Assembly: GCF_018861905.1 (NCBI RefSeq)
Contig: NZ_JAHLDU010000017.1
Coordinates: 1-64,000 of the forward strand
Length of the DNA: 64,000 nt
Reading direction: 5' to 3'
Source: Clostridium sp. DSM 17811
Lineage (GTDB): Bacteria; Bacillota; Clostridia; Clostridiales; Clostridiaceae
A model generated the notes under the pieces. It was not told where the DNA came from and ran no database searches. It saw only the letters and a list, made by a program, of their open reading frames with translations. Numbering within the stretch: the stretch's first letter is position 1; the number at the start of each line of letters is the position of its first letter. A program made the translations under genes and the position numbers. Positions 1 to 64,000 of this stretch are shown here, one piece after another.

Positions 1-44
1 GCCTTGATTTTTTGTTGGTCTGAGATAATTGATTTTCTTCCCAT
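1..44 (-). CDS. 5' end of an unidentified protein, cut by the window edge
   Basis: An ATG on the minus strand at 44 is preceded by an AGGAG-type ribosome binding site at about 54-60 and opens a frame that runs off the left edge. It starts MGRKSIISDQQKIK. Only 14 residues are visible, too few to assign a family; the basic N-terminus would fit a DNA-binding regulator, but that is a guess. Confidence 0.5.
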   Translation of the reverse strand, partial: MGRKSIISDQQKIK

Positions 45-153
45 AAAAAATAGCTCTCCTTATAGTAAACAGTTTTATTATTTAACTGTCTACCATAAGG
101 GGAGCATATCAAAATGAATTCCCTTTTAATATATACATATATTCAATTTTAGA

Positions 154-942
154 TTAAGTAGAGTATTGTGATTTATTATAGATATATACTAAAATACCTG
201 TAATAGGGAATATAATAATATTCCATTGGCTAAAAATACATCCGCTAATAAAGAAAATAGATCCTGAAAGTGACCAAATTGCAGCGACAACTCTAAGGGT
301 AAGTTTATTATGGTGGGTCTTTATTTTTGAATAGTCCTTTTTATTTAAAAGTATTTTGTAACCCTCATTAATACAACCTACATAGATGAATATAAAAGCA
401 GCAATACAAACTATTGTAAGCATAGCAACTACTCCATAATTAGATTGGTCATTATAAAACTTGTTCTCCATCCAAATTGCTGAAGGTGACATAATAAAGA
501 GGCATCCAGCAATAAAGGAGGACCAAAAGTAAATTAATACAAAAGCAGAGTCTTTTATCTCAATAGTTAAAGCTACATCAAGAGAATAATCAAAACCACT
601 TCTGAGATGTTTGTACTTTTTCAACTTCTTACCGGAATAAATTAAAAAAGGTATAGCGGATAAAAGGATAGCTAATGGTACTATTAGTCCAAGCATATTC
701 TCTCGGATAATGTAGTCATCTATGAGGGTGTACATTAATATTGACGAAATAACTGCCATATTACATAAAGATACACCAATACTTAGTGCAAGCCCAGATA
801 ACTTTTTGGCAGAAAGAAATCTATCTACTTCTTTTTGCGAAAGAATTATTGCTGATTTTTTAGTATTACCGATTCCGTCATGATTGATTAAATTATTAAT
901 GTTTTCAGAATCATTTTCGTGTTTATTATATTTTTTTCCCAT
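154..942 (-). CDS. Hypothetical membrane protein
   Basis: A 262-residue protein I do not recognise. The first 45 residues are hydrophilic and rich in Asn, Lys and Glu, so probably cytoplasmic. They are followed by about six hydrophobic segments, at roughly 48-72, 82-102, 132-152, 172-192, 217-237 and 240-256. A short basic loop follows the second segment. The start ATG at 942 has an AGGAG site about ten bases upstream. There are no catalytic motifs. The layout resembles the membrane half of some clostridial regulator-plus-membrane proteins, but no DNA-binding domain is present. No neighbour suggests a function. Confidence 0.7.
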   Translation of the reverse strand: MGKKYNKHENDSENINNLINHDGIGNTKKSAIILSQKEVDRFLSAKKLSGLALSIGVSLCNMAVISSILMYTLIDDYIIRENMLGLIVPLAILLSAIPFLIYSGKKLKKYKHLRSGFDYSLDVALTIEIKDSAFVLIYFWSSFIAGCLFIMSPSAIWMENKFYNDQSNYGVVAMLTIVCIAAFIFIYVGCINEGYKILLNKKDYSKIKTHHNKLTLRVVAAIWSLSGSIFFISGCIFSQWNIIIFPITGILVYIYNKSQYST

Positions 943-1102
943 TTTACGTCTTCTCCTTAAGAAATTTTAGATAATGTTTTATATTTAAATAGCTTTAACA
1001 TTAGTCTTCTTAAGCTTAAAGAAGAATAGTATTATTATAACATTGAATTTAGTAGTTTTTACATTGAAAATATTTAACAAGATAAAAGGCCACTCATTTA
1101 TC

Positions 1103-1145
1103 AAAAAAAATCCTCGACAGTACTTTAATGTAGTACTGTCGAGGA
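1103..1145 (-). terminator. Intrinsic terminator of the opine-dehydrogenase-like gene
   Basis: A perfect 14-bp stem (1111-1124 with 1132-1145, loop of 7) is followed on the minus strand by a run of eight T. It lies 10 bases past the stop codon of the minus-strand gene ending at 1156. Confidence 0.9.
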
Positions 1146-1155
1146 TAATCCTAAT

Positions 1156-2274
1156 TTACTTATAATATGCAAACACATCTTCTATTGATTTTATCCCGAA
1201 ATTTTGTGGAAGAGGAAGACCTTTTAAATCTTTTCCTATAAATTTATTATCTACATAATATTCAACCCCGAAAAAGCTCTCAAACCACATAAGAATTTTA
1301 TCAATAAATGGAGTTTTAACTTCCGCTAATTCGCAAAAGCTCTTAATAATGCATAGTCCATATGGAAAATCTTCTAGAAAGTACCTTGAATTAAAATCTG
1401 GAATATACCCATTTTCTGTTTTTATAAGCGGAGACTCTATATTCTTAAGTGCAGGCTTACCACTAATTTGCTTTGTCATTTGATGCGAGGAATCTGCTCC
1501 AAAATACTCTTTTATAAAACCGACTTTCTTCAAATCAATAGTCCCGAGCTTTAGGCACAAGTTCTGAACCTCTTCATCAGTAGCTATTAACATTTCTGAA
1601 CATTCATCCGTCCACTCATTATAAAATTGAATCATATTTTTAAAATATACTCCTTCTTTATAATCGTGAAAGATTCCATAAAGTCTTGCAGTATGAAGAA
1701 TTGGATTAGCTGGTGTAAGTGAAACTTGCAGAAAATTTTCTAGTGGATTACACTTCATGCTAAGTATGGTCTCTAATGCCTTGCATACTTCTGAGGTATT
1801 ACTAGCAGGAATAGCTCCTATAAAAAGCTCTTCTTTCTTACCTAGGTCATATACAGATTTTCCGTACTCCTTTAATCTAGCTATGCCATAAACTCTCTGA
1901 AATCCGAATACTGTACAGCCGTTTTCAATAAGATCGCTACAATAGAATTCTCCACCACCGTTACCTGGCATCATGCCAATCCAAACTCCTTTTTTAAGAA
2001 AAGGTTTTATTCTTTGAAGCGTTTTGCTAAATATATAAGATGGAAGTGTGGATATAATGATGTCAGCATCTTTTATTGTTTCCTCTGGGTTACTAGATAT
2101 AATATCTATTCTCCCTGTGTGTTTAATTGTGCCATCATTATCACAAACCTCAATAATATGGTTCCAATCATTTGGTCTGGAAGTCAATAATCGAACAGAA
2201 ATATTCTTGTTTCTTCCGATGTCTCCCATTAAAAGTGTACCTATATTTCCACCACCTAAAATACATATATTCAT
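1156..2274 (-). CDS. NAD/NADP octopine/nopaline (opine) dehydrogenase family protein
   Basis: A 372-residue oxidoreductase. Residues 1-20 hold a Rossmann dinucleotide-binding turn (ILGGGNIGTLL). The central part (about 100-130) has the MMPGNGGGE stretch typical of NAD/NADP octopine/nopaline dehydrogenases, and the C-terminal half (about 180-350) has the helical catalytic domain with a conserved NPILHT segment. Family members reductively condense an amino acid with a 2-oxo acid, or run the reverse reaction; some are ketopantoate-reductase-like. The substrate cannot be read from the sequence. The start has an AGGAGG site at 2281-2286. The gene is monocistronic, with its own terminator and a long upstream region shared with the divergent PilZ gene. 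Confidence 0.8.
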   Translation of the reverse strand: MNICILGGGNIGTLLMGDIGRNKNISVRLLTSRPNDWNHIIEVCDNDGTIKHTGRIDIISSNPEETIKDADIIISTLPSYIFSKTLQRIKPFLKKGVWIGMMPGNGGGEFYCSDLIENGCTVFGFQRVYGIARLKEYGKSVYDLGKKEELFIGAIPASNTSEVCKALETILSMKCNPLENFLQVSLTPANPILHTARLYGIFHDYKEGVYFKNMIQFYNEWTDECSEMLIATDEEVQNLCLKLGTIDLKKVGFIKEYFGADSSHQMTKQISGKPALKNIESPLIKTENGYIPDFNSRYFLEDFPYGLCIIKSFCELAEVKTPFIDKILMWFESFFGVEYYVDNKFIGKDLKGLPLPQNFGIKSIEDVFAYYK

Positions 2275-2578
2275 TTGTTGTCCTCCTAAATAATATTTTA
2301 TTTTTTTTGATCTATATTAGTATTATATCATATAAGCTCATATAACCCCAGTATAACTCAAATGTAAAATATATCTTAAACAAGCTTCGGTTTTATCTGT
2401 TTTACTTTGAATTGCTTTTAAATGAAGATAAGTAAGTAAATTTTTTTTGTCTTATCACATATACTAAAGACATATTAGGTATAAATTTTAGAGAGTGATA
2501 GTTCAGGGCTTAACGTAATCGTACGATAATAAAATGTATTAAATATGTAATATATCTCGATTTAGAAAGGACGGTTTT
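2275..2578. other. Divergent intergenic region
   Basis: A stretch of 304 bases between two divergent genes. It is very AT-rich and must hold promoters for both, but I could not pick convincing -35/-10 pairs. No stable hairpin or riboswitch is visible. Confidence 0.6.
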
Positions 2579-3448
2579 ATGGAAACAAGAGGCATTAGAA
2601 AATATTCTAGAATTGAATGTAAGACACCAATTTGTACACAAATTTCTATTGTTAAATTTAATAATAAAATTGTCACTACAGGAAAAGGAAATATCTGTGT
2701 AGAAAATATCAGTTCTGGTGGACTCAAGTTTCTTTCTAGCTTAAATTTGCCAGTAAGTGATATTATGATTATTGAGTTTAAGTTGACCGTTGAAGAGGAG
2801 TGTACTGCTTTTTATGGCTATATTGTGAGGAAAGAAGAAGTCGATGGTGGCATATATAGATATGGAGTTAAGTTTATTAATAAGGCTGGCGATGATGACC
2901 ATGAACAGTTTATGAGCAGGCTTAATGAGTTAAATAAAAATGGAACTTTAGAGAATTCTGGTAATTGTTCATATGACGTAGATTGTATTAGAAAATGTAC
3001 GGTGAATGTTGATAGAAGAACATATAAAAGATATAAACTTAATAATAATTTTGTTGCGAAAATGAAAGTGCATAAAATAAGTAATAAATCGGGCATTTCG
3101 CAGTGGGTCACTATACGAATAGATAATATCTCACATGATGGTATTCAATTTATTACGGATATTAATTTAGTAATAGATGAGAATACAATGTTAGAATTTA
3201 GTATAGTTATTGCTGATACAAAAATTTATGCTAAAGGTTATATGTCATGGAGAGAAAAGGTTGAAGAAAATAAATATATATATGGAGTGAAATTAGATAT
3301 TACTGATTCAGAAAAAGAAAAGATAGTTCAAGTTTTAGAGCATGTAGTGGATTTTTCTTCAGAAAAGGGATTACTTACGCGTGAATGTTTTGGACTAAAG
3401 TTTAATTATGCTAGGCCTAAAAATCATAATTTTGAGAGACTTATATAA
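2579..3448 (+). CDS. Tandem PilZ domain protein (probable c-di-GMP receptor)
   Basis: A 289-residue protein made of two PilZ-like domains. The first, at about 5-115, has RKYSR followed by NISSGG. The second, at about 145-265, has RRTYKR followed by NISHDG. These are the RxxxR and (D/N)xSxxG motifs that bind cyclic di-GMP in the PilZ family. There is no signal peptide or membrane segment, so it should be a cytoplasmic effector. Both domains keep the binding residues, which suggests two ligand sites rather than one degenerate copy. It stands alone with an AAAGGA site. The partial diguanylate cyclase at the right end of the window could supply its ligand, but that link is inference. Confidence 0.8.
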   Translation: METRGIRKYSRIECKTPICTQISIVKFNNKIVTTGKGNICVENISSGGLKFLSSLNLPVSDIMIIEFKLTVEEECTAFYGYIVRKEEVDGGIYRYGVKFINKAGDDDHEQFMSRLNELNKNGTLENSGNCSYDVDCIRKCTVNVDRRTYKRYKLNNNFVAKMKVHKISNKSGISQWVTIRIDNISHDGIQFITDINLVIDENTMLEFSIVIADTKIYAKGYMSWREKVEENKYIYGVKLDITDSEKEKIVQVLEHVVDFSSEKGLLTRECFGLKFNYARPKNHNFERLI

Positions 3449-3567
3449 AAAAAATTTATAATCCTAATAATTTGATTCAAATCACATTCTTATAACTTAA
3501 ATAAGCATAAAATAAAGACATAGGAAAGCAAGAATATGTGAAAACAAAATATTAGGAAGAAAAAAAT

Positions 3568-3696
3568 ATGAACACTAAATTTTTCAAGAATATAGAGGTT
3601 GCAAAGGCATTAGGACTAAAAGAAGAGGTATTATATGTAGAAAATCAAGTTACAATAACAATAGGAGATAATGATCCAGTTATAGTAAATGGTTAG
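3568..3696 (+). CDS. Small hypothetical protein (42 aa)
   Basis: A short frame starting MNTKFFKNIEVAKALGL and ending with an acidic beta-prone tail. A weak AGGAAG site lies about 10 bases upstream and an intrinsic terminator lies directly downstream, so it looks like a complete small transcription unit. No family is recognised. Codon use is ordinary for the window. Confidence 0.5.
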   Translation: MNTKFFKNIEVAKALGLKEEVLYVENQVTITIGDNDPVIVNG

Positions 3697-3718
3697 TAAA
3701 AAACTTAACTCAAAGTTT

Positions 3719-3753
3719 AAGGTATAGCAATTTTATTTTGTTATACCTTTTCT
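3719..3753 (+). terminator. Intrinsic terminator after the 42-aa ORF
   Basis: A 12-bp stem with one G-T wobble (3719-3730 with 3738-3749), loop of 7, followed by TTTCTG. Confidence 0.75.
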
Positions 3754-3836
3754 GATTTTAGCTCATACTACTAATGAAAATAACATGCATTATGTTATAA
3801 TAAGGTAAATATGCTATACACATAGGAGGGCTTAAT

Positions 3837-4736
3837 GTGAGGAAAATAATACTAATTATTATGATAACTACTTTAATGACAGGGTGTTCAAGTGCAAAAC
3901 AGGATGTTAATAATACTCAGAGTAGTAGTAATCAAGAACAGACAAAAACAGCGGCCACAGCAAAAACAGTAACTAAAGCCCAAAGTAATAAAGATACTAA
4001 TAGTAAATCGTTTTCTAGTTTGCTAGAAAATATGGATATTACTAAAAGTATGTTTAAAAAAGGATATTATGATTATGAGGGAACTATAAAAAATAATATT
4101 AAAATTCAAATGAGTATTTATAAGCAGAACAAAGAGATAGTAGGGACATATTTTTATGAAAAGCAGAAGAAGGAGATTAAACTAAAAGGAAAGTCTGATG
4201 AAAAAGATATTATTCTATATGAATATGATGCCAAAGGTAAAAATACGGGTATATTTACAGGAACAATGAAAACAGTTGATAAAATTGAGGGTAAATGGGT
4301 AAGCGCTGATAATAAAAGTAGCTATCCATTTACATTAACACTTAAAAGTAACATTGCGTCAGACGTATATGGGAAAAGGTATGCTGTAGCTTTAAATACT
4401 AAAAAGGACAAAGATGTTGAGGAATTTGCTCGCAAAATTCAAAGTTATGTAGTAAATGGTGATAAGCAGGGATTAGCTGAGCAAATAAAATATCCTATAA
4501 ATGCTAAAATTAATGGTAAGGTTGTAAAAATACAAAATAAAGATTATTTTATTAAGAATTATGATTTGATTTTCTATCCAAAATATAAGGCATCAATAAG
4601 TAATTCATTCACAAAAAATCTATTTGTAAATTATCAAGGGATAATGTTTGGTGAGGATATTTTTAATATTTGGATTAATGAAGTGACTTCTACTGGAGGG
4701 ATTCCTAAATTAATGATAACAGCTATAAATAATTAA
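3837..4736 (+). CDS. Hypothetical lipoprotein
   Basis: A 299-residue protein with a GTG start (an ATG two bases upstream runs straight into TGA) and an AGGAGG site. The signal peptide ends in the lipobox LMTGC, so it should be a membrane-anchored surface lipoprotein. Residues 18-60 are a Ser/Thr/Lys/Gln-rich linker. Residues 75-170 look like a beta-rich barrel with repeated Gly-Tyr-x-Gly strands (KGYYDYEG, GTYFYE, GIFTGT). The last 110 residues form a separate alpha/beta domain. No function can be assigned. Confidence 0.75.
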   Translation: MRKIILIIMITTLMTGCSSAKQDVNNTQSSSNQEQTKTAATAKTVTKAQSNKDTNSKSFSSLLENMDITKSMFKKGYYDYEGTIKNNIKIQMSIYKQNKEIVGTYFYEKQKKEIKLKGKSDEKDIILYEYDAKGKNTGIFTGTMKTVDKIEGKWVSADNKSSYPFTLTLKSNIASDVYGKRYAVALNTKKDKDVEEFARKIQSYVVNGDKQGLAEQIKYPINAKINGKVVKIQNKDYFIKNYDLIFYPKYKASISNSFTKNLFVNYQGIMFGEDIFNIWINEVTSTGGIPKLMITAINN

Positions 4737-4819
4737 TATTGCAACTTCGCACGAGATGATTTAATGTAGTATTATCATTATAAAAGAATAAATATATTTA
4801 TACTAAAGGAGGTATTATT

Positions 4820-5098
4820 TTGTTAGATATAAAAAAAGGAGTAAAGAGTTTTTATGTGGGTGATAATGAAGAAAAACCACTCGCTAAGATGGAATTTGCA
4901 TATCATGGAGATGCGATAACCATCGATCATACTTTTGTATCTGATGGGTTAAGAGGTCAAAATGTAGCTAGACAATTGTTAGAAAAGATTGTTAGTTTAG
5001 CGAGAGATACAAACAAAAAAATAATTCCTATCTGTCCTTACGCTAAAGCGGAATTGAATAAAAATGACAAGTATTTAGATGTATTAATGTTAAAATAA
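4820..5098 (+). CDS. GNAT-like N-acetyltransferase, YjdJ type
   Basis: A 92-residue protein with a TTG start 6 bases after AAAGGAGGT. It matches the short GCN5-related acetyltransferase family: a small beta-hairpin N-terminus, a DHTFVSDGLRGQNVARQLL segment at about 38-56 resembling the acetyl-CoA pyrophosphate loop (R/Q-x-x-G/V), and a C-terminal IIPICPYAK strand. Substrates of this small family are mostly unknown. It ends 31 bases before the glutamate decarboxylase gene and could be co-transcribed with it. Confidence 0.8.
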   Translation: MLDIKKGVKSFYVGDNEEKPLAKMEFAYHGDAITIDHTFVSDGLRGQNVARQLLEKIVSLARDTNKKIIPICPYAKAELNKNDKYLDVLMLK

Positions 5099-5129
5099 CA
5101 TTATCGCAGGGAGCAAGGAGGAATAGACT

Positions 5130-6515
5130 ATGACATTATATCATTATAAAAAAGGTAGAGATGAAGATGAGTTTAAGGATCTTTATACTAATTCAATAGC
5201 ACTAGATCAGCTTCCCAAAAATGAGTTGCCTGAAACAACTTCAGATCCTAAAGTAATTAGGCAATTAGTTCTCGATGAGCTTTTTATGGATGGAAATGCG
5301 CGTCAAAATTTAGCAACATTTTGCACAACATATATCGAAGATGAAGTTCATGAGCTCATGGATTTGTCAATCGATAAAAATATGATAGACAAGGATGAGT
5401 ACCCTCAAACTTCTGAAATTGAACATAGATGCGTGAGTATACTCGCAAATTTATGGCATTCACCTGAAAAAGAAGATACCATTGGATGTTCAACAACGGG
5501 ATCAAGTGAAGCTGCGATGCTTGGGGGGCTTGCACTTAAATGGCAGTGGCGTAAGAGGCGTGAAGCCGAGGGGAAATCTACTAATAATCCTAATATTGTA
5601 TGTGGGCCTGTTCAGATATGTTGGCATAAATTTGCACGTTACTTTGATGTGGAAATTAGAGAGATTCCAATAACCGAAGATGAATTAGGTATAAATCCAG
5701 ATAAGCTAAATGATTATTGTGATGAAAATACAATTGGAGTAGTAGCAACTTTGGGTAGTACTTTTACTGGAATATATGAACCGGTAGAGGAGCTAGCTGG
5801 AGCCTTAGATAAGATTCAAAATGAAAAAGGTTTTGATATACCTATTCATGTAGATGGAGCTAGTGGAGGATTCATTGCCCCATTTATACAGAAAAAGCTT
5901 AAGTGGGACTTTTGCATTGCTAGAGTCAAATCAATTAATGCATCAGGTCATAAATTTGGTATGGCACCACTTGGCGTTGGTTGGATAATTTGGAGGACTG
6001 TGGCTGATCTGCCTAAGGAGTTAATTTTTAATGTTGATTACTTAGGGGGACAAATGCCGACGTTTGCTCTAAATTTTTCAAGGCCAGCTGGTCAAATTAT
6101 TGCTCAATATTACAACTTTTTACGATTGGGTCGTGATGGCTTTACTACAATTCAAAGTGAATGTGCTAGCACTGCTCAGTATTTAGGTGAGCAATTAAGG
6201 GAAATAGATACTTTGGAAATATTATATGATGGACACGGTGGTATACCAGCAGTTTGTTATTCGTTAAAAGATGAAGAGGAAGCAGGATTTTCACTTTACG
6301 ATCTTTCTGACCGTTTAAGAATGCACGGTTGGCAAATTGCATCCTATCCACTCCCAAGTGATCGTCAAAATATGACCGTACAACGTATTTTAATTCGTCA
6401 TGGAGTTAGTAGGGACATGATATTTTTACTACTTCGTGATTTTCGTAAAGAACTGGAGTATTTAAAGAAAAACCCAGTATTAAATAATCACGACAAAGTT
6501 AGTTTCCATCATTAA
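5130..6515 (+). CDS. gadB: Glutamate decarboxylase
   Basis: A 461-residue PLP enzyme that converts L-glutamate to GABA and CO2 while consuming a proton. The length and block structure match the bacterial GadB family: the substrate-loop region STTGSSEAAM (about 121-130), HVDGASGGF (240-248) with the PLP-nitrogen Asp242, and SGHKFG with the PLP-binding Lys275. The C-terminus ends in HH, as in acid-resistance GadB enzymes where a terminal His closes the active site at neutral pH. No glutamate/GABA antiporter (gadC) lies in the window, so acid resistance would need a distant transporter. The small GNAT gene upstream may be in the same transcript. Confidence 0.93.
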   Translation: MTLYHYKKGRDEDEFKDLYTNSIALDQLPKNELPETTSDPKVIRQLVLDELFMDGNARQNLATFCTTYIEDEVHELMDLSIDKNMIDKDEYPQTSEIEHRCVSILANLWHSPEKEDTIGCSTTGSSEAAMLGGLALKWQWRKRREAEGKSTNNPNIVCGPVQICWHKFARYFDVEIREIPITEDELGINPDKLNDYCDENTIGVVATLGSTFTGIYEPVEELAGALDKIQNEKGFDIPIHVDGASGGFIAPFIQKKLKWDFCIARVKSINASGHKFGMAPLGVGWIIWRTVADLPKELIFNVDYLGGQMPTFALNFSRPAGQIIAQYYNFLRLGRDGFTTIQSECASTAQYLGEQLREIDTLEILYDGHGGIPAVCYSLKDEEEAGFSLYDLSDRLRMHGWQIASYPLPSDRQNMTVQRILIRHGVSRDMIFLLLRDFRKELEYLKKNPVLNNHDKVSFHH

Positions 6516-6615
6516 TTAGATGTGAGGTTAGGTGAAATTTTCTTGTAAATATACCTTTTAATGTTTTGTTATATACTGTAGATAACCGTTGATGACGGGA
6601 ATATCCATAAAAACG

Positions 6616-6654
6616 CCCTATAGAGCGGCTTTTTTTATTGTCTACTCTATAGGG
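6616..6654 (-). terminator. Probable terminator between convergent genes
   Basis: A perfect 10-bp inverted repeat (6616-6625 with 6645-6654) with a 19-base loop. Read on the minus strand it is followed by GCGTTTTT, so it could end the small membrane protein gene. On the plus strand the loop itself carries CGGCTTTTTTT just after a weak GCC...GGC pairing, which may serve gadB. The long loop makes this uncertain. Confidence 0.45.
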
Positions 6655-6778
6655 TATATTATAGAAAAACTCTTAGATATGTCTTTTTATTTGAGTTGTC
6701 TCGCATAGAAATAAAAATGTTTTCCCTTTAACAAATTACACAATAATTAACCACTAAAATAATATATTTAAACATCCC

Positions 6779-7108
6779 TTACGTTGTAGATTTTTTAGAA
6801 TATTTAAATTGAATAAACAGTCTCATTATAAATTTCAATAAAATTATTGAAGGAAAACATAAAGTCGTATACCAAAAAGAAAATACCTCAGCATACGATA
6901 GAACACTTAACGTTAAGAATAAAAACCCTATTACTAAAGAGCTAATTTTATAAGATTTTACATACCCCTTTTTATTTTCAATTTTTGTATTTGTAGTTAA
7001 AGCATATCTAAGCATATCGAAATTTGTTTCTGTTCTCGTCATTCCATACAGAATAATGCACAATCCTACTATAAATATGAAAAGTATAAATATATTATTC
7101 AGAATAAT
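6779..7108 (-). CDS. Small two-to-three-TM membrane protein, probable ATT start
   Basis: A hypothetical membrane protein of about 109 residues. A TTG at 7063 opens the frame but has no ribosome binding site, and using it would cut the first hydrophobic segment in half. Reading upstream in frame gives ILNNIFILFIFIVGLCIILYG, a full membrane helix, directly after a GGGAG site at 7116-7120. The best-spaced start there is ATT at 7108 (or 7105). After the first helix comes a polar segment (TRTETNFDMLRYA) and then two more hydrophobic segments. The topology resembles small clostridial membrane proteins of unknown role. The rare start codon is inferred from spacing only. Confidence 0.55.
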   Translation of the reverse strand: MILNNIFILFIFIVGLCIILYGMTRTETNFDMLRYALTTNTKIENKKGYVKSYKISSLVIGFLFLTLSVLSYAEVFSFWYTTLCFPSIILLKFIMRLFIQFKYSKKSTT

Positions 7109-7379
7109 AATACCACTCCCTCTTAGTTTCTAATATAATAAGCATTTAACAATAATAGTTGTTGTCTTTTAACTAAAATTTGCTTGAATTTTTATTTTAA
7201 GTATGTCCTTATTCAATTATATAGAATATCAATATAAATTTCAAATATTTAACATAAAAATATTGATTTTAAATACACCCTAACATGATACCTTATTTAC
7301 AGAATAACTTTTGCTATCAATTGTAGTGGTAACAGTTTCAAATTGCTTTCTCATAATAAAATAGTATAATATAATAAAA

Positions 7380-7402
7380 TGCCACTTGCCACGTGGGTGG
7401 CA
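7380..7402. promoter_or_regulatory. Inverted repeat in the leader of the sigma-54 activator
   Basis: TGCCAC (7387-7392), four bases, then GTGGCA (7397-7402) form a perfect inverted repeat, with a further TGCCAC at 7380-7385. It sits between a TATAAT-like element near 7368-7378 and the ribosome binding site, so it could be an operator for autoregulation or a leader hairpin. Confidence 0.5.
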
Positions 7403-7418
7403 CAAAAGGGAGGGTGGA

Positions 7419-9371
7419 ATGAAGAATATGTCAGAGTATATGGGGTTTATTTCTAAGGCGTGGGAAGAATTTGTGAAGCAAGGGAATATGAATAATGATG
7501 TAAGATTAGAAATAGCAGACTCCTGGAAAAGATGCAAGGGATATGGTGTAGATTTTATGGATGGTCGTGGTAATGATGCTTATGCGGTATCTGTAGAATC
7601 TAAAATCAAAGAAAATGCGGAACTTGTTTCCGTAGCCCGTCCTATAATGGAGGATATACATAATATTATAGCGGGTTCTGGATTTGCTTTGTTCTTATCA
7701 GATAGAGATGGATATATACTTGATATTATTGGAGAAAGTAATATTATACAAAAGGCAAATGAGTTGAATTTTGTAAAAGGAGCTCTGTGGACAGAAAGGG
7801 CAGTGGGCACTAATGCTATAGGAACAGCGATCCACTTAGATAAACCTATACAGACAATAGGGGCTGAACATTATGGTATAAATCAACATTCTTGGACATG
7901 TTCTTCAGCGCCTATTCATGATGAAGAGGGAAATATAATAGGGTGTATAAATATGTCAGGTATTTGTCGTGATGCACATTTACATACATTAGGAATTGTT
8001 ACGGCAGCAGCGGAGTCCATAAAAAAGCAGCTAGCACTTATTATTTCTTATGATTTATTAAACATAACCTTTGATTCAATAGTGGAGGGTATGATTGTTA
8101 TTGATGAGAATTTTAATATCAAAAGGATAAATGACAGGGCTGAAAATATTTTAGGAATAACACAAAATGAAATATTTAAAATGAACATAAAAGAAACACT
8201 AAAAGATTTAAATTTTGATCATATGATATCGAGTTCTAGGCAAGCTTATAATAATATAGAATGTGATTTTCATATAAGAAATAAGAGAATAAAATGTATA
8301 ATAAATGCTGTTGCTATGAAAGTTAATCATAAATTTATGGGCAGCGTTATAACTTTTAGAGAAACGCAATATGTACATAAGTTGGTTAATAAAGTAGTGG
8401 GATATAAAGCAACCTATAAATTTGATGATATTATAAGTGATAATGAAAAAATGAAAAGTTTAATAGAATTTGCAAAGAAAGCTGCAAAAAGTGATTGTAA
8501 TATACTAATTGAAGGTTCAAGTGGTACAGGTAAAGAGCTAGTGGCTCAATCAATACATAATTATAGTAAAAGGCAGCAGGGACCTTTTGTAGCTATAAAT
8601 TGCGCATCTATACCAAGAGAATTGGTAGAAAGTGAACTTTTTGGGTATGATAGAGGCGCATTTACGGGAGCGATTAAAGAGGGACACCCTGGAAAATTTG
8701 AGCTTGCAGATGGAGGAACTATTTTTTTAGATGAAGTAGGAGAACTTCCTTTAGATATTCAATCTAAACTATTAAGGGTACTCGATAACAATAAAATTGT
8801 TAGAGTCGGTGGAACCTATGAGAAGGAGTTAAATGTTAGAATTATATGTGCAACTAATAAGAGGCTAAAAGAAGAGGTAAAAAAGAAAACTTTTAGAGCG
8901 GATCTTTATTATAGGTTAAATGTAATGAATATAAAAACTATTCCACTTGTAGAAAGAAAAGAGGACATAGGAGTACTTGCAAAATATTTCATAGACATGC
9001 TAAATATGAAAAATAATGATAAAATCAAAGTCATGAATAAAAATTATATCACGAATCTTATGGAATATGAATGGCCAGGTAATGTGAGAGAACTTAGGAA
9101 TGTTATAGAAAGAGATTATTATTCAAGCGAAGATAATATAATTGGATTAGAGTCTTCAGATATAGTAGAAATAAATAAATGTATAGAAAAAACTAAAGAT
9201 AAAGAAATTAAAGATATAGACATTATACCTATAGATATTTTAGAGAAAGAGAGTATAATAAAGGCTCTTAAATTTTGTCATGGGAACCTAGTAAAAGCAG
9301 CTAAAATGTTGAAAATAAGTAGATCTACTATGTACAGAAAAATTAAAAAATATAATATTAACAATGTTTAA
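7419..9371 (+). CDS. Sigma-54-dependent transcriptional activator (AcoR-like: GAF-PAS-AAA+-Fis)
   Basis: A 650-residue activator. The start chosen is ATG 7419, seven bases after GGGAGGG; an in-frame TTG at 7386 lies inside the inverted repeat and has no site. The N-terminus (about 5-185) has the SWKRC block and GAF-like fold of AcoR-type regulators, then a PAS domain (about 200-310). The AAA+ domain (about 330-555) has Walker A GSSGTGKE, GAFTGA for sigma-54 contact and Walker B TIFLDE. A Fis-type helix-turn-helix ends the protein (KAAKMLKISRSTMYRKI). It should open sigma-54 promoters in response to a small ligand. The next gene, a butanediol-type dehydrogenase, has a good -24/-12 promoter, so it is the likely target. 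Confidence 0.9.
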   Translation: MKNMSEYMGFISKAWEEFVKQGNMNNDVRLEIADSWKRCKGYGVDFMDGRGNDAYAVSVESKIKENAELVSVARPIMEDIHNIIAGSGFALFLSDRDGYILDIIGESNIIQKANELNFVKGALWTERAVGTNAIGTAIHLDKPIQTIGAEHYGINQHSWTCSSAPIHDEEGNIIGCINMSGICRDAHLHTLGIVTAAAESIKKQLALIISYDLLNITFDSIVEGMIVIDENFNIKRINDRAENILGITQNEIFKMNIKETLKDLNFDHMISSSRQAYNNIECDFHIRNKRIKCIINAVAMKVNHKFMGSVITFRETQYVHKLVNKVVGYKATYKFDDIISDNEKMKSLIEFAKKAAKSDCNILIEGSSGTGKELVAQSIHNYSKRQQGPFVAINCASIPRELVESELFGYDRGAFTGAIKEGHPGKFELADGGTIFLDEVGELPLDIQSKLLRVLDNNKIVRVGGTYEKELNVRIICATNKRLKEEVKKKTFRADLYYRLNVMNIKTIPLVERKEDIGVLAKYFIDMLNMKNNDKIKVMNKNYITNLMEYEWPGNVRELRNVIERDYYSSEDNIIGLESSDIVEINKCIEKTKDKEIKDIDIIPIDILEKESIIKALKFCHGNLVKAAKMLKISRSTMYRKIKKYNINNV

Positions 9372-9453
9372 ATATATATTCCATATTTAACTTTCAAATT
9401 TAAAACAAATAACTATAAAGTGTACTAAAAAGAGAGTTAAAACATGTAAAATG

Positions 9454-9487
9454 TCAAAAAGACACACTAATTAGTGTGTCTTTTTGA
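9454..9487 (+). terminator. Intrinsic terminator after the activator
   Basis: A perfect 34-base palindrome (9454-9470 with 9471-9487) centred on TTAA, ending in TTTTTGA. Confidence 0.85.
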
Positions 9488-9648
9488 GATTGAGGCTATT
9501 TTCAATAATTTTTATCAGGCTTTTTATTTTGTAAGATGAGAAAAAATAATTAATTTTTTTAAGTGGTAGCTATTATACAGCAGTGATTTAAGAAAGTTTA
9601 GCAATGAGGTAAATGCTTTTTTTTTAATATTATGCTGAAATTATTATC

Positions 9649-9665
9649 TTGGAATGATAATTGCT
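9649..9665 (+). promoter_or_regulatory. Sigma-54 (-24/-12) promoter of the dehydrogenase gene
   Basis: TTGGAATGATAATTGCT has the invariant GG (9651-9652) and GC (9663-9664) separated by exactly ten bases, as required for RpoN. It lies 66 bases before the start codon of the downstream gene and just downstream of a gene for a sigma-54 activator. Confidence 0.8.
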
Positions 9666-9730
9666 ATATAAGTATGTGAGAAAATTAACAATAAAACATA
9701 TAATTATATCATTTAGGAGGGATTTTTATT

Positions 9731-10813
9731 ATGAAGGCAGCATTGTGGTATGGAGTAAGAGATGTTAGAGTTGAAGAAATAGAAGAACCAAAGGTTACTA
9801 AAGGAAATATTAAAATTAAAGTAAAATGGTGTGGAATATGTGGATCAGATTTACATGAGTACCTAGGAGGACCAATTTTTATACCAGTCGGAGAACCTCA
9901 TCCTATAAGTGGTAATGTTGCACCAGTTGTTTTAGGTCATGAGTTTTCAGGTGACGTTGTAGAAATTGGAGAAAATGTAACTAATATTAAGGTTGGAGAT
10001 AGAGTTACAGTGGAACCTATTGTAGCTTGTGGTAAATGCCCAGCATGTAAAGAAGGAAAATATAATCTTTGCTCATCATTAGGATTTCATGGACTTTGTG
10101 GAAGTGGCGGTGGACTTGCTGAATATACTGTATTCCCAGAAGAATATGTTCATAAAATACCTGACAATATGTCCTATGAACAAGCAGCATTGATAGAGCC
10201 AATAGCAGTTGCTCTTCATTCTATTAGAATGGCTAATTTTAATACAGGAGATACTGCGATTGTACTTGGTTCAGGCCCAATAGGTCTTGCAACAATAGAA
10301 TGCTTAAAAGCTGCAGGAGCAAGACTTATAATAGTATTGCAAAGAAAATCAATAAGACAAGAATATGCAAAAAGAGCAGGCGCAAATGTTGTTCTTGATC
10401 CAAATGAAGTTGATATAGCTAAGGAAGTTAAAAAACTTACAGGTGGAGTAGGTGTAGATGCAGCGTTTGAAACTACTGGAGCAAAAATAGGTTTTGATAT
10501 AGGTATTGATAGTTTAAAATACGAAGGAACTATGGTTATAACAAGCATTTGGGAAGGTGATGTAAGCTTTAATCCAAATGTTTTGGTATTCACTGAAAAG
10601 AAAATAGTAGGAACATTAGCGTATAGGCATGAATTCCCATCAACAATTGCTTTAATGAGTGATGGAAGAATTAAAGCTGAAGGATATATAACTAAAAAGA
10701 TAGCTCTTGATGATATAGTAGAAGAAGGGTTCGCAGCTTTAACTGGACCAGAAAAGAAGAAACATGTGAAAATACTTGTAACTCCGGATAAGTCGCTTTT
10801 ATCTGACTGTTAA
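9731..10813 (+). CDS. bdhA: Zinc-dependent 2,3-butanediol dehydrogenase (MDR family)
   Basis: A 360-residue medium-chain dehydrogenase that most closely resembles (R,R)-2,3-butanediol dehydrogenase / acetoin reductase. Catalytic zinc ligands are Cys37 (CGICGSDLHE), His70 and Glu71 (GHEFSG). The structural zinc is held by Cys100, Cys103, Cys106 and Cys114. The GGPIFIPVG...HPISG insertion at about 46-61 is typical of the butanediol branch. A Rossmann turn GSGPIG lies near 176. It would interconvert acetoin and butanediol with NAD(H); sorbitol- or threonine-type substrates cannot be fully excluded. It is a single gene, driven by a sigma-54 promoter and bounded by terminators, adjacent to its likely activator. 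Confidence 0.88.
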   Translation: MKAALWYGVRDVRVEEIEEPKVTKGNIKIKVKWCGICGSDLHEYLGGPIFIPVGEPHPISGNVAPVVLGHEFSGDVVEIGENVTNIKVGDRVTVEPIVACGKCPACKEGKYNLCSSLGFHGLCGSGGGLAEYTVFPEEYVHKIPDNMSYEQAALIEPIAVALHSIRMANFNTGDTAIVLGSGPIGLATIECLKAAGARLIIVLQRKSIRQEYAKRAGANVVLDPNEVDIAKEVKKLTGGVGVDAAFETTGAKIGFDIGIDSLKYEGTMVITSIWEGDVSFNPNVLVFTEKKIVGTLAYRHEFPSTIALMSDGRIKAEGYITKKIALDDIVEEGFAALTGPEKKKHVKILVTPDKSLLSDC

Positions 10814-10888
10814 TTAAACAACGAATGACTTTGTATCACTTTTGATTTTTAAGTTATGCAGAGAAAAACGTAGATATAAAAAATAAAT

Positions 10889-10929
10889 AAAACATAGGAT
10901 TAACGACAATATCGTTAATCCTATGTTTT
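10889..10929. terminator. Intrinsic terminator after bdhA
   Basis: An 18-bp perfect stem (10889-10906 with 10912-10929) and 5-base loop, followed by ATTTTTTATT. A-rich on the left side, so it could work in both directions. Confidence 0.88.
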
Positions 10930-11071
10930 ATTTTTTATTAAAGTCAAATTCCACGATCACACAAGAAAATGATAGTTTTTTAGGTCAATTATGACAATAA
11001 AATGTTATAATAAAATAATTCTATAAATTAATAGGAGTGGATTCCGAAAGACAGGGTTAAGGGGGGATAAA

Positions 11072-12166
11072 ATGCAAATATGTTGTACAAAGAAACTACA
11101 AGATGAGATGGGAATAGTGCTTCAAAATGAAACTGAAGAGGAAGATTTCTTTTGCTGGAGTGTACATTTGATTACCGTAAATCGAAGAAAGACAATTGTT
11201 ATGGTAAATGATAGCAATAGATTCGGATTTGTTCTTTATGGGTTAAAAGCAAAACAATTTAAAAATTTAAATGAGTTACTCATTATTGGAATTAGAAATT
11301 GTTTGAGAGATGAAAAAATTAAGGAAGAAATCGTAGATAAGTATTTGAAAAGTTCGGGAGAATTTATTTATTCGAAGACAAGAGGTTCGAAATATGTGGC
11401 TAGGCTTAATAAAGCTTGTGAACTTATAAAAGGACTTGGAGATAATTTAGAATTAAGTGAACTTTTTCAAACTTCGGCAACTAGAATAATTAATACGGAC
11501 ATTGTAAAAATGAGTAAGGAATCTGATTATCACTATCCGTATGAACTCTTAAGCAAGGATCTTAAAATATTTGCTGGTGAAGAAATTGTTAGGTGTGAGG
11601 CAGTAGATTTAATAGTTAAGCTTAAATTATATCCTGAAATAGCATGGAGAAGAATTATAACTCCTATAAATACTACATTTAAGGAGCTTCATGAAATACT
11701 CCAAGTCGCTTTTGACTGGAAAGACTACCATCTGTATGAATTCAATATTATTGATGATTCAGGTAAATATGTCTCAAATGTTATTAGTGAATTTGAGGAA
11801 ATTTATGAAGAATCGAAGGAATGTAAAATACTTTTAGATTCACAGGTTGATATTTCAGAATACACTAATCAGAAATATAGAATAGTTTATTGTTATGACT
11901 ACGGGGATAACTGGGAGCATGAAATTACTATACAAGGTGTTAATGCGAATTATGATAAAAATTATCCAACATGTGTAATGGGGAGTGGTAATACTCCACC
12001 AGAAGATGTTGGTGGTATTACTGGATACAAGGAATTTTTAAAAACAATGAAAAATCCTAATCATGCTGAATATGAAAATACGAAAAGGTGGGCGCAGGGT
12101 CAGAGGTATAAGGACTATGATTCGGATTCTGTAAATAGACGTTTGAAAAATGTTTTGCGCAGATAA
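11072..12166 (+). CDS. DUF6933 / pRiA4b ORF-3-like (TnpR passenger) domain protein
   Basis: A 364-residue two-domain protein. Residues 1-125 match the DUF6933 type (CTKKLQDEMG, NRRKTIVMVND, then a FGFVLYGLKAKQFKNL segment). Residues 185-360 are a pRiA4b ORF-3-like domain with WRRI, LHEILQVAFDWKDYHLYEF, YDYGDNWEHEI and GGITGYKEF blocks. The latter domain is named after an IS1096 passenger gene but is widespread on chromosomes and of unknown function. No transposase is adjacent, so I do not read this as part of an element. It is monocistronic with an AGGGGGG site. Confidence 0.8.
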   Translation: MQICCTKKLQDEMGIVLQNETEEEDFFCWSVHLITVNRRKTIVMVNDSNRFGFVLYGLKAKQFKNLNELLIIGIRNCLRDEKIKEEIVDKYLKSSGEFIYSKTRGSKYVARLNKACELIKGLGDNLELSELFQTSATRIINTDIVKMSKESDYHYPYELLSKDLKIFAGEEIVRCEAVDLIVKLKLYPEIAWRRIITPINTTFKELHEILQVAFDWKDYHLYEFNIIDDSGKYVSNVISEFEEIYEESKECKILLDSQVDISEYTNQKYRIVYCYDYGDNWEHEITIQGVNANYDKNYPTCVMGSGNTPPEDVGGITGYKEFLKTMKNPNHAEYENTKRWAQGQRYKDYDSDSVNRRLKNVLRR

Positions 12167-12356
12167 ATTAGAAGAAGTGATTTGTGTCCTAGTGGAAGTG
12201 GCAATAGGAGGTAACTCCTCTTTTAACGACTTTCCATTTGAAATGTTGTTAAAATTTTAAATAATCTTACAATATTTTCAGATAGGATTTCTAGAATATT
12301 AACAAAATGTTCATGATTTATTAGTATTTTAAAACGATTTCTTATGTTTTCCATCT

Positions 12357-12385
12357 TTGTACTTTTATTTGAATTAGAGTATCAT
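12357..12385 (+). promoter_or_regulatory. Sigma-A promoter of the 57-aa ORF (copy A of a duplicated promoter)
   Basis: TTGTAC (12357-12362), a 17-base spacer and TATCAT (12380-12385). The same arrangement (TTGCAC, 17 bases, TATCGT) occurs at 31966-31994 with the same flanks, including an AAACGATTTCTT block about 20 bases upstream of the -35 element in both copies. Conservation of the promoter between two otherwise scrambled copies supports it. Confidence 0.75.
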
Positions 12386-12417
12386 AACATTATAAATAAA
12401 ATTTAGGAGGATGATTT

Positions 12418-12591
12418 ATGAAAGAAATTATGAAAGAAATATTTGGTTCTAAAAATATTAAGAAGGCTATGATAGGTATGTTATTGGCTCAACCCAATCA
12501 CAGTGGATCTTATTACTTAGAGTTAAATAATCTTGTTAGAAATATCGAGAATGCTAATAATGAAGAAATAGAAATTAGTAAAGCTTCATAG
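12418..12591 (+). CDS. Small hypothetical protein (57 aa)
   Basis: A 57-residue frame with a strong TTAGGAGG site and a sigma-A promoter 33 bases upstream. It starts MKEIMKEIFGSKNIKKAM, continues into an amphipathic or hydrophobic stretch (IGMLLAQ) and ends acidic. Its stop codon lies inside the terminator stem. I recognise no family. A compact, highly expressed-looking unit with promoter, ribosome binding site and terminator is compatible with a signalling or regulatory peptide, but nothing shows export. In the second copy of this segment (31.9-32.2 kb) the promoter and ribosome binding site remain but the peptide frame is gone. Confidence 0.6.
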   Translation: MKEIMKEIFGSKNIKKAMIGMLLAQPNHSGSYYLELNNLVRNIENANNEEIEISKAS

Positions 12592-12617
12592 TTTTTAATT
12601 TAAAACTATGAAGCTTT
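12580..12617 (+). terminator. Intrinsic terminator overlapping the end of the 57-aa ORF
   Basis: A 16-bp stem (12580-12595 with 12602-12617) containing the TAG stop, followed by ATTAATTTTT. Confidence 0.8.
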
Positions 12618-12715
12618 ATTAATTTTTATAAGATTATATAATGGAGATTACATTACAAAAAGGATAATAGTTTATTATCCTTTTTTGATTTCTTGCCGCG
12701 GATTATATATTTAAT

Positions 12716-12826
12716 ATGAATTAACTTTTCTAGTATGATTGATACTCCAGTTAGTCCGCCAATTATTAATTCGTTTGGTATTAGAATAGAGGTAATTGAA
12801 AATACAATTAATAAACAATCTATAAA
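12716..12826 (-). pseudogene. Relic of yitT N-terminal coding sequence (copy A)
   Basis: Plus-strand sequence from about 12716 to 12826 closely matches 31455-31573 inside the intact minus-strand yitT gene, in the same relative orientation. Read on the minus strand it preserves the yitT core around the Ile-Leu-Arg-Pro-Asn block but has no start, no C-terminal part and no open frame. It is a fragment, not a gene. The rest of the 12167-13102 gap holds the 57-aa ORF, a short tandem repeat and AT-rich sequence. Confidence 0.7.
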
Positions 12827-12833
12827 GAATCTA

Positions 12834-12882
12834 TAAAGAATAAAGAATAAAGAATAAAGAATAAAGAATAAAGAATAAAGGA
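12834..12882 (+). repeat. 7-bp tandem repeat (TAAAGAA)n
   Basis: Six exact units of TAAAGAA and a seventh variant TAAAGGA run from 12834 to 12882. The matching place in copy B (about 32131-32144) has a single unit, so this array expanded after the duplication, probably by replication slippage. Confidence 0.9.
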
Positions 12883-13102
12883 TAATTATATATTATAAAT
12901 TTTAATCTGTTTTAATCAAAGAACACTAAGATTTAAATTTTAGATAAATATATAAATAAAAGTAGATAATTATAATGATGTGTATGTATTTTTTTAAATG
13001 TAGAATGAATGTATAGGAAGCAAGTTAGATTTAAAAAGTGACAAGTAGTGGATGATTTATTTTAGAAAATACTAGTAGATTATATATAAAGGAGATTTAA
13101 TT

Positions 13103-14053
13103 ATGAAAAAAAAGGTGTTAGGTATTTCTTTTGGAAGAAAAATGAGCAATACTGAGGTAATGATTAAGACTGCATTAATGGAATGCGAAAAATCAGGAGC
13201 AGAGATTAAATTTATTCGTGCTGATGATTTAGATATTAAAAATTGTACAGGCTGTATTTCTTGTGTAATAAGTTTATTAGGTGGAGGCAATGGAAAGTGT
13301 CATTTAAAAGATGATATGAATATTATTGATGAGGCATTATTAGAGTGTGATGCTGTGATAGTTGGCTCGCCTACATATGTTTTATCACCTACTGGTAATT
13401 TTAAAACAGTATGTGATAGGCTAGGGCCATCTCATGATATTTCTTTTAGAACAAATGCAAAAGAAAACGGAATTAAAATGGGTAAAAAACCAAATGAATT
13501 ACCGGATGAGAGATCATTTAAACCTAGAGTCGCTGCATTAATTACTGTTGGTGGCGCATTGACGCAAAATTGGTTATCATTTGCAATGCCAACAATGTAT
13601 GAATTTACGATGTCAATGGGAATAGATGTAGTAGATAAATATGAGTATTTTGGTGCCATGGCACATGAGCATGTAGTAGGAAATAAAGAAGTAATGGAGC
13701 GTATGGTAAGGCTTGGTCAAAATATGTCTGAGGCCATTCATAGTAATGAAGAAGAAATGAGTAAATGGAGAGGAAATGAAGAAGGTGTTTGTCCTGTATG
13801 CCATTGTGACATGTTAACCATAGTTCATAACAAAAATCAGGTAGAATGCCCGGTTTGCGGAATTAGTGGAGATTTAAGCTTAGTGGATGGAGAAATTAAA
13901 GTAAACTTTAGTGAGGCTCAGAAAAAACGCTCCCGTTTATTTTATGCAGGAAAACTTGAGCATTGTATAGAAATATCTACAAAAGCTGTTGGACCTGGTC
14001 AAATACCGAATAAAAAGGAATTACTTGAGAAATATAAAGGCTATGGTGAATGA
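13103..14053 (+). CDS. Flavodoxin-family NAD(P)H-dependent reductase with C-terminal zinc ribbon (paralogue 1)
   Basis: A 316-residue protein. Residues 1-190 are an NADPH-dependent FMN-reductase/flavodoxin-like fold: LGISFGRKMSNTE near the N-terminus, a CTGCISC cysteine motif at about 50-56 as in iron-sulfur flavoproteins, and VGSPTYVLSPTGNFK at about 91-105. Residues 230-260 carry CPVC...CPVCG, probably a zinc ribbon or rubredoxin-like site. It is clearly paralogous to the gene at 22501. It probably moves electrons from NAD(P)H to an unknown acceptor; a role in recycling electrons for the glycoside oxidoreductases nearby is inference. Its last 13 or so codons recur in a pseudogene at 32277. 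Confidence 0.8.
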   Translation: MKKKVLGISFGRKMSNTEVMIKTALMECEKSGAEIKFIRADDLDIKNCTGCISCVISLLGGGNGKCHLKDDMNIIDEALLECDAVIVGSPTYVLSPTGNFKTVCDRLGPSHDISFRTNAKENGIKMGKKPNELPDERSFKPRVAALITVGGALTQNWLSFAMPTMYEFTMSMGIDVVDKYEYFGAMAHEHVVGNKEVMERMVRLGQNMSEAIHSNEEEMSKWRGNEEGVCPVCHCDMLTIVHNKNQVECPVCGISGDLSLVDGEIKVNFSEAQKKRSRLFYAGKLEHCIEISTKAVGPGQIPNKKELLEKYKGYGE

Positions 14054-14062
14054 AATAGTGAG

Positions 14063-14099
14063 AAGCTGATACATAAATTCTATTTGTGTATCAGCTTTT
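14063..14099 (+). terminator. Intrinsic terminator after flavodoxin-family gene 1
   Basis: A 15-bp stem with one wobble (14063-14077 with 14083-14097), loop TTCTA, followed by TTG. Confidence 0.75.
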
Positions 14100-14156
14100 G
14101 TAATATAAAAGAGTATTATGAATTGATGTGTTACCATTAAAGTAGACAGAATAATA

Positions 14157-14211
14157 ATTTAAATAGGTTTTAATAAAAATACTGCACTTAGGGGGATCCC
14201 AGTGCAGTATT
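14157..14211. repeat. Dispersed hairpin repeat, copy 1 of 3
   Basis: The core AATACTGCACTTAGGGGGAT followed by CCCAGTGCAGTATT folds into a GC-containing hairpin. Two nearly identical copies lie at 31704-31796 and 45655-45762. This copy lacks the downstream ACCAA...TTGGT block that the other two share. Its role may be as a terminator or as a small dispersed repeat element. Confidence 0.8.
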
Positions 14212-14317
14212 AAATTCATAACCCTACTTGCAATCATTAAGATCAACATATAGAATCATAAAGAAGGTATGTTCAATTTAAAGGTACTGAGAGTCTAAAA
14301 AGCATGGAGGTTATTAG

Positions 14318-16735
14318 GTGGAAGATGTAAGTATGGGTAGAGAAAAAATAATTACATACAATATAATGGATAATAAAAGAATGGGAATTCACTCACATCA
14401 AGAGATTGAGTTAGTTTATATATTAGAAGGTAAAATGGAATTAGAAGTTGAAGCTGATAAATTCCACTTGGAGCAGGATGATTTCGTAGTTATTAATGCC
14501 AATAAAAAACATAGTTATAAGTGTTCAGAAAATATTCTTATGGCAAGTTTCTATATTTCATTTCAAAAACTAAGTAGTTTCCTTGGTAATAATTTAATAT
14601 TATTTTGGTGTAATTCAACTATAGATAAAGATGATTCATACCAAGAAGTTAGGAGAATATTGAAATTAATCTTTAATAATTATTTAAATAGAAAGGGAGA
14701 AGAAGATTTTTACGAATATAGTCTGTTTTATCAATTATTAAATTTATTAACAAGTAGTTTTCTAATACATAATGCAGATGAGCGTTTTCATAATATGACT
14801 AGCAAATATGATGATAGAATTAATGAGATTACTAATTATATTCAAGGTAATTATAATAAAGCAATAAGCCTTAATGATTTAGCCAATCAGTTACATTTAT
14901 CTAACGCTTATTTATCAAGATATTTGAAGAAACAACTGGGAATGAACTTTATAGAGTATTTAAATAATGTTAGATTGCATCATGCGTTAGAGGAGTTATT
15001 ATATACGGATACAACTATTACTAGGATAGCTTTGAATAATGGATTTGCGAATACAGCTGTGTTCAACAAGTTATTTAAAGCAACTTATAATATGACGCCT
15101 TCTGTATATCAAAAGAAACTAACAAAAGACAAAGATAATAGTCTAGATGAAATCGATAATGCTGGTTATAAGAAAACTATATTATCTAGACTTGAGACTC
15201 ATTTTGAAGGAAATTTGTCAGAAAACAAATCAGATAAGGTAAAAGATAACCAGTATATAATTGTAGATACAAACAGCAAAAAAGAATATGAAAAGAATTG
15301 GGATAAAGTCATTAACATTGGAGTAGCAAGCGATTTGTTACATTCAGATATGCAAGAACATATAATAATATTAAAAAATGATTTGAAATTTAAATTTGTT
15401 AGGTTTTGGGATATATTTGGACATGATATGTATGTAAATGTATCAGATATAACAGGGAAATATAATTTTGATAAAATAGATAGAGTTTTAGATTTCTTGG
15501 TAAAATATAATATAAAACCATTTATTGAACTTGGGCAAAAACCTAAGAGAGTTAATAGAACAGTAAGTAAACCAATTATATTTAAGGAAGATAAACCACT
15601 TTTTTCGAACATCAATGAATGGAGAAATATTGTAAAGGCTTTTGCTACTCATATTGTTAAGAGATATGGTGGTGAGGAGGTTCAGACTTGGTGTTTTGAA
15701 ATGTGGAAAGACAACCTTAATGAGTATATACAGGTTGATTATATTACTATTTTTAATGTGGGATATACAGAGTTAAAACGTTATATTCCAAATTGTAAAA
15801 TTGGTGGAGCAGGATTTTGTGTGGATTATGGACAAAAACAGTTAATTAAAGATTTTACAGAGTGGAAAGCTGAAAGTATTCAGCCAGATTTTCTATCAGT
15901 TTATCTTTATCCATATTTGGCAGGGAGTGAGAAAGGTGAGAAATATTCAAAACGCACCACGGATAAAAATTTTATTTTAAATGAGACCAAATACATTAAT
16001 AAAATATTGAAAGATATACAATGGAATGTGAAAGAATTATATATTACTGAATGGAATGACACAATATCTAGTCGTAATTATACTAATGATAGCTGTTATA
16101 AAGGTGCTTATGTAATGAAAACTATTATTGATAATATATATGAAGTAGATTTACTAGGGTATTGGATTGGTTCTGATTTATTTTCAGAGTTTTATGATTC
16201 TAACATATTGTTAAATGGTGGTGCAGGTTTAATTTCGAAGGATGAAATAAAAAAACCACCATTTTATGCCATTGAATTCATGAATAGAATGAGCAATAGT
16301 ATTATAGATAAAGGGAACAATTATATTATAACTGCTAACAATCATAATGGATATTATATAGCTTGTCATAATTATAAACATTTTAATTATTACTATTATT
16401 TAAAAGCAGAGGATCAAATTAAGGCAAGTGAGCAGGATAAAATATTCAATAATTATGAAGATTTATGTTTGAATTTTCAAATTAAAAATGTATTGAATGG
16501 GCAATATGATGTAAAAACTTATTCAGTAAGTAGACAAAATGGAAGTGTACTAGATGAATGGGTTAAAATGGATGAGTTTGACGATTTAGGGAAGGATGAG
16601 ATAGAGTATTTAAAACGAATTTCAACACCTAGGTTGTCTATAAAAAGATGTAAAGTAGATGAAAATGTGTTGAATTTAGAGATTAATTTAACAGCACATG
16701 AGTTTAGCATGATACACATATCATATAAAGATTAA
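14318..16735 (+). CDS. AraC-family regulator fused to a GH39-like (beta-xylosidase-type) domain
   Basis: An 805-residue protein starting at GTG 14318 after TGGAGG. Residues 20-100 form a cupin sensor (IHSHQEIELVYILEG). Residues 165-270 are an AraC double helix-turn-helix. Residues 320-700 resemble a GH39 beta-xylosidase TIM barrel, followed by a beta-rich C-terminus. In GH39 the acid/base Glu sits in WNEP; here the matching stretch is FEMWKDN (460-466), so the acid/base appears lost. The nucleophile motif ITEWN (Glu578) is kept. The barrel is therefore probably a sugar-sensing pseudoenzyme. The gene precedes the glycoside operon on the same strand and is its likely activator. Confidence 0.85.
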   Translation: MEDVSMGREKIITYNIMDNKRMGIHSHQEIELVYILEGKMELEVEADKFHLEQDDFVVINANKKHSYKCSENILMASFYISFQKLSSFLGNNLILFWCNSTIDKDDSYQEVRRILKLIFNNYLNRKGEEDFYEYSLFYQLLNLLTSSFLIHNADERFHNMTSKYDDRINEITNYIQGNYNKAISLNDLANQLHLSNAYLSRYLKKQLGMNFIEYLNNVRLHHALEELLYTDTTITRIALNNGFANTAVFNKLFKATYNMTPSVYQKKLTKDKDNSLDEIDNAGYKKTILSRLETHFEGNLSENKSDKVKDNQYIIVDTNSKKEYEKNWDKVINIGVASDLLHSDMQEHIIILKNDLKFKFVRFWDIFGHDMYVNVSDITGKYNFDKIDRVLDFLVKYNIKPFIELGQKPKRVNRTVSKPIIFKEDKPLFSNINEWRNIVKAFATHIVKRYGGEEVQTWCFEMWKDNLNEYIQVDYITIFNVGYTELKRYIPNCKIGGAGFCVDYGQKQLIKDFTEWKAESIQPDFLSVYLYPYLAGSEKGEKYSKRTTDKNFILNETKYINKILKDIQWNVKELYITEWNDTISSRNYTNDSCYKGAYVMKTIIDNIYEVDLLGYWIGSDLFSEFYDSNILLNGGAGLISKDEIKKPPFYAIEFMNRMSNSIIDKGNNYIITANNHNGYYIACHNYKHFNYYYYLKAEDQIKASEQDKIFNNYEDLCLNFQIKNVLNGQYDVKTYSVSRQNGSVLDEWVKMDEFDDLGKDEIEYLKRISTPRLSIKRCKVDENVLNLEINLTAHEFSMIHISYKD

Positions 16736-16750
16736 TATCAAGGTCAATAT

Positions 16751-16796
16751 AAAATAAGGTCAAAAAACAGACGTACTGTTTTTGACCTTATTTTTT
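16751..16796 (+). terminator. Intrinsic terminator after the AraC-GH39 gene
   Basis: A long stem (16751-16770 with 16776-16794, one bulged A) with loop ACGTA, ending in TTTTTT. Confidence 0.88.
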
Positions 16797-16934
16797 ATGA
16801 AAATTTTTTAAATATAAAACTGGGCAATAGTTAATTGAATTAGGTGTAATTAATTGGATGATTGAATCTGTTTAAAAAAGTATAATTTAGGTAGTAAGAA
16901 AAATAAGAAATGTAACAATAGGAGGGAAATAAAA

Positions 16935-18038
16935 ATGAGTAAAATTAGAATAGGTATTATAGGATGTGGAGGTATTGCAAATAACAAGCATTTCCCCGCA
17001 TTAACATTCCACAAGGATTTATGTGAAATGGTAGCATTTTGCGATATTGTTGAAGAAAGAGCTGTTAAAGCCGCTAAAAAATTTGGGGCACCCGGAGCAA
17101 AGGTTTACACAGATTATAATGAATTGTTAAAGGATAAATCGATAGAGGTAATTCATGTATTAACACCTAATGTAATGCATAGTCCAATTACGGTGGCAGC
17201 ATTTGAGGCAGGAAAAAATGTAATGTGTGAAAAACCAATGGCACATACAACCGATGCAGCTCAAGCGATGATTGATGCTTGGAAGAAATCAGGAAAGAAG
17301 TTTACGATTGGATATCAAAATAGATTTCGCCCTGAAGTACTATCATTACATGAAGCTTGTGCAAAAGAAGAACTTGGTGATATTTATTTTGCAAAAGCAC
17401 ATGCACTTAGAAGAAGAGCAGTTCCAACTTGGGGAGTATTCCCAGATAAATCACAACAAGGTGGGGGGCCATTAATAGATATTGGAACACATGCACTTGA
17501 TATAACTTTGTGGATGATGGATAATTATAAACCTGTTTCAGTAACGGGTTCTGTGTTTTATAAATTAGGGAATTTGGAAGACGGCCCTGAAGGCAATATG
17601 TTTGGACCGTGGGATCCTAAAACTTTTGAAGTAGAAGATTCAGCATTTGGATTTATTAAAATGGAAAATGGAGCAACTATCTTCTTAGAATCTTCATGGG
17701 CATTAAATGTAGTAGAGTCTAAGGAAGCATCTACTACACTTTGTGGAACAAAGGCAGGAGCAGAAATCAAATCAGGAATGAGTTTCCCAGTAAATGAATT
17801 AATATACAACAGAGCTCATCATGGAATGCTAGTAGAAGAAAAAAATTCAGCAGCAGGAAGTATTTCATTCTTTGAAGGAAGTGCATCATCACCAGAGATG
17901 GTAGAAGCAAAACAATGGTTAGAGGCTATTAAAAACAATACAGAGCCATTAGTAAAACCTGAACAGGCTTTTATCGTAACAAAAATACTTGATTATATCT
18001 ATAAATCAGCTGCACTCGGAAAAGAAATTATATTTTAA
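16935..18038 (+). CDS. Gfo/Idh/MocA family oxidoreductase (DgpA-like candidate)
   Basis: A 367-residue NAD(P)-dependent sugar oxidoreductase. The Rossmann turn GIIGCGGIAN is at 7-16, the family CEKPMAH motif with its catalytic Lys at about 96-102, and GGGPLIDIGTHALD near 177 with the active-site Asp and His. In characterised C-glycoside pathways (DgpA in strain PUE) a Gfo/Idh/MocA enzyme oxidises the sugar to the 3-oxo form before C-C cleavage. Position as first gene of the operon, 17 bases before the C-glycoside deglycosidase beta subunit, supports that role. The true substrate is not shown by the sequence. Confidence 0.85.
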   Translation: MSKIRIGIIGCGGIANNKHFPALTFHKDLCEMVAFCDIVEERAVKAAKKFGAPGAKVYTDYNELLKDKSIEVIHVLTPNVMHSPITVAAFEAGKNVMCEKPMAHTTDAAQAMIDAWKKSGKKFTIGYQNRFRPEVLSLHEACAKEELGDIYFAKAHALRRRAVPTWGVFPDKSQQGGGPLIDIGTHALDITLWMMDNYKPVSVTGSVFYKLGNLEDGPEGNMFGPWDPKTFEVEDSAFGFIKMENGATIFLESSWALNVVESKEASTTLCGTKAGAEIKSGMSFPVNELIYNRAHHGMLVEEKNSAAGSISFFEGSASSPEMVEAKQWLEAIKNNTEPLVKPEQAFIVTKILDYIYKSAALGKEIIF

Positions 18039-18055
18039 AAATAGGAGGTCTTAAT

Positions 18056-18499
18056 GTGGGATTTGCAATGAGAATTAATTTTGTTGATGTTATTTGCGAC
18101 AATAGTTTAAAGAATACTTATGTAAATGGAGAAAAAAGAGGATTTCTTTTTGATATGCGTTTAAGTAATTATAGAGGACACTATCTTTCATGTATTGATG
18201 AATTTAAAGTTACAGTTGATGGTGAAGAAATTGCTGACGAAAAGGTTACTTTTGGTATAAATAATAAAGAATTTAATGTAAATCAATTTTCTAATTTAAT
18301 AAGTGAATTTTGGCAACTAATTGAACCAGCTCATATAATGGTACATAAAAAGAGCGGCTTAAGTGCTGGAAATCATGATATTAAAGTACACTTAATGTTA
18401 AGAGTTCCCTATATGCCACTATCTGCATCTGCAGAAGACTCGAATTATATGCCATTAGACAGTTGTGGTGAAAAGGTTTTAAGTATTAAAGAAGATTAA
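18056..18499 (+). CDS. C-glycoside deglycosidase beta subunit (DUF6379 family)
   Basis: A 147-residue protein with a GTG start 7 bases after AGGAGG. It matches the small beta-sandwich subunit of C-glycoside deglycosidases (DgpC/DfgB/CarB group, annotated DUF6379), with RGFLFDMRLSNYRGHYLSC near the N-terminus, a VDGEEI turn and a C-terminal MLRVPYMPL strand. In known complexes this subunit packs on the TIM-barrel alpha subunit and helps build the active site; it has no activity alone. The alpha subunit gene follows after 13 bases. No signal peptide, so intracellular. Confidence 0.82.
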   Translation: MGFAMRINFVDVICDNSLKNTYVNGEKRGFLFDMRLSNYRGHYLSCIDEFKVTVDGEEIADEKVTFGINNKEFNVNQFSNLISEFWQLIEPAHIMVHKKSGLSAGNHDIKVHLMLRVPYMPLSASAEDSNYMPLDSCGEKVLSIKED

Positions 18500-18512
18500 A
18501 GGAGGGAAAAAT

Positions 18513-19484
18513 ATGAGTAATATTAAATTAGGTGTAACTCTATATTGTTTTACAGCCGAATATGCAAGAGGAATTTTATCATTTGAAGATTGTGTTCGTA
18601 TTGCTGCACAAATGGGTGCTGAAGGATATGAAGTTGTAGGGACACAAATGAATCCTTCTTATCCATATGTAAGTGATGAATTCTTAGGTTTAGTTCAAAA
18701 TTGTACACAAAAATATGGTATCAAGCCTATTTGCTATAGTGCAAACCAAGATAGAGGTATGATTCCAGGGCGTAACTTAACAGAAGATGAATTATTAGCT
18801 AGTGCTATTATTGATTTGAAAAGTGCACATAAATTAGGATGTAAAATTATGAGGGCTCAATATCTGTTATCTCCAAAAGCACTAGGAAGATTAGCCCCTT
18901 ATGCAGAAGAGTATGGAATAAAAGTTGGTATAGAAATTCATAATCCTGAAACTCCATCAACTCCAATTGTTAAAGAATATATTGAAGTTATTAAAGAATC
19001 AGGTTCAAAATTTATTGGATTGATTCCTGACTTTGGATGTTTTGCAACGAAACCTAATAAACCAATTTGGGATGATGCATTGAAAGCAGGAGCAAAACTA
19101 GAACATTTAGAATTAGCTGCTAAGATGAGATATGATGATGTTCCAAAAGAGGAAACTAGAAAAAAATTAATAGAAGTAGGGGCAGGTGGACCAGTATTTG
19201 GGGCACTTGAAGGAATGTATGGATTCGTGCAGTTTCGTAAAGAACCAGATTTAGAAGGACTAAAAAATATAATCCCATATTGTTTTCACTTTCATGGTAA
19301 ATTCCATTACATGGACGAACAAAACCATGAAGCGAGTATTCCATATCAGGAGATATTACCTGTTATACAAAACTCGGATTTTGAAGGATATATAATGTCA
19401 GAGTATGAAGATCATGCATCTGGACGTGCAATCGAAATGACTAAAAAACATCTTATGATGGAAAGAAAGTTATTGGAAAGTTAA
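18513..19484 (+). CDS. C-glycoside deglycosidase alpha subunit (TIM-barrel, AP endonuclease 2-like)
   Basis: A 323-residue sugar-isomerase/epimerase-fold protein. Candidate divalent-metal ligands in the usual order are Glu141 (GIEIHNPE), Asp173 (IPDFGCF), a His near 259-261 (CFHFHGKF) and Glu297 (MSEYED). It is the expected partner of the preceding beta subunit; in characterised enzymes the pair cleaves the C-C bond of 3-oxo-C-glycosides (for example 3-oxo-puerarin) to an aglycone plus a dehydrated oxo-sugar. The pairing with a DUF6379 protein is the strongest argument against an ordinary sugar isomerase. The aglycone and sugar cannot be predicted. Confidence 0.82.
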   Translation: MSNIKLGVTLYCFTAEYARGILSFEDCVRIAAQMGAEGYEVVGTQMNPSYPYVSDEFLGLVQNCTQKYGIKPICYSANQDRGMIPGRNLTEDELLASAIIDLKSAHKLGCKIMRAQYLLSPKALGRLAPYAEEYGIKVGIEIHNPETPSTPIVKEYIEVIKESGSKFIGLIPDFGCFATKPNKPIWDDALKAGAKLEHLELAAKMRYDDVPKEETRKKLIEVGAGGPVFGALEGMYGFVQFRKEPDLEGLKNIIPYCFHFHGKFHYMDEQNHEASIPYQEILPVIQNSDFEGYIMSEYEDHASGRAIEMTKKHLMMERKLLES

Positions 19485-19507
19485 ATACTTATGAGAGGTG
19501 AAAATTT

Positions 19508-20422
19508 ATGGAATTAGGTTTTATTAGTGCAATACTAGGAGAATTAAGTTTTGAGGAATTAGTAGATTTTACGTCTGAAAATGGATTAGAGTGCCTTGAA
19601 GTTGCATGTTGGCCTAAAGGAAAAGTTGATAGAAGATATGCAGGGGTAAGCCATATTGATGTAAATACTTTAGATGATGAAAAAGCTATTTATATCAAAG
19701 ACTATTGCTCTAAAAAAGGTGTTGAAATATCTTCTTTAGCGTATTATCCAAATACAATTGATGCTGATTTAGAAAAAAGGAAAACATATATTGAACATAT
19801 ATATAAATTAATTGATGCGGCTAGTAAATTAGATGTTAATATGATTACTACTTTTGTAGGACGAGTACCTTCAAAGACAGTAGAGGAAAATTTAGAAATA
19901 GTTAAGGAAGTTTGGCCTCCAATTGTAAAATATGCAGAAGAAAAAGGTGTAAAGATTGCAATTGAAAATTGTCCAATGTTATTTTCAGATAATGAATGGC
20001 CAGGTGGACAAAACCTTATGACATCACCAGCAAATTGGAGAAAAGTTTTTGAAATAATAGATAGTCCCAATTTCGGGATAAACTATGATCCATCGCACTT
20101 TATATGGCAACAAATTGATTATATTAAGCCATTATATGAATTTAAAGATAAGATTTTTCATGTACATTATAAGGATATAAAGATATACAAGGATAAACTT
20201 TGCGATGTTGGAATTATGGCAACACCACTTCAATATATGTCACCTAAATTACCGGGACTTGGCGATGTTAATTGGGGTAAATATGTTTCAGCGCTTACTG
20301 ATATAGGTTACAAAGGATACACATGTATTGAAGTTGAGGATAAAGCATTTGAAGGCTCCGTTGAAGATGCAAAGAAGGCCGTAATTTTAAGTGCAAAATA
20401 TCTTAGACAATTTGTAATATAA
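19508..20422 (+). CDS. Sugar phosphate isomerase/epimerase family TIM-barrel protein
   Basis: A 304-residue AP-endonuclease-2-like TIM barrel, distinct from the alpha subunit upstream. Candidate metal ligands are Glu in IAIENCPM (about 150), Asp in NYDPSHF (about 193), His in FHVHYKD (about 220) and Glu in TCIEVED (about 278). This layout is typical of inositol and keto-sugar isomerases, dehydratases and epimerases. Similar genes accompany C-glycoside clusters, where the released oxo-sugar needs rehydration or isomerisation. That job is inferred from context. RBS GAGAGG, 23 bases after the previous stop. Confidence 0.8.
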   Translation: MELGFISAILGELSFEELVDFTSENGLECLEVACWPKGKVDRRYAGVSHIDVNTLDDEKAIYIKDYCSKKGVEISSLAYYPNTIDADLEKRKTYIEHIYKLIDAASKLDVNMITTFVGRVPSKTVEENLEIVKEVWPPIVKYAEEKGVKIAIENCPMLFSDNEWPGGQNLMTSPANWRKVFEIIDSPNFGINYDPSHFIWQQIDYIKPLYEFKDKIFHVHYKDIKIYKDKLCDVGIMATPLQYMSPKLPGLGDVNWGKYVSALTDIGYKGYTCIEVEDKAFEGSVEDAKKAVILSAKYLRQFVI

Positions 20423-20440
20423 ATACAAGGAGGTAATACT

Positions 20441-21487
20441 ATGAACGTTAAATTAGGGATTTTAGGCTTTGGCGGTATGGGAAAATGGCACGAAGAAAAT
20501 GCCAGAAGAGTTGACCAAGTAGAAATTATAGCAAGTTGTGATATTAAGGAAGAAAAAAGAAAAGAGTCAGAAGCGAGAGGAGTAAAATCCTATGAATTTG
20601 TAGATGATTTTTTAGCAAATCCTGATATTAATACAGTGTTGCTTACAGTCCCAAATTATTTACACAAAGAGATGGCAATAAAAGCTGCTAAAGCTGGGAA
20701 AAATATTATATGCGAAAAGCCAGCAGCACTTAATGTAAAAGAACTTGATGAGATGACACAAGCAGCAAAAGATAACAATGTAATTTTTACAGTGCATCAA
20801 AATAGAAGATGGGATAAAGATTTTCAAATTGTAAAAAAAGTATATGAGGAAAATTTAATAGGTAAAATATTCACAATAGAATCAAAACTTCATACAGCAA
20901 ATGGAAGAATTCATGAATGGCATTTATACAAAAAATACGGTGGCGGTATGATGTATGACTGGGGAGTGCATTTAATAGACCAAACATTATTTATGATGGG
21001 GGATGCACACTTAGTGAGTGTGTTTGCAGATATTAAAAGTATTATAAATGACGAAGTTGATGATTATTTTAAAATTCTAATGAAATTTGATAATGGTATT
21101 ACAGTGCATCTTGAGTTAGGTACTTATATATTAAGTTATCAGCCAAGATGGTTAGTTGCAGGAAATAGAGGAACTTTAAAAATCAATTCATTTGCTTGTG
21201 ATGGTGAGATTTGGAGAACTAGTGAATTATTAGATAAATTACCTGCACAAATTGCAGAAACTGTTGCTGGTCCAACTAGACAATTTGCACCTCAACCTGC
21301 AGGTGTATTGTATTCAGAAGCACTACCGGAAGTGAAAACAGAATGGACAGATTTTTATAAGAATTTTGTTCAAGTAATAAATGGAAAAGAAGAATTAAAA
21401 ATAAAGATTCCAGAAGTAAGAAAAGTGTTATCTGTTATGGAAGCTGCATTTGAATCTAGTGAAACAAACAAAGCTATAATGTTTTAA
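20441..21487 (+). CDS. Gfo/Idh/MocA family oxidoreductase (second)
   Basis: A 348-residue NAD(P)-dependent oxidoreductase. The Rossmann turn LGFGGMGKWH is at 7-16, the CEKPAAL motif at about 91-97 with the catalytic Lys, and a GGGMMYDWGVHLIDQ block near 166-180. It is not a close copy of the first oxidoreductase in the operon. One enzyme may oxidise the bound sugar and the other reduce the oxo-sugar after cleavage, giving a redox-neutral cycle; that division is inference. RBS AAGGAGG. Confidence 0.85.
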   Translation: MNVKLGILGFGGMGKWHEENARRVDQVEIIASCDIKEEKRKESEARGVKSYEFVDDFLANPDINTVLLTVPNYLHKEMAIKAAKAGKNIICEKPAALNVKELDEMTQAAKDNNVIFTVHQNRRWDKDFQIVKKVYEENLIGKIFTIESKLHTANGRIHEWHLYKKYGGGMMYDWGVHLIDQTLFMMGDAHLVSVFADIKSIINDEVDDYFKILMKFDNGITVHLELGTYILSYQPRWLVAGNRGTLKINSFACDGEIWRTSELLDKLPAQIAETVAGPTRQFAPQPAGVLYSEALPEVKTEWTDFYKNFVQVINGKEELKIKIPEVRKVLSVMEAAFESSETNKAIMF

Positions 21488-21527
21488 GTTATTTTATATA
21501 AAAGAAAAAAAGGCGAAGGGAAATCAA

Positions 21528-22469
21528 ATGAGAGAATATGGATTTGGGGTAGATATTGGTGGAACCGCAATAAAAATAGGATTGTTTAAAGTTGATGGAA
21601 CATTATTAGAAAAATGGGAGATAGATACCAATAGAAAGAAAAATGGTAAATATATATTAGAGGATATATCTATGGAAATAGAAAATAAATTAAAGCAAAA
21701 AAAAATAGATAAAAATAGTGTAGTAGGTGTTGGAATTGGTGTACCTGGACCTGTAAGTTGTGACGGAACTGTATTAAAATGCGTTAATTTAGGTTGGGAC
21801 ATATTTAATGTAGAAGAAACTTTGAGCAAAATGATTGATCTTCCAGTAAAAGCTGGCAATGATGCCAATGTTGCTGCATTAGGAGAAATGTGGCAGGGTG
21901 GAGGCAAAGGATATAAAAGTTTAATAATGGTCACACTTGGGACTGGAGTAGGCGGTGGAATTATAATTGATGGTAAAATAATTTCAGGTATACACGGTGC
22001 AGGCGGAGAAATTGGACATATTAAAGTTGTTGAAAATGAAACAGAAGTTTGTGGATGTGGAAAAACAGGCTGCCTTGAACAATATGCATCAGCTAATGGT
22101 ATCGTAAAAGAGTCACAAAAGCTTTTAGAAAATGATAGTAGCCCCTCTATACTAAGAAATCATAGTAAAATAACAGCAAAAGAAATATTTGATGCTGCAA
22201 GAGAGGGTGACGAGTTAGCAAGTAAGTTAGTTGAAGATTTGGGAGAAAAATTAGGAAATACACTTGCAAATGTATCATGTGTATGTGATCCGGAAATTTT
22301 CGTTATAGGTGGAGGTTTATCAAAAGCAGGAGAAATTCTTCTGAATGTAATTCAAAAACATTTTATAAAAAAAGCATTTCATGCTTCTGAAAGAACAAAA
22401 TTTGAACTTGCTACATTGGGGAATTATGCAGGGATTTATGGTGGAGTAAAATTAGTATTCGATATATAA
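21528..22469 (+). CDS. ROK family sugar kinase (glucokinase-like)
   Basis: A 313-residue ROK protein. The ATP phosphate-binding motif VDIGGTAIKIG is at about 8-18, GNDANVAALGE holds the catalytic Asp at about 105, and the ROK zinc site includes GHIKV with CGCGKTGCLEQYAS at about 180-193. It lacks an N-terminal DNA-binding domain, so it is a kinase and not a repressor. It probably phosphorylates the hexose released by the preceding enzymes at C6, feeding glycolysis. It follows the second oxidoreductase by 40 bases, in the same operon. Confidence 0.88.
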   Translation: MREYGFGVDIGGTAIKIGLFKVDGTLLEKWEIDTNRKKNGKYILEDISMEIENKLKQKKIDKNSVVGVGIGVPGPVSCDGTVLKCVNLGWDIFNVEETLSKMIDLPVKAGNDANVAALGEMWQGGGKGYKSLIMVTLGTGVGGGIIIDGKIISGIHGAGGEIGHIKVVENETEVCGCGKTGCLEQYASANGIVKESQKLLENDSSPSILRNHSKITAKEIFDAAREGDELASKLVEDLGEKLGNTLANVSCVCDPEIFVIGGGLSKAGEILLNVIQKHFIKKAFHASERTKFELATLGNYAGIYGGVKLVFDI

Positions 22470-22500
22470 ATATAAATATGACATAGAGGAGATTAAAAAC

Positions 22501-23457
22501 ATGAAAGTATTAGGAATTTCATTTGGTAAAAAGATGGCTAACAATGATATATTAGTAAAAGAAGCATTATTCGGAGCAAAAGCTGCAGGTGCGCAGGTTG
22601 AATTTGTAAATACAGTTAATCTGAACATTGGTCGTTGTACTGGTTGTGGAGCATGTAGTACAGGATTTCAAAAGGGAAAAGATACACAATGTATTATCAA
22701 AGATGATTTTCAAGAATTAGAGGAGAAGATTCTTAATGCGGATGCAATAATTGTAGCTGCTCCAGTGTATGTGCTTGAACCAGTTGGACAATTTAAAGAT
22801 TTTATTGATAGATTTGGACCTCGTCATGACAGTGCAGCAATGCAAGGTGAACAGGATAAACGTATAGTAAGAGGTGAGGTAGATAACCAAGTTGATCCAA
22901 GGTATTTTAAGAAGTTTTATGTTGGGTATATTTCTGTTGGAGGTGCACATACTAAAAATTGGGTTTCTTTAGGAATGCCTACTATGCATACTTTTGGTAT
23001 GTCAATGGCAATGAAAGTTGTTGGAGAAGTTGATGTATATGATATGGGAAGAACAGGAAGTCCAGTATTAAACAAAGATTTAATTAAAAATGTAAATACA
23101 CTAGGAGTTAAGGTTGCAGAAGCAATAGGTAGACCTGATGATGATATAGAATGGTACGGAGAAGAAGGAACTTGCCCAGTATGTCATCAAAATTTAATTA
23201 CATTAAACGGTACAACTACTGTAGAGTGTACAGTATGTGGTATTGAAGGTAAATTAAAAATAGATGGAGAAAGGGTAAATGTAACTTTCTCAAAAGAGCA
23301 ACAAGAGCGTGCCAGAGGAACATACGCAGGACTTAAGGAGCATTATTTAGAGATTCAAGGATTTGGTGCTATAGCAGGACCAAAAATGAAAGCAGCAAAG
23401 GATATATTGCCAGAACTATTACAAAGATATAAAGATTTTGATAAATTAACAAAATAA
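22501..23457 (+). CDS. Flavodoxin-family NAD(P)H-dependent reductase with C-terminal zinc ribbon (paralogue 2)
   Basis: A 318-residue paralogue of the gene at 13103 with the same architecture: LGISFGKKMANND, a CTGCGACS motif at about 45-52, VAAPVYVLEPVGQFKDF at about 83-99, and CPVC...CTVCG at about 223-247. It is the last gene of the operon, 31 bases after the ROK kinase. Its place with two sugar oxidoreductases suggests it handles reducing equivalents or reduces an aglycone intermediate, but there is no direct evidence. Confidence 0.8.
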   Translation: MKVLGISFGKKMANNDILVKEALFGAKAAGAQVEFVNTVNLNIGRCTGCGACSTGFQKGKDTQCIIKDDFQELEEKILNADAIIVAAPVYVLEPVGQFKDFIDRFGPRHDSAAMQGEQDKRIVRGEVDNQVDPRYFKKFYVGYISVGGAHTKNWVSLGMPTMHTFGMSMAMKVVGEVDVYDMGRTGSPVLNKDLIKNVNTLGVKVAEAIGRPDDDIEWYGEEGTCPVCHQNLITLNGTTTVECTVCGIEGKLKIDGERVNVTFSKEQQERARGTYAGLKEHYLEIQGFGAIAGPKMKAAKDILPELLQRYKDFDKLTK

Positions 23458-23488
23458 ATAAAAGACCATGAAAATTCAATAGTCTTTC

Positions 23489-23540
23489 ATAGATCTCTTT
23501 AATAGTTGCTTATACCAAATAAACTACTAAAGAGATCTAT
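23489..23540. promoter_or_regulatory. Long hairpin upstream of the GPH symporter
   Basis: A 19-bp stem with one G-T wobble (23489-23507 with 23522-23540) and 14-base loop, in the gap after the operon. It lacks a good T-tract on either strand, so it may be a processing or protective hairpin rather than a classic terminator. Confidence 0.6.
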
Positions 23541-23554
23541 TATAAAAGCCAATA

Positions 23555-23569
23555 ATGAAAACGTTATTA
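23555..23569. promoter_or_regulatory. cre-like / LacI-family operator upstream of the symporter
   Basis: ATGAAAACGTTATTA matches the catabolite-repression (CcpA) consensus WTGNAANCGNWNNCA except at one position. The same core TAATGAAAACGTT occurs upstream of the ABC importer at 51608-51620. A local LacI-type regulator could use it as well. Confidence 0.5.
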
Positions 23570-23714
23570 TAGATTATTTGGTCATCAGTGAAATAAGTTT
23601 AAAACTAATGAAGGTTGTTGATTTCATAGTATATGGTATTGTTGCCTAATACATTTATTAACGTTGTAATCGTGACCAAACAGATATTATTAATTATGTT
23701 AGGGAGGGTAATAT

Positions 23715-25115
23715 ATGGAAACTAAATTAAGTAATAAGGAAATGGTTATTCAAAAAATGGTTACTAAAAAACTTAGTTTTGGCACAAAAGTTAGTTACGG
23801 TTTAGGTGAATTTGCTTGTAGTATTGTTTGGAGTCTAATAGCATCTTATCTTTTGTTTTTTTATACAGATGTATTTGGATTACCAGGTACCGTTGTAGCT
23901 GTATTATTACTTGTAGCACGAGTATGGGATTGTGTTGTAGATCCATTACTAGGTATAGTTATGGAACATACAAATACTAGGTTTGGAAGGTTTAGACCAT
24001 ATATCCTATTTGGTTCAATAGCTCTTTGTATATTTAATGTATTAACTTTTTATACTCCATCTTTTACTGGCGTATCAAAGATAATCTATGCAGCTGTAAC
24101 ATATTTATTATTAGGTTCAGTTCATTCGCTAGTTAATGTTCCATATGGTGCACTTGCTACAGTTATGACTAGGGATACTAATGAAAGAACTAGTTTAAAT
24201 TCTTTCAGGGGATTCTTTGGAACTATTGCAGGAATTCTTACAGGAGCTACAGTAATGCCTTTAATTCAAATATTAGGTAAAGGTAATAATCAAAAGGGTT
24301 ACTTCTATGCATCAATTGTATTATCATTAATTTCAATGCCTATGTTGTTTATAACATTTAAAAATTGTAAAGAAGTTATAACACCTACAAAGGCAGAAAA
24401 GCCTACAGTAAAACAATCTTTAAAGGCTGCATTTTCAAATAAGCAATTACTGTTGGTATATGCAACTCTATTCTTACTGTTTACTGGTTTATTTGAAAGA
24501 TTAGGAACTTTAATGTATTACTGCATATATTATTTAAAACGTCCTGATTTAATAGCGGTTTTATTTACATTATTATCTGTTTGCATGGCTATTGGTTCAT
24601 TCATACCTTCGATAGCTACAAAACACATTGAAAAGAGTACATTACTAAGAATTGGATTAGTAACAACTGGGATTTCACTTTGTGGCATCTATTTAACTCC
24701 TGAAACAAACATTACAATGATTCTAATCTTGTCAGTTTTTGCATGTATACCATTGGGGATTAATGGTATTATGATATTTAGTATGGTAGCTGACTGTATA
24801 GATGATAATCAACTTAAAACTGGATTTCGTAGTGATGGATCAATATACTCTTTTACAAGTCTTATAACAAAAATTTCGAATGCATTAGTAGGAGCTCTAA
24901 GTGTTACTTTTTTAGGCATGGTAGGTTATGTTGCAAAAGCACAACAGACTGCAGAAGCAGTACATGGAATAAATATTATAGTAAATTTATTACCAGGCAT
25001 AATGTTTTTATTAGCGACAATACCAATGTCCTTTTATGGTATTACTAAAATTAGGGCTACGAAAACTAGTGAAATATTACTTGAAAGACGTAATAAAAGC
25101 ATTACTGAAGAGTAA
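23715..25115 (+). CDS. GPH-family glycoside/pentoside-cation symporter
   Basis: A 466-residue membrane transporter of the glycoside-pentoside-hexuronide family (MelB/XynP-like). After a cytoplasmic N-terminus it begins KVSYGLGEFACS, followed by the family signature WDCVVDPLLGIVMEHTNTRFGRFRPY at about 75-100 (given here only as landmarks: WDxxxDPLLG and RFGRFRPY). About 12 hydrophobic segments follow. It likely imports the intact glycoside or xyloside by Na+ or H+ symport for the intracellular enzymes on either side. RBS AGGGAGG. Two fragments of related transporters lie at 28658 and 32313. Confidence 0.88.
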   Translation: METKLSNKEMVIQKMVTKKLSFGTKVSYGLGEFACSIVWSLIASYLLFFYTDVFGLPGTVVAVLLLVARVWDCVVDPLLGIVMEHTNTRFGRFRPYILFGSIALCIFNVLTFYTPSFTGVSKIIYAAVTYLLLGSVHSLVNVPYGALATVMTRDTNERTSLNSFRGFFGTIAGILTGATVMPLIQILGKGNNQKGYFYASIVLSLISMPMLFITFKNCKEVITPTKAEKPTVKQSLKAAFSNKQLLLVYATLFLLFTGLFERLGTLMYYCIYYLKRPDLIAVLFTLLSVCMAIGSFIPSIATKHIEKSTLLRIGLVTTGISLCGIYLTPETNITMILILSVFACIPLGINGIMIFSMVADCIDDNQLKTGFRSDGSIYSFTSLITKISNALVGALSVTFLGMVGYVAKAQQTAEAVHGINIIVNLLPGIMFLLATIPMSFYGITKIRATKTSEILLERRNKSITEE

Positions 25116-25292
25116 CTTATAATATAATTGATAAATCTAAAAAATTTACTCCTATAATTTTAAGATTAATTGAGATTATAGAAATTATTCCAATTATCAT
25201 TTTATACCATTTCTTCGAAAAAGTATTTTGTAAAGGGTATAGGCGTTGGAGTAGCTAAGGGTTAAATAAAAAGCTGATAAGGAGATTTTAAA

Positions 25293-26969
25293 ATGATAAT
25301 TAAAAATAAAGAAGAAGAGACTTTTAATAACCCAATTTTACCAGGATTTTATCCGGATCCTTCTATATGCCGTGTAGGGGAAGATTATTATATGATTAAT
25401 TCCAGTTTTATGTATTTTCCTGGCATACCAATACAGCACAGTAAGGATCTTGTACACTGGGAACAGATTGGCCATGTATTAGATCACCCATCTCAGTTAA
25501 ATTTGGATGGCGCTGGATTTACAGGAGGAATATTTGCTCCTACTATTCGTTATCATAAAGGTGTGTACTATGTGATAACTACAAATGTAAACAATGGAGG
25601 AAACTTTATTGTAACTGCAACAAATCCATCAGGTCCATGGTCAGATCCATATTGGATAAAGAGAGCACCTGGGATTGATCCTTCTCTCTTTTTTGATGAG
25701 GATGGTAGGGCTTATTATACTGGTACAAGAAGTCCACAAGATCCACAGTATATGGGAGACCAAGATATTTGGTGTCAAGAGCTTGATTTAAATACAATGC
25801 AGCTTATTGGTGAAAGTTATGTACTTTGGAAAGGTGCTTTAAAAAATGCGTATTTTATTGAAGGACCTCATCTATATAAAATTAATAATTTTTATTATTT
25901 AATGATTGCAGAAGGTGGTACTGAGCATTTTCATTCAGTTACTATTTCAAGAAGTAAGGATATTTTTGGACCTTATGAAGGAAACCCTGGAAATCCAATA
26001 TTAACCCACCGCCATCTTGGTAAAAGCTATCCTATTTCAAATACTGGACATGCGGACTTTGTTGAGACTCAAAATGGTGAATGGTGGATGGTTGCACTTG
26101 CTTCTAGGCCTTATGGAGGATATTATAAAAATCTAGCAAGAGAAACATTTCTAATGCCTATGATTTGGGAAGATGGTTGGCCGATTGTAAGTCCTGGAAC
26201 AGGAAAAATAGAGTTTGAATATTCCATTCCAAACCTTACGAAATTTGATGTTGATTCAAGAGCAAATCGTGATGATTTTAATAAAGAAACACTAGATTAT
26301 ATATGGAATAGCATTCGTACTCCAAGAAAACAGTTTTTTAGTCTAACAGAAAGACCTGGTAATCTTAGACTAAAACTTAGAACTCAAGGGATGGTGGATA
26401 TTCTTAAAGCACCACCTTATGATGAAAGTAAGAGACTTTGTTATAAAGAAAAAGAAACGATTGTAGATAATCCTAGCTTTATAGGACGACGTATACAACA
26501 CATGAATTTCGATGCTTGTACAAAAATGGAATTTAGTCCTAAAAACGATTTGGAAACTGCAGGAATTGCAATGGTTCAAGATAATAATCATCAATTTAGA
26601 TTTGAATATTCAATAGAAAATGGAGAAAAAATTATACGCTTAATGAAATGTATAGCTAAAGTGGACATGGATTTTCACGCAAAAACCTTCAGCTATGAAA
26701 ACATAGAAAGTAAGCTTGAACAGAAAGTCTTTAATTCACAAATAATTTATTTAAAGGTATCTGTAAGGGGTCAAGATTATAGTTTCTACTATGGATCATC
26801 TTTAGACTCAATGGAACTGCTAATAGAAAATGTAGATGGTAGGATATTATGTTCTGAAGTAGCAGGAGGGTGTGTAGGAACATATATAGGTATGTTTGCA
26901 AGTAGTAATGGGGTCGCTTGTGATAATATAGCAGACTTTGATTGGTTTGAGTATATAGGCGAAAATTAG
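25293..26969 (+). CDS. GH43 family glycosidase (beta-xylosidase / alpha-arabinofuranosidase)
   Basis: A 558-residue intracellular enzyme. The five-bladed propeller has the three catalytic acids of GH43: Asp in GFYPDPSIC (about 22), Asp in PGIDPSLFF (about 128) and Glu in YFIEGPHLY (about 191). Residues from about 330 on form the beta-sandwich seen in GH43 beta-xylosidases. With no signal peptide it works on imported oligosaccharides or glycosides, removing xylose or arabinose. It follows the GPH symporter by 177 bases with its own AAGGAG site. Confidence 0.88.
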   Translation: MIIKNKEEETFNNPILPGFYPDPSICRVGEDYYMINSSFMYFPGIPIQHSKDLVHWEQIGHVLDHPSQLNLDGAGFTGGIFAPTIRYHKGVYYVITTNVNNGGNFIVTATNPSGPWSDPYWIKRAPGIDPSLFFDEDGRAYYTGTRSPQDPQYMGDQDIWCQELDLNTMQLIGESYVLWKGALKNAYFIEGPHLYKINNFYYLMIAEGGTEHFHSVTISRSKDIFGPYEGNPGNPILTHRHLGKSYPISNTGHADFVETQNGEWWMVALASRPYGGYYKNLARETFLMPMIWEDGWPIVSPGTGKIEFEYSIPNLTKFDVDSRANRDDFNKETLDYIWNSIRTPRKQFFSLTERPGNLRLKLRTQGMVDILKAPPYDESKRLCYKEKETIVDNPSFIGRRIQHMNFDACTKMEFSPKNDLETAGIAMVQDNNHQFRFEYSIENGEKIIRLMKCIAKVDMDFHAKTFSYENIESKLEQKVFNSQIIYLKVSVRGQDYSFYYGSSLDSMELLIENVDGRILCSEVAGGCVGTYIGMFASSNGVACDNIADFDWFEYIGEN

Positions 26970-27105
26970 TAAGAATGACTTAAGAAGAGAAAATTGAACT
27001 GATGAAAAAGGAATATTACAGAAAAAAATCCCATGCACGTATTTTATGGGCAACCGTATCATTTTAGGTCACATTTGAAATATAAAATTATGGAGGAATG
27101 TTTTT

Positions 27106-28647
27106 ATGGAAAACTTACCTGGTATTAAAAAATATAACGGAATTGATACATTATTTGTTCATAATGAACCTTTTATTGTACTTGGTGGAGAAATACATAA
27201 TTCAAGTGCCAGTAATCTTGAATTTATGGAGGAAAATGTTTGGCCTAATCTAAAAGGGTTAAATATGAATACAGCCCTCATTCCAATTTACTGGGAGTTG
27301 ATTGAGGAAGAAGAAGGAGTTTTTAATTATTCAATTTTAGATGGTATTATCGACCAAGCAAGAAAGAATAATATGCATTTAATTTTATTATGGTTTGGGT
27401 TATGGAAGAATACAGAATCCACTTATGTTCCAGGTTGGGTGAAAAAAAACTCTAATACGTATTTCCGTGCGAAAAAAGTGAATGGTGAAGTGACGAATAC
27501 CGTATCACCTTTATGTCAGACTGCTATTGAAAAGGATGCTAATGCATTAGCTCACATTATGGAACATATAAAAGAAATTGATGAAAAACAAAATACAGTT
27601 ATTGCAATTCAGGTAGAAAATGAAATTGGTCTGATGGGGACTGATAGAGATTATTCAATAGAGGGAGAAAGTGAATTTGCGAAGAATGTTCCAGCTGAGA
27701 TAGAAAAAGAATTTTCTGTTCAAGGAAATTGGAAAGAGTGCTTTGGATATGAAGCAGGAGAATATTTTATGGCATATTATTATGCTAAGGCAGTAGAATA
27801 TATTACAAAGGCAGCACAAAAAGAATATAATATTCCCTGTTATGCAAATGCTTGGTTAGAACAGTATCCATGGCATTTAGGATCATATCCATGTGGCGGA
27901 CCTGTTGCATCTATGCATAAGATGTGGAAACTGATTGCACCATCATTGTTCTGCCTTGCACCAGATACTTATGTATCATATGTACCTCAAGTAATGGAGG
28001 AATATACTCAAAATGGAAATCCGCTTTTCATTCCAGAAGTACGTAAGGATGCTGTGACAGCATCGTATGCATTGTATGCCTTTGGAAAATATAATGCTAT
28101 CGGCTATTCACCTTTTTCAATAGAAGAATATGGAATGAATCCAGAGGCTATTCAAAAACCTCCTATGGAATTAATGATTGCATTAAATATAGATCCAACA
28201 TCCTTTGATATAGAAGGTAGTAAGGAGTATCTTGCAAGAGTATATGGATTGATGGAAGAAATTAAGCCATTGTATTTTAAATATCGTGGCACCCCTAATT
28301 TAAAAAGCTTTGTGAAAACGTCAGAAATTGATTATGGTACATTTTTCGAATTTGAGAACTATGATTTTCAGATTGGATATGCTCCCAAACAACCAAAGAA
28401 ACCAGTAGCAGCTGGTATGATATATCAAGTTGGAGAAAATAGCTTTTATATTATTGGTATGATGTGTAATATTAATATTTTACCAAAATTGGGTGAAAAT
28501 AAGAAGGTAGATATTTTGAAGTTTGAAGAAGGAGAATTTGAGAATGGTGAGTGGAAGTGTAGCCGTGTTTTAAATGGGGATGAAAAAATGGCATTGCATT
28601 TAAAAGATAAGCTAAGCTGCTATTATATTGAATTATATAAATATTAA
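27106..28647 (+). CDS. GH35-like beta-galactosidase family protein (DUF5597-type)
   Basis: A 513-residue glycosidase. It opens with the GH35-type barrel start (PFIVLGGEIHNSSAS), then MNTALIPIYWELIEEEEGVFNY. The likely acid/base Glu is in VIAIQVENEIG (about 173), and the likely nucleophile Glu is in PLFIPEVRKD (about 311). The C-terminal 150 residues match the extra domain of the DUF5597-type subgroup. Members act on beta-galactosides and possibly related pentosides. No signal peptide. It completes the glycoside locus. Confidence 0.8.
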   Translation: MENLPGIKKYNGIDTLFVHNEPFIVLGGEIHNSSASNLEFMEENVWPNLKGLNMNTALIPIYWELIEEEEGVFNYSILDGIIDQARKNNMHLILLWFGLWKNTESTYVPGWVKKNSNTYFRAKKVNGEVTNTVSPLCQTAIEKDANALAHIMEHIKEIDEKQNTVIAIQVENEIGLMGTDRDYSIEGESEFAKNVPAEIEKEFSVQGNWKECFGYEAGEYFMAYYYAKAVEYITKAAQKEYNIPCYANAWLEQYPWHLGSYPCGGPVASMHKMWKLIAPSLFCLAPDTYVSYVPQVMEEYTQNGNPLFIPEVRKDAVTASYALYAFGKYNAIGYSPFSIEEYGMNPEAIQKPPMELMIALNIDPTSFDIEGSKEYLARVYGLMEEIKPLYFKYRGTPNLKSFVKTSEIDYGTFFEFENYDFQIGYAPKQPKKPVAAGMIYQVGENSFYIIGMMCNINILPKLGENKKVDILKFEEGEFENGEWKCSRVLNGDEKMALHLKDKLSCYYIELYKY

Positions 28648-28657
28648 TAAGGAGGTG

Positions 28658-28867
28658 AATTCATACAGAGGATTCTTCGCTTTGATATCTAGTGTTATTA
28701 CAGGTGCTTTACTTATGCCTTTAGTGACTGCATTAGGTCATGGAAACAATCAGAAAGGATTTTTTTAAGGAATAATTCCAATGTGTTTCTATGGTATAAC
28801 TAAGCAAAAGCAACAAGCTATGCTACAGAAATTGAAGAAAGACGTTCTAAATAGTAAATATATTTAA
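28658..28867 (+). pseudogene. Relic of a GPH symporter gene with a large internal deletion
   Basis: Reading from 28658, NSYRGFFALISSVITGA and then HGNNQKGFF match the middle of the intact symporter (near 24195-24300). An in-frame TAA follows, after which the same frame gives IPMCFYGITK, matching the extreme C-terminus (near 25020-25040). About 700 bases of coding sequence are missing between them. A GGAGGTG just upstream is a leftover ribosome binding site. It is not functional. The remainder of the 28868-29026 gap is AT-rich promoter sequence. Confidence 0.85.
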
Positions 28868-29026
28868 TTTATAAATAAAGATAAAGTACATAAAAGAATT
28901 CTGTAGATTAGATAAATGATAAATTTAATCTGTAGGATTTTTTTAATTATGATATTGTTGATAGTAACGACAGTATAATATAATTAAGAAGAGGGTTTGT
29001 AATATTTTATACGAGGAGTGGGATTA

Positions 29027-30736
29027 ATGAAATGGTTTAATAACTTAAAAATGATTCAAAAGCTAGTTTCATCGTTTGTCATGATTGCATTATTTATAGG
29101 CATTGTGGGATTTATCGGAATGAATAGCATGAGAGTCATTAATAAAAATATTATGAACCTTTACAATAATGATCAAATAAGTGTTATTACTAACAAACTT
29201 AAAACAAATTCAATTACAGGAGAGAAGGAAATATTATTAATCCTTACTCCATCATTCAAGGTGGGGCTAAACTTTTTTAAAAAAGACCTTGCAAGTACGA
29301 AAATTAGTGATAATGAACTTATTGCAAGTTACAAGGGACTTATAATTACAGATAACGATAGAATACAGTTTGTTAATTTTGAAAAATTAGTGGAAAGTTC
29401 TCGGATAGTGGAGGCTAAAATACTTAAACAAGTTGATGAAGGTAACTATGCTCATTCAAATGAGTACATAATGGGTTATGCAGCAATTTCAACCAATAAG
29501 ATCAAATTTTTAGATAAACAATTAAAATTAATTACAGATAGAGGAAAAGTAAATTATAATAATAGTAACGCATTATATAATAGTGCCTATGTTAAAATAA
29601 TATCATTAACTAGTTTGGGATTATTCGTTGCTATAATCTTAGGTCTAATAATTGCTATGTCAATTTCAAGGCAAATAAAGAAGGTTGTAATCGTAGCTGA
29701 AGCACTTTCCGAAAATGATTTATCAAAAATTATTGACATTGATAATAAAAGTGAGCTTGGAGGTTTGGCAAAAGCTTTAAATAAGGCTATAACAAACTTA
29801 AAAATACTAATTGGCGAAATATCGGGTAGTGCTAATGAAATTAGTGCTACAAGTGAAGAACTATCTGCTACAATACAGGAAATATCTGTTAAGATGGAGA
29901 TCGTAAATGAATCAGTGAGGCAAGTATCTTTAGGGACAGAACAGTTAAGTGCTACTACTCAAGAGGTAAATGCGACCACGGAAAGTATTGCAGAAAATGT
30001 CGGGGAGGTTACTGTACGTGCAAATAAAGGAAATGAGATTGCAAAGGATATAGAACTAAAGGCAAAACAAATTAGTGAAGATGCTGAAAAGAGTTCTATA
30101 ACTTCAAATAAACTATATTTAGAAAAACAAGGGAACATATTAAAAGCAATTGAGGATGGTGAAGTTGTTCGTGAAGTTAAGTTAATGGCGGATGAGATAG
30201 GGAATATAGCAAGTCAAACAAACCTTCTCGCACTTAATGCAGCAATTGAGGCAGCAAGAGCCGGAGAGCAAGGTAAAGGTTTTGCCGTGGTTGCAGATGA
30301 AGTTAGGAAATTAGCTGAACAGTCATCTACTGCAGTTCAAAGGATTCAAGAAGTAACAGGTAAAGTTCAACTAGCATTCCAGAATCTTTCTAGCAACGCT
30401 CAGGATGTATTAGGCTTTATTGATAATAAGGTAAAACCTGATTATGATTCATTTGTAGGTACAGGTAAGCAGTATGGTAAAGATGCTGTAGTATTTAATA
30501 AGATGTCCTCAGATATAGGAGATTCAATGAATATTGTAAACCAGACTGTATTAGAAATTAAAAAGGCAATTGAAAGTATATCAACTACATCTGAGGAATC
30601 AGTAGCAAGTTCTGAGGAAATATTAGAAAGTGTTAATGAATCTGTTATAGCGATTGAGGAAATAACAAAAGCTTCACAAAACCAAGCAATGCTAGCAGAG
30701 CAATTAAACATTATGGTTCAAAGATTTAAGTTGTAA
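29027..30736 (+). CDS. Methyl-accepting chemotaxis protein
   Basis: A chemoreceptor of 569 residues from ATG 29027 (7 bases after GAGGAGTG; a GTG nine bases upstream overlaps the ribosome binding site and is less likely). Membrane helix 1 spans about 10-32, an extracellular four-helix-type ligand domain runs to about 185, and helix 2 spans about 187-209. A HAMP domain follows to about 262, then the coiled-coil signalling domain. The hairpin tip has the conserved [20 protein letters not shown] segment. No che genes are nearby. It lies between the glycoside locus and yitT, with its stop only 10 bases from the convergent yitT stop. Confidence 0.92.
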
Positions 30737-30746
30737 CGTATTTATT

Positions 30747-31622
30747 TTACTCCTCGGATAAACGATCAAATCCTATTCCTTTGCCCCATACCGAAATTAC
30801 AGGTAAAACATCTACAAAGGCATCTGGATCAGTTTCTGCTATATACCTCTTAATTAACATAGATTCTCTTGGAGAACAGAGTGTTAGAAGTTTTAAGCGT
30901 GGTAAATTTTTATAACCGCCTTTTACTTCATAACTGGTAACTCCTCTTTTAATAGTGTGGATTATGTATTGAGTTATAGCTTGATGATGATCGCTTATTA
31001 TTTCAAGTTTGACCTTCTTTGAACCAAATCCAAACATCACAGCGTCAATCATATTCACCATTATAATTTGTGAAAGAATAGCATAAAGTGCGATATTTGA
31101 ATTATATACTATAACTGATGATGCAATTAGTGTTCCATCAATACAAAGTAGAATCTCACTTATGCTTACAAAAGTAAAAATCTTATGATGAAGAATTTTC
31201 GCAACAGTATCAGTTCCTCCCATTGAAAATCCTCTTTTTAGCACAAGACCAGTTCCAATTCCACAAATAAGTCCAAAATAAACTGAAGCCAGCATCATAT
31301 CATTTTTTATAAAGCAATAATTAAATCTTTCAAAAATTATTAGTATAATAGGAAATATTACGGAGAGGGTGATTATTTTTATACCTTCCCTTTTGCCCAT
31401 AGATATCCAAGCAACAGCTAAAACTAAAATAGATAACATATAATCGATATATGTATATTTAATATGAATTAGTTTTTCGAGTATTATTGATGTTCCAGTT
31501 ATCCCACCAGTTATTAATCCATTTGGTCTTAGTATAGAAGTAATTGAAAATGCAATCAATAAACAACCTATGCTTACAAATAAGAAATCCAATACATTTT
31601 TATTAAAGTTAATTTTCTTCAC
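30747..31622 (-). CDS. YitT family membrane protein (DUF161-DUF2179)
   Basis: A 291-residue protein with a GTG start at 31622 after GGATGGTG. Residues 1-195 contain five to six membrane helices with the YitT repeats (SILRPNGLITGGITG, KRGFSMGGTDTVAK). Residues 215-290 form the cytoplasmic DUF2179 domain (RGVTSYEVKGGY...LLTLCSPRE...DPDAFVDV). The family's function is unsettled. Fragments of its N-terminal region recur at 12716-12826 and 32026-32145 and its upstream region recurs at about 32978-33085, so this gene seeded the local duplications. Confidence 0.9.
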   Translation of the reverse strand: MKKINFNKNVLDFLFVSIGCLLIAFSITSILRPNGLITGGITGTSIILEKLIHIKYTYIDYMLSILVLAVAWISMGKREGIKIITLSVIFPIILIIFERFNYCFIKNDMMLASVYFGLICGIGTGLVLKRGFSMGGTDTVAKILHHKIFTFVSISEILLCIDGTLIASSVIVYNSNIALYAILSQIIMVNMIDAVMFGFGSKKVKLEIISDHHQAITQYIIHTIKRGVTSYEVKGGYKNLPRLKLLTLCSPRESMLIKRYIAETDPDAFVDVLPVISVWGKGIGFDRLSEE

Positions 31623-31703
31623 AATATCACCATCCTTGCGATTTATTACATATATAATTATTGTAACAGATATTGTTTTGCACTTATAGGTGGTTTAGAT
31701 TAT

Positions 31704-31796
31704 TTTTAAATAGAATTCAATAAAAATACTGCACTTAGGGGGATCCTAGTGCAGTATTTTTATTTTTTTACCAATTTAATAATAGGTTGGTGTATT
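31704..31796. repeat. Dispersed hairpin repeat, copy 2 of 3
   Basis: Nearly identical to 45655-45762: TTTAAATAGAATTCAATAAA, then the TACTGCACTTAGG hairpin and T-rich tail, then a shared ACCAATTTAATAATAGGTTG block. Here no plus-strand gene ends just upstream (yitT starts on the other strand at 31622), so it is not acting as anyone's terminator. Confidence 0.85.
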
Positions 31797-31965
31797 TAAT
31801 ACTATTATTAGGGTCATATTTATCAAGGATCCACAGTATGTGATAGTACTAAAAGAATATTTAAGTAAAAATTATTTTATAACATTTCCATATAAAGTTT
31901 CTATAATTTTGATAAATTATTTACGCGATATTAACAATTTGAAACGATTTCTTTAGTTTTCTATT

Positions 31966-31994
31966 TTGCACTTATATTTAAACTAAAGTATCGT
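31966..31994 (+). promoter_or_regulatory. Sigma-A promoter, copy B of the duplicated promoter
   Basis: TTGCAC (31966-31971), 17-base spacer, TATCGT (31989-31994), followed by TTAGGAGG and an ATG at 32026. Matches copy A at 12357-12385. Upstream ATTTGAAACGATTTCTTTAG is also shared. Confidence 0.65.
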
Positions 31995-32025
31995 GGGATT
32001 ATAAACAAAATTTAGGAGGATAATT

Positions 32026-32145
32026 TATGAACTTTTCTAGTATTATGGATACTCAAATTATCCTGCCAGTTATTAATCTGTTTGGTCTTAGAATAGAGGC
32101 AATTGAAAATGCAATCAATAAACAATCTATAAAGAATAAAGGTTA
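32026..32145 (-). pseudogene. Relic of yitT N-terminal coding sequence (copy B)
   Basis: On the minus strand the sequence encodes CLLIAFSIASILRPNRLITG then a stop, a clear match to residues 19-38 of the intact YitT protein. On the plus strand the same bases form a 39-codon frame starting at 32026 behind a perfect TTAGGAGG site and sigma-A promoter, so a nonsense peptide may be made from antisense yitT sequence. Confidence 0.8.
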
Positions 32146-32276
32146 ATTATATGTTATAAATTTTAATCTATCTTAAGAAAAGAACACAAAGATTTATATT
32201 TTAGATAAAAATACAAGTAAAAGTAGATAATTATAAGAATGTGTTTGTATTTTTTTTATGTAGAATGAATGTGCAT

Positions 32277-32921
32277 TGTATAGAAATATCTACAAAAGCT
32301 GTTGGACCTGGACCGTTTGTAAATTCATTGGGTAAAGGAAATTCAAAAATGGTATTTTTGTTGATAGCTACCTTGTTTTCAGTAGTTGGGATCGGTTGTT
32401 ATTTAGTTGTATATTTCAATTGTAAAGAGAAATATGTACAAATAAATGTACAAATAAATGTACAAATAAATGTACAAACAAAAGATAAGCACAAAATTAG
32501 AATCCTCCAAACTTATAAAAATTCTTTTAAAAACGGACCATGGGTATCAACTGTTGTTTTTGCATTACTTATGTTTGTAAAAATTGGAGCAGTTGTAGCA
32601 ATAACTATCTATTTTTGTATTATGCCATTTTTTAGAGGTAATATGGTTTTGTTTATTGGAATTTATTTAATTGAAAATATCTTTGGTGGAATTAATTCAG
32701 GGGCTGTGTTTGGAATGATAGCAAATTCTGTTGATTATAATGAATGGAAATTTGGAGAACGTACAGAAGGAACACTTTATGCTGGTTATAGTTTTTTCAC
32801 AAAAGTAGGGGTGGCTATTGGTGGCGCAGCTATTGAATATGCATTAGCATTTTATAAGTTAGATAGTATTCATCCTAAAATCGTTAAAGAATTGGAAGCA
32901 AGACATCAACCTATAATCTAA
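32277..32921 (+). pseudogene. Chimeric relic: flavodoxin-gene 3' piece fused to a GPH symporter C-terminal part
   Basis: The open frame contains HCIEISTKAVGPG, identical to part of the C-terminus of the flavodoxin-family protein at 13103. It then switches within one codon to a GPH-symporter sequence (NSLGKGNSKM, membrane helices, GMIANSVDYNEWKFGERTEG, IEYALAFY) that ends normally. Only the second half of the transporter is present and there is no ribosome binding site, so it cannot make a working transporter. A 12-bp tandem repeat at 32436-32483 adds a VQIN repeat. It ends in a good terminator. Confidence 0.85.
32436..32483 (+). repeat. 12-bp in-frame tandem repeat
   Basis: GTACAAATAAAT occurs three times exactly from 32436 to 32471, with a fourth diverged unit to 32483, giving VQIN repeats in the transporter relic. 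It looks like slippage in unselected DNA. Confidence 0.9.
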
Positions 32922-32938
32922 ATAATATTTTGTTGATT

Positions 32939-32972
32939 ATCCAGTAGTAGTAATTTTGCTACTGGATTTTTG
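32939..32972 (+). terminator. Intrinsic terminator after the transporter relic
   Basis: A 9-bp stem (32939-32947 with 32959-32967) followed by TTTTTG. Confidence 0.75.
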
Positions 32973-32977
32973 AGATG

Positions 32978-33085
32978 TTCTTCAAAATATCACCGTTCTT
33001 GAAATTTATTACATATATAGTTATTGTAACAAATATTATTTTATACTTATAGGTACTTTAGATTAATTTTAGGTTATGTTAATTT
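32978..33085 (-). repeat. Duplicate of the yitT upstream region
   Basis: Matches about 31618-31712 (first codons and 5' flank of yitT) in the same orientation, including TATTACATATATA and the ACTTATAGG stretch. Taken with the relic at 32026-32145 it suggests a second yitT 5' end split by the flavodoxin/transporter insertion. The rest of the gap to 33248 is AT-rich with nothing else recognised. Confidence 0.7.
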
Positions 33086-33248
33086 TAAATAAGTGTATTT
33101 GTAAATAAATTATTAAATGAATAATAATACCATATATTAAAATAAATGTATTGATAAAGATGTAAAAATATGGTAGAATAAAAAAATGCGGTAAAATGAA
33201 ATTAAAAAAATATTCTGAAAATAAATTTTATATCTAGGGGGAAATTTA

Positions 33249-33548
33249 ATGATTACATTTAAGAAAATGTGGGATGATGTATTATTACTGCTATCAAATG
33301 ATGACTACATAGACATGAACATTTTGGAGAAATTTGATTCGGGATTTGTTGTTAAAGAAAGTGATGATACAATTTTTATTACAAAAGAAGACTTTTCCAG
33401 TTTTTGGTGTAAATTGTTGTACTATGAAAAATTATCACTGAAGCAAGTTCTAAGTGATGATAAATTAAAACCAAAATATATTTATACTATGATAAAACAA
33501 TTACCTTATATCTCAGAAAATTCTTCAGTAATTAAGTTAAGACAATAA
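33249..33548 (+). CDS. Hypothetical protein (99 aa)
   Basis: A 99-residue soluble protein with an AGGGGGA site, starting MITFKKMWDDVLLLLSNDD. It is acidic in the first half and basic in the last third (KPKYIYTMIKQLPYIS). I recognise no family. It stands alone between the scrambled segment and the lysine operon, with a hairpin about 80 bases downstream. Confidence 0.6.
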   Translation: MITFKKMWDDVLLLLSNDDYIDMNILEKFDSGFVVKESDDTIFITKEDFSSFWCKLLYYEKLSLKQVLSDDKLKPKYIYTMIKQLPYISENSSVIKLRQ

Positions 33549-33627
33549 TTAGAACGTTGGAATTATTATAAAAAAAGTTGATATTTTTTCTTTAAAGTAG
33601 ACAGAGTAAATAATAAAAATCTTAGAG

Positions 33628-33669
33628 AAATAGGGTCAGTGGATAAATATATCTGCTTGCCCTATTTTT
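33628..33669 (+). terminator. Probable terminator after the 99-aa gene
   Basis: An 8-bp outer stem (33628-33635 with 33660-33667) ending in TTTTTG, with a short CAG/CTG inner pairing. Sequence from 33670 to 33985 is AT-rich and shows no gene. Confidence 0.6.
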
Positions 33670-33987
33670 GTGATTTTAGATTTAGCTATTTAGTTTCAAT
33701 TATTCATTAGTTAACATTATTTTGGTTTTCACTTTTGTGATTTAGTACCATTCGCGATGCAAATGGAATTTGTTGTAATTAGTGATTATGTTGTAGATAC
33801 ATCTAAACCAGTCAACAGGCTTATTTGGCGTAGTAATTAAAGTTTTATTATCTTGAACTTTATTATTTAAAACTGTAATATATCTTAGAAAATTGAATAA
33901 AGTGGTATCATAAGAAATTTTAGGAGGTTGGAGTGTAAATAATATAATTAAGTTAGAAACAAAATTAAAATAAAATTTAATAATTTA

Positions 33988-34165
33988 ACATAAATAGAGG
34001 TGCAGATAAAGGGGTAGTTTTTGAATGTTAAGGATAAGAACATCCAATGTCAAAAATGAAGGATTTGTTTGCCGAAAGGATATTTTGGTTCTTTAAAATA
34101 TTCTTGGCGATAGAGAACAGTATTTCTATCACTGTCATGAAGTTCTTATGGAGAGCTATTTATGT
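33988..34165 (+). promoter_or_regulatory. Lysine riboswitch (L box) upstream of the lysine fermentation operon
   Basis: The leader carries the conserved blocks of the lysine aptamer in order: AGAGGTGC (33996-34003), TTTGCCGAAAGG (about 34068-34079), CTTGGC (34103-34108), CACTGTCATGAAG (about 34130-34142) and TGGAGAGCTAT (about 34149-34159). P1 is a perfect 10-bp helix between 33988-33997 and 34156-34165. Internal hairpins are visible at about 34076-34105 and at 34108-34130 (GATAGAGAA with TTTCTATC). The P1 3' strand overlaps an alternative 12-bp helix (34162-34173 with 34180-34191), and a further hairpin (34190-34197 with 34208-34215) leads to a terminator. Whether lysine switches expression on or off cannot be settled by eye. 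Confidence 0.9.
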
Positions 34166-34216
34166 AATGGAAAGTTAATTTTTCATTGCATTAATAGGTT
34201 TTTGTTTCTATTAATT

Positions 34217-34244
34217 AAGGCACTGAAAATTCAGTGCCTTTTTC
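34217..34244 (+). terminator. Terminator between the lysine riboswitch and kal
   Basis: A 10-bp perfect stem (34217-34226 with 34231-34240), loop AAAT, followed by TTTCT. It lies 65 bases before the first gene of the lysine operon, so it is the likely expression-platform terminator. Confidence 0.85.
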
Positions 34245-34308
34245 TGTGTTCACAATAGAATCAACCTAGGATTGCAAATTAGACACTATGATTAAAAAGG
34301 AGGATAAA

Positions 34309-34689
34309 ATGAAATCTTTAATTAGACTAAGAATGAGTGCTCATGATGCACATTATGGTGGAAATTTAGTGGATGGAGCAAGAATGCTTCAATTATTCGG
34401 GGATGTGGCTACAGAACTTCTAATTCTAAATGATGGTGATGAAGGATTATTCAAAGCCTATGATGCTGTAGAGTTCTTAGCACCAGTTTATGCGGGAGAT
34501 TATATAGAAGCGGTTGGAGAAATAGTGAGTGTAGGGAATTCTTCAAGAAAAATGATTTTTGAGGCAAGGAAAATTATAGTGCCAAGACCAGATATAAATG
34601 ATTCAGCTTGTGACGTATTAGATGAACCAATAGTTGTTTGCAAGGCAAGTGGGACTTGTGTAGTTCTAAAAGATAAACAAAGAAAATAG
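34309..34689 (+). CDS. kal: 3-aminobutyryl-CoA ammonia-lyase
   Basis: A 126-residue hot-dog-fold enzyme that removes ammonia from L-3-aminobutyryl-CoA to give crotonyl-CoA in lysine fermentation. ATG 34309 is used because AAAGGAGG lies 4-11 bases before it; an upstream ATG at 34288 precedes that site. The sequence begins [23 protein letters not shown], which is characteristic of Kal, with AHDAHYGG at about 10-17, and [18 protein letters not shown] in the central strand region. It is the first gene of the operon, directly behind the riboswitch and terminator. kce follows after 21 bases. Confidence 0.9.
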
Positions 34690-34710
34690 AGAACAACAAG
34701 GAGGTAACAG

Positions 34711-35532
34711 ATGGAAAAATTAATAATTACTGCAGCTATATGCGGAGCGGAAGTTACAAAAGAACATAATTTAAATGTGCCTTATACTGTTCTTGAAATA
34801 GCAATGGAAGCTGAAAAAGCATATAAAGCAGGAGCTAGCATTATTCATTTGCATGTAAGGAAAGATGATGGAACACCTACTCAAGACTTAATAAGATTCG
34901 AGGCATGCATGGAAGCTATAAAAGAAAGGTGCCCAGATGTAATCATTCAACCGTCAACCGGTGGAGCGGTAGGGATGAGTAACGCAGAAAGATTACAACC
35001 TATAAATCTTAGACCAGAAATGGCAACTTTAGATGCAGGAACTTGTAATTTTGGTGGAGATGACATATTTGTAAATACTGAAAATACAATTAAAGAATTT
35101 GGAGAAAGGATGATTGAATCCGGCGTAAAACCGGAAATTGAAGTTTTTGATAAGGGAATGGTAGACATGGCTATAAGACTTCAAAAGAAAGGTTTTATAA
35201 AAACACCAATGCATTTTAATTTTGTTATGGGTGTAAATGGTGGGATTAATGCATCACCAAGAGATCTAGTATTTATGCAAGAAAGTATACCAGTGGGAAG
35301 TACTTTCACAGTATCAGGAATTGGGAAATATGAGTTTCAAATGGTAGCTATGGCCATTATTATGGGTGGGCATGTAAGAGTTGGATTTGAAGATAATGTA
35401 TATATTGAAAAGGGTATCCCGGCTAAATCAAATGCAGAATTAGTAGAAAGAGTAGTTAGAATTGCGAAGGATCTTAGTAGAGAAATTGCAACTCCACATG
35501 AAGCAAGAAAAATATTAGGTTTATTACCTTAA
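34711..35532 (+). CDS. kce: 3-keto-5-aminohexanoate cleavage enzyme
   Basis: A 273-residue BKACE-family zinc enzyme that condenses 3-keto-5-aminohexanoate with acetyl-CoA to give acetoacetate and 3-aminobutyryl-CoA. Zinc ligands His46 and His48 are in HLHVR, catalytic-site Glu14 is in CGAEV, and the third zinc ligand Glu lies near 230 in VRVGFEDN. Length and residues agree with the characterised Kce. A helical TIM-barrel pattern runs throughout. RBS AAGGAGG. Confidence 0.93.
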   Translation: MEKLIITAAICGAEVTKEHNLNVPYTVLEIAMEAEKAYKAGASIIHLHVRKDDGTPTQDLIRFEACMEAIKERCPDVIIQPSTGGAVGMSNAERLQPINLRPEMATLDAGTCNFGGDDIFVNTENTIKEFGERMIESGVKPEIEVFDKGMVDMAIRLQKKGFIKTPMHFNFVMGVNGGINASPRDLVFMQESIPVGSTFTVSGIGKYEFQMVAMAIIMGGHVRVGFEDNVYIEKGIPAKSNAELVERVVRIAKDLSREIATPHEARKILGLLP

Positions 35533-35598
35533 ATCAAGATAGGTGTTAAGCGATAAAGGTTGTTCTATCCCAAAAATGAATAGAAGGAGGCAAAATAA

Positions 35599-36252
35599 GT
35601 GAATAAAGTTGTAGAGTTAGAACAAATTAGACCTCTACTTAAAGACGGAATGTCAATAATGATAGGAGGATTTCTAGCCTGTGGAACACCAGAAAAGATT
35701 ATAGATTTATTAGTAGAAACAAATATTAAAAATTTAACTATAATTGCAAATGATACAAGTTATGTAGATAGAGGTATAGGAAAACTTATAGTAAATGGTC
35801 AAGTTAAAAGACTTGTAGCTTCTCATATAGGAACAAATGCAGAAACAGGGAGGCTTATGACAGAGGAAAAAATAGAAGTAGAACTTGTGCCACAAGGAAC
35901 GCTAATTGAAAGAATAAGAGCAGCTGGAGCTGGACTTGGTGGAGTGCTTACGCCAACTGGAGTTGGTACTATGATAGAAGAAGGAAAACAAAAACTTACA
36001 ATAGAAGGAAAAAAATATTTGTTAGAGACTCCAATTAAAGCAGATTTAGCACTTGTTTATGCAAGTGTGGTAGATGAAATTGGCAATGCAATTTATTATG
36101 GAACAACAAAAAACTTTAATCCCATTATAGCTACTGCTGCAGAAATTGTAATAATTGAAGCTAAAAAGATTGTTAAAGTTGGGGATCTTGATCCAAACAA
36201 TATTGTTACTCCATGCGTACTGGTTGATTATATTATTAGGGAGGATAACTAA
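35599..36252 (+). CDS. atoD: Acetoacetate:butyrate CoA-transferase subunit A
   Basis: A 217-residue CoA-transferase family I alpha subunit, GTG start with an AGGAGG site. The MIGGF(x)ACGTPE block near 21-31 and [10 protein letters not shown] near 116-125 are typical. With AtoA it moves CoA from butyryl-CoA to the acetoacetate made by Kce, so acetoacetyl-CoA can enter the butyrate pathway. The stop codon is one base before the AtoA start, so the two are translationally coupled. Confidence 0.9.
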
Positions 36253-36253
36253 T

Positions 36254-36913
36254 ATGGGTATAGATAGTAAACTTGCAAAACAAATTATTGCAAAAAGAAT
36301 TGCAAAAGAATTTAAAAATGGCCAACTTGTTAATTTGGGTATAGGGCTCCCAACATTAGTTACAAAATATATTCCCGAAGGTGTACATGTTACTCTCCAA
36401 TCGGAAAATGGAATGATTGGAATGGGAACGGCCCCAGTAGAAGAAAACAACGATGTAATTAATGCAGGAGGTCAATTTACTTCAATAATTCCCGGTGGGG
36501 CATTCTTTGATACTGCAATGTCTTTTACTTTAATAAGAGGCGGACATGTTGATATAACTGTCCTTGGAGCATTAGAAGTAGATCAAGAAGGTAACTTAGC
36601 TAATTGGATTGTGCCGGGCAAAATGGTTCCTGGTATGGGTGGCGCTATGGATTTAGTAGTAGGAGCTAAAAAGGTTATTATTGCAATGCAACATACAGCT
36701 AAAGGAATTCCTAAAATACTAAAGATGTGTACATTACCGTTAACAGCAAAAGCACAAGTTAACCTAATAGTTACAGAACTTGGAGTAATGGAAGTTACGG
36801 ATAAAGGTCTTGTACTTATTGAAATTCATAAAGATACAACAGTTGAAGAAGTTAAATCACTTACTGAGGCTGAATTGATTATATCAGAGAACTTGAAAAT
36901 AATGGATATATAA
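36254..36913 (+). CDS. atoA: Acetoacetate:butyrate CoA-transferase subunit B
   Basis: A 219-residue CoA-transferase beta subunit. ATG 36254 follows GGGAGG and gives the normal family length; a longer in-frame extension into atoD has no ribosome binding site. The catalytic Glu51 lies in the signature [18 protein letters not shown] at 28-36 and [15 protein letters not shown] at about 95-110 are also family blocks. Partner of the atoD product. Confidence 0.92.
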
Positions 36914-36928
36914 AGGGGGGAATTGATT

Positions 36929-37966
36929 ATGGAAAAAGGATGTAAATACGGAACACACAGGGTAATTCAACCAATAGGTGTTATGCCACAGCCAGCAGCA
37001 AAAATCTCAAATGATATGAATATATACGATAATGAAATTTTAATAGATGTTCATGCTTTAAATATAGATTCAGCTAGCTTTACCCAAATAGATGAAGAAG
37101 CTGGACATGACATCGAAAAAATAAAAGCTAAAATCATTGAGATTGTTGCAGAAAGAGGAAAGATGCAAAATCCAGTAACTGGATCAGGTGGAATGCTTAT
37201 TGGAACAGTCGAAAAAATAGGTGAAGCATTAGATGGAAAAATAGATCTTAAAGTTGGAGACAAAATATCCACATTAGTTTCATTATCGTTAACTCCTTTA
37301 AAAATAGATGAAATTATAGATATTAAACCGGACATAGATAGAGTTGTGATAAAAGGAAAAGCTATTTTGTTTGAAAGTGGATTATATGCAAAACTTCCAA
37401 AAGATATGGATGAAAATTTAGCATTAGCAGCATTAGACGTTGCAGGGGCAGCAGCTCAAGTTGCCAAACTTGTTAAACCAGGTCAATCAGTTCTTTTACT
37501 TGGTGCTGCAGGTAAATCGGGAATGCTTTGCTCTTATGAAGCGGTTAAGAGGGTAGGACCAACAGGAAATGTTATTGGACTTGTAAGAAACGAGGAAGAA
37601 AAAACGAGATTGAAAAGACTTGGTTTAAAAATGAAAATAGTTATTTGTGATGCTAGAGCTGCTATTGATGTAATGAATGCTACTCTGGAGTGCAACAATG
37701 GGTGTGAAGTGGATGTTGCAATCAATATGGTAAACGTTTCCGATACTGAAATGTCAACAATACTGCCTGTAAAAGATGGCGGAGTAGTTTACTTCTTCTC
37801 TATGTCTACAAGCTTTACAAAAGCAGCACTTGGAGCTGAAGGAGTAGGTAAAGACATTACCATGATTGTAGGAAATGGATACACTAAAGGACATGCTGAA
37901 ATAACGCTTGAAGAGTTAAGGGAAAATGAGACATTAAGAGGAATATTCGAAGAATTATATGTTTAG
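36929..37966 (+). CDS. kdd: L-erythro-3,5-diaminohexanoate dehydrogenase
   Basis: A 345-residue NAD(P)-dependent dehydrogenase that oxidatively deaminates 3,5-diaminohexanoate to 3-keto-5-aminohexanoate. ATG 36929 lies about 10 bases after a GGGGGG site; an in-frame TTG two codons upstream is less well spaced. The N-terminal domain opens MEKGCKYGTHRVIQP, as in other Kdd proteins. The Rossmann fold shows LLGAAGKSGML at about 190-200. It sits between the CoA-transferase and kamA, as in other lysine-fermenting clusters. Confidence 0.92.
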   Translation: MEKGCKYGTHRVIQPIGVMPQPAAKISNDMNIYDNEILIDVHALNIDSASFTQIDEEAGHDIEKIKAKIIEIVAERGKMQNPVTGSGGMLIGTVEKIGEALDGKIDLKVGDKISTLVSLSLTPLKIDEIIDIKPDIDRVVIKGKAILFESGLYAKLPKDMDENLALAALDVAGAAAQVAKLVKPGQSVLLLGAAGKSGMLCSYEAVKRVGPTGNVIGLVRNEEEKTRLKRLGLKMKIVICDARAAIDVMNATLECNNGCEVDVAINMVNVSDTEMSTILPVKDGGVVYFFSMSTSFTKAALGAEGVGKDITMIVGNGYTKGHAEITLEELRENETLRGIFEELYV

Positions 37967-38001
37967 TTATAGATAAATTATTATACGATGGAGGGGCTGA
38001 C

Positions 38002-39255
38002 ATGAGGGTTAATAGAAGAGTCGAACTATTTAAAGATGTAACAGATGAGCAGTGGAACGATTGGAAATGGCAAGTTAAAAATAGAATTGAGACTGTGGAT
38101 GAACTTAAAAAATATATACCACTAACAGAAGATGAGGAAGAAGGAGCAAGGAAATGTTTACAAACATTAAGAATGGCAATAACTCCTTACTATCTTTCTT
38201 TAATAGATATAAATGATCCAAATGATCCAATAAGAAAACAGGCTATACCAACAGCACTTGAATTACACAAGGCGCACGCTGATTTACTTGACCCACTACA
38301 TGAAGATACGGATTCTCCAGTGCCGGGGCTTACTCATAGGTACCCAGATAGAGTATTACTATTAATAACTGATCAGTGTTCCATGTATTGCAGGCACTGT
38401 ACAAGAAGAAGATTCGCAGGGCATAGCGATAGTGATCTGCCAATGGCAAGAATAGATAAAGCAATCGAATATATCAGAAATACGGTGCAAGTAAGAGACG
38501 TATTATTATCAGGTGGAGATTGCCTACTTGTTGATGATGACAAATTAGAATATATAATCGAAAGATTAAGAGATATACCCCATGTTGAAATAATAAGACT
38601 GGGTTCAAGAGTACCTGTAGTTCTTCCACAAAGAATTACGCCAAAATTAGTTAATATGTTAAAGAAATATCACCCAATTTGGTTAAATACTCATTTTAAT
38701 CATCCAAATGAAATTACGCAGGAAGCAAAAATTGCTTGCGAAAGGCTTGCAAATGCAGGAATACCTCTTGGAAATCAATCAGTACTTTTAAGAGGGGTTA
38801 ACGACTGTACGCATGTAATGATGGATTTAGTTCATGAGCTTGTCAAAATTAGGGTTCGCCCATATTATATTTATCAATGCGACCTTTCAATGGGGCTTGA
38901 GCACTTTAGAACACCAGTATCTAAAGGAATAGAAATTATTGAAGCTTTAAGAGGGCATACTTCAGGGTTCTGTGTGCCAACATTTGTTGTTGATGCTCCA
39001 GGCGGAGGTGGGAAAACTCCGGTGATGCCAAACTATGTTATATCTCAAAGTCCTGAAAAAGTAGTACTCAGAAACTTTGAGGGTGTTATAACTACTTATG
39101 AACAACCAACTAGCTATACTTCAGGTTGCCATTGTGAAGTATGCGAAGGAGTCAAAAAGGTTCACAAAGTGGGAGTAGCTGGATTATTAAATAATCAACA
39201 AATGTCAATGGAACCAGTTGGACTTGAGAGAAATTTAAGAGGACATCACGAGTAA
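38002..39255 (+). CDS. kamA: L-lysine 2,3-aminomutase (radical SAM, PLP)
   Basis: A 417-residue radical-SAM enzyme converting L-lysine to L-beta-lysine, the first step of the pathway. The 4Fe-4S/SAM cysteines are Cys126, Cys130 and Cys133 (CSMYCRHC). The PLP lysine is Lys338 in GGGKTP. The structural zinc site of the clostridial enzyme is present (Cys269, Cys376, Cys378, Cys381), each shifted by one from the C. subterminale numbering. The zinc tail and lengths distinguish it from EF-P lysyltransferase-associated EpmB. RBS GGAGGGG. Confidence 0.96.
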   Translation: MRVNRRVELFKDVTDEQWNDWKWQVKNRIETVDELKKYIPLTEDEEEGARKCLQTLRMAITPYYLSLIDINDPNDPIRKQAIPTALELHKAHADLLDPLHEDTDSPVPGLTHRYPDRVLLLITDQCSMYCRHCTRRRFAGHSDSDLPMARIDKAIEYIRNTVQVRDVLLSGGDCLLVDDDKLEYIIERLRDIPHVEIIRLGSRVPVVLPQRITPKLVNMLKKYHPIWLNTHFNHPNEITQEAKIACERLANAGIPLGNQSVLLRGVNDCTHVMMDLVHELVKIRVRPYYIYQCDLSMGLEHFRTPVSKGIEIIEALRGHTSGFCVPTFVVDAPGGGGKTPVMPNYVISQSPEKVVLRNFEGVITTYEQPTSYTSGCHCEVCEGVKKVHKVGVAGLLNNQQMSMEPVGLERNLRGHHE

Positions 39256-39256
39256 A

Positions 39257-40300
39257 ATGGAAGATATAAAAAATATAAGCAGCATTTTCAATATGATTCG
39301 CGATTATGAAAGCATTTCTATAATAGGGATGGATAAAAATGTAGGGAAAACAACTACTCTAAATCATATTTTAAGAGAAGCTAGAGGGAGAATATCCCTT
39401 GGGCTTACATCTATAGGACGTGACGGTGAAAAAACAGATAGAGTAACTGGAACCGAAAAACCTAAAATTTATATAGAAAAAGGAAGTATAATTGCGACAG
39501 CAAAACAGTGTTTATTAAATAGTGATATAACTCGCGAGATTTTAAAAACAACTGGGTTTAATACTCCTATGGGAGAAATAATTATATGCAGAGCAATAAG
39601 TGATGGATATGTGGATTTAGGTGGTACTTCTATAAATTCTTATATGACTTTAATATGCAATGAACTTAAAAGCTTTGGAAGTAAGCTTGTAATTGTGGAT
39701 GGTGCTTTTAGTAGAAAAACTTTTGCATCACCATCAATTACTAATGCTACAATTTTATCAACTGGAGCAGCAATGTCAAAAAGTATGGTAAAGGTAATAG
39801 ACGCAACCTGTCATATAGTGAATTTATTATCATTAGAGAGTGAAAAAGATATGGAAGTATTAAAGAGTGCGAAGGAAATTTTATGCAAAGGCAAAATAGG
39901 TATTATTGACAGAGATAATGCTATAAGGATGTTAGCTGTGATTACATCAATTGGAGCATCTAAAGAGATTGCGCAGTTATTAGACAAAAATACAACACAT
40001 GTTGTTATCAAAGGTGTAGTAACAGACAAACTATTAGAAGAAATTATGACATCCACGAACAACTATAAGGGAGTAACTTTCCTAGTTGAAGACGGAACAA
40101 AGTTGTTTTTAACTAGGGAAACTCTTTATAAATTTAAAAATAGAGGTGGAATCATAAAAACAATAAAATCTATTAATATAGTATGTGTTACATCCAATCC
40201 AAAATCACCTTATGGGTATGAATTTGATAGAAATAAGTTTTTACATGAGCTTCGCAATAAATTAAATATACCTGTATTTGATGTAGTTGGAGGGGAGTAA
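39257..40300 (+). CDS. kamB: KamB-like P-loop protein of the aminomutase cluster
   Basis: A 347-residue protein with a Walker A motif GMDKNVGKTTT at 24-34 and no membrane segment. Similar genes sit beside B12-dependent lysine and ornithine aminomutases in other anaerobes, and their function is not established. The start lies one base after the kamA stop, with only a weak ribosome binding site, so it is translationally coupled. With the MutS-like KamC that follows, it may repair or reload the adenosylcobalamin enzyme KamDE; that is inference. Confidence 0.78.
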   Translation: MEDIKNISSIFNMIRDYESISIIGMDKNVGKTTTLNHILREARGRISLGLTSIGRDGEKTDRVTGTEKPKIYIEKGSIIATAKQCLLNSDITREILKTTGFNTPMGEIIICRAISDGYVDLGGTSINSYMTLICNELKSFGSKLVIVDGAFSRKTFASPSITNATILSTGAAMSKSMVKVIDATCHIVNLLSLESEKDMEVLKSAKEILCKGKIGIIDRDNAIRMLAVITSIGASKEIAQLLDKNTTHVVIKGVVTDKLLEEIMTSTNNYKGVTFLVEDGTKLFLTRETLYKFKNRGGIIKTIKSINIVCVTSNPKSPYGYEFDRNKFLHELRNKLNIPVFDVVGGE

Positions 40301-40301
40301 A

Positions 40302-41771
40302 ATGAAGTTTTTAGATAAGCAGCAGAGAGATCAAATTGGCTTTTCCTTCGTTATGGATAAGCTGGGGATAATCACTTCTTATGGACTTTGTGAGAGCAAA
40401 AATATTAGGCCATTTAAAACCTGCGAAATAAATAAATTAACAAAGGAGTTAAATAACCTAGAAAATATAATTAAATCCATAAAAACTAATACTTATGAGT
40501 ATAACAAAATAGGTAGAATATTTTGCATTATGAAAGATATTAGAAATTCTATTAAAAGATGTAATGAGGCTGAATCATTAGATGAAGTTGAGTTATATGA
40601 AATTAAATATTTTTCAATATTAGTAACAGAATTAAAAAATATCCTGGATAAATTACATCTTAATATAGATGAAATTCATTTGAATTCTCTAGATGAAATT
40701 ATTTATCTTCTAGATCCACAAAAAAATGGAATATCTACCTTTTATGTTTATGATGAGTATTCTGAAACTTTGAAATATACTCGCAAAAAGAAAAGACAAA
40801 AGGAAAAAGAAATTTTTATGGCGATAACCGAAGAGGAAATAAGTGAATTAAGAAAACAAAGATTAGATTTAGTTATAGAAGAAGAAGAGGAAGAATTAAG
40901 GATTAGAAAAGAGTTAACACTTCAAATTTCTAAAAAAACAGAAATTATAAACCAAAATATAAAAGCAATAGGAAGATTAGACTTTTTAATTGCTAAAGCA
41001 AATTTAGCATTATCTTATAATGCTTCTCGACCAAAAATTTCTGAGAAGATGGAAATTGAATTTATTGAAGCCTTTAATCCTGAAATCAAAGAGATATTAG
41101 AAAAAGGTAAGAAGGCATTTACCCCAGTTAGTTTAAGCTTGTCTAGAGGTACGACTATTATAACAGGGGCGAATATGGGTGGGAAAAGTGTGACCCTAAA
41201 GACTATTGTTTTGAATTTACTTCTTGGGCAAATGGGCTTTTTCGTATTCGCTAAAAAATCAAAATTCCCAATCCTTAATTTTATTCATTTTGTATCCGAT
41301 GATATGCAATCCATTTCCAAAGGGTTAAGTACATTTGGAGCAGAAATAATAAAGCTAAAAGAAGTGGTAGAGTGTGCAGCGAGAGAAAATGGATTTGTAG
41401 CTTTAGATGAGTTTGCAAGGGGCACTAACCCAAAAGAAGGTTATTATCTTGTGAGAGCCCTTTCAAAATATTTGAATAAATTTGAGTCAATAAGCTTAAT
41501 CTCAACTCATTATGACGGAGTGGTGAAAGATAATATGGTGCATTATCAAGTAACTGGGCTCAAAAATGTAGATTTAAATGCCCTAAAAAATGAGATAAAT
41601 CTAAATAAAACTCAATCTGTTGAAATAATACAAGAACATATGGAGTATAAACTAGAAAAAGTCTCAAAAGAAAATAGAGTACCAAAAGATGCACTTAATA
41701 TAGCAATATTACTAGGCCTTGATGAAGAGATAGTAAGTATAGCAAAAAGTTTCTATAAAGAGGAGGAGTAA
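40302..41771 (+). CDS. kamC: KamC: MutS-like ATPase of the aminomutase cluster
   Basis: A 489-residue protein using ATG 40302 behind GGAGGGGAG, one base after the kamB stop. Residues 170-240 form a coiled coil rich in Glu and Lys. Residues 280-450 are a MutS-type ABC ATPase: Walker A GANMGGKS (289-296), the ST-motif region FVSDDMQSISKGLSTFGAE (330-348) and Walker B VALDEFARGTNP (366-377). The mismatch-recognition and connector domains of MutS are absent, so DNA mismatch repair is unlikely. Location between kamB and kamDE suggests a chaperone-like role for the aminomutase. Confidence 0.82.
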   Translation: MKFLDKQQRDQIGFSFVMDKLGIITSYGLCESKNIRPFKTCEINKLTKELNNLENIIKSIKTNTYEYNKIGRIFCIMKDIRNSIKRCNEAESLDEVELYEIKYFSILVTELKNILDKLHLNIDEIHLNSLDEIIYLLDPQKNGISTFYVYDEYSETLKYTRKKKRQKEKEIFMAITEEEISELRKQRLDLVIEEEEEELRIRKELTLQISKKTEIINQNIKAIGRLDFLIAKANLALSYNASRPKISEKMEIEFIEAFNPEIKEILEKGKKAFTPVSLSLSRGTTIITGANMGGKSVTLKTIVLNLLLGQMGFFVFAKKSKFPILNFIHFVSDDMQSISKGLSTFGAEIIKLKEVVECAARENGFVALDEFARGTNPKEGYYLVRALSKYLNKFESISLISTHYDGVVKDNMVHYQVTGLKNVDLNALKNEINLNKTQSVEIIQEHMEYKLEKVSKENRVPKDALNIAILLGLDEEIVSIAKSFYKEEE

Positions 41772-41772
41772 A

Positions 41773-43329
41773 ATGGAAAGCAAATTGAATTTAAATTGGG
41801 ATCTCGTTGAAAAAGCTAGACAATCAGCTAAAAACATAGCAAAAGATACTCAAGAATTTATTGACATGCATACTACAGTAACAGTAGAAAGAACAGTATG
41901 TAGACTTTTAGGTATTGATGGTGTAGATGAAGCTTTCGTGCCAATTCCCAATATTGTGGTAGACAACATTAAAGATGGTAATGGATTAGCACTTGGTGCC
42001 GCAATGTTTATCGGAAATGCTATGGTTGAAACTGGACTTTCACCACAAGAAATATCAGTAAAAGTATCAAAGGGTGAAATAGATTTAACTAAAATACCTA
42101 TGCACGAAGAATTTGAGATCAAAACGGCTGTTGGTAAAGTGGCTAAAGCAATGACTTTCAAAATCAAACAAAACAGAGATAAGAGGGAATCATATCTTGA
42201 AAGATTTGGCGATAAAAGTAGTCCTTATCTTTATGTAATAGTTGCTACAGGTAATATTTATGAAGATATAATCCAGGCAAGAGCAGCGGCAAAACAAGGT
42301 GCAGATATAATTGCAGTAATAAGAAGTACAGGGCAAAGTTTATTTGACTATGTTCCATATGGGGCTACAACGGAAGGTTTCGGAGGAACACTTGCAACTC
42401 AAGAGAATTTTAGACTTATGAGGACTGCACTTGATGAGGTGGGAGAAGAATTAGGAAGATATATTAGAATTTGCAATTATTGTTCTGGTTTATGTATGCC
42501 TGAAATAGCTGCGATGGGAGCAATAGAAAGGTTAGACGTAATGCTAAATGACGCACTATATGGAATTCTGTTCAGAGATATTAATATGCAAAGAACGATA
42601 GTTGACCAGTATTTTTCAAGAATAATTAATGGATATGCTGGAGTTATCATAAACACTGGGGAAGATAATTATTTAACTACATCAGATGCAGTAGAAGAGG
42701 CTCATACAGTGCTTGCATCACAATTTATAAATGAACAATTTGCATTAGTTGCTGGAATACCAGAAGAACAAATGGGACTTGGGCATGCATTCGAAATAAG
42801 CCCAGATGTTGAAAATGGATTTGTATATGAATTAGCACAAGCACAAATGGCGAGAGAAATCTTCCCGAGAGCACCACTTAAATATATGCCACCAACTAAG
42901 TTCATGACTGGAAATATATTTAAAGGACAAGTGCAAGATGCATTATTCAACATGGTTACTATTATGACAGGACAAAAATTACATCTTCTTGGAATGCTGA
43001 CAGAAGCAATCCACACTCCATTTATGTCAGATAGAGCGTTATCAATAGACAATGCTCAATATGTATTTAGGACTATGAAGGATTTAGGATCAGAAATTAC
43101 CTTTAAAAAAGGAGGCATAATGGAAACAAGAGTGGATGAGGTATTAAACAAAGCAGCAGATCTAATTGGAGAGATTGAAAAAGAAGGCTTATTTAGCACA
43201 TTGCAACAAGGAAAATTTGCCGGAATTAAGAGGCCACTAAATGGTGGAAAGGGACTTGCAGGAGTTGTAGAAAAAGAAAAAGCTTACTTTAATCCATTTG
43301 TAGATCTAATGTTAGGGGGGAAGAAGTAA
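41773..43329 (+). CDS. kamD: Lysine 5,6-aminomutase alpha (large, KamD) subunit
   Basis: A 518-residue TIM-barrel subunit of the adenosylcobalamin- and PLP-dependent lysine 5,6-aminomutase, which moves the terminal amino group of beta-lysine to C5. Length and segments such as TGNIYEDIIQARAAAKQGAD (about 157-176) and YSGLCMPEIA-like NYCSGLCMPEIA (about 236-247) match the family. The stop overlaps the kamE start by one base, so the subunits are coupled. RBS AGGAGGAG. Confidence 0.93.
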   Translation: MESKLNLNWDLVEKARQSAKNIAKDTQEFIDMHTTVTVERTVCRLLGIDGVDEAFVPIPNIVVDNIKDGNGLALGAAMFIGNAMVETGLSPQEISVKVSKGEIDLTKIPMHEEFEIKTAVGKVAKAMTFKIKQNRDKRESYLERFGDKSSPYLYVIVATGNIYEDIIQARAAAKQGADIIAVIRSTGQSLFDYVPYGATTEGFGGTLATQENFRLMRTALDEVGEELGRYIRICNYCSGLCMPEIAAMGAIERLDVMLNDALYGILFRDINMQRTIVDQYFSRIINGYAGVIINTGEDNYLTTSDAVEEAHTVLASQFINEQFALVAGIPEEQMGLGHAFEISPDVENGFVYELAQAQMAREIFPRAPLKYMPPTKFMTGNIFKGQVQDALFNMVTIMTGQKLHLLGMLTEAIHTPFMSDRALSIDNAQYVFRTMKDLGSEITFKKGGIMETRVDEVLNKAADLIGEIEKEGLFSTLQQGKFAGIKRPLNGGKGLAGVVEKEKAYFNPFVDLMLGGKK

Positions 43330-44117
43330 TGAGTGGAGGACAATATTCATTAGAGGTTAAAGAATTCAATAAAAACTTAGACCTAACAAAGCTTAAACCT
43401 TATGGAGATACTATGAATGATGGTAAGGTTCAAGTGAGTTTTACTCTTCCTGTAGAAAATAATGAAAGAGGAGTGGAAGCTGCAATTCAACTTGCAAAAT
43501 CTATGGGCCTTGTTGATACAAACTGTGCTCATCATGAAGCTTTAGATAAAGAATTTTCTTTTTATGTTATTTATGGTTCATTAATGCATACTGTAAACTA
43601 TGAAGATGTACATGTTCAAACAGTAGAAGTAGAAATAATGGATATGAAACAAGTTGGAGAATATATAAAAGAAAATATTAAACGTGAAGTTGTAATAATT
43701 GGAGCTAGTACAGGAACAGACGCCCATACAGTTGGAATAGATGCCGTAATGAATATGAAGGGATTTGCAGGACATTATGGTCTTGAAAGGTATCCTATGA
43801 TAGAAGCTTATAATTTAGGAAGCCAAGTAGAAAATGAAGAATTTATTAAAAAAGCTATAGAGCTTAAAGCGGATGTTCTTCTGGTTTCTCAAACAGTAAC
43901 CCAAAAGGATATACACATAAAAAACCTTACTAATTTAGTGGAACTATTAGAAGCAGAAGGGATTAGAGATAAAGTTGTGTTAATTTGTGGGGGCCCAAGA
44001 ATAACTCACGAACTTGCAAAAGAACTTGGGTACGATGCAGGTTTTGGACCAGGTAAATTCGCTGGTGACGTAGCAAGTTTTGCTATCACAGAAATGGTTG
44101 AGAGAGGTTTAGTTTAG
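43329..44117 (+). CDS. kamE: Lysine 5,6-aminomutase beta (B12-binding, KamE) subunit
   Basis: A 262-residue small subunit with the base-off cobalamin motif DAHTVG at 131-136 (His133 as cobalt ligand) and the PLP lysine Lys144, both at the same positions as in the structurally known enzyme. The Rossmann-like B12 domain runs from about 118 to the C-terminus, with LICGGPRITHELAKELG near 220-236. It needs KamD for activity. Confidence 0.95.
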   Translation: MSGGQYSLEVKEFNKNLDLTKLKPYGDTMNDGKVQVSFTLPVENNERGVEAAIQLAKSMGLVDTNCAHHEALDKEFSFYVIYGSLMHTVNYEDVHVQTVEVEIMDMKQVGEYIKENIKREVVIIGASTGTDAHTVGIDAVMNMKGFAGHYGLERYPMIEAYNLGSQVENEEFIKKAIELKADVLLVSQTVTQKDIHIKNLTNLVELLEAEGIRDKVVLICGGPRITHELAKELGYDAGFGPGKFAGDVASFAITEMVERGLV

Positions 44118-44193
44118 TATGAATATAAAATTTTCAACATCTTCTTACTACTTTTTTAAGGTTAAGTAGCTATTAAATAAGGGGGTATTTACA

Positions 44194-45651
44194 ATGGGTG
44201 AAGTAAAAACAGGTGAATTGAAAAGAGGATTAAAGCCGCGTCATCTTCAAATGATTGCTATTGGTGGAGCAATAGGAACAGGTCTATTTTTAGCCTCAGG
44301 CGGTACAGTGCAACAAGCAGGTCCAGGAGGAGCATTAGTTGCATATACACTTATAGGTGTAATGGTATATTTCTTAATGACAAGTTTAGGGGAAATGGCT
44401 ACATTCATGCCAGTTACTGGTTCATTTGAAACATATGCATCAAGATTTGTTGATCCAGCATTTGGATTTGCGCTAGGTTGGAACTATTGGTACAACTGGG
44501 CAATTACTGTTGCAGTTGAAATGGTTGCAGGAGCTATGATTATGCAATATTGGTTTCCTGGTGTACCCGCACTTGTTTGGAGTGTTGGTTTTCTAGTATT
44601 ACTATTTGGTTTAAATATGCTTTCTGCTAAGGCTTATGGAGAGTCAGAATTTTGGTTTGCAAGCATTAAAGTTGTAGCAGTTCTAGTGTTCCTAGCAATA
44701 GGTGTTGCAATGATCTTTGGAATAATTGGCGATCATCATATTGGACTTTCAAATTTTACATTTTTAGATCCTAAAAGTGGTGCTAAAGGACCATTCCCAT
44801 TTGGGTTTAAAGGAATATTAATGGTTTTTTTAATTGCTGGATTCTCTTTTCAGGGAACAGAACTCGTTGGTATAGCTGCTGGAGAAAGTGAAAATCCAGA
44901 GAAAAATGTACCTAAAGCAATTAAAAGCGTATTTTGGAGAATTATTATATTCTATTTAGGAGCTATATTTATTATCAGTGCATTGATACCGTTTACTCAA
45001 GCTGGCGTGACCACAAGTTCTTTCACCGTTATTTTTGAAAGGGCAGGTATTGCAGGAGCTGCAAGTATTATGAATGCTGTAGTTTTAACATCAGTTCTTT
45101 CATGTGGTAACTCTGGAATGTATGCGGCTAGTCGTATGTTATATGCAATGGCGAAAGAAGGAAGGGCACCAAAGTCTCTTTGTAAAGTAAATTCGAGAGG
45201 GGTTCCTGTAAATGCATTAGTAATTACTACATTAGTAGCCTCGGCGTCTTTCTTAGTAGGTTTATATGCACAAGAAACAGTGTATATGTGGTTAGTTGCA
45301 GCTTCGGGCTTAGCTGGATTTATAGCATGGGTAGGAATTGCAATATGCCACTATCGTTTCCGTAAAGCATTTGTGGCTCAAGGAAAAGATTTGGCTAAAT
45401 TAAAATATAAGGCAAAATTATTTCCTTTTGGGCCAATTCTTGCACTAGTATTATGTGTAATTGTTATATTAGGGCAGGGAATAACCTATTTCACAGCGGA
45501 TTCAATTGATTGGAAAAATATAATTGCTTCGTATATTGGACTACCTTTATTCTTACTTTTATGGCTAGTATATAAGGTAAAGAATAAAACAAAGATTGTT
45601 AATCTAAAAGAAATTGATTTTAGTACGAAGCACATTCATGATGAAAAATAA
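44194..45651 (+). CDS. lysP: Amino acid permease, lysine-specific type
   Basis: A 485-residue APC-superfamily permease with about 12 membrane helices. The first helix has IAIGGAIGTGLFLASGG (22-38), and FQGTELVGIAAGESENPEKNVP near 220-241 is typical of the LysP/YifK branch of the amino acid transporter family. It follows kamE by 76 bases with an AAGGGGG site, so lysine import is built into the fermentation operon. Specificity for lysine rests on family resemblance and operon context. Confidence 0.88.
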   Translation: MGEVKTGELKRGLKPRHLQMIAIGGAIGTGLFLASGGTVQQAGPGGALVAYTLIGVMVYFLMTSLGEMATFMPVTGSFETYASRFVDPAFGFALGWNYWYNWAITVAVEMVAGAMIMQYWFPGVPALVWSVGFLVLLFGLNMLSAKAYGESEFWFASIKVVAVLVFLAIGVAMIFGIIGDHHIGLSNFTFLDPKSGAKGPFPFGFKGILMVFLIAGFSFQGTELVGIAAGESENPEKNVPKAIKSVFWRIIIFYLGAIFIISALIPFTQAGVTTSSFTVIFERAGIAGAASIMNAVVLTSVLSCGNSGMYAASRMLYAMAKEGRAPKSLCKVNSRGVPVNALVITTLVASASFLVGLYAQETVYMWLVAASGLAGFIAWVGIAICHYRFRKAFVAQGKDLAKLKYKAKLFPFGPILALVLCVIVILGQGITYFTADSIDWKNIIASYIGLPLFLLLWLVYKVKNKTKIVNLKEIDFSTKHIHDEK

Positions 45652-45654
45652 TTT

Positions 45655-45762
45655 CTAATTTAAATAGAATTCAATAAAAATACTGCACTTAGGGGGATCC
45701 TAGTGCAGTATTTTTATTTTTTACTTATTTACCAATTTAATAATAGGTTGGTGTATTTAAAT
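45655..45762. repeat. Dispersed hairpin repeat, copy 3 of 3, acting as the lysP terminator
   Basis: The TACTGCACTTAGG...CCTAGTGCAGTA hairpin (about 45676-45715) is followed by TTTTTATTTTTT, a good intrinsic terminator for the lysine operon. The same unit, including the downstream ACCAATTTAATAATAGGTTG block, recurs at 31704-31796. Confidence 0.85.
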
Positions 45763-45940
45763 TATTGACAATTTATCAAATTTTATTCACTCTAGTTATT
45801 TATAATGTAATGTTTTTTTAAGCAGAGAATAATTTACTAGGTTCAAAACATTTTACTATACTTTATACATTAAAATAATGCTATTATTATAGATAATATT
45901 ACTAATACTATTAAATTGGAATGCATATTATTTAAATTGT

Positions 45941-45955
45941 AAGCGTTTAAAAAAA
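45941..45955. promoter_or_regulatory. cre-like site upstream of the GH42 gene
   Basis: TTGTAAGCGTTTAAA matches the CcpA consensus WTGNAANCGNWNNCA at all but one position and lies about 20 bases before the start codon. The surrounding gap from 45763 is AT-rich with no other feature. Confidence 0.5.
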
Positions 45956-45974
45956 TATTTTATGAGGTGAAAAA

Positions 45975-48044
45975 ATGATAAAAAAATTTCCATTAATAAA
46001 TGAGAAGCTAAAGCACTTTTATCACGGTGCAGACTATAACCCAGAACAATGGCTTAAATATCCTGGAATTTTTGAAGAAGATATAAGACTTATGAAACTA
46101 GCAAAGTGTAATGTAATGTCTATAGGTATATTTTCATGGGTTACAATAGAGCCCGAGGAAGGAGTATTTAATTTTAAGTGGCTTGATTATGTTTTAGATA
46201 AACTTTATGAAAACGGTATCTATACAATTTTAGCTACTCCAACAGGAGCACGTCCTGCATGGATGGCAGCTAAGTATACGCAGGTTCTAAGAGTAGGAGC
46301 AAATCGAGTTAGAAATCTTTATGGTCAAAGACATAATCACTGTTTTACATCTCCAGTTTATAGGGAAAAGACACAAATTATAAATAGAAAATTGGCAGAG
46401 AGATATTCAAATCATCCTGGAATAGTCGCTTGGCATATTTCTAATGAATATGGTGGGGATTGTCATTGTGATTTATGTCAGGAGGCTTTTAGAACTTGGC
46501 TTAAAAATAAATATATGTCTCTAGATAATTTGAATGATGCTTGGTGGACTACTTTTTGGAGTCATACTTACACAGATTGGTCTCAAATAGAGTCGCCAGC
46601 GCCTCATGGGGAAGCTGGTGTACATGGATTAAGCCTAGATTGGAAGAGATTCGTTACAGATCAAACGGTTGATTTTTGTAAACAAGAAATAAAACCTTTA
46701 AAAGAAATAAATCCTAAATTGCCAGTTGTAGCGAATCTTATGGAACTATTTGATGGATTAAATTATTGGAAGTTTACAGAGGTACTTGACATAGTTTCTT
46801 GGGATAATTATCCAAAGTGGCATGAAAATGCAGATGAATCTTCTTTAGCTTCAAGGATTTCTATGAATCATGATATATTTAGAAGCTTAATGGGTGGTAA
46901 ACCATTTATGTTAATGGAGAGCACTCCAAGTGGTACAAATTGGCAGGCTACTAGCAAGCTTAAAAAGCCTGGGATGCATCTGCTTTCGTCTCTTCAGGCT
47001 GTTGCTCACGGCTCAGATACAGTGCAGTATTTTCAATGGAGAAAAAGCAGAGGATCAAGTGAAAAATTTCATGGAGCAGTAGTTGATCATTGTGGTCATG
47101 AAAATACTAGAGTATTTAAAGATGTTACGCAGGTGGGTACGGTTCTTGAAAAGTTAGATGAAATTTTAGGGACTAGTGTACAACCAGAAGTTGCTATAAT
47201 ATTTGATTGGGAAAATAGGTGGGCTATAAATGATTCACAAGGCCCAAGAAATTGTGGAATCAAATATGAAGACACTGTATACGCGCAGTATAAACCATTT
47301 TGGGAAAGTGGCGTGCCGGTTGATATAATTGATATGGAATGTAATTTTTCTAGTTACAAATTGCTTGTAGCACCTATGCTTTACATGGTAAAACCAGGTG
47401 TAGGAGAAAGAATTGAAGCATTTGTAAAAAATGGCGGAACGTTTGTAGCAACCTATTGGTCTGGCATAGTAAATGAAAATGATCTGTGTTTCCTTGGTGG
47501 TTTCCCAGGACCTCTTAGAAAAGTACTCGGAATATGGTCAGAAGAGATAGAGAGTCTTTATGATGGGGAAGTAAATAATATAGTATTTGATAATAGCAAT
47601 AAGTTAGAGCTAAAAGGTGAATATGAAACTGTAGAGTTAATTGATTTGATACATGCTGAAGGTGCACAGGTACTAGCCACTTATAAATCAGATTTCTTTG
47701 CTGGAAGACCTGCTCTTACAGTTAATAAATATGGAGACGGCTCTGCTTATTATATTGCATCGAGAAATAAAGATGATTTCAATGAGTTATTCTATGGTGA
47801 TTTAATAAGGAGACTTGGGATTAAACAAACAGTTAAGACAAAATTACCACAGGGAGTTACAGCGCAATTAAGAACTGATGGTGATAATGACTTTATATTC
47901 TTAATGAACTTTAATAATTGTAATGAAAAAGTTTCTTTAGATGAAAATTCATATGAAGATATACTTTCTGGAAATAAAATAGAAGGAGAAATTAACTTAA
48001 CGCCATATGGTTTTAAAATTATGAAGAGAAAATCTTTGATATAA
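45975..48044 (+). CDS. GH42 beta-galactosidase
   Basis: A 689-residue intracellular enzyme. The barrel begins FYHGADYNPEQW (15-26), characteristic of GH42. The acid/base is Glu158 (HISNEYGG) and the nucleophile Glu315 (MLMESTPSG). Cys123, Cys163, Cys165 and Cys168 form the GH42 zinc site. The middle trimerisation domain and C-terminal beta-sandwich are present. It likely hydrolyses beta-galactosides brought in by the ABC importer at 51.6-55 kb. It faces the convergent two-component system and has a cre-like site in its promoter region. Confidence 0.93.
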   Translation: MIKKFPLINEKLKHFYHGADYNPEQWLKYPGIFEEDIRLMKLAKCNVMSIGIFSWVTIEPEEGVFNFKWLDYVLDKLYENGIYTILATPTGARPAWMAAKYTQVLRVGANRVRNLYGQRHNHCFTSPVYREKTQIINRKLAERYSNHPGIVAWHISNEYGGDCHCDLCQEAFRTWLKNKYMSLDNLNDAWWTTFWSHTYTDWSQIESPAPHGEAGVHGLSLDWKRFVTDQTVDFCKQEIKPLKEINPKLPVVANLMELFDGLNYWKFTEVLDIVSWDNYPKWHENADESSLASRISMNHDIFRSLMGGKPFMLMESTPSGTNWQATSKLKKPGMHLLSSLQAVAHGSDTVQYFQWRKSRGSSEKFHGAVVDHCGHENTRVFKDVTQVGTVLEKLDEILGTSVQPEVAIIFDWENRWAINDSQGPRNCGIKYEDTVYAQYKPFWESGVPVDIIDMECNFSSYKLLVAPMLYMVKPGVGERIEAFVKNGGTFVATYWSGIVNENDLCFLGGFPGPLRKVLGIWSEEIESLYDGEVNNIVFDNSNKLELKGEYETVELIDLIHAEGAQVLATYKSDFFAGRPALTVNKYGDGSAYYIASRNKDDFNELFYGDLIRRLGIKQTVKTKLPQGVTAQLRTDGDNDFIFLMNFNNCNEKVSLDENSYEDILSGNKIEGEINLTPYGFKIMKRKSLI

Positions 48045-48050
48045 AATAAG

Positions 48051-48093
48051 AAATAAAACACAGGACTCGCGTGAATCCTGTGTTTTATTTTTT
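48051..48093. terminator. Bidirectional terminator between the GH42 gene and the histidine kinase
   Basis: A 15-bp stem (48051-48065 with 48076-48090) with T-runs on both sides, lying between two convergent stops at 48044 and 48099. Confidence 0.88.
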
Positions 48094-48098
48094 TTGAA

Positions 48099-49916
48099 TT
48101 ATAATACAAAACCATCTTCATGCACGGTAGCTGGAATTTTAATTTCTACTGTAGTGCCATGTCCGTAATGGCTTTTAAAAGTTAAGCCGTAACCTTCACC
48201 ATAAGATAGTTTTAATCGCTTATCGATATTCTTAAGACCATAACCACTTCCGGTTTTACTACTTATATCATCTGTTAAGATTTTATCTATTTTATCCTCA
48301 GGTATACCGATACCGTCATCTTTCACATATAGAGTTATATCATTATTTTCTAATTTACCACTAATTATTATCTCTCCGCTGACATTACCACGGCCAAGAA
48401 TGCCATGTGAAATAGAATTTTCTAAAATAGGTTGTAGTGTTATCTTTAAAATACTATAACGATAAAGCTCCTCGGGTAAATCTATTGTGAGCTTTATTCT
48501 GTTTGAGTACCTCATGTTTTGAATATCAACATAAAGGGAGGCATGTGTTAATTCATCTTTAATGGAGACTTTAGATTTACCTTTATTTAAACTTATCTTA
48601 TAAAAACCTGCGAGGCTCTTAACAGCGCTACTGATTTCTTTATTCATATCCTTGAAAGCCATCCAATTTATCATATCCAAAGTATTATACAAAAAGTGTG
48701 GATTTATCTGTGCTTGAAGGGCTTTTAATTCTGCATTTTTAACTTCCTTGCCAGATTTATACTGTTCATCAATAAGTATTACCATTTTAGTAATCATAAA
48801 ATTATAATTATCTATGAGCTCACCGATTTCATCAGAACTTGAATCTTTAATATAAGTTTCAAGGCTTCCCGTGTGGGCTTGTCTCATAGCCTTATTAAGT
48901 TTTGTAATTCTTCTAGTTATTGAATTTGAAAAGTAGTATGCAAGAGTAAAAGCTATTGTTCCAAGTATACTTAATAACAAAATCAAGGTATTTCTTATAA
49001 ATTTAATTTTAACAAGAATACTATCATAAGGTATAATTGTCGTCATATACCAATCTGTATTATTTATTAATGAGCTTTTCAAAAGGCATTTATTATTATT
49101 TATAGTAAGCTTTTGAAAATTTTGTGTATTTGATGAAAGGCTGGTGGCTAAAGTATTGTTAAGATTATATTTAGCAATTAAAGAGTCATCTGTAGAGGAT
49201 ACAACTACCCCTTTGGAATTTTGTATATATGTAAAGCTACCATCTACTGAATTTGTCTTTTTTATAATATCGTCAACCATTGATTTTTTAAAATCTACAC
49301 GAAGAAACCCAATATCCTTGGAAAAGTCATTTGGATTTTTTATAGCAGATACAAGGGAAAGTTCTCTAGTAGAGTTTTTAGGTTTATCCTCAAGATAGGA
49401 ACTAGGACACCATAAATTTCTTGTGTTATTTTCCTTGAATATAGTAAGCCATTTAGAATTTTTGGCCTTATTAAGGCTAAACATATTATAGTCTTCATTG
49501 GAATAAAGAAAATCGTTATTTACATAGAGTTTTAAATTACTTATATCAATATCGTTCTCATAAGAACTAAGATATTTGCGCAGAAAAAACATATCTTTAA
49601 TTTGTTCATTTATAGGATATGTATTAGGGGATTTACCAAGGATAGTAATTAAATTACTATCAATTGTTGTAATATTATTATCATTAGAAATTATATCTGA
49701 AACATCATTAACTCTATATAATTTATATGATAAAAAAGAATAAGTTTGCTCAAAAGCTTGTTTTGTTGCAGAGGTAATATAGGTTTCTAAAATGGTAGAA
49801 ACCGTTTTGTATGTTATAGAAGATAAAAGAATCAATGGAATTATTATTAGTATGAAATAAGATAACAGGAATTTTTGCATAAGTTTTAGATTTGAAAATT
49901 TTATCCTTCTCATCAC
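48099..49916 (-). CDS. yesM: YesM-type sensor histidine kinase
   Basis: A 605-residue membrane kinase. Helix 1 spans about 15-35, an extracellular sensor domain about 36-300, and helix 2 about 303-325. HAMP follows (about 326-378), then the His_kinase domain with the phosphoacceptor in ALQAQINPHFLYNTLD (about 403-418), and HATPase_c with DDGIGIPEDK and GSGYGLKN. YesM-type kinases sense extracellular sugars, often through the partner solute-binding protein. GTG 49916 overlaps the response regulator stop; ATG 49913 is an alternative. Confidence 0.9.
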   Translation of the reverse strand: MMRRIKFSNLKLMQKFLLSYFILIIIPLILLSSITYKTVSTILETYITSATKQAFEQTYSFLSYKLYRVNDVSDIISNDNNITTIDSNLITILGKSPNTYPINEQIKDMFFLRKYLSSYENDIDISNLKLYVNNDFLYSNEDYNMFSLNKAKNSKWLTIFKENNTRNLWCPSSYLEDKPKNSTRELSLVSAIKNPNDFSKDIGFLRVDFKKSMVDDIIKKTNSVDGSFTYIQNSKGVVVSSTDDSLIAKYNLNNTLATSLSSNTQNFQKLTINNNKCLLKSSLINNTDWYMTTIIPYDSILVKIKFIRNTLILLLSILGTIAFTLAYYFSNSITRRITKLNKAMRQAHTGSLETYIKDSSSDEIGELIDNYNFMITKMVILIDEQYKSGKEVKNAELKALQAQINPHFLYNTLDMINWMAFKDMNKEISSAVKSLAGFYKISLNKGKSKVSIKDELTHASLYVDIQNMRYSNRIKLTIDLPEELYRYSILKITLQPILENSISHGILGRGNVSGEIIISGKLENNDITLYVKDDGIGIPEDKIDKILTDDISSKTGSGYGLKNIDKRLKLSYGEGYGLTFKSHYGHGTTVEIKIPATVHEDGFVL

Positions 49917-51445
49917 AAAAATTTCTTCTTATATTCAGAGGGCGTTAAACCTGTTTCTTTTTTGAATATTTTTGAGAAATAATTTCCATCACCATATCCT
50001 ACTTTAGTTGTTATATCAATAATTTTCATGTGAGGGTCTTTTAAAAGATCTTTTGCTTTATTAATTCTGTACTTGGTAATATAACTGTTTATAGTTGTCC
50101 CAGTTTCTTCTTTAAATATGGAGCACATGTATGCAGTGGATAGATAAGTTTTATTACTAATATTTTGCAGGGACAAAGCTACATCTGAGTAATTATCATG
50201 TATATATTTTAGGATAGATGAAACAGGGTTTATATTCGAATTTTTTTCTTCAACAGCGTCAAAAATAGTATGTATTTTTTCTATCATATAACTTTTGATA
50301 TCCATAAGGGTGTAAGAATTCGCAAGATATTCAAAAGGACTTTTATTATCCAAATCATTTTGATTTATGATTAAGTTTCTGTCATATGAAAACTTTAATA
50401 ATTGATGTAAAAGTCTATAATAAACATCTTTTGTATAATTTATTGGAGTAGAAGCACTCCCTTTTATTTCAGAAGTAAGCCTGTTAATTAGAAGAATGCT
50501 GTTTTGTTTATCTTCATTTAATAGATTTTTTGTGAAATTTTCAACAAGATTTTCATCTAAGTTGTAAACAAGGAGGCTAATTTTATCATAATAAATTACA
50601 GAATTATAATCATAAAAAAAAGCTTTGCTCAATGCGTCCACAGCAAAGCTGTAGGAAATCGGTATATTTGTAGGACCTATAACTTTTTTACCTTGGCATA
50701 TAAAAAAAGTTGTGAAACTCTTTAGATATTCAGATATTAGGTTATATATATTTTCTAATATGGTATTAACAGACAAAGAGTTTATGTCAGTATGAAAGTA
50801 TAAGTGCATAAGTATAAGATCGTCTTCTTTATAACATAGAATACAATTGAAATTAGATTTAACTACTATTCTTTTTAGCTCAAGGAGAACAGCCTCCTCT
50901 ATGATTTTGTTTTTATTTAAAATATTAATTAAAATGGTAATGAAACTAGTCCCTGTAAGTTTACTTTCAGGAATTACATCAATATATTTACCTAAATTAT
51001 AGAAATCAGCATTTTTTTCAATAAGCTTAAGTGCAATATTATTTTTAATATTCAAAGTATTTTCTGTTTCTTTTAGTTTAAGTGTTATTGCATTTTTAAT
51101 TGCGGATTGAAGTTCTTCAATATCTATAGGTTTTTCAACGTAACTAACGGCTTTAAGCTCAATAGCTGATTTTAGATACTGTTTATCCGAATAGCCACTC
51201 AAAAATATAATCTCACAGGTAGGGTAGCTTTTTCTAAGTTCAAAAGATAATTCTACTCCATTCATTCTAGGCATTTTTACATCAGTTAATAAAATATCAG
51301 GCTCAAACTTTTCTGCGACTTCAAGAGCATTTATACCATCATAGGCTTGCTCTATTTCAATAGGACCTAGTTTAGCCCAAGGAATTTCAGCGATTATTCC
51401 TTCTCTTGTGAAAATTTCATCATCAACTATTAGTACCTTAATCAT
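49913..51445 (-). CDS. yesN: YesN-type response regulator (REC plus AraC HTH)
   Basis: A 510-residue regulator from ATG 51445, six bases after GGGGGTT; longer in-frame starts lack spacing. Residues 1-120 are a receiver domain with the phosphoacceptor Asp in DILLTDVKMPRMNG (about 55) and Lys in SYVEKPID (about 105). Residues 405-510 are an AraC-type double helix-turn-helix (LQNISNKTYLSTAYMCSIFK and IIDITTKVGYGDGNYFSKIFKK regions). It should activate the divergent ABC importer and perhaps the GH42 gene. It ends inside the kinase start, so the two are co-translated. Confidence 0.92.
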   Translation of the reverse strand: MIKVLIVDDEIFTREGIIAEIPWAKLGPIEIEQAYDGINALEVAEKFEPDILLTDVKMPRMNGVELSFELRKSYPTCEIIFLSGYSDKQYLKSAIELKAVSYVEKPIDIEELQSAIKNAITLKLKETENTLNIKNNIALKLIEKNADFYNLGKYIDVIPESKLTGTSFITILINILNKNKIIEEAVLLELKRIVVKSNFNCILCYKEDDLILMHLYFHTDINSLSVNTILENIYNLISEYLKSFTTFFICQGKKVIGPTNIPISYSFAVDALSKAFFYDYNSVIYYDKISLLVYNLDENLVENFTKNLLNEDKQNSILLINRLTSEIKGSASTPINYTKDVYYRLLHQLLKFSYDRNLIINQNDLDNKSPFEYLANSYTLMDIKSYMIEKIHTIFDAVEEKNSNINPVSSILKYIHDNYSDVALSLQNISNKTYLSTAYMCSIFKEETGTTINSYITKYRINKAKDLLKDPHMKIIDITTKVGYGDGNYFSKIFKKETGLTPSEYKKKFL

Positions 51446-51609
51446 CATAACCCCCATACTAACCAAATTTTTCAATTAACGATTACATAGTAATTATATA
51501 GTTAAATGAAGTTATAATCAAATCGCTCCATATAAATATGATTTTACTAATATCGTAAAAAATTGCTAATAAATTCTAAACTTGAAAATGATATACTCAT
51601 GTCATAGTA

Positions 51610-51624
51610 ATGAAAACGTTTATA
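51610..51624. promoter_or_regulatory. cre-like site upstream of the ABC importer
   Basis: ATGAAAACGTTTATA shares a 13-base core with the site at 23555-23569 upstream of the GPH symporter and matches the CcpA consensus except at one position. It is in the region between divergent yesN and the ABC operon. Confidence 0.5.
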
Positions 51625-51646
51625 AATTGAAAGGATGATGATTATA

Positions 51647-52567
51647 ATGGAAAATACAAGCTTCTTACATAAGGTTAAAAAAAATAAAACTTTATTGTTA
51701 ATGCTTCTACCGGCGGTACTTTTTTTCTTTATATTTAGCTATCTTCCGATTGCGGGAATAGTTGTTGCATTTAAGAGTTACAACTTTAAGGGAGGAATAT
51801 TTGGAAGTCCATGGGTTGGTCTTGATAATTTTAAGTTCTTCTTTATGTCGGGGCAAGCTTTTATAGTAACTCGTAATACAGTTTTATATAATTTGGCATT
51901 TATATTTGTTAATACAGTACTTCAAATTGCAATGGCTATATTTTTATCAGAGATAAAAAACAAATATTTTAAAAAGATAACTCAATCACTTATGTTTCTA
52001 CCATATTTTATATCTTGGGTTATAGTGGGGGTTATATCGTATAATATATTTAGTTTTGAGCATGGAACATTTAATTCTGTACTTAAATTCTTTCATATTG
52101 CAGCAATAGATATGTATTCAAAACCACTTGCATGGGTTTTAATCATAATAATATTTTGTGCATGGCAAGGCCTTGGATATGGTACGGTACTTTATTTAGC
52201 AGCAATAATGGGTATTGATACAGAAATTTATGAAGCAGCAGAAATAGATGGAGCAAATATATTTGAGCGTATTAGATATATTACACTTCCGTCGCTTGTT
52301 CCAACAATAACAATACTTACACTACTTGCGGTTGGTACTATATTTAGAGGAAACTTTGATATGTTCTATCAAATCATTGGAAATAATGGTACGCTTTTCA
52401 ATGCCACTGATGTTATTGATACATTTACAGTTAGGGCACTACTTCAAACTAACGAAGTTGGTATGGCAGCTGCTGCAGGCCTTTATCAGTCAGTATTTTG
52501 TTTCATAACAATAATGGTAGTAAATACTGCAGTTAAAAAACACGATGAGGATAATGCATTATTTTAG
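51647..52567 (+). CDS. lplB: ABC sugar importer permease, LplB type
   Basis: A 306-residue permease with six membrane helices and the EAA loop EIYEAAEIDGANIFERIRYITLP near 185-207, which contacts the ATPase. ATG 51647 is chosen over ATGs at 51635 and 51638 because the AAAGG site at 51630-51634 lies too close to the latter; the start is uncertain by four codons. It pairs with the next permease. No ATPase gene is present, as usual for this group, which shares an MsmX-type ATPase. Confidence 0.88.
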   Translation: MENTSFLHKVKKNKTLLLMLLPAVLFFFIFSYLPIAGIVVAFKSYNFKGGIFGSPWVGLDNFKFFFMSGQAFIVTRNTVLYNLAFIFVNTVLQIAMAIFLSEIKNKYFKKITQSLMFLPYFISWVIVGVISYNIFSFEHGTFNSVLKFFHIAAIDMYSKPLAWVLIIIIFCAWQGLGYGTVLYLAAIMGIDTEIYEAAEIDGANIFERIRYITLPSLVPTITILTLLAVGTIFRGNFDMFYQIIGNNGTLFNATDVIDTFTVRALLQTNEVGMAAAAGLYQSVFCFITIMVVNTAVKKHDEDNALF

Positions 52568-52585
52568 AATGGAGGGGGTAGGAAT

Positions 52586-53479
52586 ATGAAGAAATTATCA
52601 AAGGATAGAGCAGCATTTAATATAATAGCTTATCTTGTTATAATAATTATGACATTGTTTTGTATAATTCCATTAATAATTGTAATTTCGGGCTCATTTA
52701 CATCTGAGTCATATATTTTAAAACATGGGTTTAGTTTAATACCAAAGGAGTTTACAACTTCAGCCTATGCACTCGCTTTTAAGGAACCTATGGTAGTACT
52801 TAAAGCGTATGGTGTTACTATATTTATAACAATTGTTGGAACGTTTGTTGGGCTACTTGTAACTGCGATGACAGCATATGTACTTACAAGGAAGGATTTC
52901 GAATGGAGAAATAAATTTTCTTTCTACTTTTATTTTACCACTTTATTTACTGGTGGACTTGTACCCTGGTATATATTAATGGTTAGATATTTAGGTATGA
53001 AGGATAATTATTTAGCACTTATACTTCCATTACTTTTAAGTGTTTTTAATATATTGATAATGAAGAGTTATATGAGTAGTATACCGGATGCCATATCTGA
53101 GTCTGCAAAAATTGATGGCGCTGGAGATTTTACTATATTTATTAAACTAATACTACCATTATCTAAACCAGCCCTTGCTACTGTGGGTTTGTTTATTGCT
53201 TTAAGATATTGGAATGATTGGTATAATGCAATGTTATTTATTCAAAATGACAAAATGTATAGTCTTCAATATTTTCTTTATAAAATAGTTAATAATATCG
53301 ATGCTTACAAAAACATATTAGCAACTTCAGGAGGAAGTGTTAATGTTAAAATGGATTTGCCAAGTGAGTCTTTAAAGATGGCACTTACAGTTATAGTTAC
53401 AGGTCCGATAATATTCTTGTATCCATTTGTTCAAAAATATTTTGTACAAGGACTTACAATAGGTGCAGTTAAGGGGTAG
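52586..53479 (+). CDS. ytcP: ABC sugar importer permease, YtcP/LplC type
   Basis: A 297-residue partner permease with six membrane helices. The EAA-type loop is in DAISESAKIDGAGDFTIFIKLILPLSKP near 171-198. It ends FVQKYFVQGLTIGAVKG, the usual C-terminus of this branch. RBS GGAGGGGG, 18 bases after lplB. Confidence 0.92.
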   Translation: MKKLSKDRAAFNIIAYLVIIIMTLFCIIPLIIVISGSFTSESYILKHGFSLIPKEFTTSAYALAFKEPMVVLKAYGVTIFITIVGTFVGLLVTAMTAYVLTRKDFEWRNKFSFYFYFTTLFTGGLVPWYILMVRYLGMKDNYLALILPLLLSVFNILIMKSYMSSIPDAISESAKIDGAGDFTIFIKLILPLSKPALATVGLFIALRYWNDWYNAMLFIQNDKMYSLQYFLYKIVNNIDAYKNILATSGGSVNVKMDLPSESLKMALTVIVTGPIIFLYPFVQKYFVQGLTIGAVKG

Positions 53480-53526
53480 TACCCATTAATTAAATATATA
53501 TTACATTATGAGGGGGAAAATTAGTT

Positions 53527-55062
53527 ATGAATAAATTTATGAAAAAGTTTGGGGTTACATTTTTAGTAGCTGGTATCATTATGTCGTCACTTTCGGGTTG
53601 TTCAACAAGCAAAAATACAACTTCGACTAAAGCAACTGCTGATACAAAAGATGCGGTAAAGCTTAAAATGTATATTCTAGGAGATAAGCCAAAAGATGCT
53701 GATGCTGTTTATGGTAAAATGAATGCAATATTAAAGCAAAAAATTAATGCAAGCATTGATGTTAATTTCATATCTTGGGGGGATCAAGCTACAAAATATC
53801 CATTGCTATTCTCTTCAGGGGAAGATTTTGATTTGATCTTCACTGCAACAGGATGGTGTTATTATAACCAAATGGCTACTAGAAATGGATTCCTTGAGTT
53901 AACACCTGAACTACTCCAAAAATATGCGCCTCAAAGCGTTAAAAATGAACCTAAACTTGCATGGGAACAAGCTAAGGTTAATAAAAAAATATATATGATT
54001 CCTAACGACCAAGATGAGTATGCATATTCAGTTGTAGGTATTAGAGGGGATTTAAGAGAAAAATATCATATACCTGCAATTACAAGTCAGGCAGGCCTTG
54101 AAAAATATTATGAGACTATAGCAAAAAATGAAAAAGATATAGTTCCTATAATTAATGGCGGAGGACAAAATCTTCAATTTCCTTTAGAGCTTCAGGCAAA
54201 TGGTTTTACTGGAGTAATGGGAACCTATGGTTCTGATCCTATTTTAGGATATAAAATGAATGATACTACTGGAAAAATATTTTCTATAATTGATACACCA
54301 GAATACAAAGACTACGCTGTAAAAATGAAAAAATATGCAGACAGTGGGTATTGGTCTAAGAGTTCTATATCTAGTAAAGAAACAAGAGATGATGGATTTA
54401 AAGCTGGAAAGTCAGCATCAATGATTTGGAATATTGGATCAGTTGCAAATGACCTTAAAATAATGAATGCAGCTCATCCTGAGTGGAAAGTAGAAATAGC
54501 AGATATATTACCAGGAAGCAAAAAATTTGCTAATCCTTACACTAATAATGGTATGGCTATAAATGCAAATTCAAAAAATTCTGAGAGAGCATTAATGGCA
54601 TTAGACCTTTTAAGATATGATAAAGATTTAAATGACATAACATTTAACGGAGTAAAAGGTACTCATTGGGATGCTGTCGGTGATAAAGAATTCAAAACTT
54701 TAGGTGCCACAGCTAATTTCCCAGCAGGAAACGTTTGCCCATGGGGATGGCATACATCTATAACCCGTACAGATGTTGCTAGACCAAAGATAGTACCAGA
54801 AACTATTGCTAAATGGCAAAAGAATGATACTATTCATAATCCTTTAGAGACATTTACATTTGATGATAGTCTTGTGAAAAATGAAATGGCAGCAATAAAC
54901 ACTGTAGTTACTCAATACGGTCTTCCTCTTCACCTTGGAATAATAGCAGATCCAGTTAAGGGAACTGAAATTTACAGTCAAAAATTAAAAGCTGCAGGAT
55001 TAGATAAGGTAATGAAAGCAGTTCAGGAGCAAGCGGATAAATTTATTAAATCTAAAAAATAA
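53527..55062 (+). CDS. ABC solute-binding lipoprotein (DUF3502 type)
   Basis: A 511-residue extracellular binding protein. The signal peptide ends at the lipobox LSGC (about 24-27), followed by a Thr/Ser/Lys linker. The C-terminal 130 residues match DUF3502 (NPLETFTFDDSLVKNEMAAI). It delivers an oligosaccharide to LplB/YtcP; context with GH42 suggests a beta-galactoside or galactan fragment. RBS AGGGGG. There is no clear terminator directly after it. Confidence 0.9.
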   Translation: MNKFMKKFGVTFLVAGIIMSSLSGCSTSKNTTSTKATADTKDAVKLKMYILGDKPKDADAVYGKMNAILKQKINASIDVNFISWGDQATKYPLLFSSGEDFDLIFTATGWCYYNQMATRNGFLELTPELLQKYAPQSVKNEPKLAWEQAKVNKKIYMIPNDQDEYAYSVVGIRGDLREKYHIPAITSQAGLEKYYETIAKNEKDIVPIINGGGQNLQFPLELQANGFTGVMGTYGSDPILGYKMNDTTGKIFSIIDTPEYKDYAVKMKKYADSGYWSKSSISSKETRDDGFKAGKSASMIWNIGSVANDLKIMNAAHPEWKVEIADILPGSKKFANPYTNNGMAINANSKNSERALMALDLLRYDKDLNDITFNGVKGTHWDAVGDKEFKTLGATANFPAGNVCPWGWHTSITRTDVARPKIVPETIAKWQKNDTIHNPLETFTFDDSLVKNEMAAINTVVTQYGLPLHLGIIADPVKGTEIYSQKLKAAGLDKVMKAVQEQADKFIKSKK

Positions 55063-55156
55063 AAAAATTATTTAAATACGCAATTTCTATTTTAGTATAA
55101 GTATATTAGGTTAATGGCATTATAATATAGAATAATTATTAAAGGAGATGTTTTTT

Positions 55157-55363
55157 ATGAGCCAAAATAAAACCATAGCTGAAAATAATCAAAATATTAT
55201 ACCTAATAGTGATAATAGTCTGAGTAAAAATATGAGCATAAAACAAAAGGATCAAAGTCTTGTTGCTAATAGCTTGGATAGTAAAAATGCTAACAATGGA
55301 TATAAAGTTAATGGAAATGCTAGCGTCCAAGCGGCGAATGAAGGGACTAGAAACAAAAACTAA
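55157..55363 (+). CDS. Small Asn/Ser/Lys-rich hydrophilic protein
   Basis: A 68-residue protein from ATG 55157, about 9 bases after AAAGGAG. It contains no hydrophobic core, is rich in Asn, Ser, Lys and Gln (SQNKTIAENNQNI, NSDNSLSKNMS), and ends RNKN, so it should be disordered. It may be a spore-associated or stress protein; no family is recognised. It has its own terminator. Confidence 0.65.
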   Translation: MSQNKTIAENNQNIIPNSDNSLSKNMSIKQKDQSLVANSLDSKNANNGYKVNGNASVQAANEGTRNKN

Positions 55364-55391
55364 ATTAAATTAATTAAAACATTTAAAATTT

Positions 55392-55430
55392 AAAGCGCAG
55401 TAGATATATATTTTATCTAATGCGCTTTTT
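55392..55430 (+). terminator. Intrinsic terminator after the small hydrophilic protein
   Basis: AAAGCGCA (55392-55399) pairs with TGCGCTTT (55421-55428), with an inner TAGATA/TATCTA pairing, followed by TT. Confidence 0.8.
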
Positions 55431-55603
55431 ATATATATTTGCATGATGGTTTGTGGATAGTAGAAGACTATGATAGTATATAAATGAATGAGAAACTAAC
55501 GTATCTTCTGCGAAGCTGTTGCAGCAACGCAGTTGATGATTTAAAAATGAAATCTAGAAGGAATTATATACTAGAAACAATAACGAATGGAGGAAATGAA
55601 ATT

Positions 55604-55945
55604 ATGGCCGATTTGCCAAATTGCCCAAAATGTAATTCAGAATACACATACGAGGATAGAAATCTTTTGGTTTGCCCGGAATGTGCAAATGAGTGGACTT
55701 TAGGATCAGAAACTGAAAATAGTGAAGAGAAAAAAATTATCAAAGATGCAAATGGGAATGTATTAAACAATGGTGATTCTGTAACACTAATTAAAGATCT
55801 TAAAGTAAAGGGAAGTCCAACATCTTTAAAAAAAGGTACAAAAGTAAAAAACATTCGTTTGGTTGATGGAGATCATAATATTGATTGTAAAATTGATGGT
55901 TTTGGAGCCATGGAATTAAAATCTGAATTTGTTAAAAAAATATAG
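55604..55945 (+). CDS. phnA: PhnA/YjdM family zinc-ribbon protein
   Basis: A 113-residue protein from ATG 55604, behind GGAGG. Residues 1-40 are a zinc ribbon (CPKC...CPEC), followed by an acidic linker and an SH3-like beta-barrel ([34 protein letters not shown], landmarks only). The family is named from the phosphonate operon but is not required for phosphonate use. Function unknown. RNase Z follows after 40 bases. Confidence 0.85.
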
Positions 55946-55985
55946 ATAATATTTTACAAACAAAAAATAGATGGAGATGATTTAA

Positions 55986-56930
55986 TTGGTTGATTTAGCA
56001 CTTCTAGGATGTGGAGGAGGGATGCCAATTCCAGAAAGATATTTATCTTCACTTCTAATAAGTTATAAAGGAAGAAAAATATTAATGGACTGTGGAGAAG
56101 GCACTCAAGTATCTATGAAAATGCTTGGGTGGGGATTTAAATCAATAGATGTGATTTGTTTAACCCATGGACATGCAGATCATATTGTTGGACTTCCCGG
56201 TTTGCTTTTAACAATTGGTAACAGTGGCAGAACGCTTCCAATTACTATAATTGGGCCTATAGGTATTACGGCTATGGTTAAAGGGTTAATGGTTATAGCC
56301 CCTTATCTTCCTTATGAAATTAATATCTTAGAAAATCCACAAGAACCTGTGAAGATAAAAGCTCCGTTAAATTCTACAGAAACTACAGTAGGAGAATTTA
56401 ATGACTTGATAATTTCAACACTGGAACTTGAGCATTCAACTAATTGTTTAGGTTATAGCCTCTATTTTAATAGAAAACCAAAATTTGATGTTAAAAGTGC
56501 AATTGAAAATGAAATACCAAAAGAATTTTGGAATAGACTCCAGAAAAATGAGATTATAACGGACCATGGAAAAACATATTTGCCAAAGTTGGTTTTTGGA
56601 GCTGAAAGAGTAGGAATAAAGATTAGTTTTATAACGGATACAAGACCAATTTCTAAAATAAAAGCATTTATTAATGGAAGCGACTTGTTTGTATGTGAGG
56701 GAACTTATGGTGATGAAAATGATATTGAAAAAGCTACACGAAATAAACATATGACCTTTTGCGAGGCAGCCAAGCTTGCTGTAGGCGGAGAAGTACAAGA
56801 GCTTTTATTAACACATTTTAGTCCTTCAATGCTGAGCCCAGAAGAGTATAAGGATAGAGCAGAAGTTATTTTTAAAAACACTATTATTGGTACGGATAGA
56901 AAGATAAAGACTCTTTCTTTTAAAGATTAG
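55986..56930 (+). CDS. rnz: Ribonuclease Z
   Basis: A 314-residue metallo-beta-lactamase-fold endonuclease for tRNA 3' processing. TTG start, 7 bases after GGAGATG. Metal ligands His61, His63, Asp65 and His66 are in THGHADH. The family exosite and the HMTFCEAAKLA block near 251-261 are present, with the final His in LLTHFSP (about 276). It is a housekeeping gene in an otherwise accessory region. Confidence 0.92.
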   Translation: MVDLALLGCGGGMPIPERYLSSLLISYKGRKILMDCGEGTQVSMKMLGWGFKSIDVICLTHGHADHIVGLPGLLLTIGNSGRTLPITIIGPIGITAMVKGLMVIAPYLPYEINILENPQEPVKIKAPLNSTETTVGEFNDLIISTLELEHSTNCLGYSLYFNRKPKFDVKSAIENEIPKEFWNRLQKNEIITDHGKTYLPKLVFGAERVGIKISFITDTRPISKIKAFINGSDLFVCEGTYGDENDIEKATRNKHMTFCEAAKLAVGGEVQELLLTHFSPSMLSPEEYKDRAEVIFKNTIIGTDRKIKTLSFKD

Positions 56931-56945
56931 AAAAATTTTTTTTAT

Positions 56946-56976
56946 AAAACCACTACGTATGGGAGTAGTGGTTTTT
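56946..56976 (+). terminator. Intrinsic terminator after rnz
   Basis: AAAACCACTAC pairs with GTAGTGGTTTT around an 8-base loop, followed by TTGAT. Confidence 0.85.
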
Positions 56977-57153
56977 GATATTTCCTAGGAAATTTAAAGG
57001 GTAATTGTAGAATGATATTGAAGTATGTAAGCAGAGTGTTTTGCTAAAAAATGTGATAAGATAGTAAAGTTAAATTTTTAGGGTTATTTAAGACAATATT
57101 TGAATACTATAAATAGGAGCGATTAGTTAAATTATTAAGGGGAGGGTAAAAAC

Positions 57154-57810
57154 ATGCCACAACAAAGTAGTGATTTAAAACGTAGGGCAAGGGAACAGTT
57201 AAATGGTAAATGGCTTCAAGCTGGGATCGTGTGTTTTATTGCTTGGTTAGTTACAATGTCATTTTCAGGGGGGAATGTTGTACATTCCTTTCAAAATATT
57301 TGGCAGAATGAAGAATTGGTTAGAGTTCCAATGACGTACTCATCCAATGGCTTTGGTAGTTTGGTAAGTTTTGTTTTGTCTGGACCAATAACTCTTGGTG
57401 TATCAGTTTATTTTCTTAAGCTTATACGGAATGAGGGGCCAGTTATTGAAAATATGTTTAGTGGTTTTAAATTTTTTGTGAAATCATTTGTTCTAAATTT
57501 TCTTATTGGGCTTTTCACAATTTTATGGATGTTACTTCTTATCATTCCAGGAATTATTGCTTCGCTAGGATATTCAATGTCATACTATATTATGATGGAT
57601 AATCCTGAACTAAGTGCCTCGGAATCATTAGACCGAAGTAAACGCATGATGGTTGGCTTCAAATTTAAACTGTTTAGTTTATGGTGTAGTTATATAGGCT
57701 GGTTCATATTAGGAATAATAACTTTTGGTATAGGATTTTTATGGATTAGGCCTTACTATGAAGCTGCTATAGCTAACTTTTACCAGGATATAAGATTTAA
57801 TATAATTTAA
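57154..57810 (+). CDS. DUF975 family membrane protein
   Basis: A 218-residue membrane protein with four to five helices and the DUF975 pattern: a basic N-terminus with RRAREQLNGKW (9-19), LSGPITLGVSVYFLKLIRNE near 72-91, and a DNPELSASESLDRSKRMM signature near 150-167. Function unknown. Monocistronic with AGGGGAGGG upstream. Confidence 0.88.
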   Translation: MPQQSSDLKRRAREQLNGKWLQAGIVCFIAWLVTMSFSGGNVVHSFQNIWQNEELVRVPMTYSSNGFGSLVSFVLSGPITLGVSVYFLKLIRNEGPVIENMFSGFKFFVKSFVLNFLIGLFTILWMLLLIIPGIIASLGYSMSYYIMMDNPELSASESLDRSKRMMVGFKFKLFSLWCSYIGWFILGIITFGIGFLWIRPYYEAAIANFYQDIRFNII

Positions 57811-57914
57811 ACTTTTATATCCTAAAAAAAACAGAGGGATATTATTCAGTCCTTTGTAGAACATTAGATGTAGTATTTTTAAAATACTATATTATGGTCT
57901 AGGGAGGAATAAAA

Positions 57915-58169
57915 ATGTCAAATAAAAATAAAATTTATGAAATAACAATCAGTGAAGATGGTCTAGAAAACTATAAAGGTCAAGATATTAGTGCAAAGGA
58001 TATGGCTGAAGATTTAGGAATTGATAGCGTAATGACCGATTTTCAATGGGATGAAGATTTCAAAAAAGGTGTAATTCTTACAGGAAGGATTTTAGACAGT
58101 ATATCTGTAGAAGATGCTTTTGAGGAATTGGAAAGCGCTGAGTTTATTGAGGATGTAGTGGAAAGCTAA
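57915..58169 (+). CDS. Small acidic hypothetical protein (84 aa)
   Basis: A soluble, strongly acidic protein (FEELESAEFIEDVVES at the C-terminus) with a GGGAGG site. A beta-strand-rich N-terminus (YEITISEDGLENYKG) is followed by helices. No family is recognised. Confidence 0.65.
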   Translation: MSNKNKIYEITISEDGLENYKGQDISAKDMAEDLGIDSVMTDFQWDEDFKKGVILTGRILDSISVEDAFEELESAEFIEDVVES

Positions 58170-58228
58170 AGATTTTATACTATAGCAATAGAAATTGTTG
58201 ATATTATGAAAGATAATAGTTACAAAAA

Positions 58229-58258
58229 CAACTTGATAAATATCAAGTTGTATTTTGT
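58229..58258 (+). terminator. Probable terminator after the 84-aa gene
   Basis: A 10-bp stem (58229-58238 with 58241-58250), 2-base loop, then TATTTTG. Confidence 0.6.
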
Positions 58259-58332
58259 TGTAATATTATTCTCCTTCTGAAATGTCGTTAAACAAAGTGG
58301 CATAAATTGATGGTAATGAAGGGAGAATTATA

Positions 58333-58845
58333 ATGAAAATTGAAATTAGACAAGCAGTGATTGGAGATTTAGACGCGATAACGAAAGTGGAATCAAGCTG
58401 TTTTCCAAAGGCGGAAGCAGCTACAAGAATATCTTTAGGAGAACGTATTCATACATTCTCAGAAAACTTTTTCGTAGCAGAAGTAGACGGGGAAATTATT
58501 GGGTTTGTAAATGGCTGCGTTATCAATGGAACTGTTATCTATGATGAGCTCTACGAGAATGCTACACTACATAACCCAAATGGAGATTATCAGACTATTT
58601 TTGGACTAGATGTAGTACCAAAGTATCGTAATCAAGGAATTGCAGCACAACTTATGAATTATATGATAGAAGTATCAAAGGTAGCGGGCCTAAAAGGGGT
58701 TATTTTAACGTGCAAGGAGAGGCTTATTCATTATTATGCGAAATTTGGATATAAAAATATGGGTGTATCTGAATCAGTACATGGTGGCGCGAAATGGTAT
58801 GACATGGTTTTAACATTAGACGCTAACTGTAAGTTATCAAATTAG
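58333..58845 (+). CDS. GNAT family N-acetyltransferase
   Basis: A 170-residue acetyltransferase. The acetyl-CoA loop region is LDVVPKYRNQGIAAQLMNYM at about 96-115 (Arg/Gln-x-x-Gly-x-Ala). The C-terminal YYAKFGYKNMG is typical. It resembles the arylalkylamine-type branch seen in Firmicutes. Substrate unknown. RBS GGGAG. Confidence 0.87.
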   Translation: MKIEIRQAVIGDLDAITKVESSCFPKAEAATRISLGERIHTFSENFFVAEVDGEIIGFVNGCVINGTVIYDELYENATLHNPNGDYQTIFGLDVVPKYRNQGIAAQLMNYMIEVSKVAGLKGVILTCKERLIHYYAKFGYKNMGVSESVHGGAKWYDMVLTLDANCKLSN

Positions 58846-58882
58846 CAATACAAATGCACTGAGTACATTAATGAGTACATAT

Positions 58883-58927
58883 AAAATAACATGTAGTTAT
58901 GTAAATAATAACTACATGTTATTTTTA
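58883..58927. terminator. Terminator after the GNAT gene (probably bidirectional)
   Basis: An 18-bp stem (58883-58900 with 58908-58925) with A-rich and T-rich sides, between two convergent genes. Confidence 0.85.
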
Positions 58928-58962
58928 TGTTTAGGAGATGTTTGTAGGGTGTAAATCATTTT

Positions 58963-59691
58963 TTACTTAGTGAATAGGTTAGCAGTTAGCTTAATATTGG
59001 TTATATATATGTCTGTCAATCCCTCAAAACCCGAATCTGTTCCTATAATTAACCAAGCTTCTCCCTTGGCATTTGTAGTTACATCAATTTTATTTTGAAA
59101 ATTTTTATATTCGTAGGTATCATCTGTAGAGTTTATTTTTTCTATATTTCCTAAAACTTGCATTTCTTTTCCACCATTTGCTTGAATTCCTTTATCAACA
59201 TTTATAGTTTTCATGCCATTTATGTTTTCAACAAGAGGTGCTTTGTTTATAATCCCTGCTTTCACATATACACTTGCTCCTGGTGAGCCACCAACACCAA
59301 TTCCACCACCAGCAATATTTGTAGCTATATCAAAACTAAGAAGTACTGTGTATTTTGTATTTGGACGTAATCCATCCTTAACATTAAATTTTTTAGAAAC
59401 ATACATAAATAAATCATCACTTCGATTATGACCCTTTAACATAAGGCCTTTATCAAGTTTATCTTTAATTGGTACACTTGCTTGTTTAAAAGCCAAGGTA
59501 TAAATAAATGGATTATAATCAATAGGGAGATCTGCAAATCCACCTTCGAAACCCTCTTCATCTTTGGTAAAAGTAAATGTTCTAGTATAACTTGCACTGT
59601 TAACAGGTACACCATTATAATATTGAACACAACCACTTAACACTAAAACTGGTAAAAGGGCAACAAATAAAGTTAAAATTATTTTTTTCAT
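58963..59691 (-). CDS. Hypothetical lipoprotein
   Basis: A 242-residue lipoprotein with signal peptide and lipobox LSGC (about 18-21). The mature part is beta-rich, with TRTFTFTKDEEGFEGGFADLP near 36-56, a Gly-rich turn (IAGGGIGVGG) near 132-141 and GSDSGFEG-like GTDSGFEGLTDIYI near the C-terminus, suggesting a jelly-roll or carbohydrate-binding-like fold. No assigned function. RBS AGGGG. Confidence 0.75.
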   Translation of the reverse strand: MKKIILTLFVALLPVLVLSGCVQYYNGVPVNSASYTRTFTFTKDEEGFEGGFADLPIDYNPFIYTLAFKQASVPIKDKLDKGLMLKGHNRSDDLFMYVSKKFNVKDGLRPNTKYTVLLSFDIATNIAGGGIGVGGSPGASVYVKAGIINKAPLVENINGMKTINVDKGIQANGGKEMQVLGNIEKINSTDDTYEYKNFQNKIDVTTNAKGEAWLIIGTDSGFEGLTDIYITNIKLTANLFTK

Positions 59692-59967
59692 AATATCCCC
59701 TTTTATTCTATATTCTTTGATTTACTTTTGAAACCTAAATGAAAAACCACATAATATAATTATATATGAGATTTTAGCCTAATACAATATAGTTGAAATT
59801 ATAAAATTATACAGAATGGTGGAGTTATATTATCAATTTAATCTCTTATTTTCAATAATTAAGAGCACTTATATCTATTATCGAATATAATATAATCTTT
59901 AGGGAATGTAAATATAAGAGGTATTAAAGAGATTGTATATAAGCAATGTTATGAGGAGTGATTACAA

Positions 59968-61113
59968 ATTAAAGAGGCAATTGATTTTCTAAAAGATCTT
60001 TTAAGAATTAACAGTATCAATCCACCTGGTAATGAGATAATGGTAGCTATGGCTATTGCAAAGCAGTTAAGGGAAAGTGGTATTGAATCCAAAATACAGT
60101 CTGTTGGTGACAACCGTGCCAATTTGATTGCTAGGATAAAGGGAACAGGACATAAAAAAAGTTTAGTTTTTTGCGGTCATATGGATACTGTGTCAGTGGG
60201 AGAAATCCCATGGGAACATGAACCATTTGGAGCTGAAGAAATTGATGATCGAATTTATGGACGTGGATCCTCTGACATGAAAGGTGGTTTAGCCGCTTTA
60301 ATTATGGCTATGATTGAAGTTTCTAAATCAGGAGTAACACTGGAAGGGGACCTGGTTTTTGCAGCGACTGCAGGAGAAGAGGTTGATTGTATAGGTGCAA
60401 ACACTATGGTAGCGGATGGAAGCTTAAATGGTGCTGGAGCTATGGTCATAGCTGAGCCTAGTGATGGTGAAATTTTTGTTGCCCACAAAGGTGCCTTGTG
60501 GCTAGAGATAATTTCATATGGTAAAACTGCTCATGGGTCAATGCCTGAACATGGAATTAATGCAATTGATAACATGAACTATTTTATAAATGCTTTGCAT
60601 GATAAGTTTAAATTCAAATATAAGGAGGATAGCCTACTTGGGGGTCCAACTTTAAATATTGCTACTATTTCTGGTGGCGTCCAAGTCAATGTAGTGCCTG
60701 ATATGTGCAAATTGCAAATTGACATTCGTACTGTTCCGGGTCAAAATCATCAGGAAATTCTATCAGATATTAAGGCATTATTAGCAGAAATTGAGTCAAG
60801 TTCTAAAGCTAAATTTGATATTAAAGTTTTCAATGATAAAGTGGCATTAAAAAACAAATCAGATGATCAATTTATTAAGTTAACACTAGATACAGCAACA
60901 GAATTGTTTGGAAGTGAATATAAAGCCAAAGGTGTAACTTATTGTACAGATGCATCCATATTTGTTCCGAGTTTTAATAATAATTTATCCGTTATTATTT
61001 GTGGACCTGGCGAAGAAACGCAAGCTCATAAGCCAAACGAATATGTAAAAATAAGTAAATACATTAATTCTATTAAATTATACAAGGAAATAGCATTACG
61101 ATATTTAAAATAA
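59968..61113 (+). CDS. M20 family peptidase (ArgE/DapE-type), probable ATT start
   Basis: A 381-residue zinc amidohydrolase. Starting at the first ATG (60040) would remove the conserved N-terminus (EAIDFLKDLLRINSINPPGNE), which is in frame upstream. The only start-like codon there is ATT 59968, nine bases after GAGGAG and just downstream of an in-frame TGA. Metal ligands are His in FCGHMDTV, Asp in GRGSSDMKGG, and the Glu-Glu pair in AGEEVD; the last His is in AHKPNE. Substrates include N-acyl amino acids and dipeptides; the exact one is unknown. Confidence 0.85.
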   Translation: MKEAIDFLKDLLRINSINPPGNEIMVAMAIAKQLRESGIESKIQSVGDNRANLIARIKGTGHKKSLVFCGHMDTVSVGEIPWEHEPFGAEEIDDRIYGRGSSDMKGGLAALIMAMIEVSKSGVTLEGDLVFAATAGEEVDCIGANTMVADGSLNGAGAMVIAEPSDGEIFVAHKGALWLEIISYGKTAHGSMPEHGINAIDNMNYFINALHDKFKFKYKEDSLLGGPTLNIATISGGVQVNVVPDMCKLQIDIRTVPGQNHQEILSDIKALLAEIESSSKAKFDIKVFNDKVALKNKSDDQFIKLTLDTATELFGSEYKAKGVTYCTDASIFVPSFNNNLSVIICGPGEETQAHKPNEYVKISKYINSIKLYKEIALRYLK

Positions 61114-61147
61114 TAATAAATGAATATACTTATTATATAAAATTTTA

Positions 61148-61209
61148 AAATACCCAGAAAACCATGGAACAATATCAAAAATATTGTAATGGCGTCGCTG
61201 GGTATTATT
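61148..61209 (+). terminator. Terminator after the M20 peptidase gene
   Basis: A compound hairpin: outer AATACCCAG/CTGGGTATT and inner CCAT/ATGG plus ACAATAT/ATATTGT pairings, followed by ATTTATTTT. Confidence 0.75.
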
Positions 61210-61323
61210 TATTTTATTTATAAAACACATTTTTTTTGTAAAAAGGTAGAAATACATACTAAATATTAGTATAATAGAAATAAATTAAATTAAATGTAAA
61301 AATTCTGAATGTGAGGAATATAT

Positions 61324-61860
61324 ATGATTGAACCAATACTTTTAGCACTTATTTTTGCAAAGATAAAAGGTTACAAAATAAGACTACTTTTTAAGAACTG
61401 GGCGATATACCCTGTATTAACATTTGTACTATTGTATGTAATTTCAGAGGTTATGATATTTAATGATAACTATACATTTATCAAGTATACTAGTGTTTTT
61501 CATTATTTTTATCTTTTAACATTTATAATTTTGATTATCAAATATAAACTTAATATTAGTGCAATTATAGGGTCGATATTTATTATTATTGGAAGTATCT
61601 TAAATAATATTGTTATAGCAGCTAATAATGGGAAAATGCCTGTATTTCCAACATTATCATACTTAACTGGTTATGTAAAATCTGATTCTTTTATGAAGGT
61701 TAAGGATATACACATTTTAGGAAGTGGAGTTACTAAATTGAAGTGTTTAACAGATATAATTGATGTAGGTTATTGTATTATGAGTATTGGCGACATATGT
61801 ATAAGAGTTTTTGTTTTTATAATTCTATTTAATACTATAAAAGTCATTAACAAAACATAA
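61324..61860 (+). CDS. DUF5317-like membrane protein
   Basis: A 178-residue membrane protein with about five helices and the DUF5317 hallmark NNGKMPV (about 99-105) followed by a polar segment. Function unknown. It precedes the Agr-type genes on the same strand but is 140 bases away. Confidence 0.7.
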   Translation: MIEPILLALIFAKIKGYKIRLLFKNWAIYPVLTFVLLYVISEVMIFNDNYTFIKYTSVFHYFYLLTFIILIIKYKLNISAIIGSIFIIIGSILNNIVIAANNGKMPVFPTLSYLTGYVKSDSFMKVKDIHILGSGVTKLKCLTDIIDVGYCIMSIGDICIRVFVFIILFNTIKVINKT

Positions 61861-62003
61861 GTAATAGAAGATGGAACTTTGATTTAATAGTATATAAAAT
61901 TAATTGAACTATATTAATAAATATATCCTATTTTGTAATATTAATGATATAATTATTAACATATACAAAAATATACATAGGGTTGTTAGGAGAGAAACAA
62001 AAG

Positions 62004-62489
62004 ATGTTAAGATTGACGTTATTATATGTATTCTTAAGAATTCTGCCGGAGGAGTTTTTAGTTATTTTTGCAGTTCATGTATTTTCTAAAACTGTTATTA
62101 ATGTAAAAAAATATATAATATCAAGTATATTTTTTATTATTGCAGTTTATTTAATAAGGTTATTACCAATTCAATATGGGATACATACTATTATTGCTGT
62201 TGTAGTAGTTATTGTATTAACAATTAATATAAATAAGATAAGTATAATTAAGTCCATACAAGCTAGTATTATGACAATAATTCTCGAGTTCGTCTGTGAA
62301 GGAGCGAACGTTTTTATAATTCAGTATATATTTAAAGCAGATGTGAGGTATGTGTTAAACGATCCTTCATTAAAAATATTATACGGTATTCCATCATTGT
62401 TGATTTTTGCTGCTATAGTATCTATGTATTATGTCTATTTAGTTAAAAATAAAAAGTTGAAGGAGGTTATAGATGGAGAAATTATCTAA
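62004..62489 (+). CDS. AgrC-like membrane sensor domain without a kinase
   Basis: A 161-residue membrane protein from ATG 62004, about nine bases after TTAGGAG. It has six hydrophobic segments and the sequence features of the N-terminal sensor part of clostridial AgrC kinases (PEEFLVIFAVHVFSK, VYLIRLLPIQYGIHT). It ends after the sixth helix with KNKKLKEVIDGEII, so the dimerisation, phosphoacceptor and ATPase domains are absent. The last 17 bases overlap agrB. It may bind the autoinducer and act on another protein, or aid peptide processing; both are inference. Confidence 0.7.
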   Translation: MLRLTLLYVFLRILPEEFLVIFAVHVFSKTVINVKKYIISSIFFIIAVYLIRLLPIQYGIHTIIAVVVVIVLTININKISIIKSIQASIMTIILEFVCEGANVFIIQYIFKADVRYVLNDPSLKILYGIPSLLIFAAIVSMYYVYLVKNKKLKEVIDGEII

Positions 62490-63126
62490 TAATATTGCTA
62501 ATAAAGTAGTATTAGAATTATCCCTTGATAATGATAATCAGGAAGTAATAGCCTATGGTACTTTTGCTTTAATACAGATGTTTTTTTCTATAATTCTTGT
62601 TTTTATATTTGGATCATTGTTTAATGTAGCTTTTCAAGCTTTAATAATATCATTTACAGCTGCTATTTTTAGAAAATATTCAGGAGGGGTTCATGCAAGT
62701 TCACCAGGAATTTGCAATTTTATAGGCACAATTGTAAGTGTAGGACAAGCAATATTAATATCACTTTTATTAAATTTTTTAGTTGATTTTAAATTAGTTA
62801 TAATACTAGAAGTTGTAATTTTTACTTGGTCTTATTATATAATTTATAAATTAGTTCCGGTGGACAGCGCCTCAAAACCTATAGTAAAACAAGAAAAAAG
62901 AAATCGGATGAAGAAAGTATCTATAATACTTTTAAGTGTTTATTTAGCTATAACAGTATTTCTTATCTTGTTATATATAAGTAGTGGAGAAAAAAAACTT
63001 ATGTTTTATGTTTTATGTTTATATTCAGGCATATTATGGCAAACTTTTACTATTACGTCTCCAGGGTACTTATTAGTAGGTAAAGTAGATCACTTTTTAT
63101 ATCATATAATTAAAAATAGGGGGTAA
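62473..63126 (+). CDS. agrB: AgrB-type autoinducer-processing peptidase
   Basis: A 217-residue membrane peptidase that cuts the AgrD C-terminus and forms the (thio)lactone. Catalytic His74 (RKYSGGVHA) and Cys81 (SPGICNF) are seven residues apart, as in S. aureus AgrB. About five membrane segments. It starts inside the sensor gene after GAAGGAGG and is followed six bases later by agrD. Confidence 0.93.
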   Translation: MEKLSNNIANKVVLELSLDNDNQEVIAYGTFALIQMFFSIILVFIFGSLFNVAFQALIISFTAAIFRKYSGGVHASSPGICNFIGTIVSVGQAILISLLLNFLVDFKLVIILEVVIFTWSYYIIYKLVPVDSASKPIVKQEKRNRMKKVSIILLSVYLAITVFLILLYISSGEKKLMFYVLCLYSGILWQTFTITSPGYLLVGKVDHFLYHIIKNRG

Positions 63127-63131
63127 ATATT

Positions 63132-63266
63132 ATGAAATTTTTAAAGAAACACCTATTCACTTTAATTGCATTAGCAACAACACTTGCTGCGACTTCTGTG
63201 GCATCTTCGGCATGTTATTGGGGTGTTTATCAGCCTGAAGAACCAAAATGCCTAAGAGAAAAATAA
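63132..63266 (+). CDS. agrD: AgrD-type cyclic lactone autoinducer precursor (44 aa)
   Basis: A 44-residue precursor. Residues 1-26 form a basic amphipathic or hydrophobic leader (MKFLKKHLFTLIALATTLAA). The core begins at Cys28 with CYWGVY, followed by QPEEPKCLREK, the charged tail removed by AgrB. The likely product is a thiolactone closed on Cys28; the ring length (commonly five residues, here CYWGV) is inferred. Unusually, a second Cys (Cys40) lies in the tail. An in-frame GGGGG site lies upstream and a terminator directly downstream. Confidence 0.9.
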   Translation: MKFLKKHLFTLIALATTLAATSVASSACYWGVYQPEEPKCLREK

Positions 63267-63271
63267 TAAAT

Positions 63272-63299
63272 AAAAAAGGTCAGTTTACTGACCTTTTTT
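63272..63299 (+). terminator. Intrinsic terminator after agrD
   Basis: A 13-bp stem (63272-63284 with 63287-63299) with a 2-base loop, ending in TTTTTT. Confidence 0.88.
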
Positions 63300-63334
63300 A
63301 TTTATTATAATGAATTTAATGAGGTAGTGATAAT

Positions 63335-64000
63335 ATGGGTGATTTAAAAGATGACAAACAAAAAAAAATCTGGGAAATAGTGTCAATAGTAAAATTAGCT
63401 TCATTATTATTTTCTGGAATGGTATTTCTAAGATATTTTTTTAAGGGTAATACCATAGCAGAAGTCACAGTAGATACTAATTATAGTTTTATTTCATTTT
63501 TCGTAGTTATATTAATATTATTGTCGGTATATTTTATATGGTCAATGGCAACTATTAAAAAAATAGATTCTAAATATACTAACATTGTACAAATCATAGA
63601 AAACCTTGTATTTATTCTATTTTTTATTATTGTTATATTTTATTCAGGTAAAAATACAAGTGATTATAAATTTTTATTTTTATTTATTATAATAACTTCA
63701 ACGCTTCAACAAGGCATGAAACAAGGGATGTTAGTTGCAAGTATTTCTTCAATTTTTATATTATCATTAGATCTTATTATGGGTGCACCTAATGTACAAG
63801 TTAATCAGTTTTTTGAGAATGATTTAATTTTATCTGGAGTTTTTATTCTTACTGCATGGCCGTTGGAATTTTATGTAAGGATAGAAGGTGAACATATAAA
63901 GAAGCTCGAGGGATTAGCAAATGAAGATGGGCTTACAGGGCTTTATAATCATAGATTTTTTTATGATGCATTAGAGGGAATAATGAAAACCTGTGAAAAA
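63335..64000 (+). CDS. Membrane-bound GGDEF-family protein (diguanylate cyclase), cut by the window edge
   Basis: The frame opens at ATG 63335 behind GAGG and runs to the edge. Residues 1-190 hold five to six membrane helices. They are followed by the start of a GGDEF domain (LANEDGLTGLYNHRFFYDAL, about 193-212), with the conserved DGLTGLYNHR entry motif. The active-site GGDEF loop itself is outside the window, so catalytic activity cannot be judged. It follows the Agr genes and terminator by about 35 bases. Confidence 0.85.
   Translation, partial: MGDLKDDKQKKIWEIVSIVKLASLLFSGMVFLRYFFKGNTIAEVTVDTNYSFISFFVVILILLSVYFIWSMATIKKIDSKYTNIVQIIENLVFILFFIIVIFYSGKNTSDYKFLFLFIIITSTLQQGMKQGMLVASISSIFILSLDLIMGAPNVQVNQFFENDLILSGVFILTAWPLEFYVRIEGEHIKKLEGLANEDGLTGLYNHRFFYDALEGIMKTCEK

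Follow-up and report, generated by a model that had tools for sequence, protein, structure and literature searches.

A lysine riboswitch that may switch on a lysine-fermentation operon of Clostridium sp. DSM 17811 through a predicted relay of four helices

The stretch of DNA analysed here (the window, 64,000 nucleotides of Clostridium sp. DSM 17811) carries, on the forward strand, an operon with the gene order kal, kce, two CoA-transferase subunits, kdd, kamA, two accessory ORFs, kamD, kamE and an amino-acid permease. The genes are assigned as kal (3-aminobutyryl-CoA ammonia lyase, 34309-34689; NF052388, 195.6 bits against a cut-off of 160), kce (3-keto-5-aminohexanoate cleavage enzyme, 34711-35532; NF052387, 454.6 bits, cut-off 382), the atoDA-like CoA-transferase subunits A and B (35599-36913; NF007394 and TIGR02428, both above their cut-offs), kdd (3,5-diaminohexanoate dehydrogenase, 36923-37966; NF052381, 270.3 bits, cut-off 200), kamA (lysine 2,3-aminomutase, 38002-39255; TIGR03820, 630.7 bits, cut-off 525.4) and kamD-kamE (lysine 5,6-aminomutase alpha and beta, 41773-44117; NF052384, 926.5 bits, cut-off 600, and NF052385, 401.5 bits, cut-off 280). 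Kal, Kce, Kdd, KamA and KamDE thus all score above the NCBIfam cut-offs, in agreement with the original prediction that the regulated genes break lysine down. The two accessory ORFs lie between kamA and kamD (39257-41771); the second contains a MutS domain V, and the first (39257-40300) has no Pfam match at an E value of 0.001. The best NCBIfam models for the last gene (44194-45651) are amino-acid permeases with scores below their cut-offs, and its probable role is lysine uptake. A Shine-Dalgarno sequence of kal, AAGGAGG, is read directly at 34297-34303. A sigma-70 scan of 33550-34320 yielded no promoter on the forward strand, and a search for sigma-54-like patterns returned nothing near the leader.

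The RNA in front of kal is, as judged from its sequence, a lysine riboswitch. The Rfam lysine family RF00168 matches positions 33987-34166 of the forward strand over its full length (model positions 1-182) with 80.5 bits and an E value of 2e-19 (gathering cut-off 30), and it is the only Rfam family above the gathering threshold in the 64-kb window. The core blocks AGAGGUGC, GCCGAA, CUGUCA and GGAGNGCUA are present together with P1, both by direct reading and in the covariance model. The 5' strand of P1 (33988-33997) is a perfect complement of its 3' strand (34156-34165), so that the perfect 10-bp P1 and the complete set of conserved blocks noticed by eye in the original prediction, which had called for this covariance search, both stand. 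The hexamer AAGAAC in loop L2 (34036-34041, forward strand) is complementary to GUUCUU in loop L3 (34088-34093), which we take to be the putative kissing loop expected of lysine aptamers. Lysine is the presumed ligand of this RNA. A genome search revealed one further lysine riboswitch in the same genome, upstream of a gene that we label aspartokinase from its start motif.

Downstream of the aptamer, the 3' strand of P1 is common to two helices. In RNAfold, positions 34156-34197 form a single hairpin of 17 pairs with one U-U mismatch (-15.5 kcal/mol), hereafter anti-P1, which is the predicted lysine-free state; the U-rich segment GUUUUUGUUU, interrupted by a G, follows directly at 34198-34207. 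An intrinsic terminator (34217-34240; a 10-bp stem with a loop of 4, leading into a U tract) is supported by folding and is the sole site that a terminator scan finds between 33550 and 34320, where shuffled sequences give a mean of 0.1. A helix competing for the P1 3' strand and a terminator before kal had both been anticipated, and both are recovered; the further statement that neither visible alternative helix clearly disrupts the terminator does not hold, because a second-layer helix, 34180-34198/34207-34229, can do so. The 5' strand of this antiterminator (34180-34198) is the 3' arm of anti-P1, and its 3' strand (34207-34229) overlaps the 5' arm of the terminator; both were obtained by folding, that of the 5' strand with the P1 3' strand removed, and by comparison of leaders. 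The predicted pairs are 34180-34185/34224-34229, 34187-34189/34220-34222 and 34190-34198/34207-34215. The ligand-free platform (34156-34230) folds to anti-P1 at -17.3 kcal/mol in all, and the full unliganded leader folds as anti-P1 with a separate terminator, which is an OFF state. Taking away the P1 3' strand, which bound lysine would do, and ending the transcript ahead of the terminator 3' arm (34166-34230) shifts the minimum to the antiterminator, at -12.7 kcal/mol.

Leaders of related loci were collected with a covariance model trained on 35 aptamers, which was used for the counts of kal-linked aptamers because pattern searches missed aptamers. The model finds 43 aptamers at 60 loci of the family that carry kal or a kal-like gene, and 44 at 80 named public kal loci, 42 of them before kal; 38 of these 80 loci have none in the DNA searched. 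By record titles, the 42 include Clostridium, Dethiosulfatibacter, Peptostreptococcaceae, Lachnospiraceae, Oscillospiraceae, Fusobacterium and Propionigenium. The resulting 85 kal-linked aptamers (43 plus 42, with the two after kal excluded) were reduced to 68 leaders by removing 17 from genomes present in both collections, matched by hand. In 11 of the 85, no motif marked the start of kal, and it was placed 250 nt after the aptamer; these aptamers lie upstream of the kal match by coordinates. Selection by two motifs, one in the anti-P1 3' arm and one in the terminator, gives 37 of the 68 leaders (the relay set), and four further leaders (L064, L068, L157 and L158) have the arm motif and no such terminator. 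For the alignment, the window replaced its own copy, L039, and the leader L026, which precedes a LysE-family gene, was added, giving 38 rows, 37 of them distinct. As a separate observation, L078 (6409-6584) and L081 (6444-6620) have, besides the aptamer before kal, a second complete one that starts 31 and 66 nt, respectively, past the end of the kal match.

The least conditioned test of the second-layer helix imposes no sequence rule on the terminator. The anti-P1 arm motif UUCAUU[GA]C occurs in 41 kal leaders, and in 35 of them an energy and U-tract rule finds a terminator; the six others are L064, L068, L157 and L158, plus L156 and L066 of the relay set. In 34 of the 35 leaders, 7 of the 8 motif positions pair with the 5' arm of this terminator, and in the remaining one 6 do so. 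The mean fit is 6.97, compared with 5.35 for shuffled arms, and p is at most 0.05 for 15 of the 35 leaders taken singly.

In the 38 aligned leaders, all but one of the 259 antiterminator cells are paired (258, or 99.6%), compared with 20.5-47.1% in slid registers, a figure that is partly achieved by construction, because the alignment was selected by motifs on both antiterminator strands. The anti-P1 cells are paired in 94.2% of cases over the 37 distinct rows (slid registers, 37.7-50.8%), and the terminator cells in 95.7%, with six terminator pairs changed on both sides across leaders; the aligned leaders are related, and their rows are therefore not independent. Only one antiterminator pair is doubly changed, from G-C to A-U in L053, L056 and L058 (by eye), which is the level of shuffles (243 of 500). 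Three of the remaining pairs are invariant, and three vary to U-G only, apart from one U-U cell. With the doubly changed count at the shuffle level, the case for the relay rests on register-specific complementarity and not on many compensations.

Folding of the individual leaders gives a graded picture. When the stretch that begins with the anti-P1 3' arm and ends with the terminator 5' arm is folded by itself, it adopts the antiterminator in 34 of 38 leaders, with at least 5 of 7 pairs, and the other four keep 4. This fold is better than that of shuffled segments at p<0.05 in 24 of 38; for the window, z is -3.1 and p is 0.015, and the weakest leader is L055 (z 0.16). Blocking of the P1 strand raises antiterminator occupancy in all 38 leaders (medians 0.000 free and 0.445 blocked), with values above 0.5 in only 17 and near zero in L060 and L154; in L150, occupancy is high in both states. 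When the terminator 5' arm and the start of its loop are shuffled, the mean occupancy falls from 0.487 to 0.164, and 35 of 38 leaders lie above the null mean, 14 of them singly at p<0.05 at 37 C. For the window, the occupancy of 0.355 is equalled by shuffled arms in 18% of draws (p 0.18). Folding was repeated at 10 C because some relatives are presumably cold-loving; at this temperature the antiterminator is weaker (0.267), and seven of 38 leaders exceed the null at p<0.05. According to these models, the antiterminator is energetically marginal in the window taken alone.

Pairing of the terminator 5' arm with anything upstream was also compared with the P1 strand free and blocked. It is higher with the strand free in 8 of 34 leaders, equal in one and lower in 25; the values for the window are 0.24 free and 0.41 blocked. 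A coupling-energy score, defined by the terminator gain with and without the P1 strand, was dropped as non-discriminating: among the 34 relay leaders with an identified main terminator it is negative (ON-like) in 30, and it is negative too in all four transporter leaders, which were intended to be OFF controls, and in the single lysC leader scored.

By computation, the window contains the aptamer and four helices (P1, anti-P1, antiterminator and terminator) that are conserved in the relatives and mutually exclusive. The reading that we favour, with a probability of roughly 70%, is that lysine switches the lysine-fermentation operon ON through a relay of these helices. When lysine is absent, the 3' strand of P1 would fold forward into anti-P1 (34156-34197), locking up 34180-34197, so that the terminator (34217-34240) could form and transcription would stop. 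When lysine is bound, P1 would retain its own 3' strand and leave 34180-34198 free to pair with 34207-34229; the resulting antiterminator would hold the 5' arm of the terminator and allow readthrough into kal. Activation by lysine had been argued originally from physiology, and the anatomy of the leader and the comparison of leaders point in the same direction, from which we infer that the switch would be ON in the cell.

In the finished transcript with the P1 strand removed, the terminator still wins over the antiterminator (-25.3 versus -12.7 kcal/mol), and readthrough must therefore be kinetic. The antiterminator would form while the polymerase sits between about 34216 and 34230, and would need to persist only until the polymerase exits the U tract. 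The computed barrier of direct refolding from antiterminator to terminator is 7.8 kcal/mol, which is borderline. The bulge 34216-34219, free in the antiterminator, matches the part of the terminator made last, which should slow invasion. It is plausible in these models that the antiterminator survives long enough; prefix folds and the leader comparison support a ligand-bound fold that would oppose the terminator, and the full transcript favours the terminator. Additionally, the anti-P1 hairpin with the GUUUUUGUUU that trails it could, as modelled, act as a first terminator in the window.

The arrangement is different in the other 31 kal leaders, which are not part of the relay set. In 26 of them (L092 being doubtful), the P1 3' strand forms a hairpin with a U tract behind it; these look, from their sequences, like simple ON switches, in which the P1 3' strand itself would be the 5' arm of the terminator. 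Of the remaining five, L103 and L089 are similar by eye, and L078, L088 and L121 are not clearly so. A hairpin of -12 kcal/mol or lower on the P1 3' strand occurs in 66 of the 68 kal leaders, and 13 of 21 controls reach this value as well, so that the difference between kal leaders and controls lies in where the hairpin ends and not in its strength.

All 17 genomes of the genus that were searched carry lysine riboswitches, 37 in total, and the first downstream ORF, assigned by eye for 33 of them, is kal in 11 cases, lysC in 16, a transporter gene in four, dapA in one and a LysE-family gene in one. In 12 of the 16 lysC leaders and in the dapA leader, the best hairpin of the P1 3' strand runs into the terminator by eye, an arrangement that, on the folding model, is the classical antiterminator of an OFF design; it was not seen by eye in L005, L006, L007, L016 and the four transporter leaders. 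The LysE-family case is L026 (1501-2417), from a relative within the genus, in which a lysine riboswitch with the relay platform precedes a gene that is LysE by Pfam (87.7 bits against 25.6), the NCBIfam exporter models scoring below their cut-offs; one would expect this gene to be lysine-induced as well. Another relative of the genus, L035, contains tandem lysine aptamers on the minus strand (588-755 and 848-1019).

These leaders bear on three other explanations of the window. In one, the switch is also ON, and the regulated terminator is the anti-P1 hairpin with its own U tract, the GUUUUUGUUU that follows 34197, the downstream hairpin serving as a backup. The U tract after the anti-P1 hairpin is scored as a terminator in L039 (the copy of the window), L040, L041 and L067, and the 26 of 31 non-relay leaders are built in this manner. 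However, such direct-terminator scoring is confined to these 4 of the 37 relay leaders, at least five U in six positions follow the hairpin in only 4 of 37 (L055, L059, L065 and L149), and the window copy has four U in six, its tract being interrupted by a G. Conservation also extends to the second terminator and to the match between its 5' arm and the anti-P1 3' arm, and we regard this explanation as unlikely. A constant attenuator, with the riboswitch acting otherwise, for example on mRNA decay or translation, would be consistent with the much greater stability of the terminator over the antiterminator in the full transcript. It provides no reason, however, for the fit of the terminator 5' arm to the anti-P1 arm, which reaches 7 of 8 positions in all but one of 35 leaders, and the Shine-Dalgarno sequence of kal lies outside the switch helices, so that translational action would need an unseen element; this explanation appears highly improbable.

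The third explanation is an OFF switch as for lysine synthesis genes, in which lysine would cause termination before kal. This is the usual behaviour of lysine riboswitches and the design seen in the folding of the 12 lysC leaders of the genus, and the 8 of 34 relay leaders in which the terminator 5' arm is somewhat more paired with the P1 strand free would agree with it. Such a switch needs the terminator to be sequestered without lysine, whereas the lysine-free occupancy of the antiterminator does not exceed 0.2 in 37 of 38 leaders, the value for the window being 0.000; the lysine-free fold consists of anti-P1 and the terminator, which is not that of an OFF-type lysC L-box. Pairing between the P1 3' zone and the terminator is weak (-3.5 kcal/mol in the window, median -3.85 in the 38 leaders, compared with -6.0 to -10.6 in the 21 controls), a contrast that is itself weak because 20 of the 21 controls fail to beat shuffles. 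An OFF switch would also shut down lysine breakdown when lysine is plentiful, and we consider it very unlikely. The relay, with lysine as the inducer, remains the preferred reading.

A further feature of the non-relay kal leaders is a second 3' half of the aptamer (P5 3' strand, J5/1 and P1 3' strand) after the first terminator, which is found in 13 of the 31 (L078, L081, L083, L085, L086, L089, L095, L096, L100, L103, L115, L119 and L124), as picked by eye from a motif listing. By rule, a second terminator that uses the second 3' half is present in 11 of the 13, the exceptions being L078 and L081. The second P5 3' strand fits the P5 5' strand of its own leader with a mean of -6.3 kcal/mol, compared with -4.5 kcal/mol for those of other leaders, a value reached by 43 of 20000 permutations and by 38 of 20000 with one leader per near-identical group. 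For the first copy, the values are -7.3 for its own and -4.5 for the others, a result matched by 3 of 20000 permutations. The second P1 3' strand has kept 4 to 7 bp of complementarity to the P1 5' strand. These sequences suggest that, in the relatives, one 5' half is served by two exchangeable 3' halves; the doubling is absent from the window.

A broader view, which we hold only tentatively and think more doubtful than not, is that kal riboswitches are single-aptamer, two-gate ON switches that check for lysine twice in succession. The first check in the window would be made at the anti-P1 hairpin and the U tract behind it, the second at the terminator controlled by the relay, and one bound lysine would open both gates. 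In the 13 relatives, the single 5' half could close first with one 3' half and then with the other, and so be read twice.

The lysC L-box of the B. subtilis type is an OFF switch whose antiterminator includes the P1 3' strand. The aptamer class and the use of the P1 3' strand as the switching strand are common to that system and the window; however, this strand joins the antiterminator in the lysC L-box, whereas in the window it is predicted to block it. Among systems closer to the window in logic, lysine riboswitches before kal/kce have been described in Clostridium sticklandii, Fusobacterium nucleatum and Thermoanaerobacter, with positive control proposed (Mukherjee 2017, PMC5584792), which bears out the original mention of comparative proposals of this kind, at least in the section of that paper considered here. 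The leaders named there have in common with the window the aptamer class, the regulated kal gene and the proposed positive control; that section gives no mechanism, whereas the present analysis puts forward an antiterminator relay and follows it in 37 kal leaders. For glycine, adenine and some lysine aptamers, ON riboswitches are known in which a portion of the terminator is buried, according to the part of the review considered (Barrick and Breaker 2007, PMC2258182). In these, as proposed for the window, the ligand relieves termination, and the 26 of 31 other kal leaders look alike; the window type differs from the ON type described in that part in an extra anti-P1/antiterminator layer between aptamer and terminator, and would still be ON. 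A literature search with partial journal coverage returned no description of the relay or of the doubled 3' half. The kal-linked lysine riboswitches and their positive logic are thus already in print, and the arrangement has so far been only partly described.

Positive control of lysine breakdown by lysine riboswitches has been stated on comparative grounds (PMC5584792, in the section considered), and the window leader and its aligned relatives name exact helices. The relay suggests how one aptamer may keep its ON logic after an antiterminator layer has been added, and the relay leaders are a possible source of lysine-inducible parts. The doubled 3' halves of the relatives suggest that a second check may have been gained without a second full aptamer.
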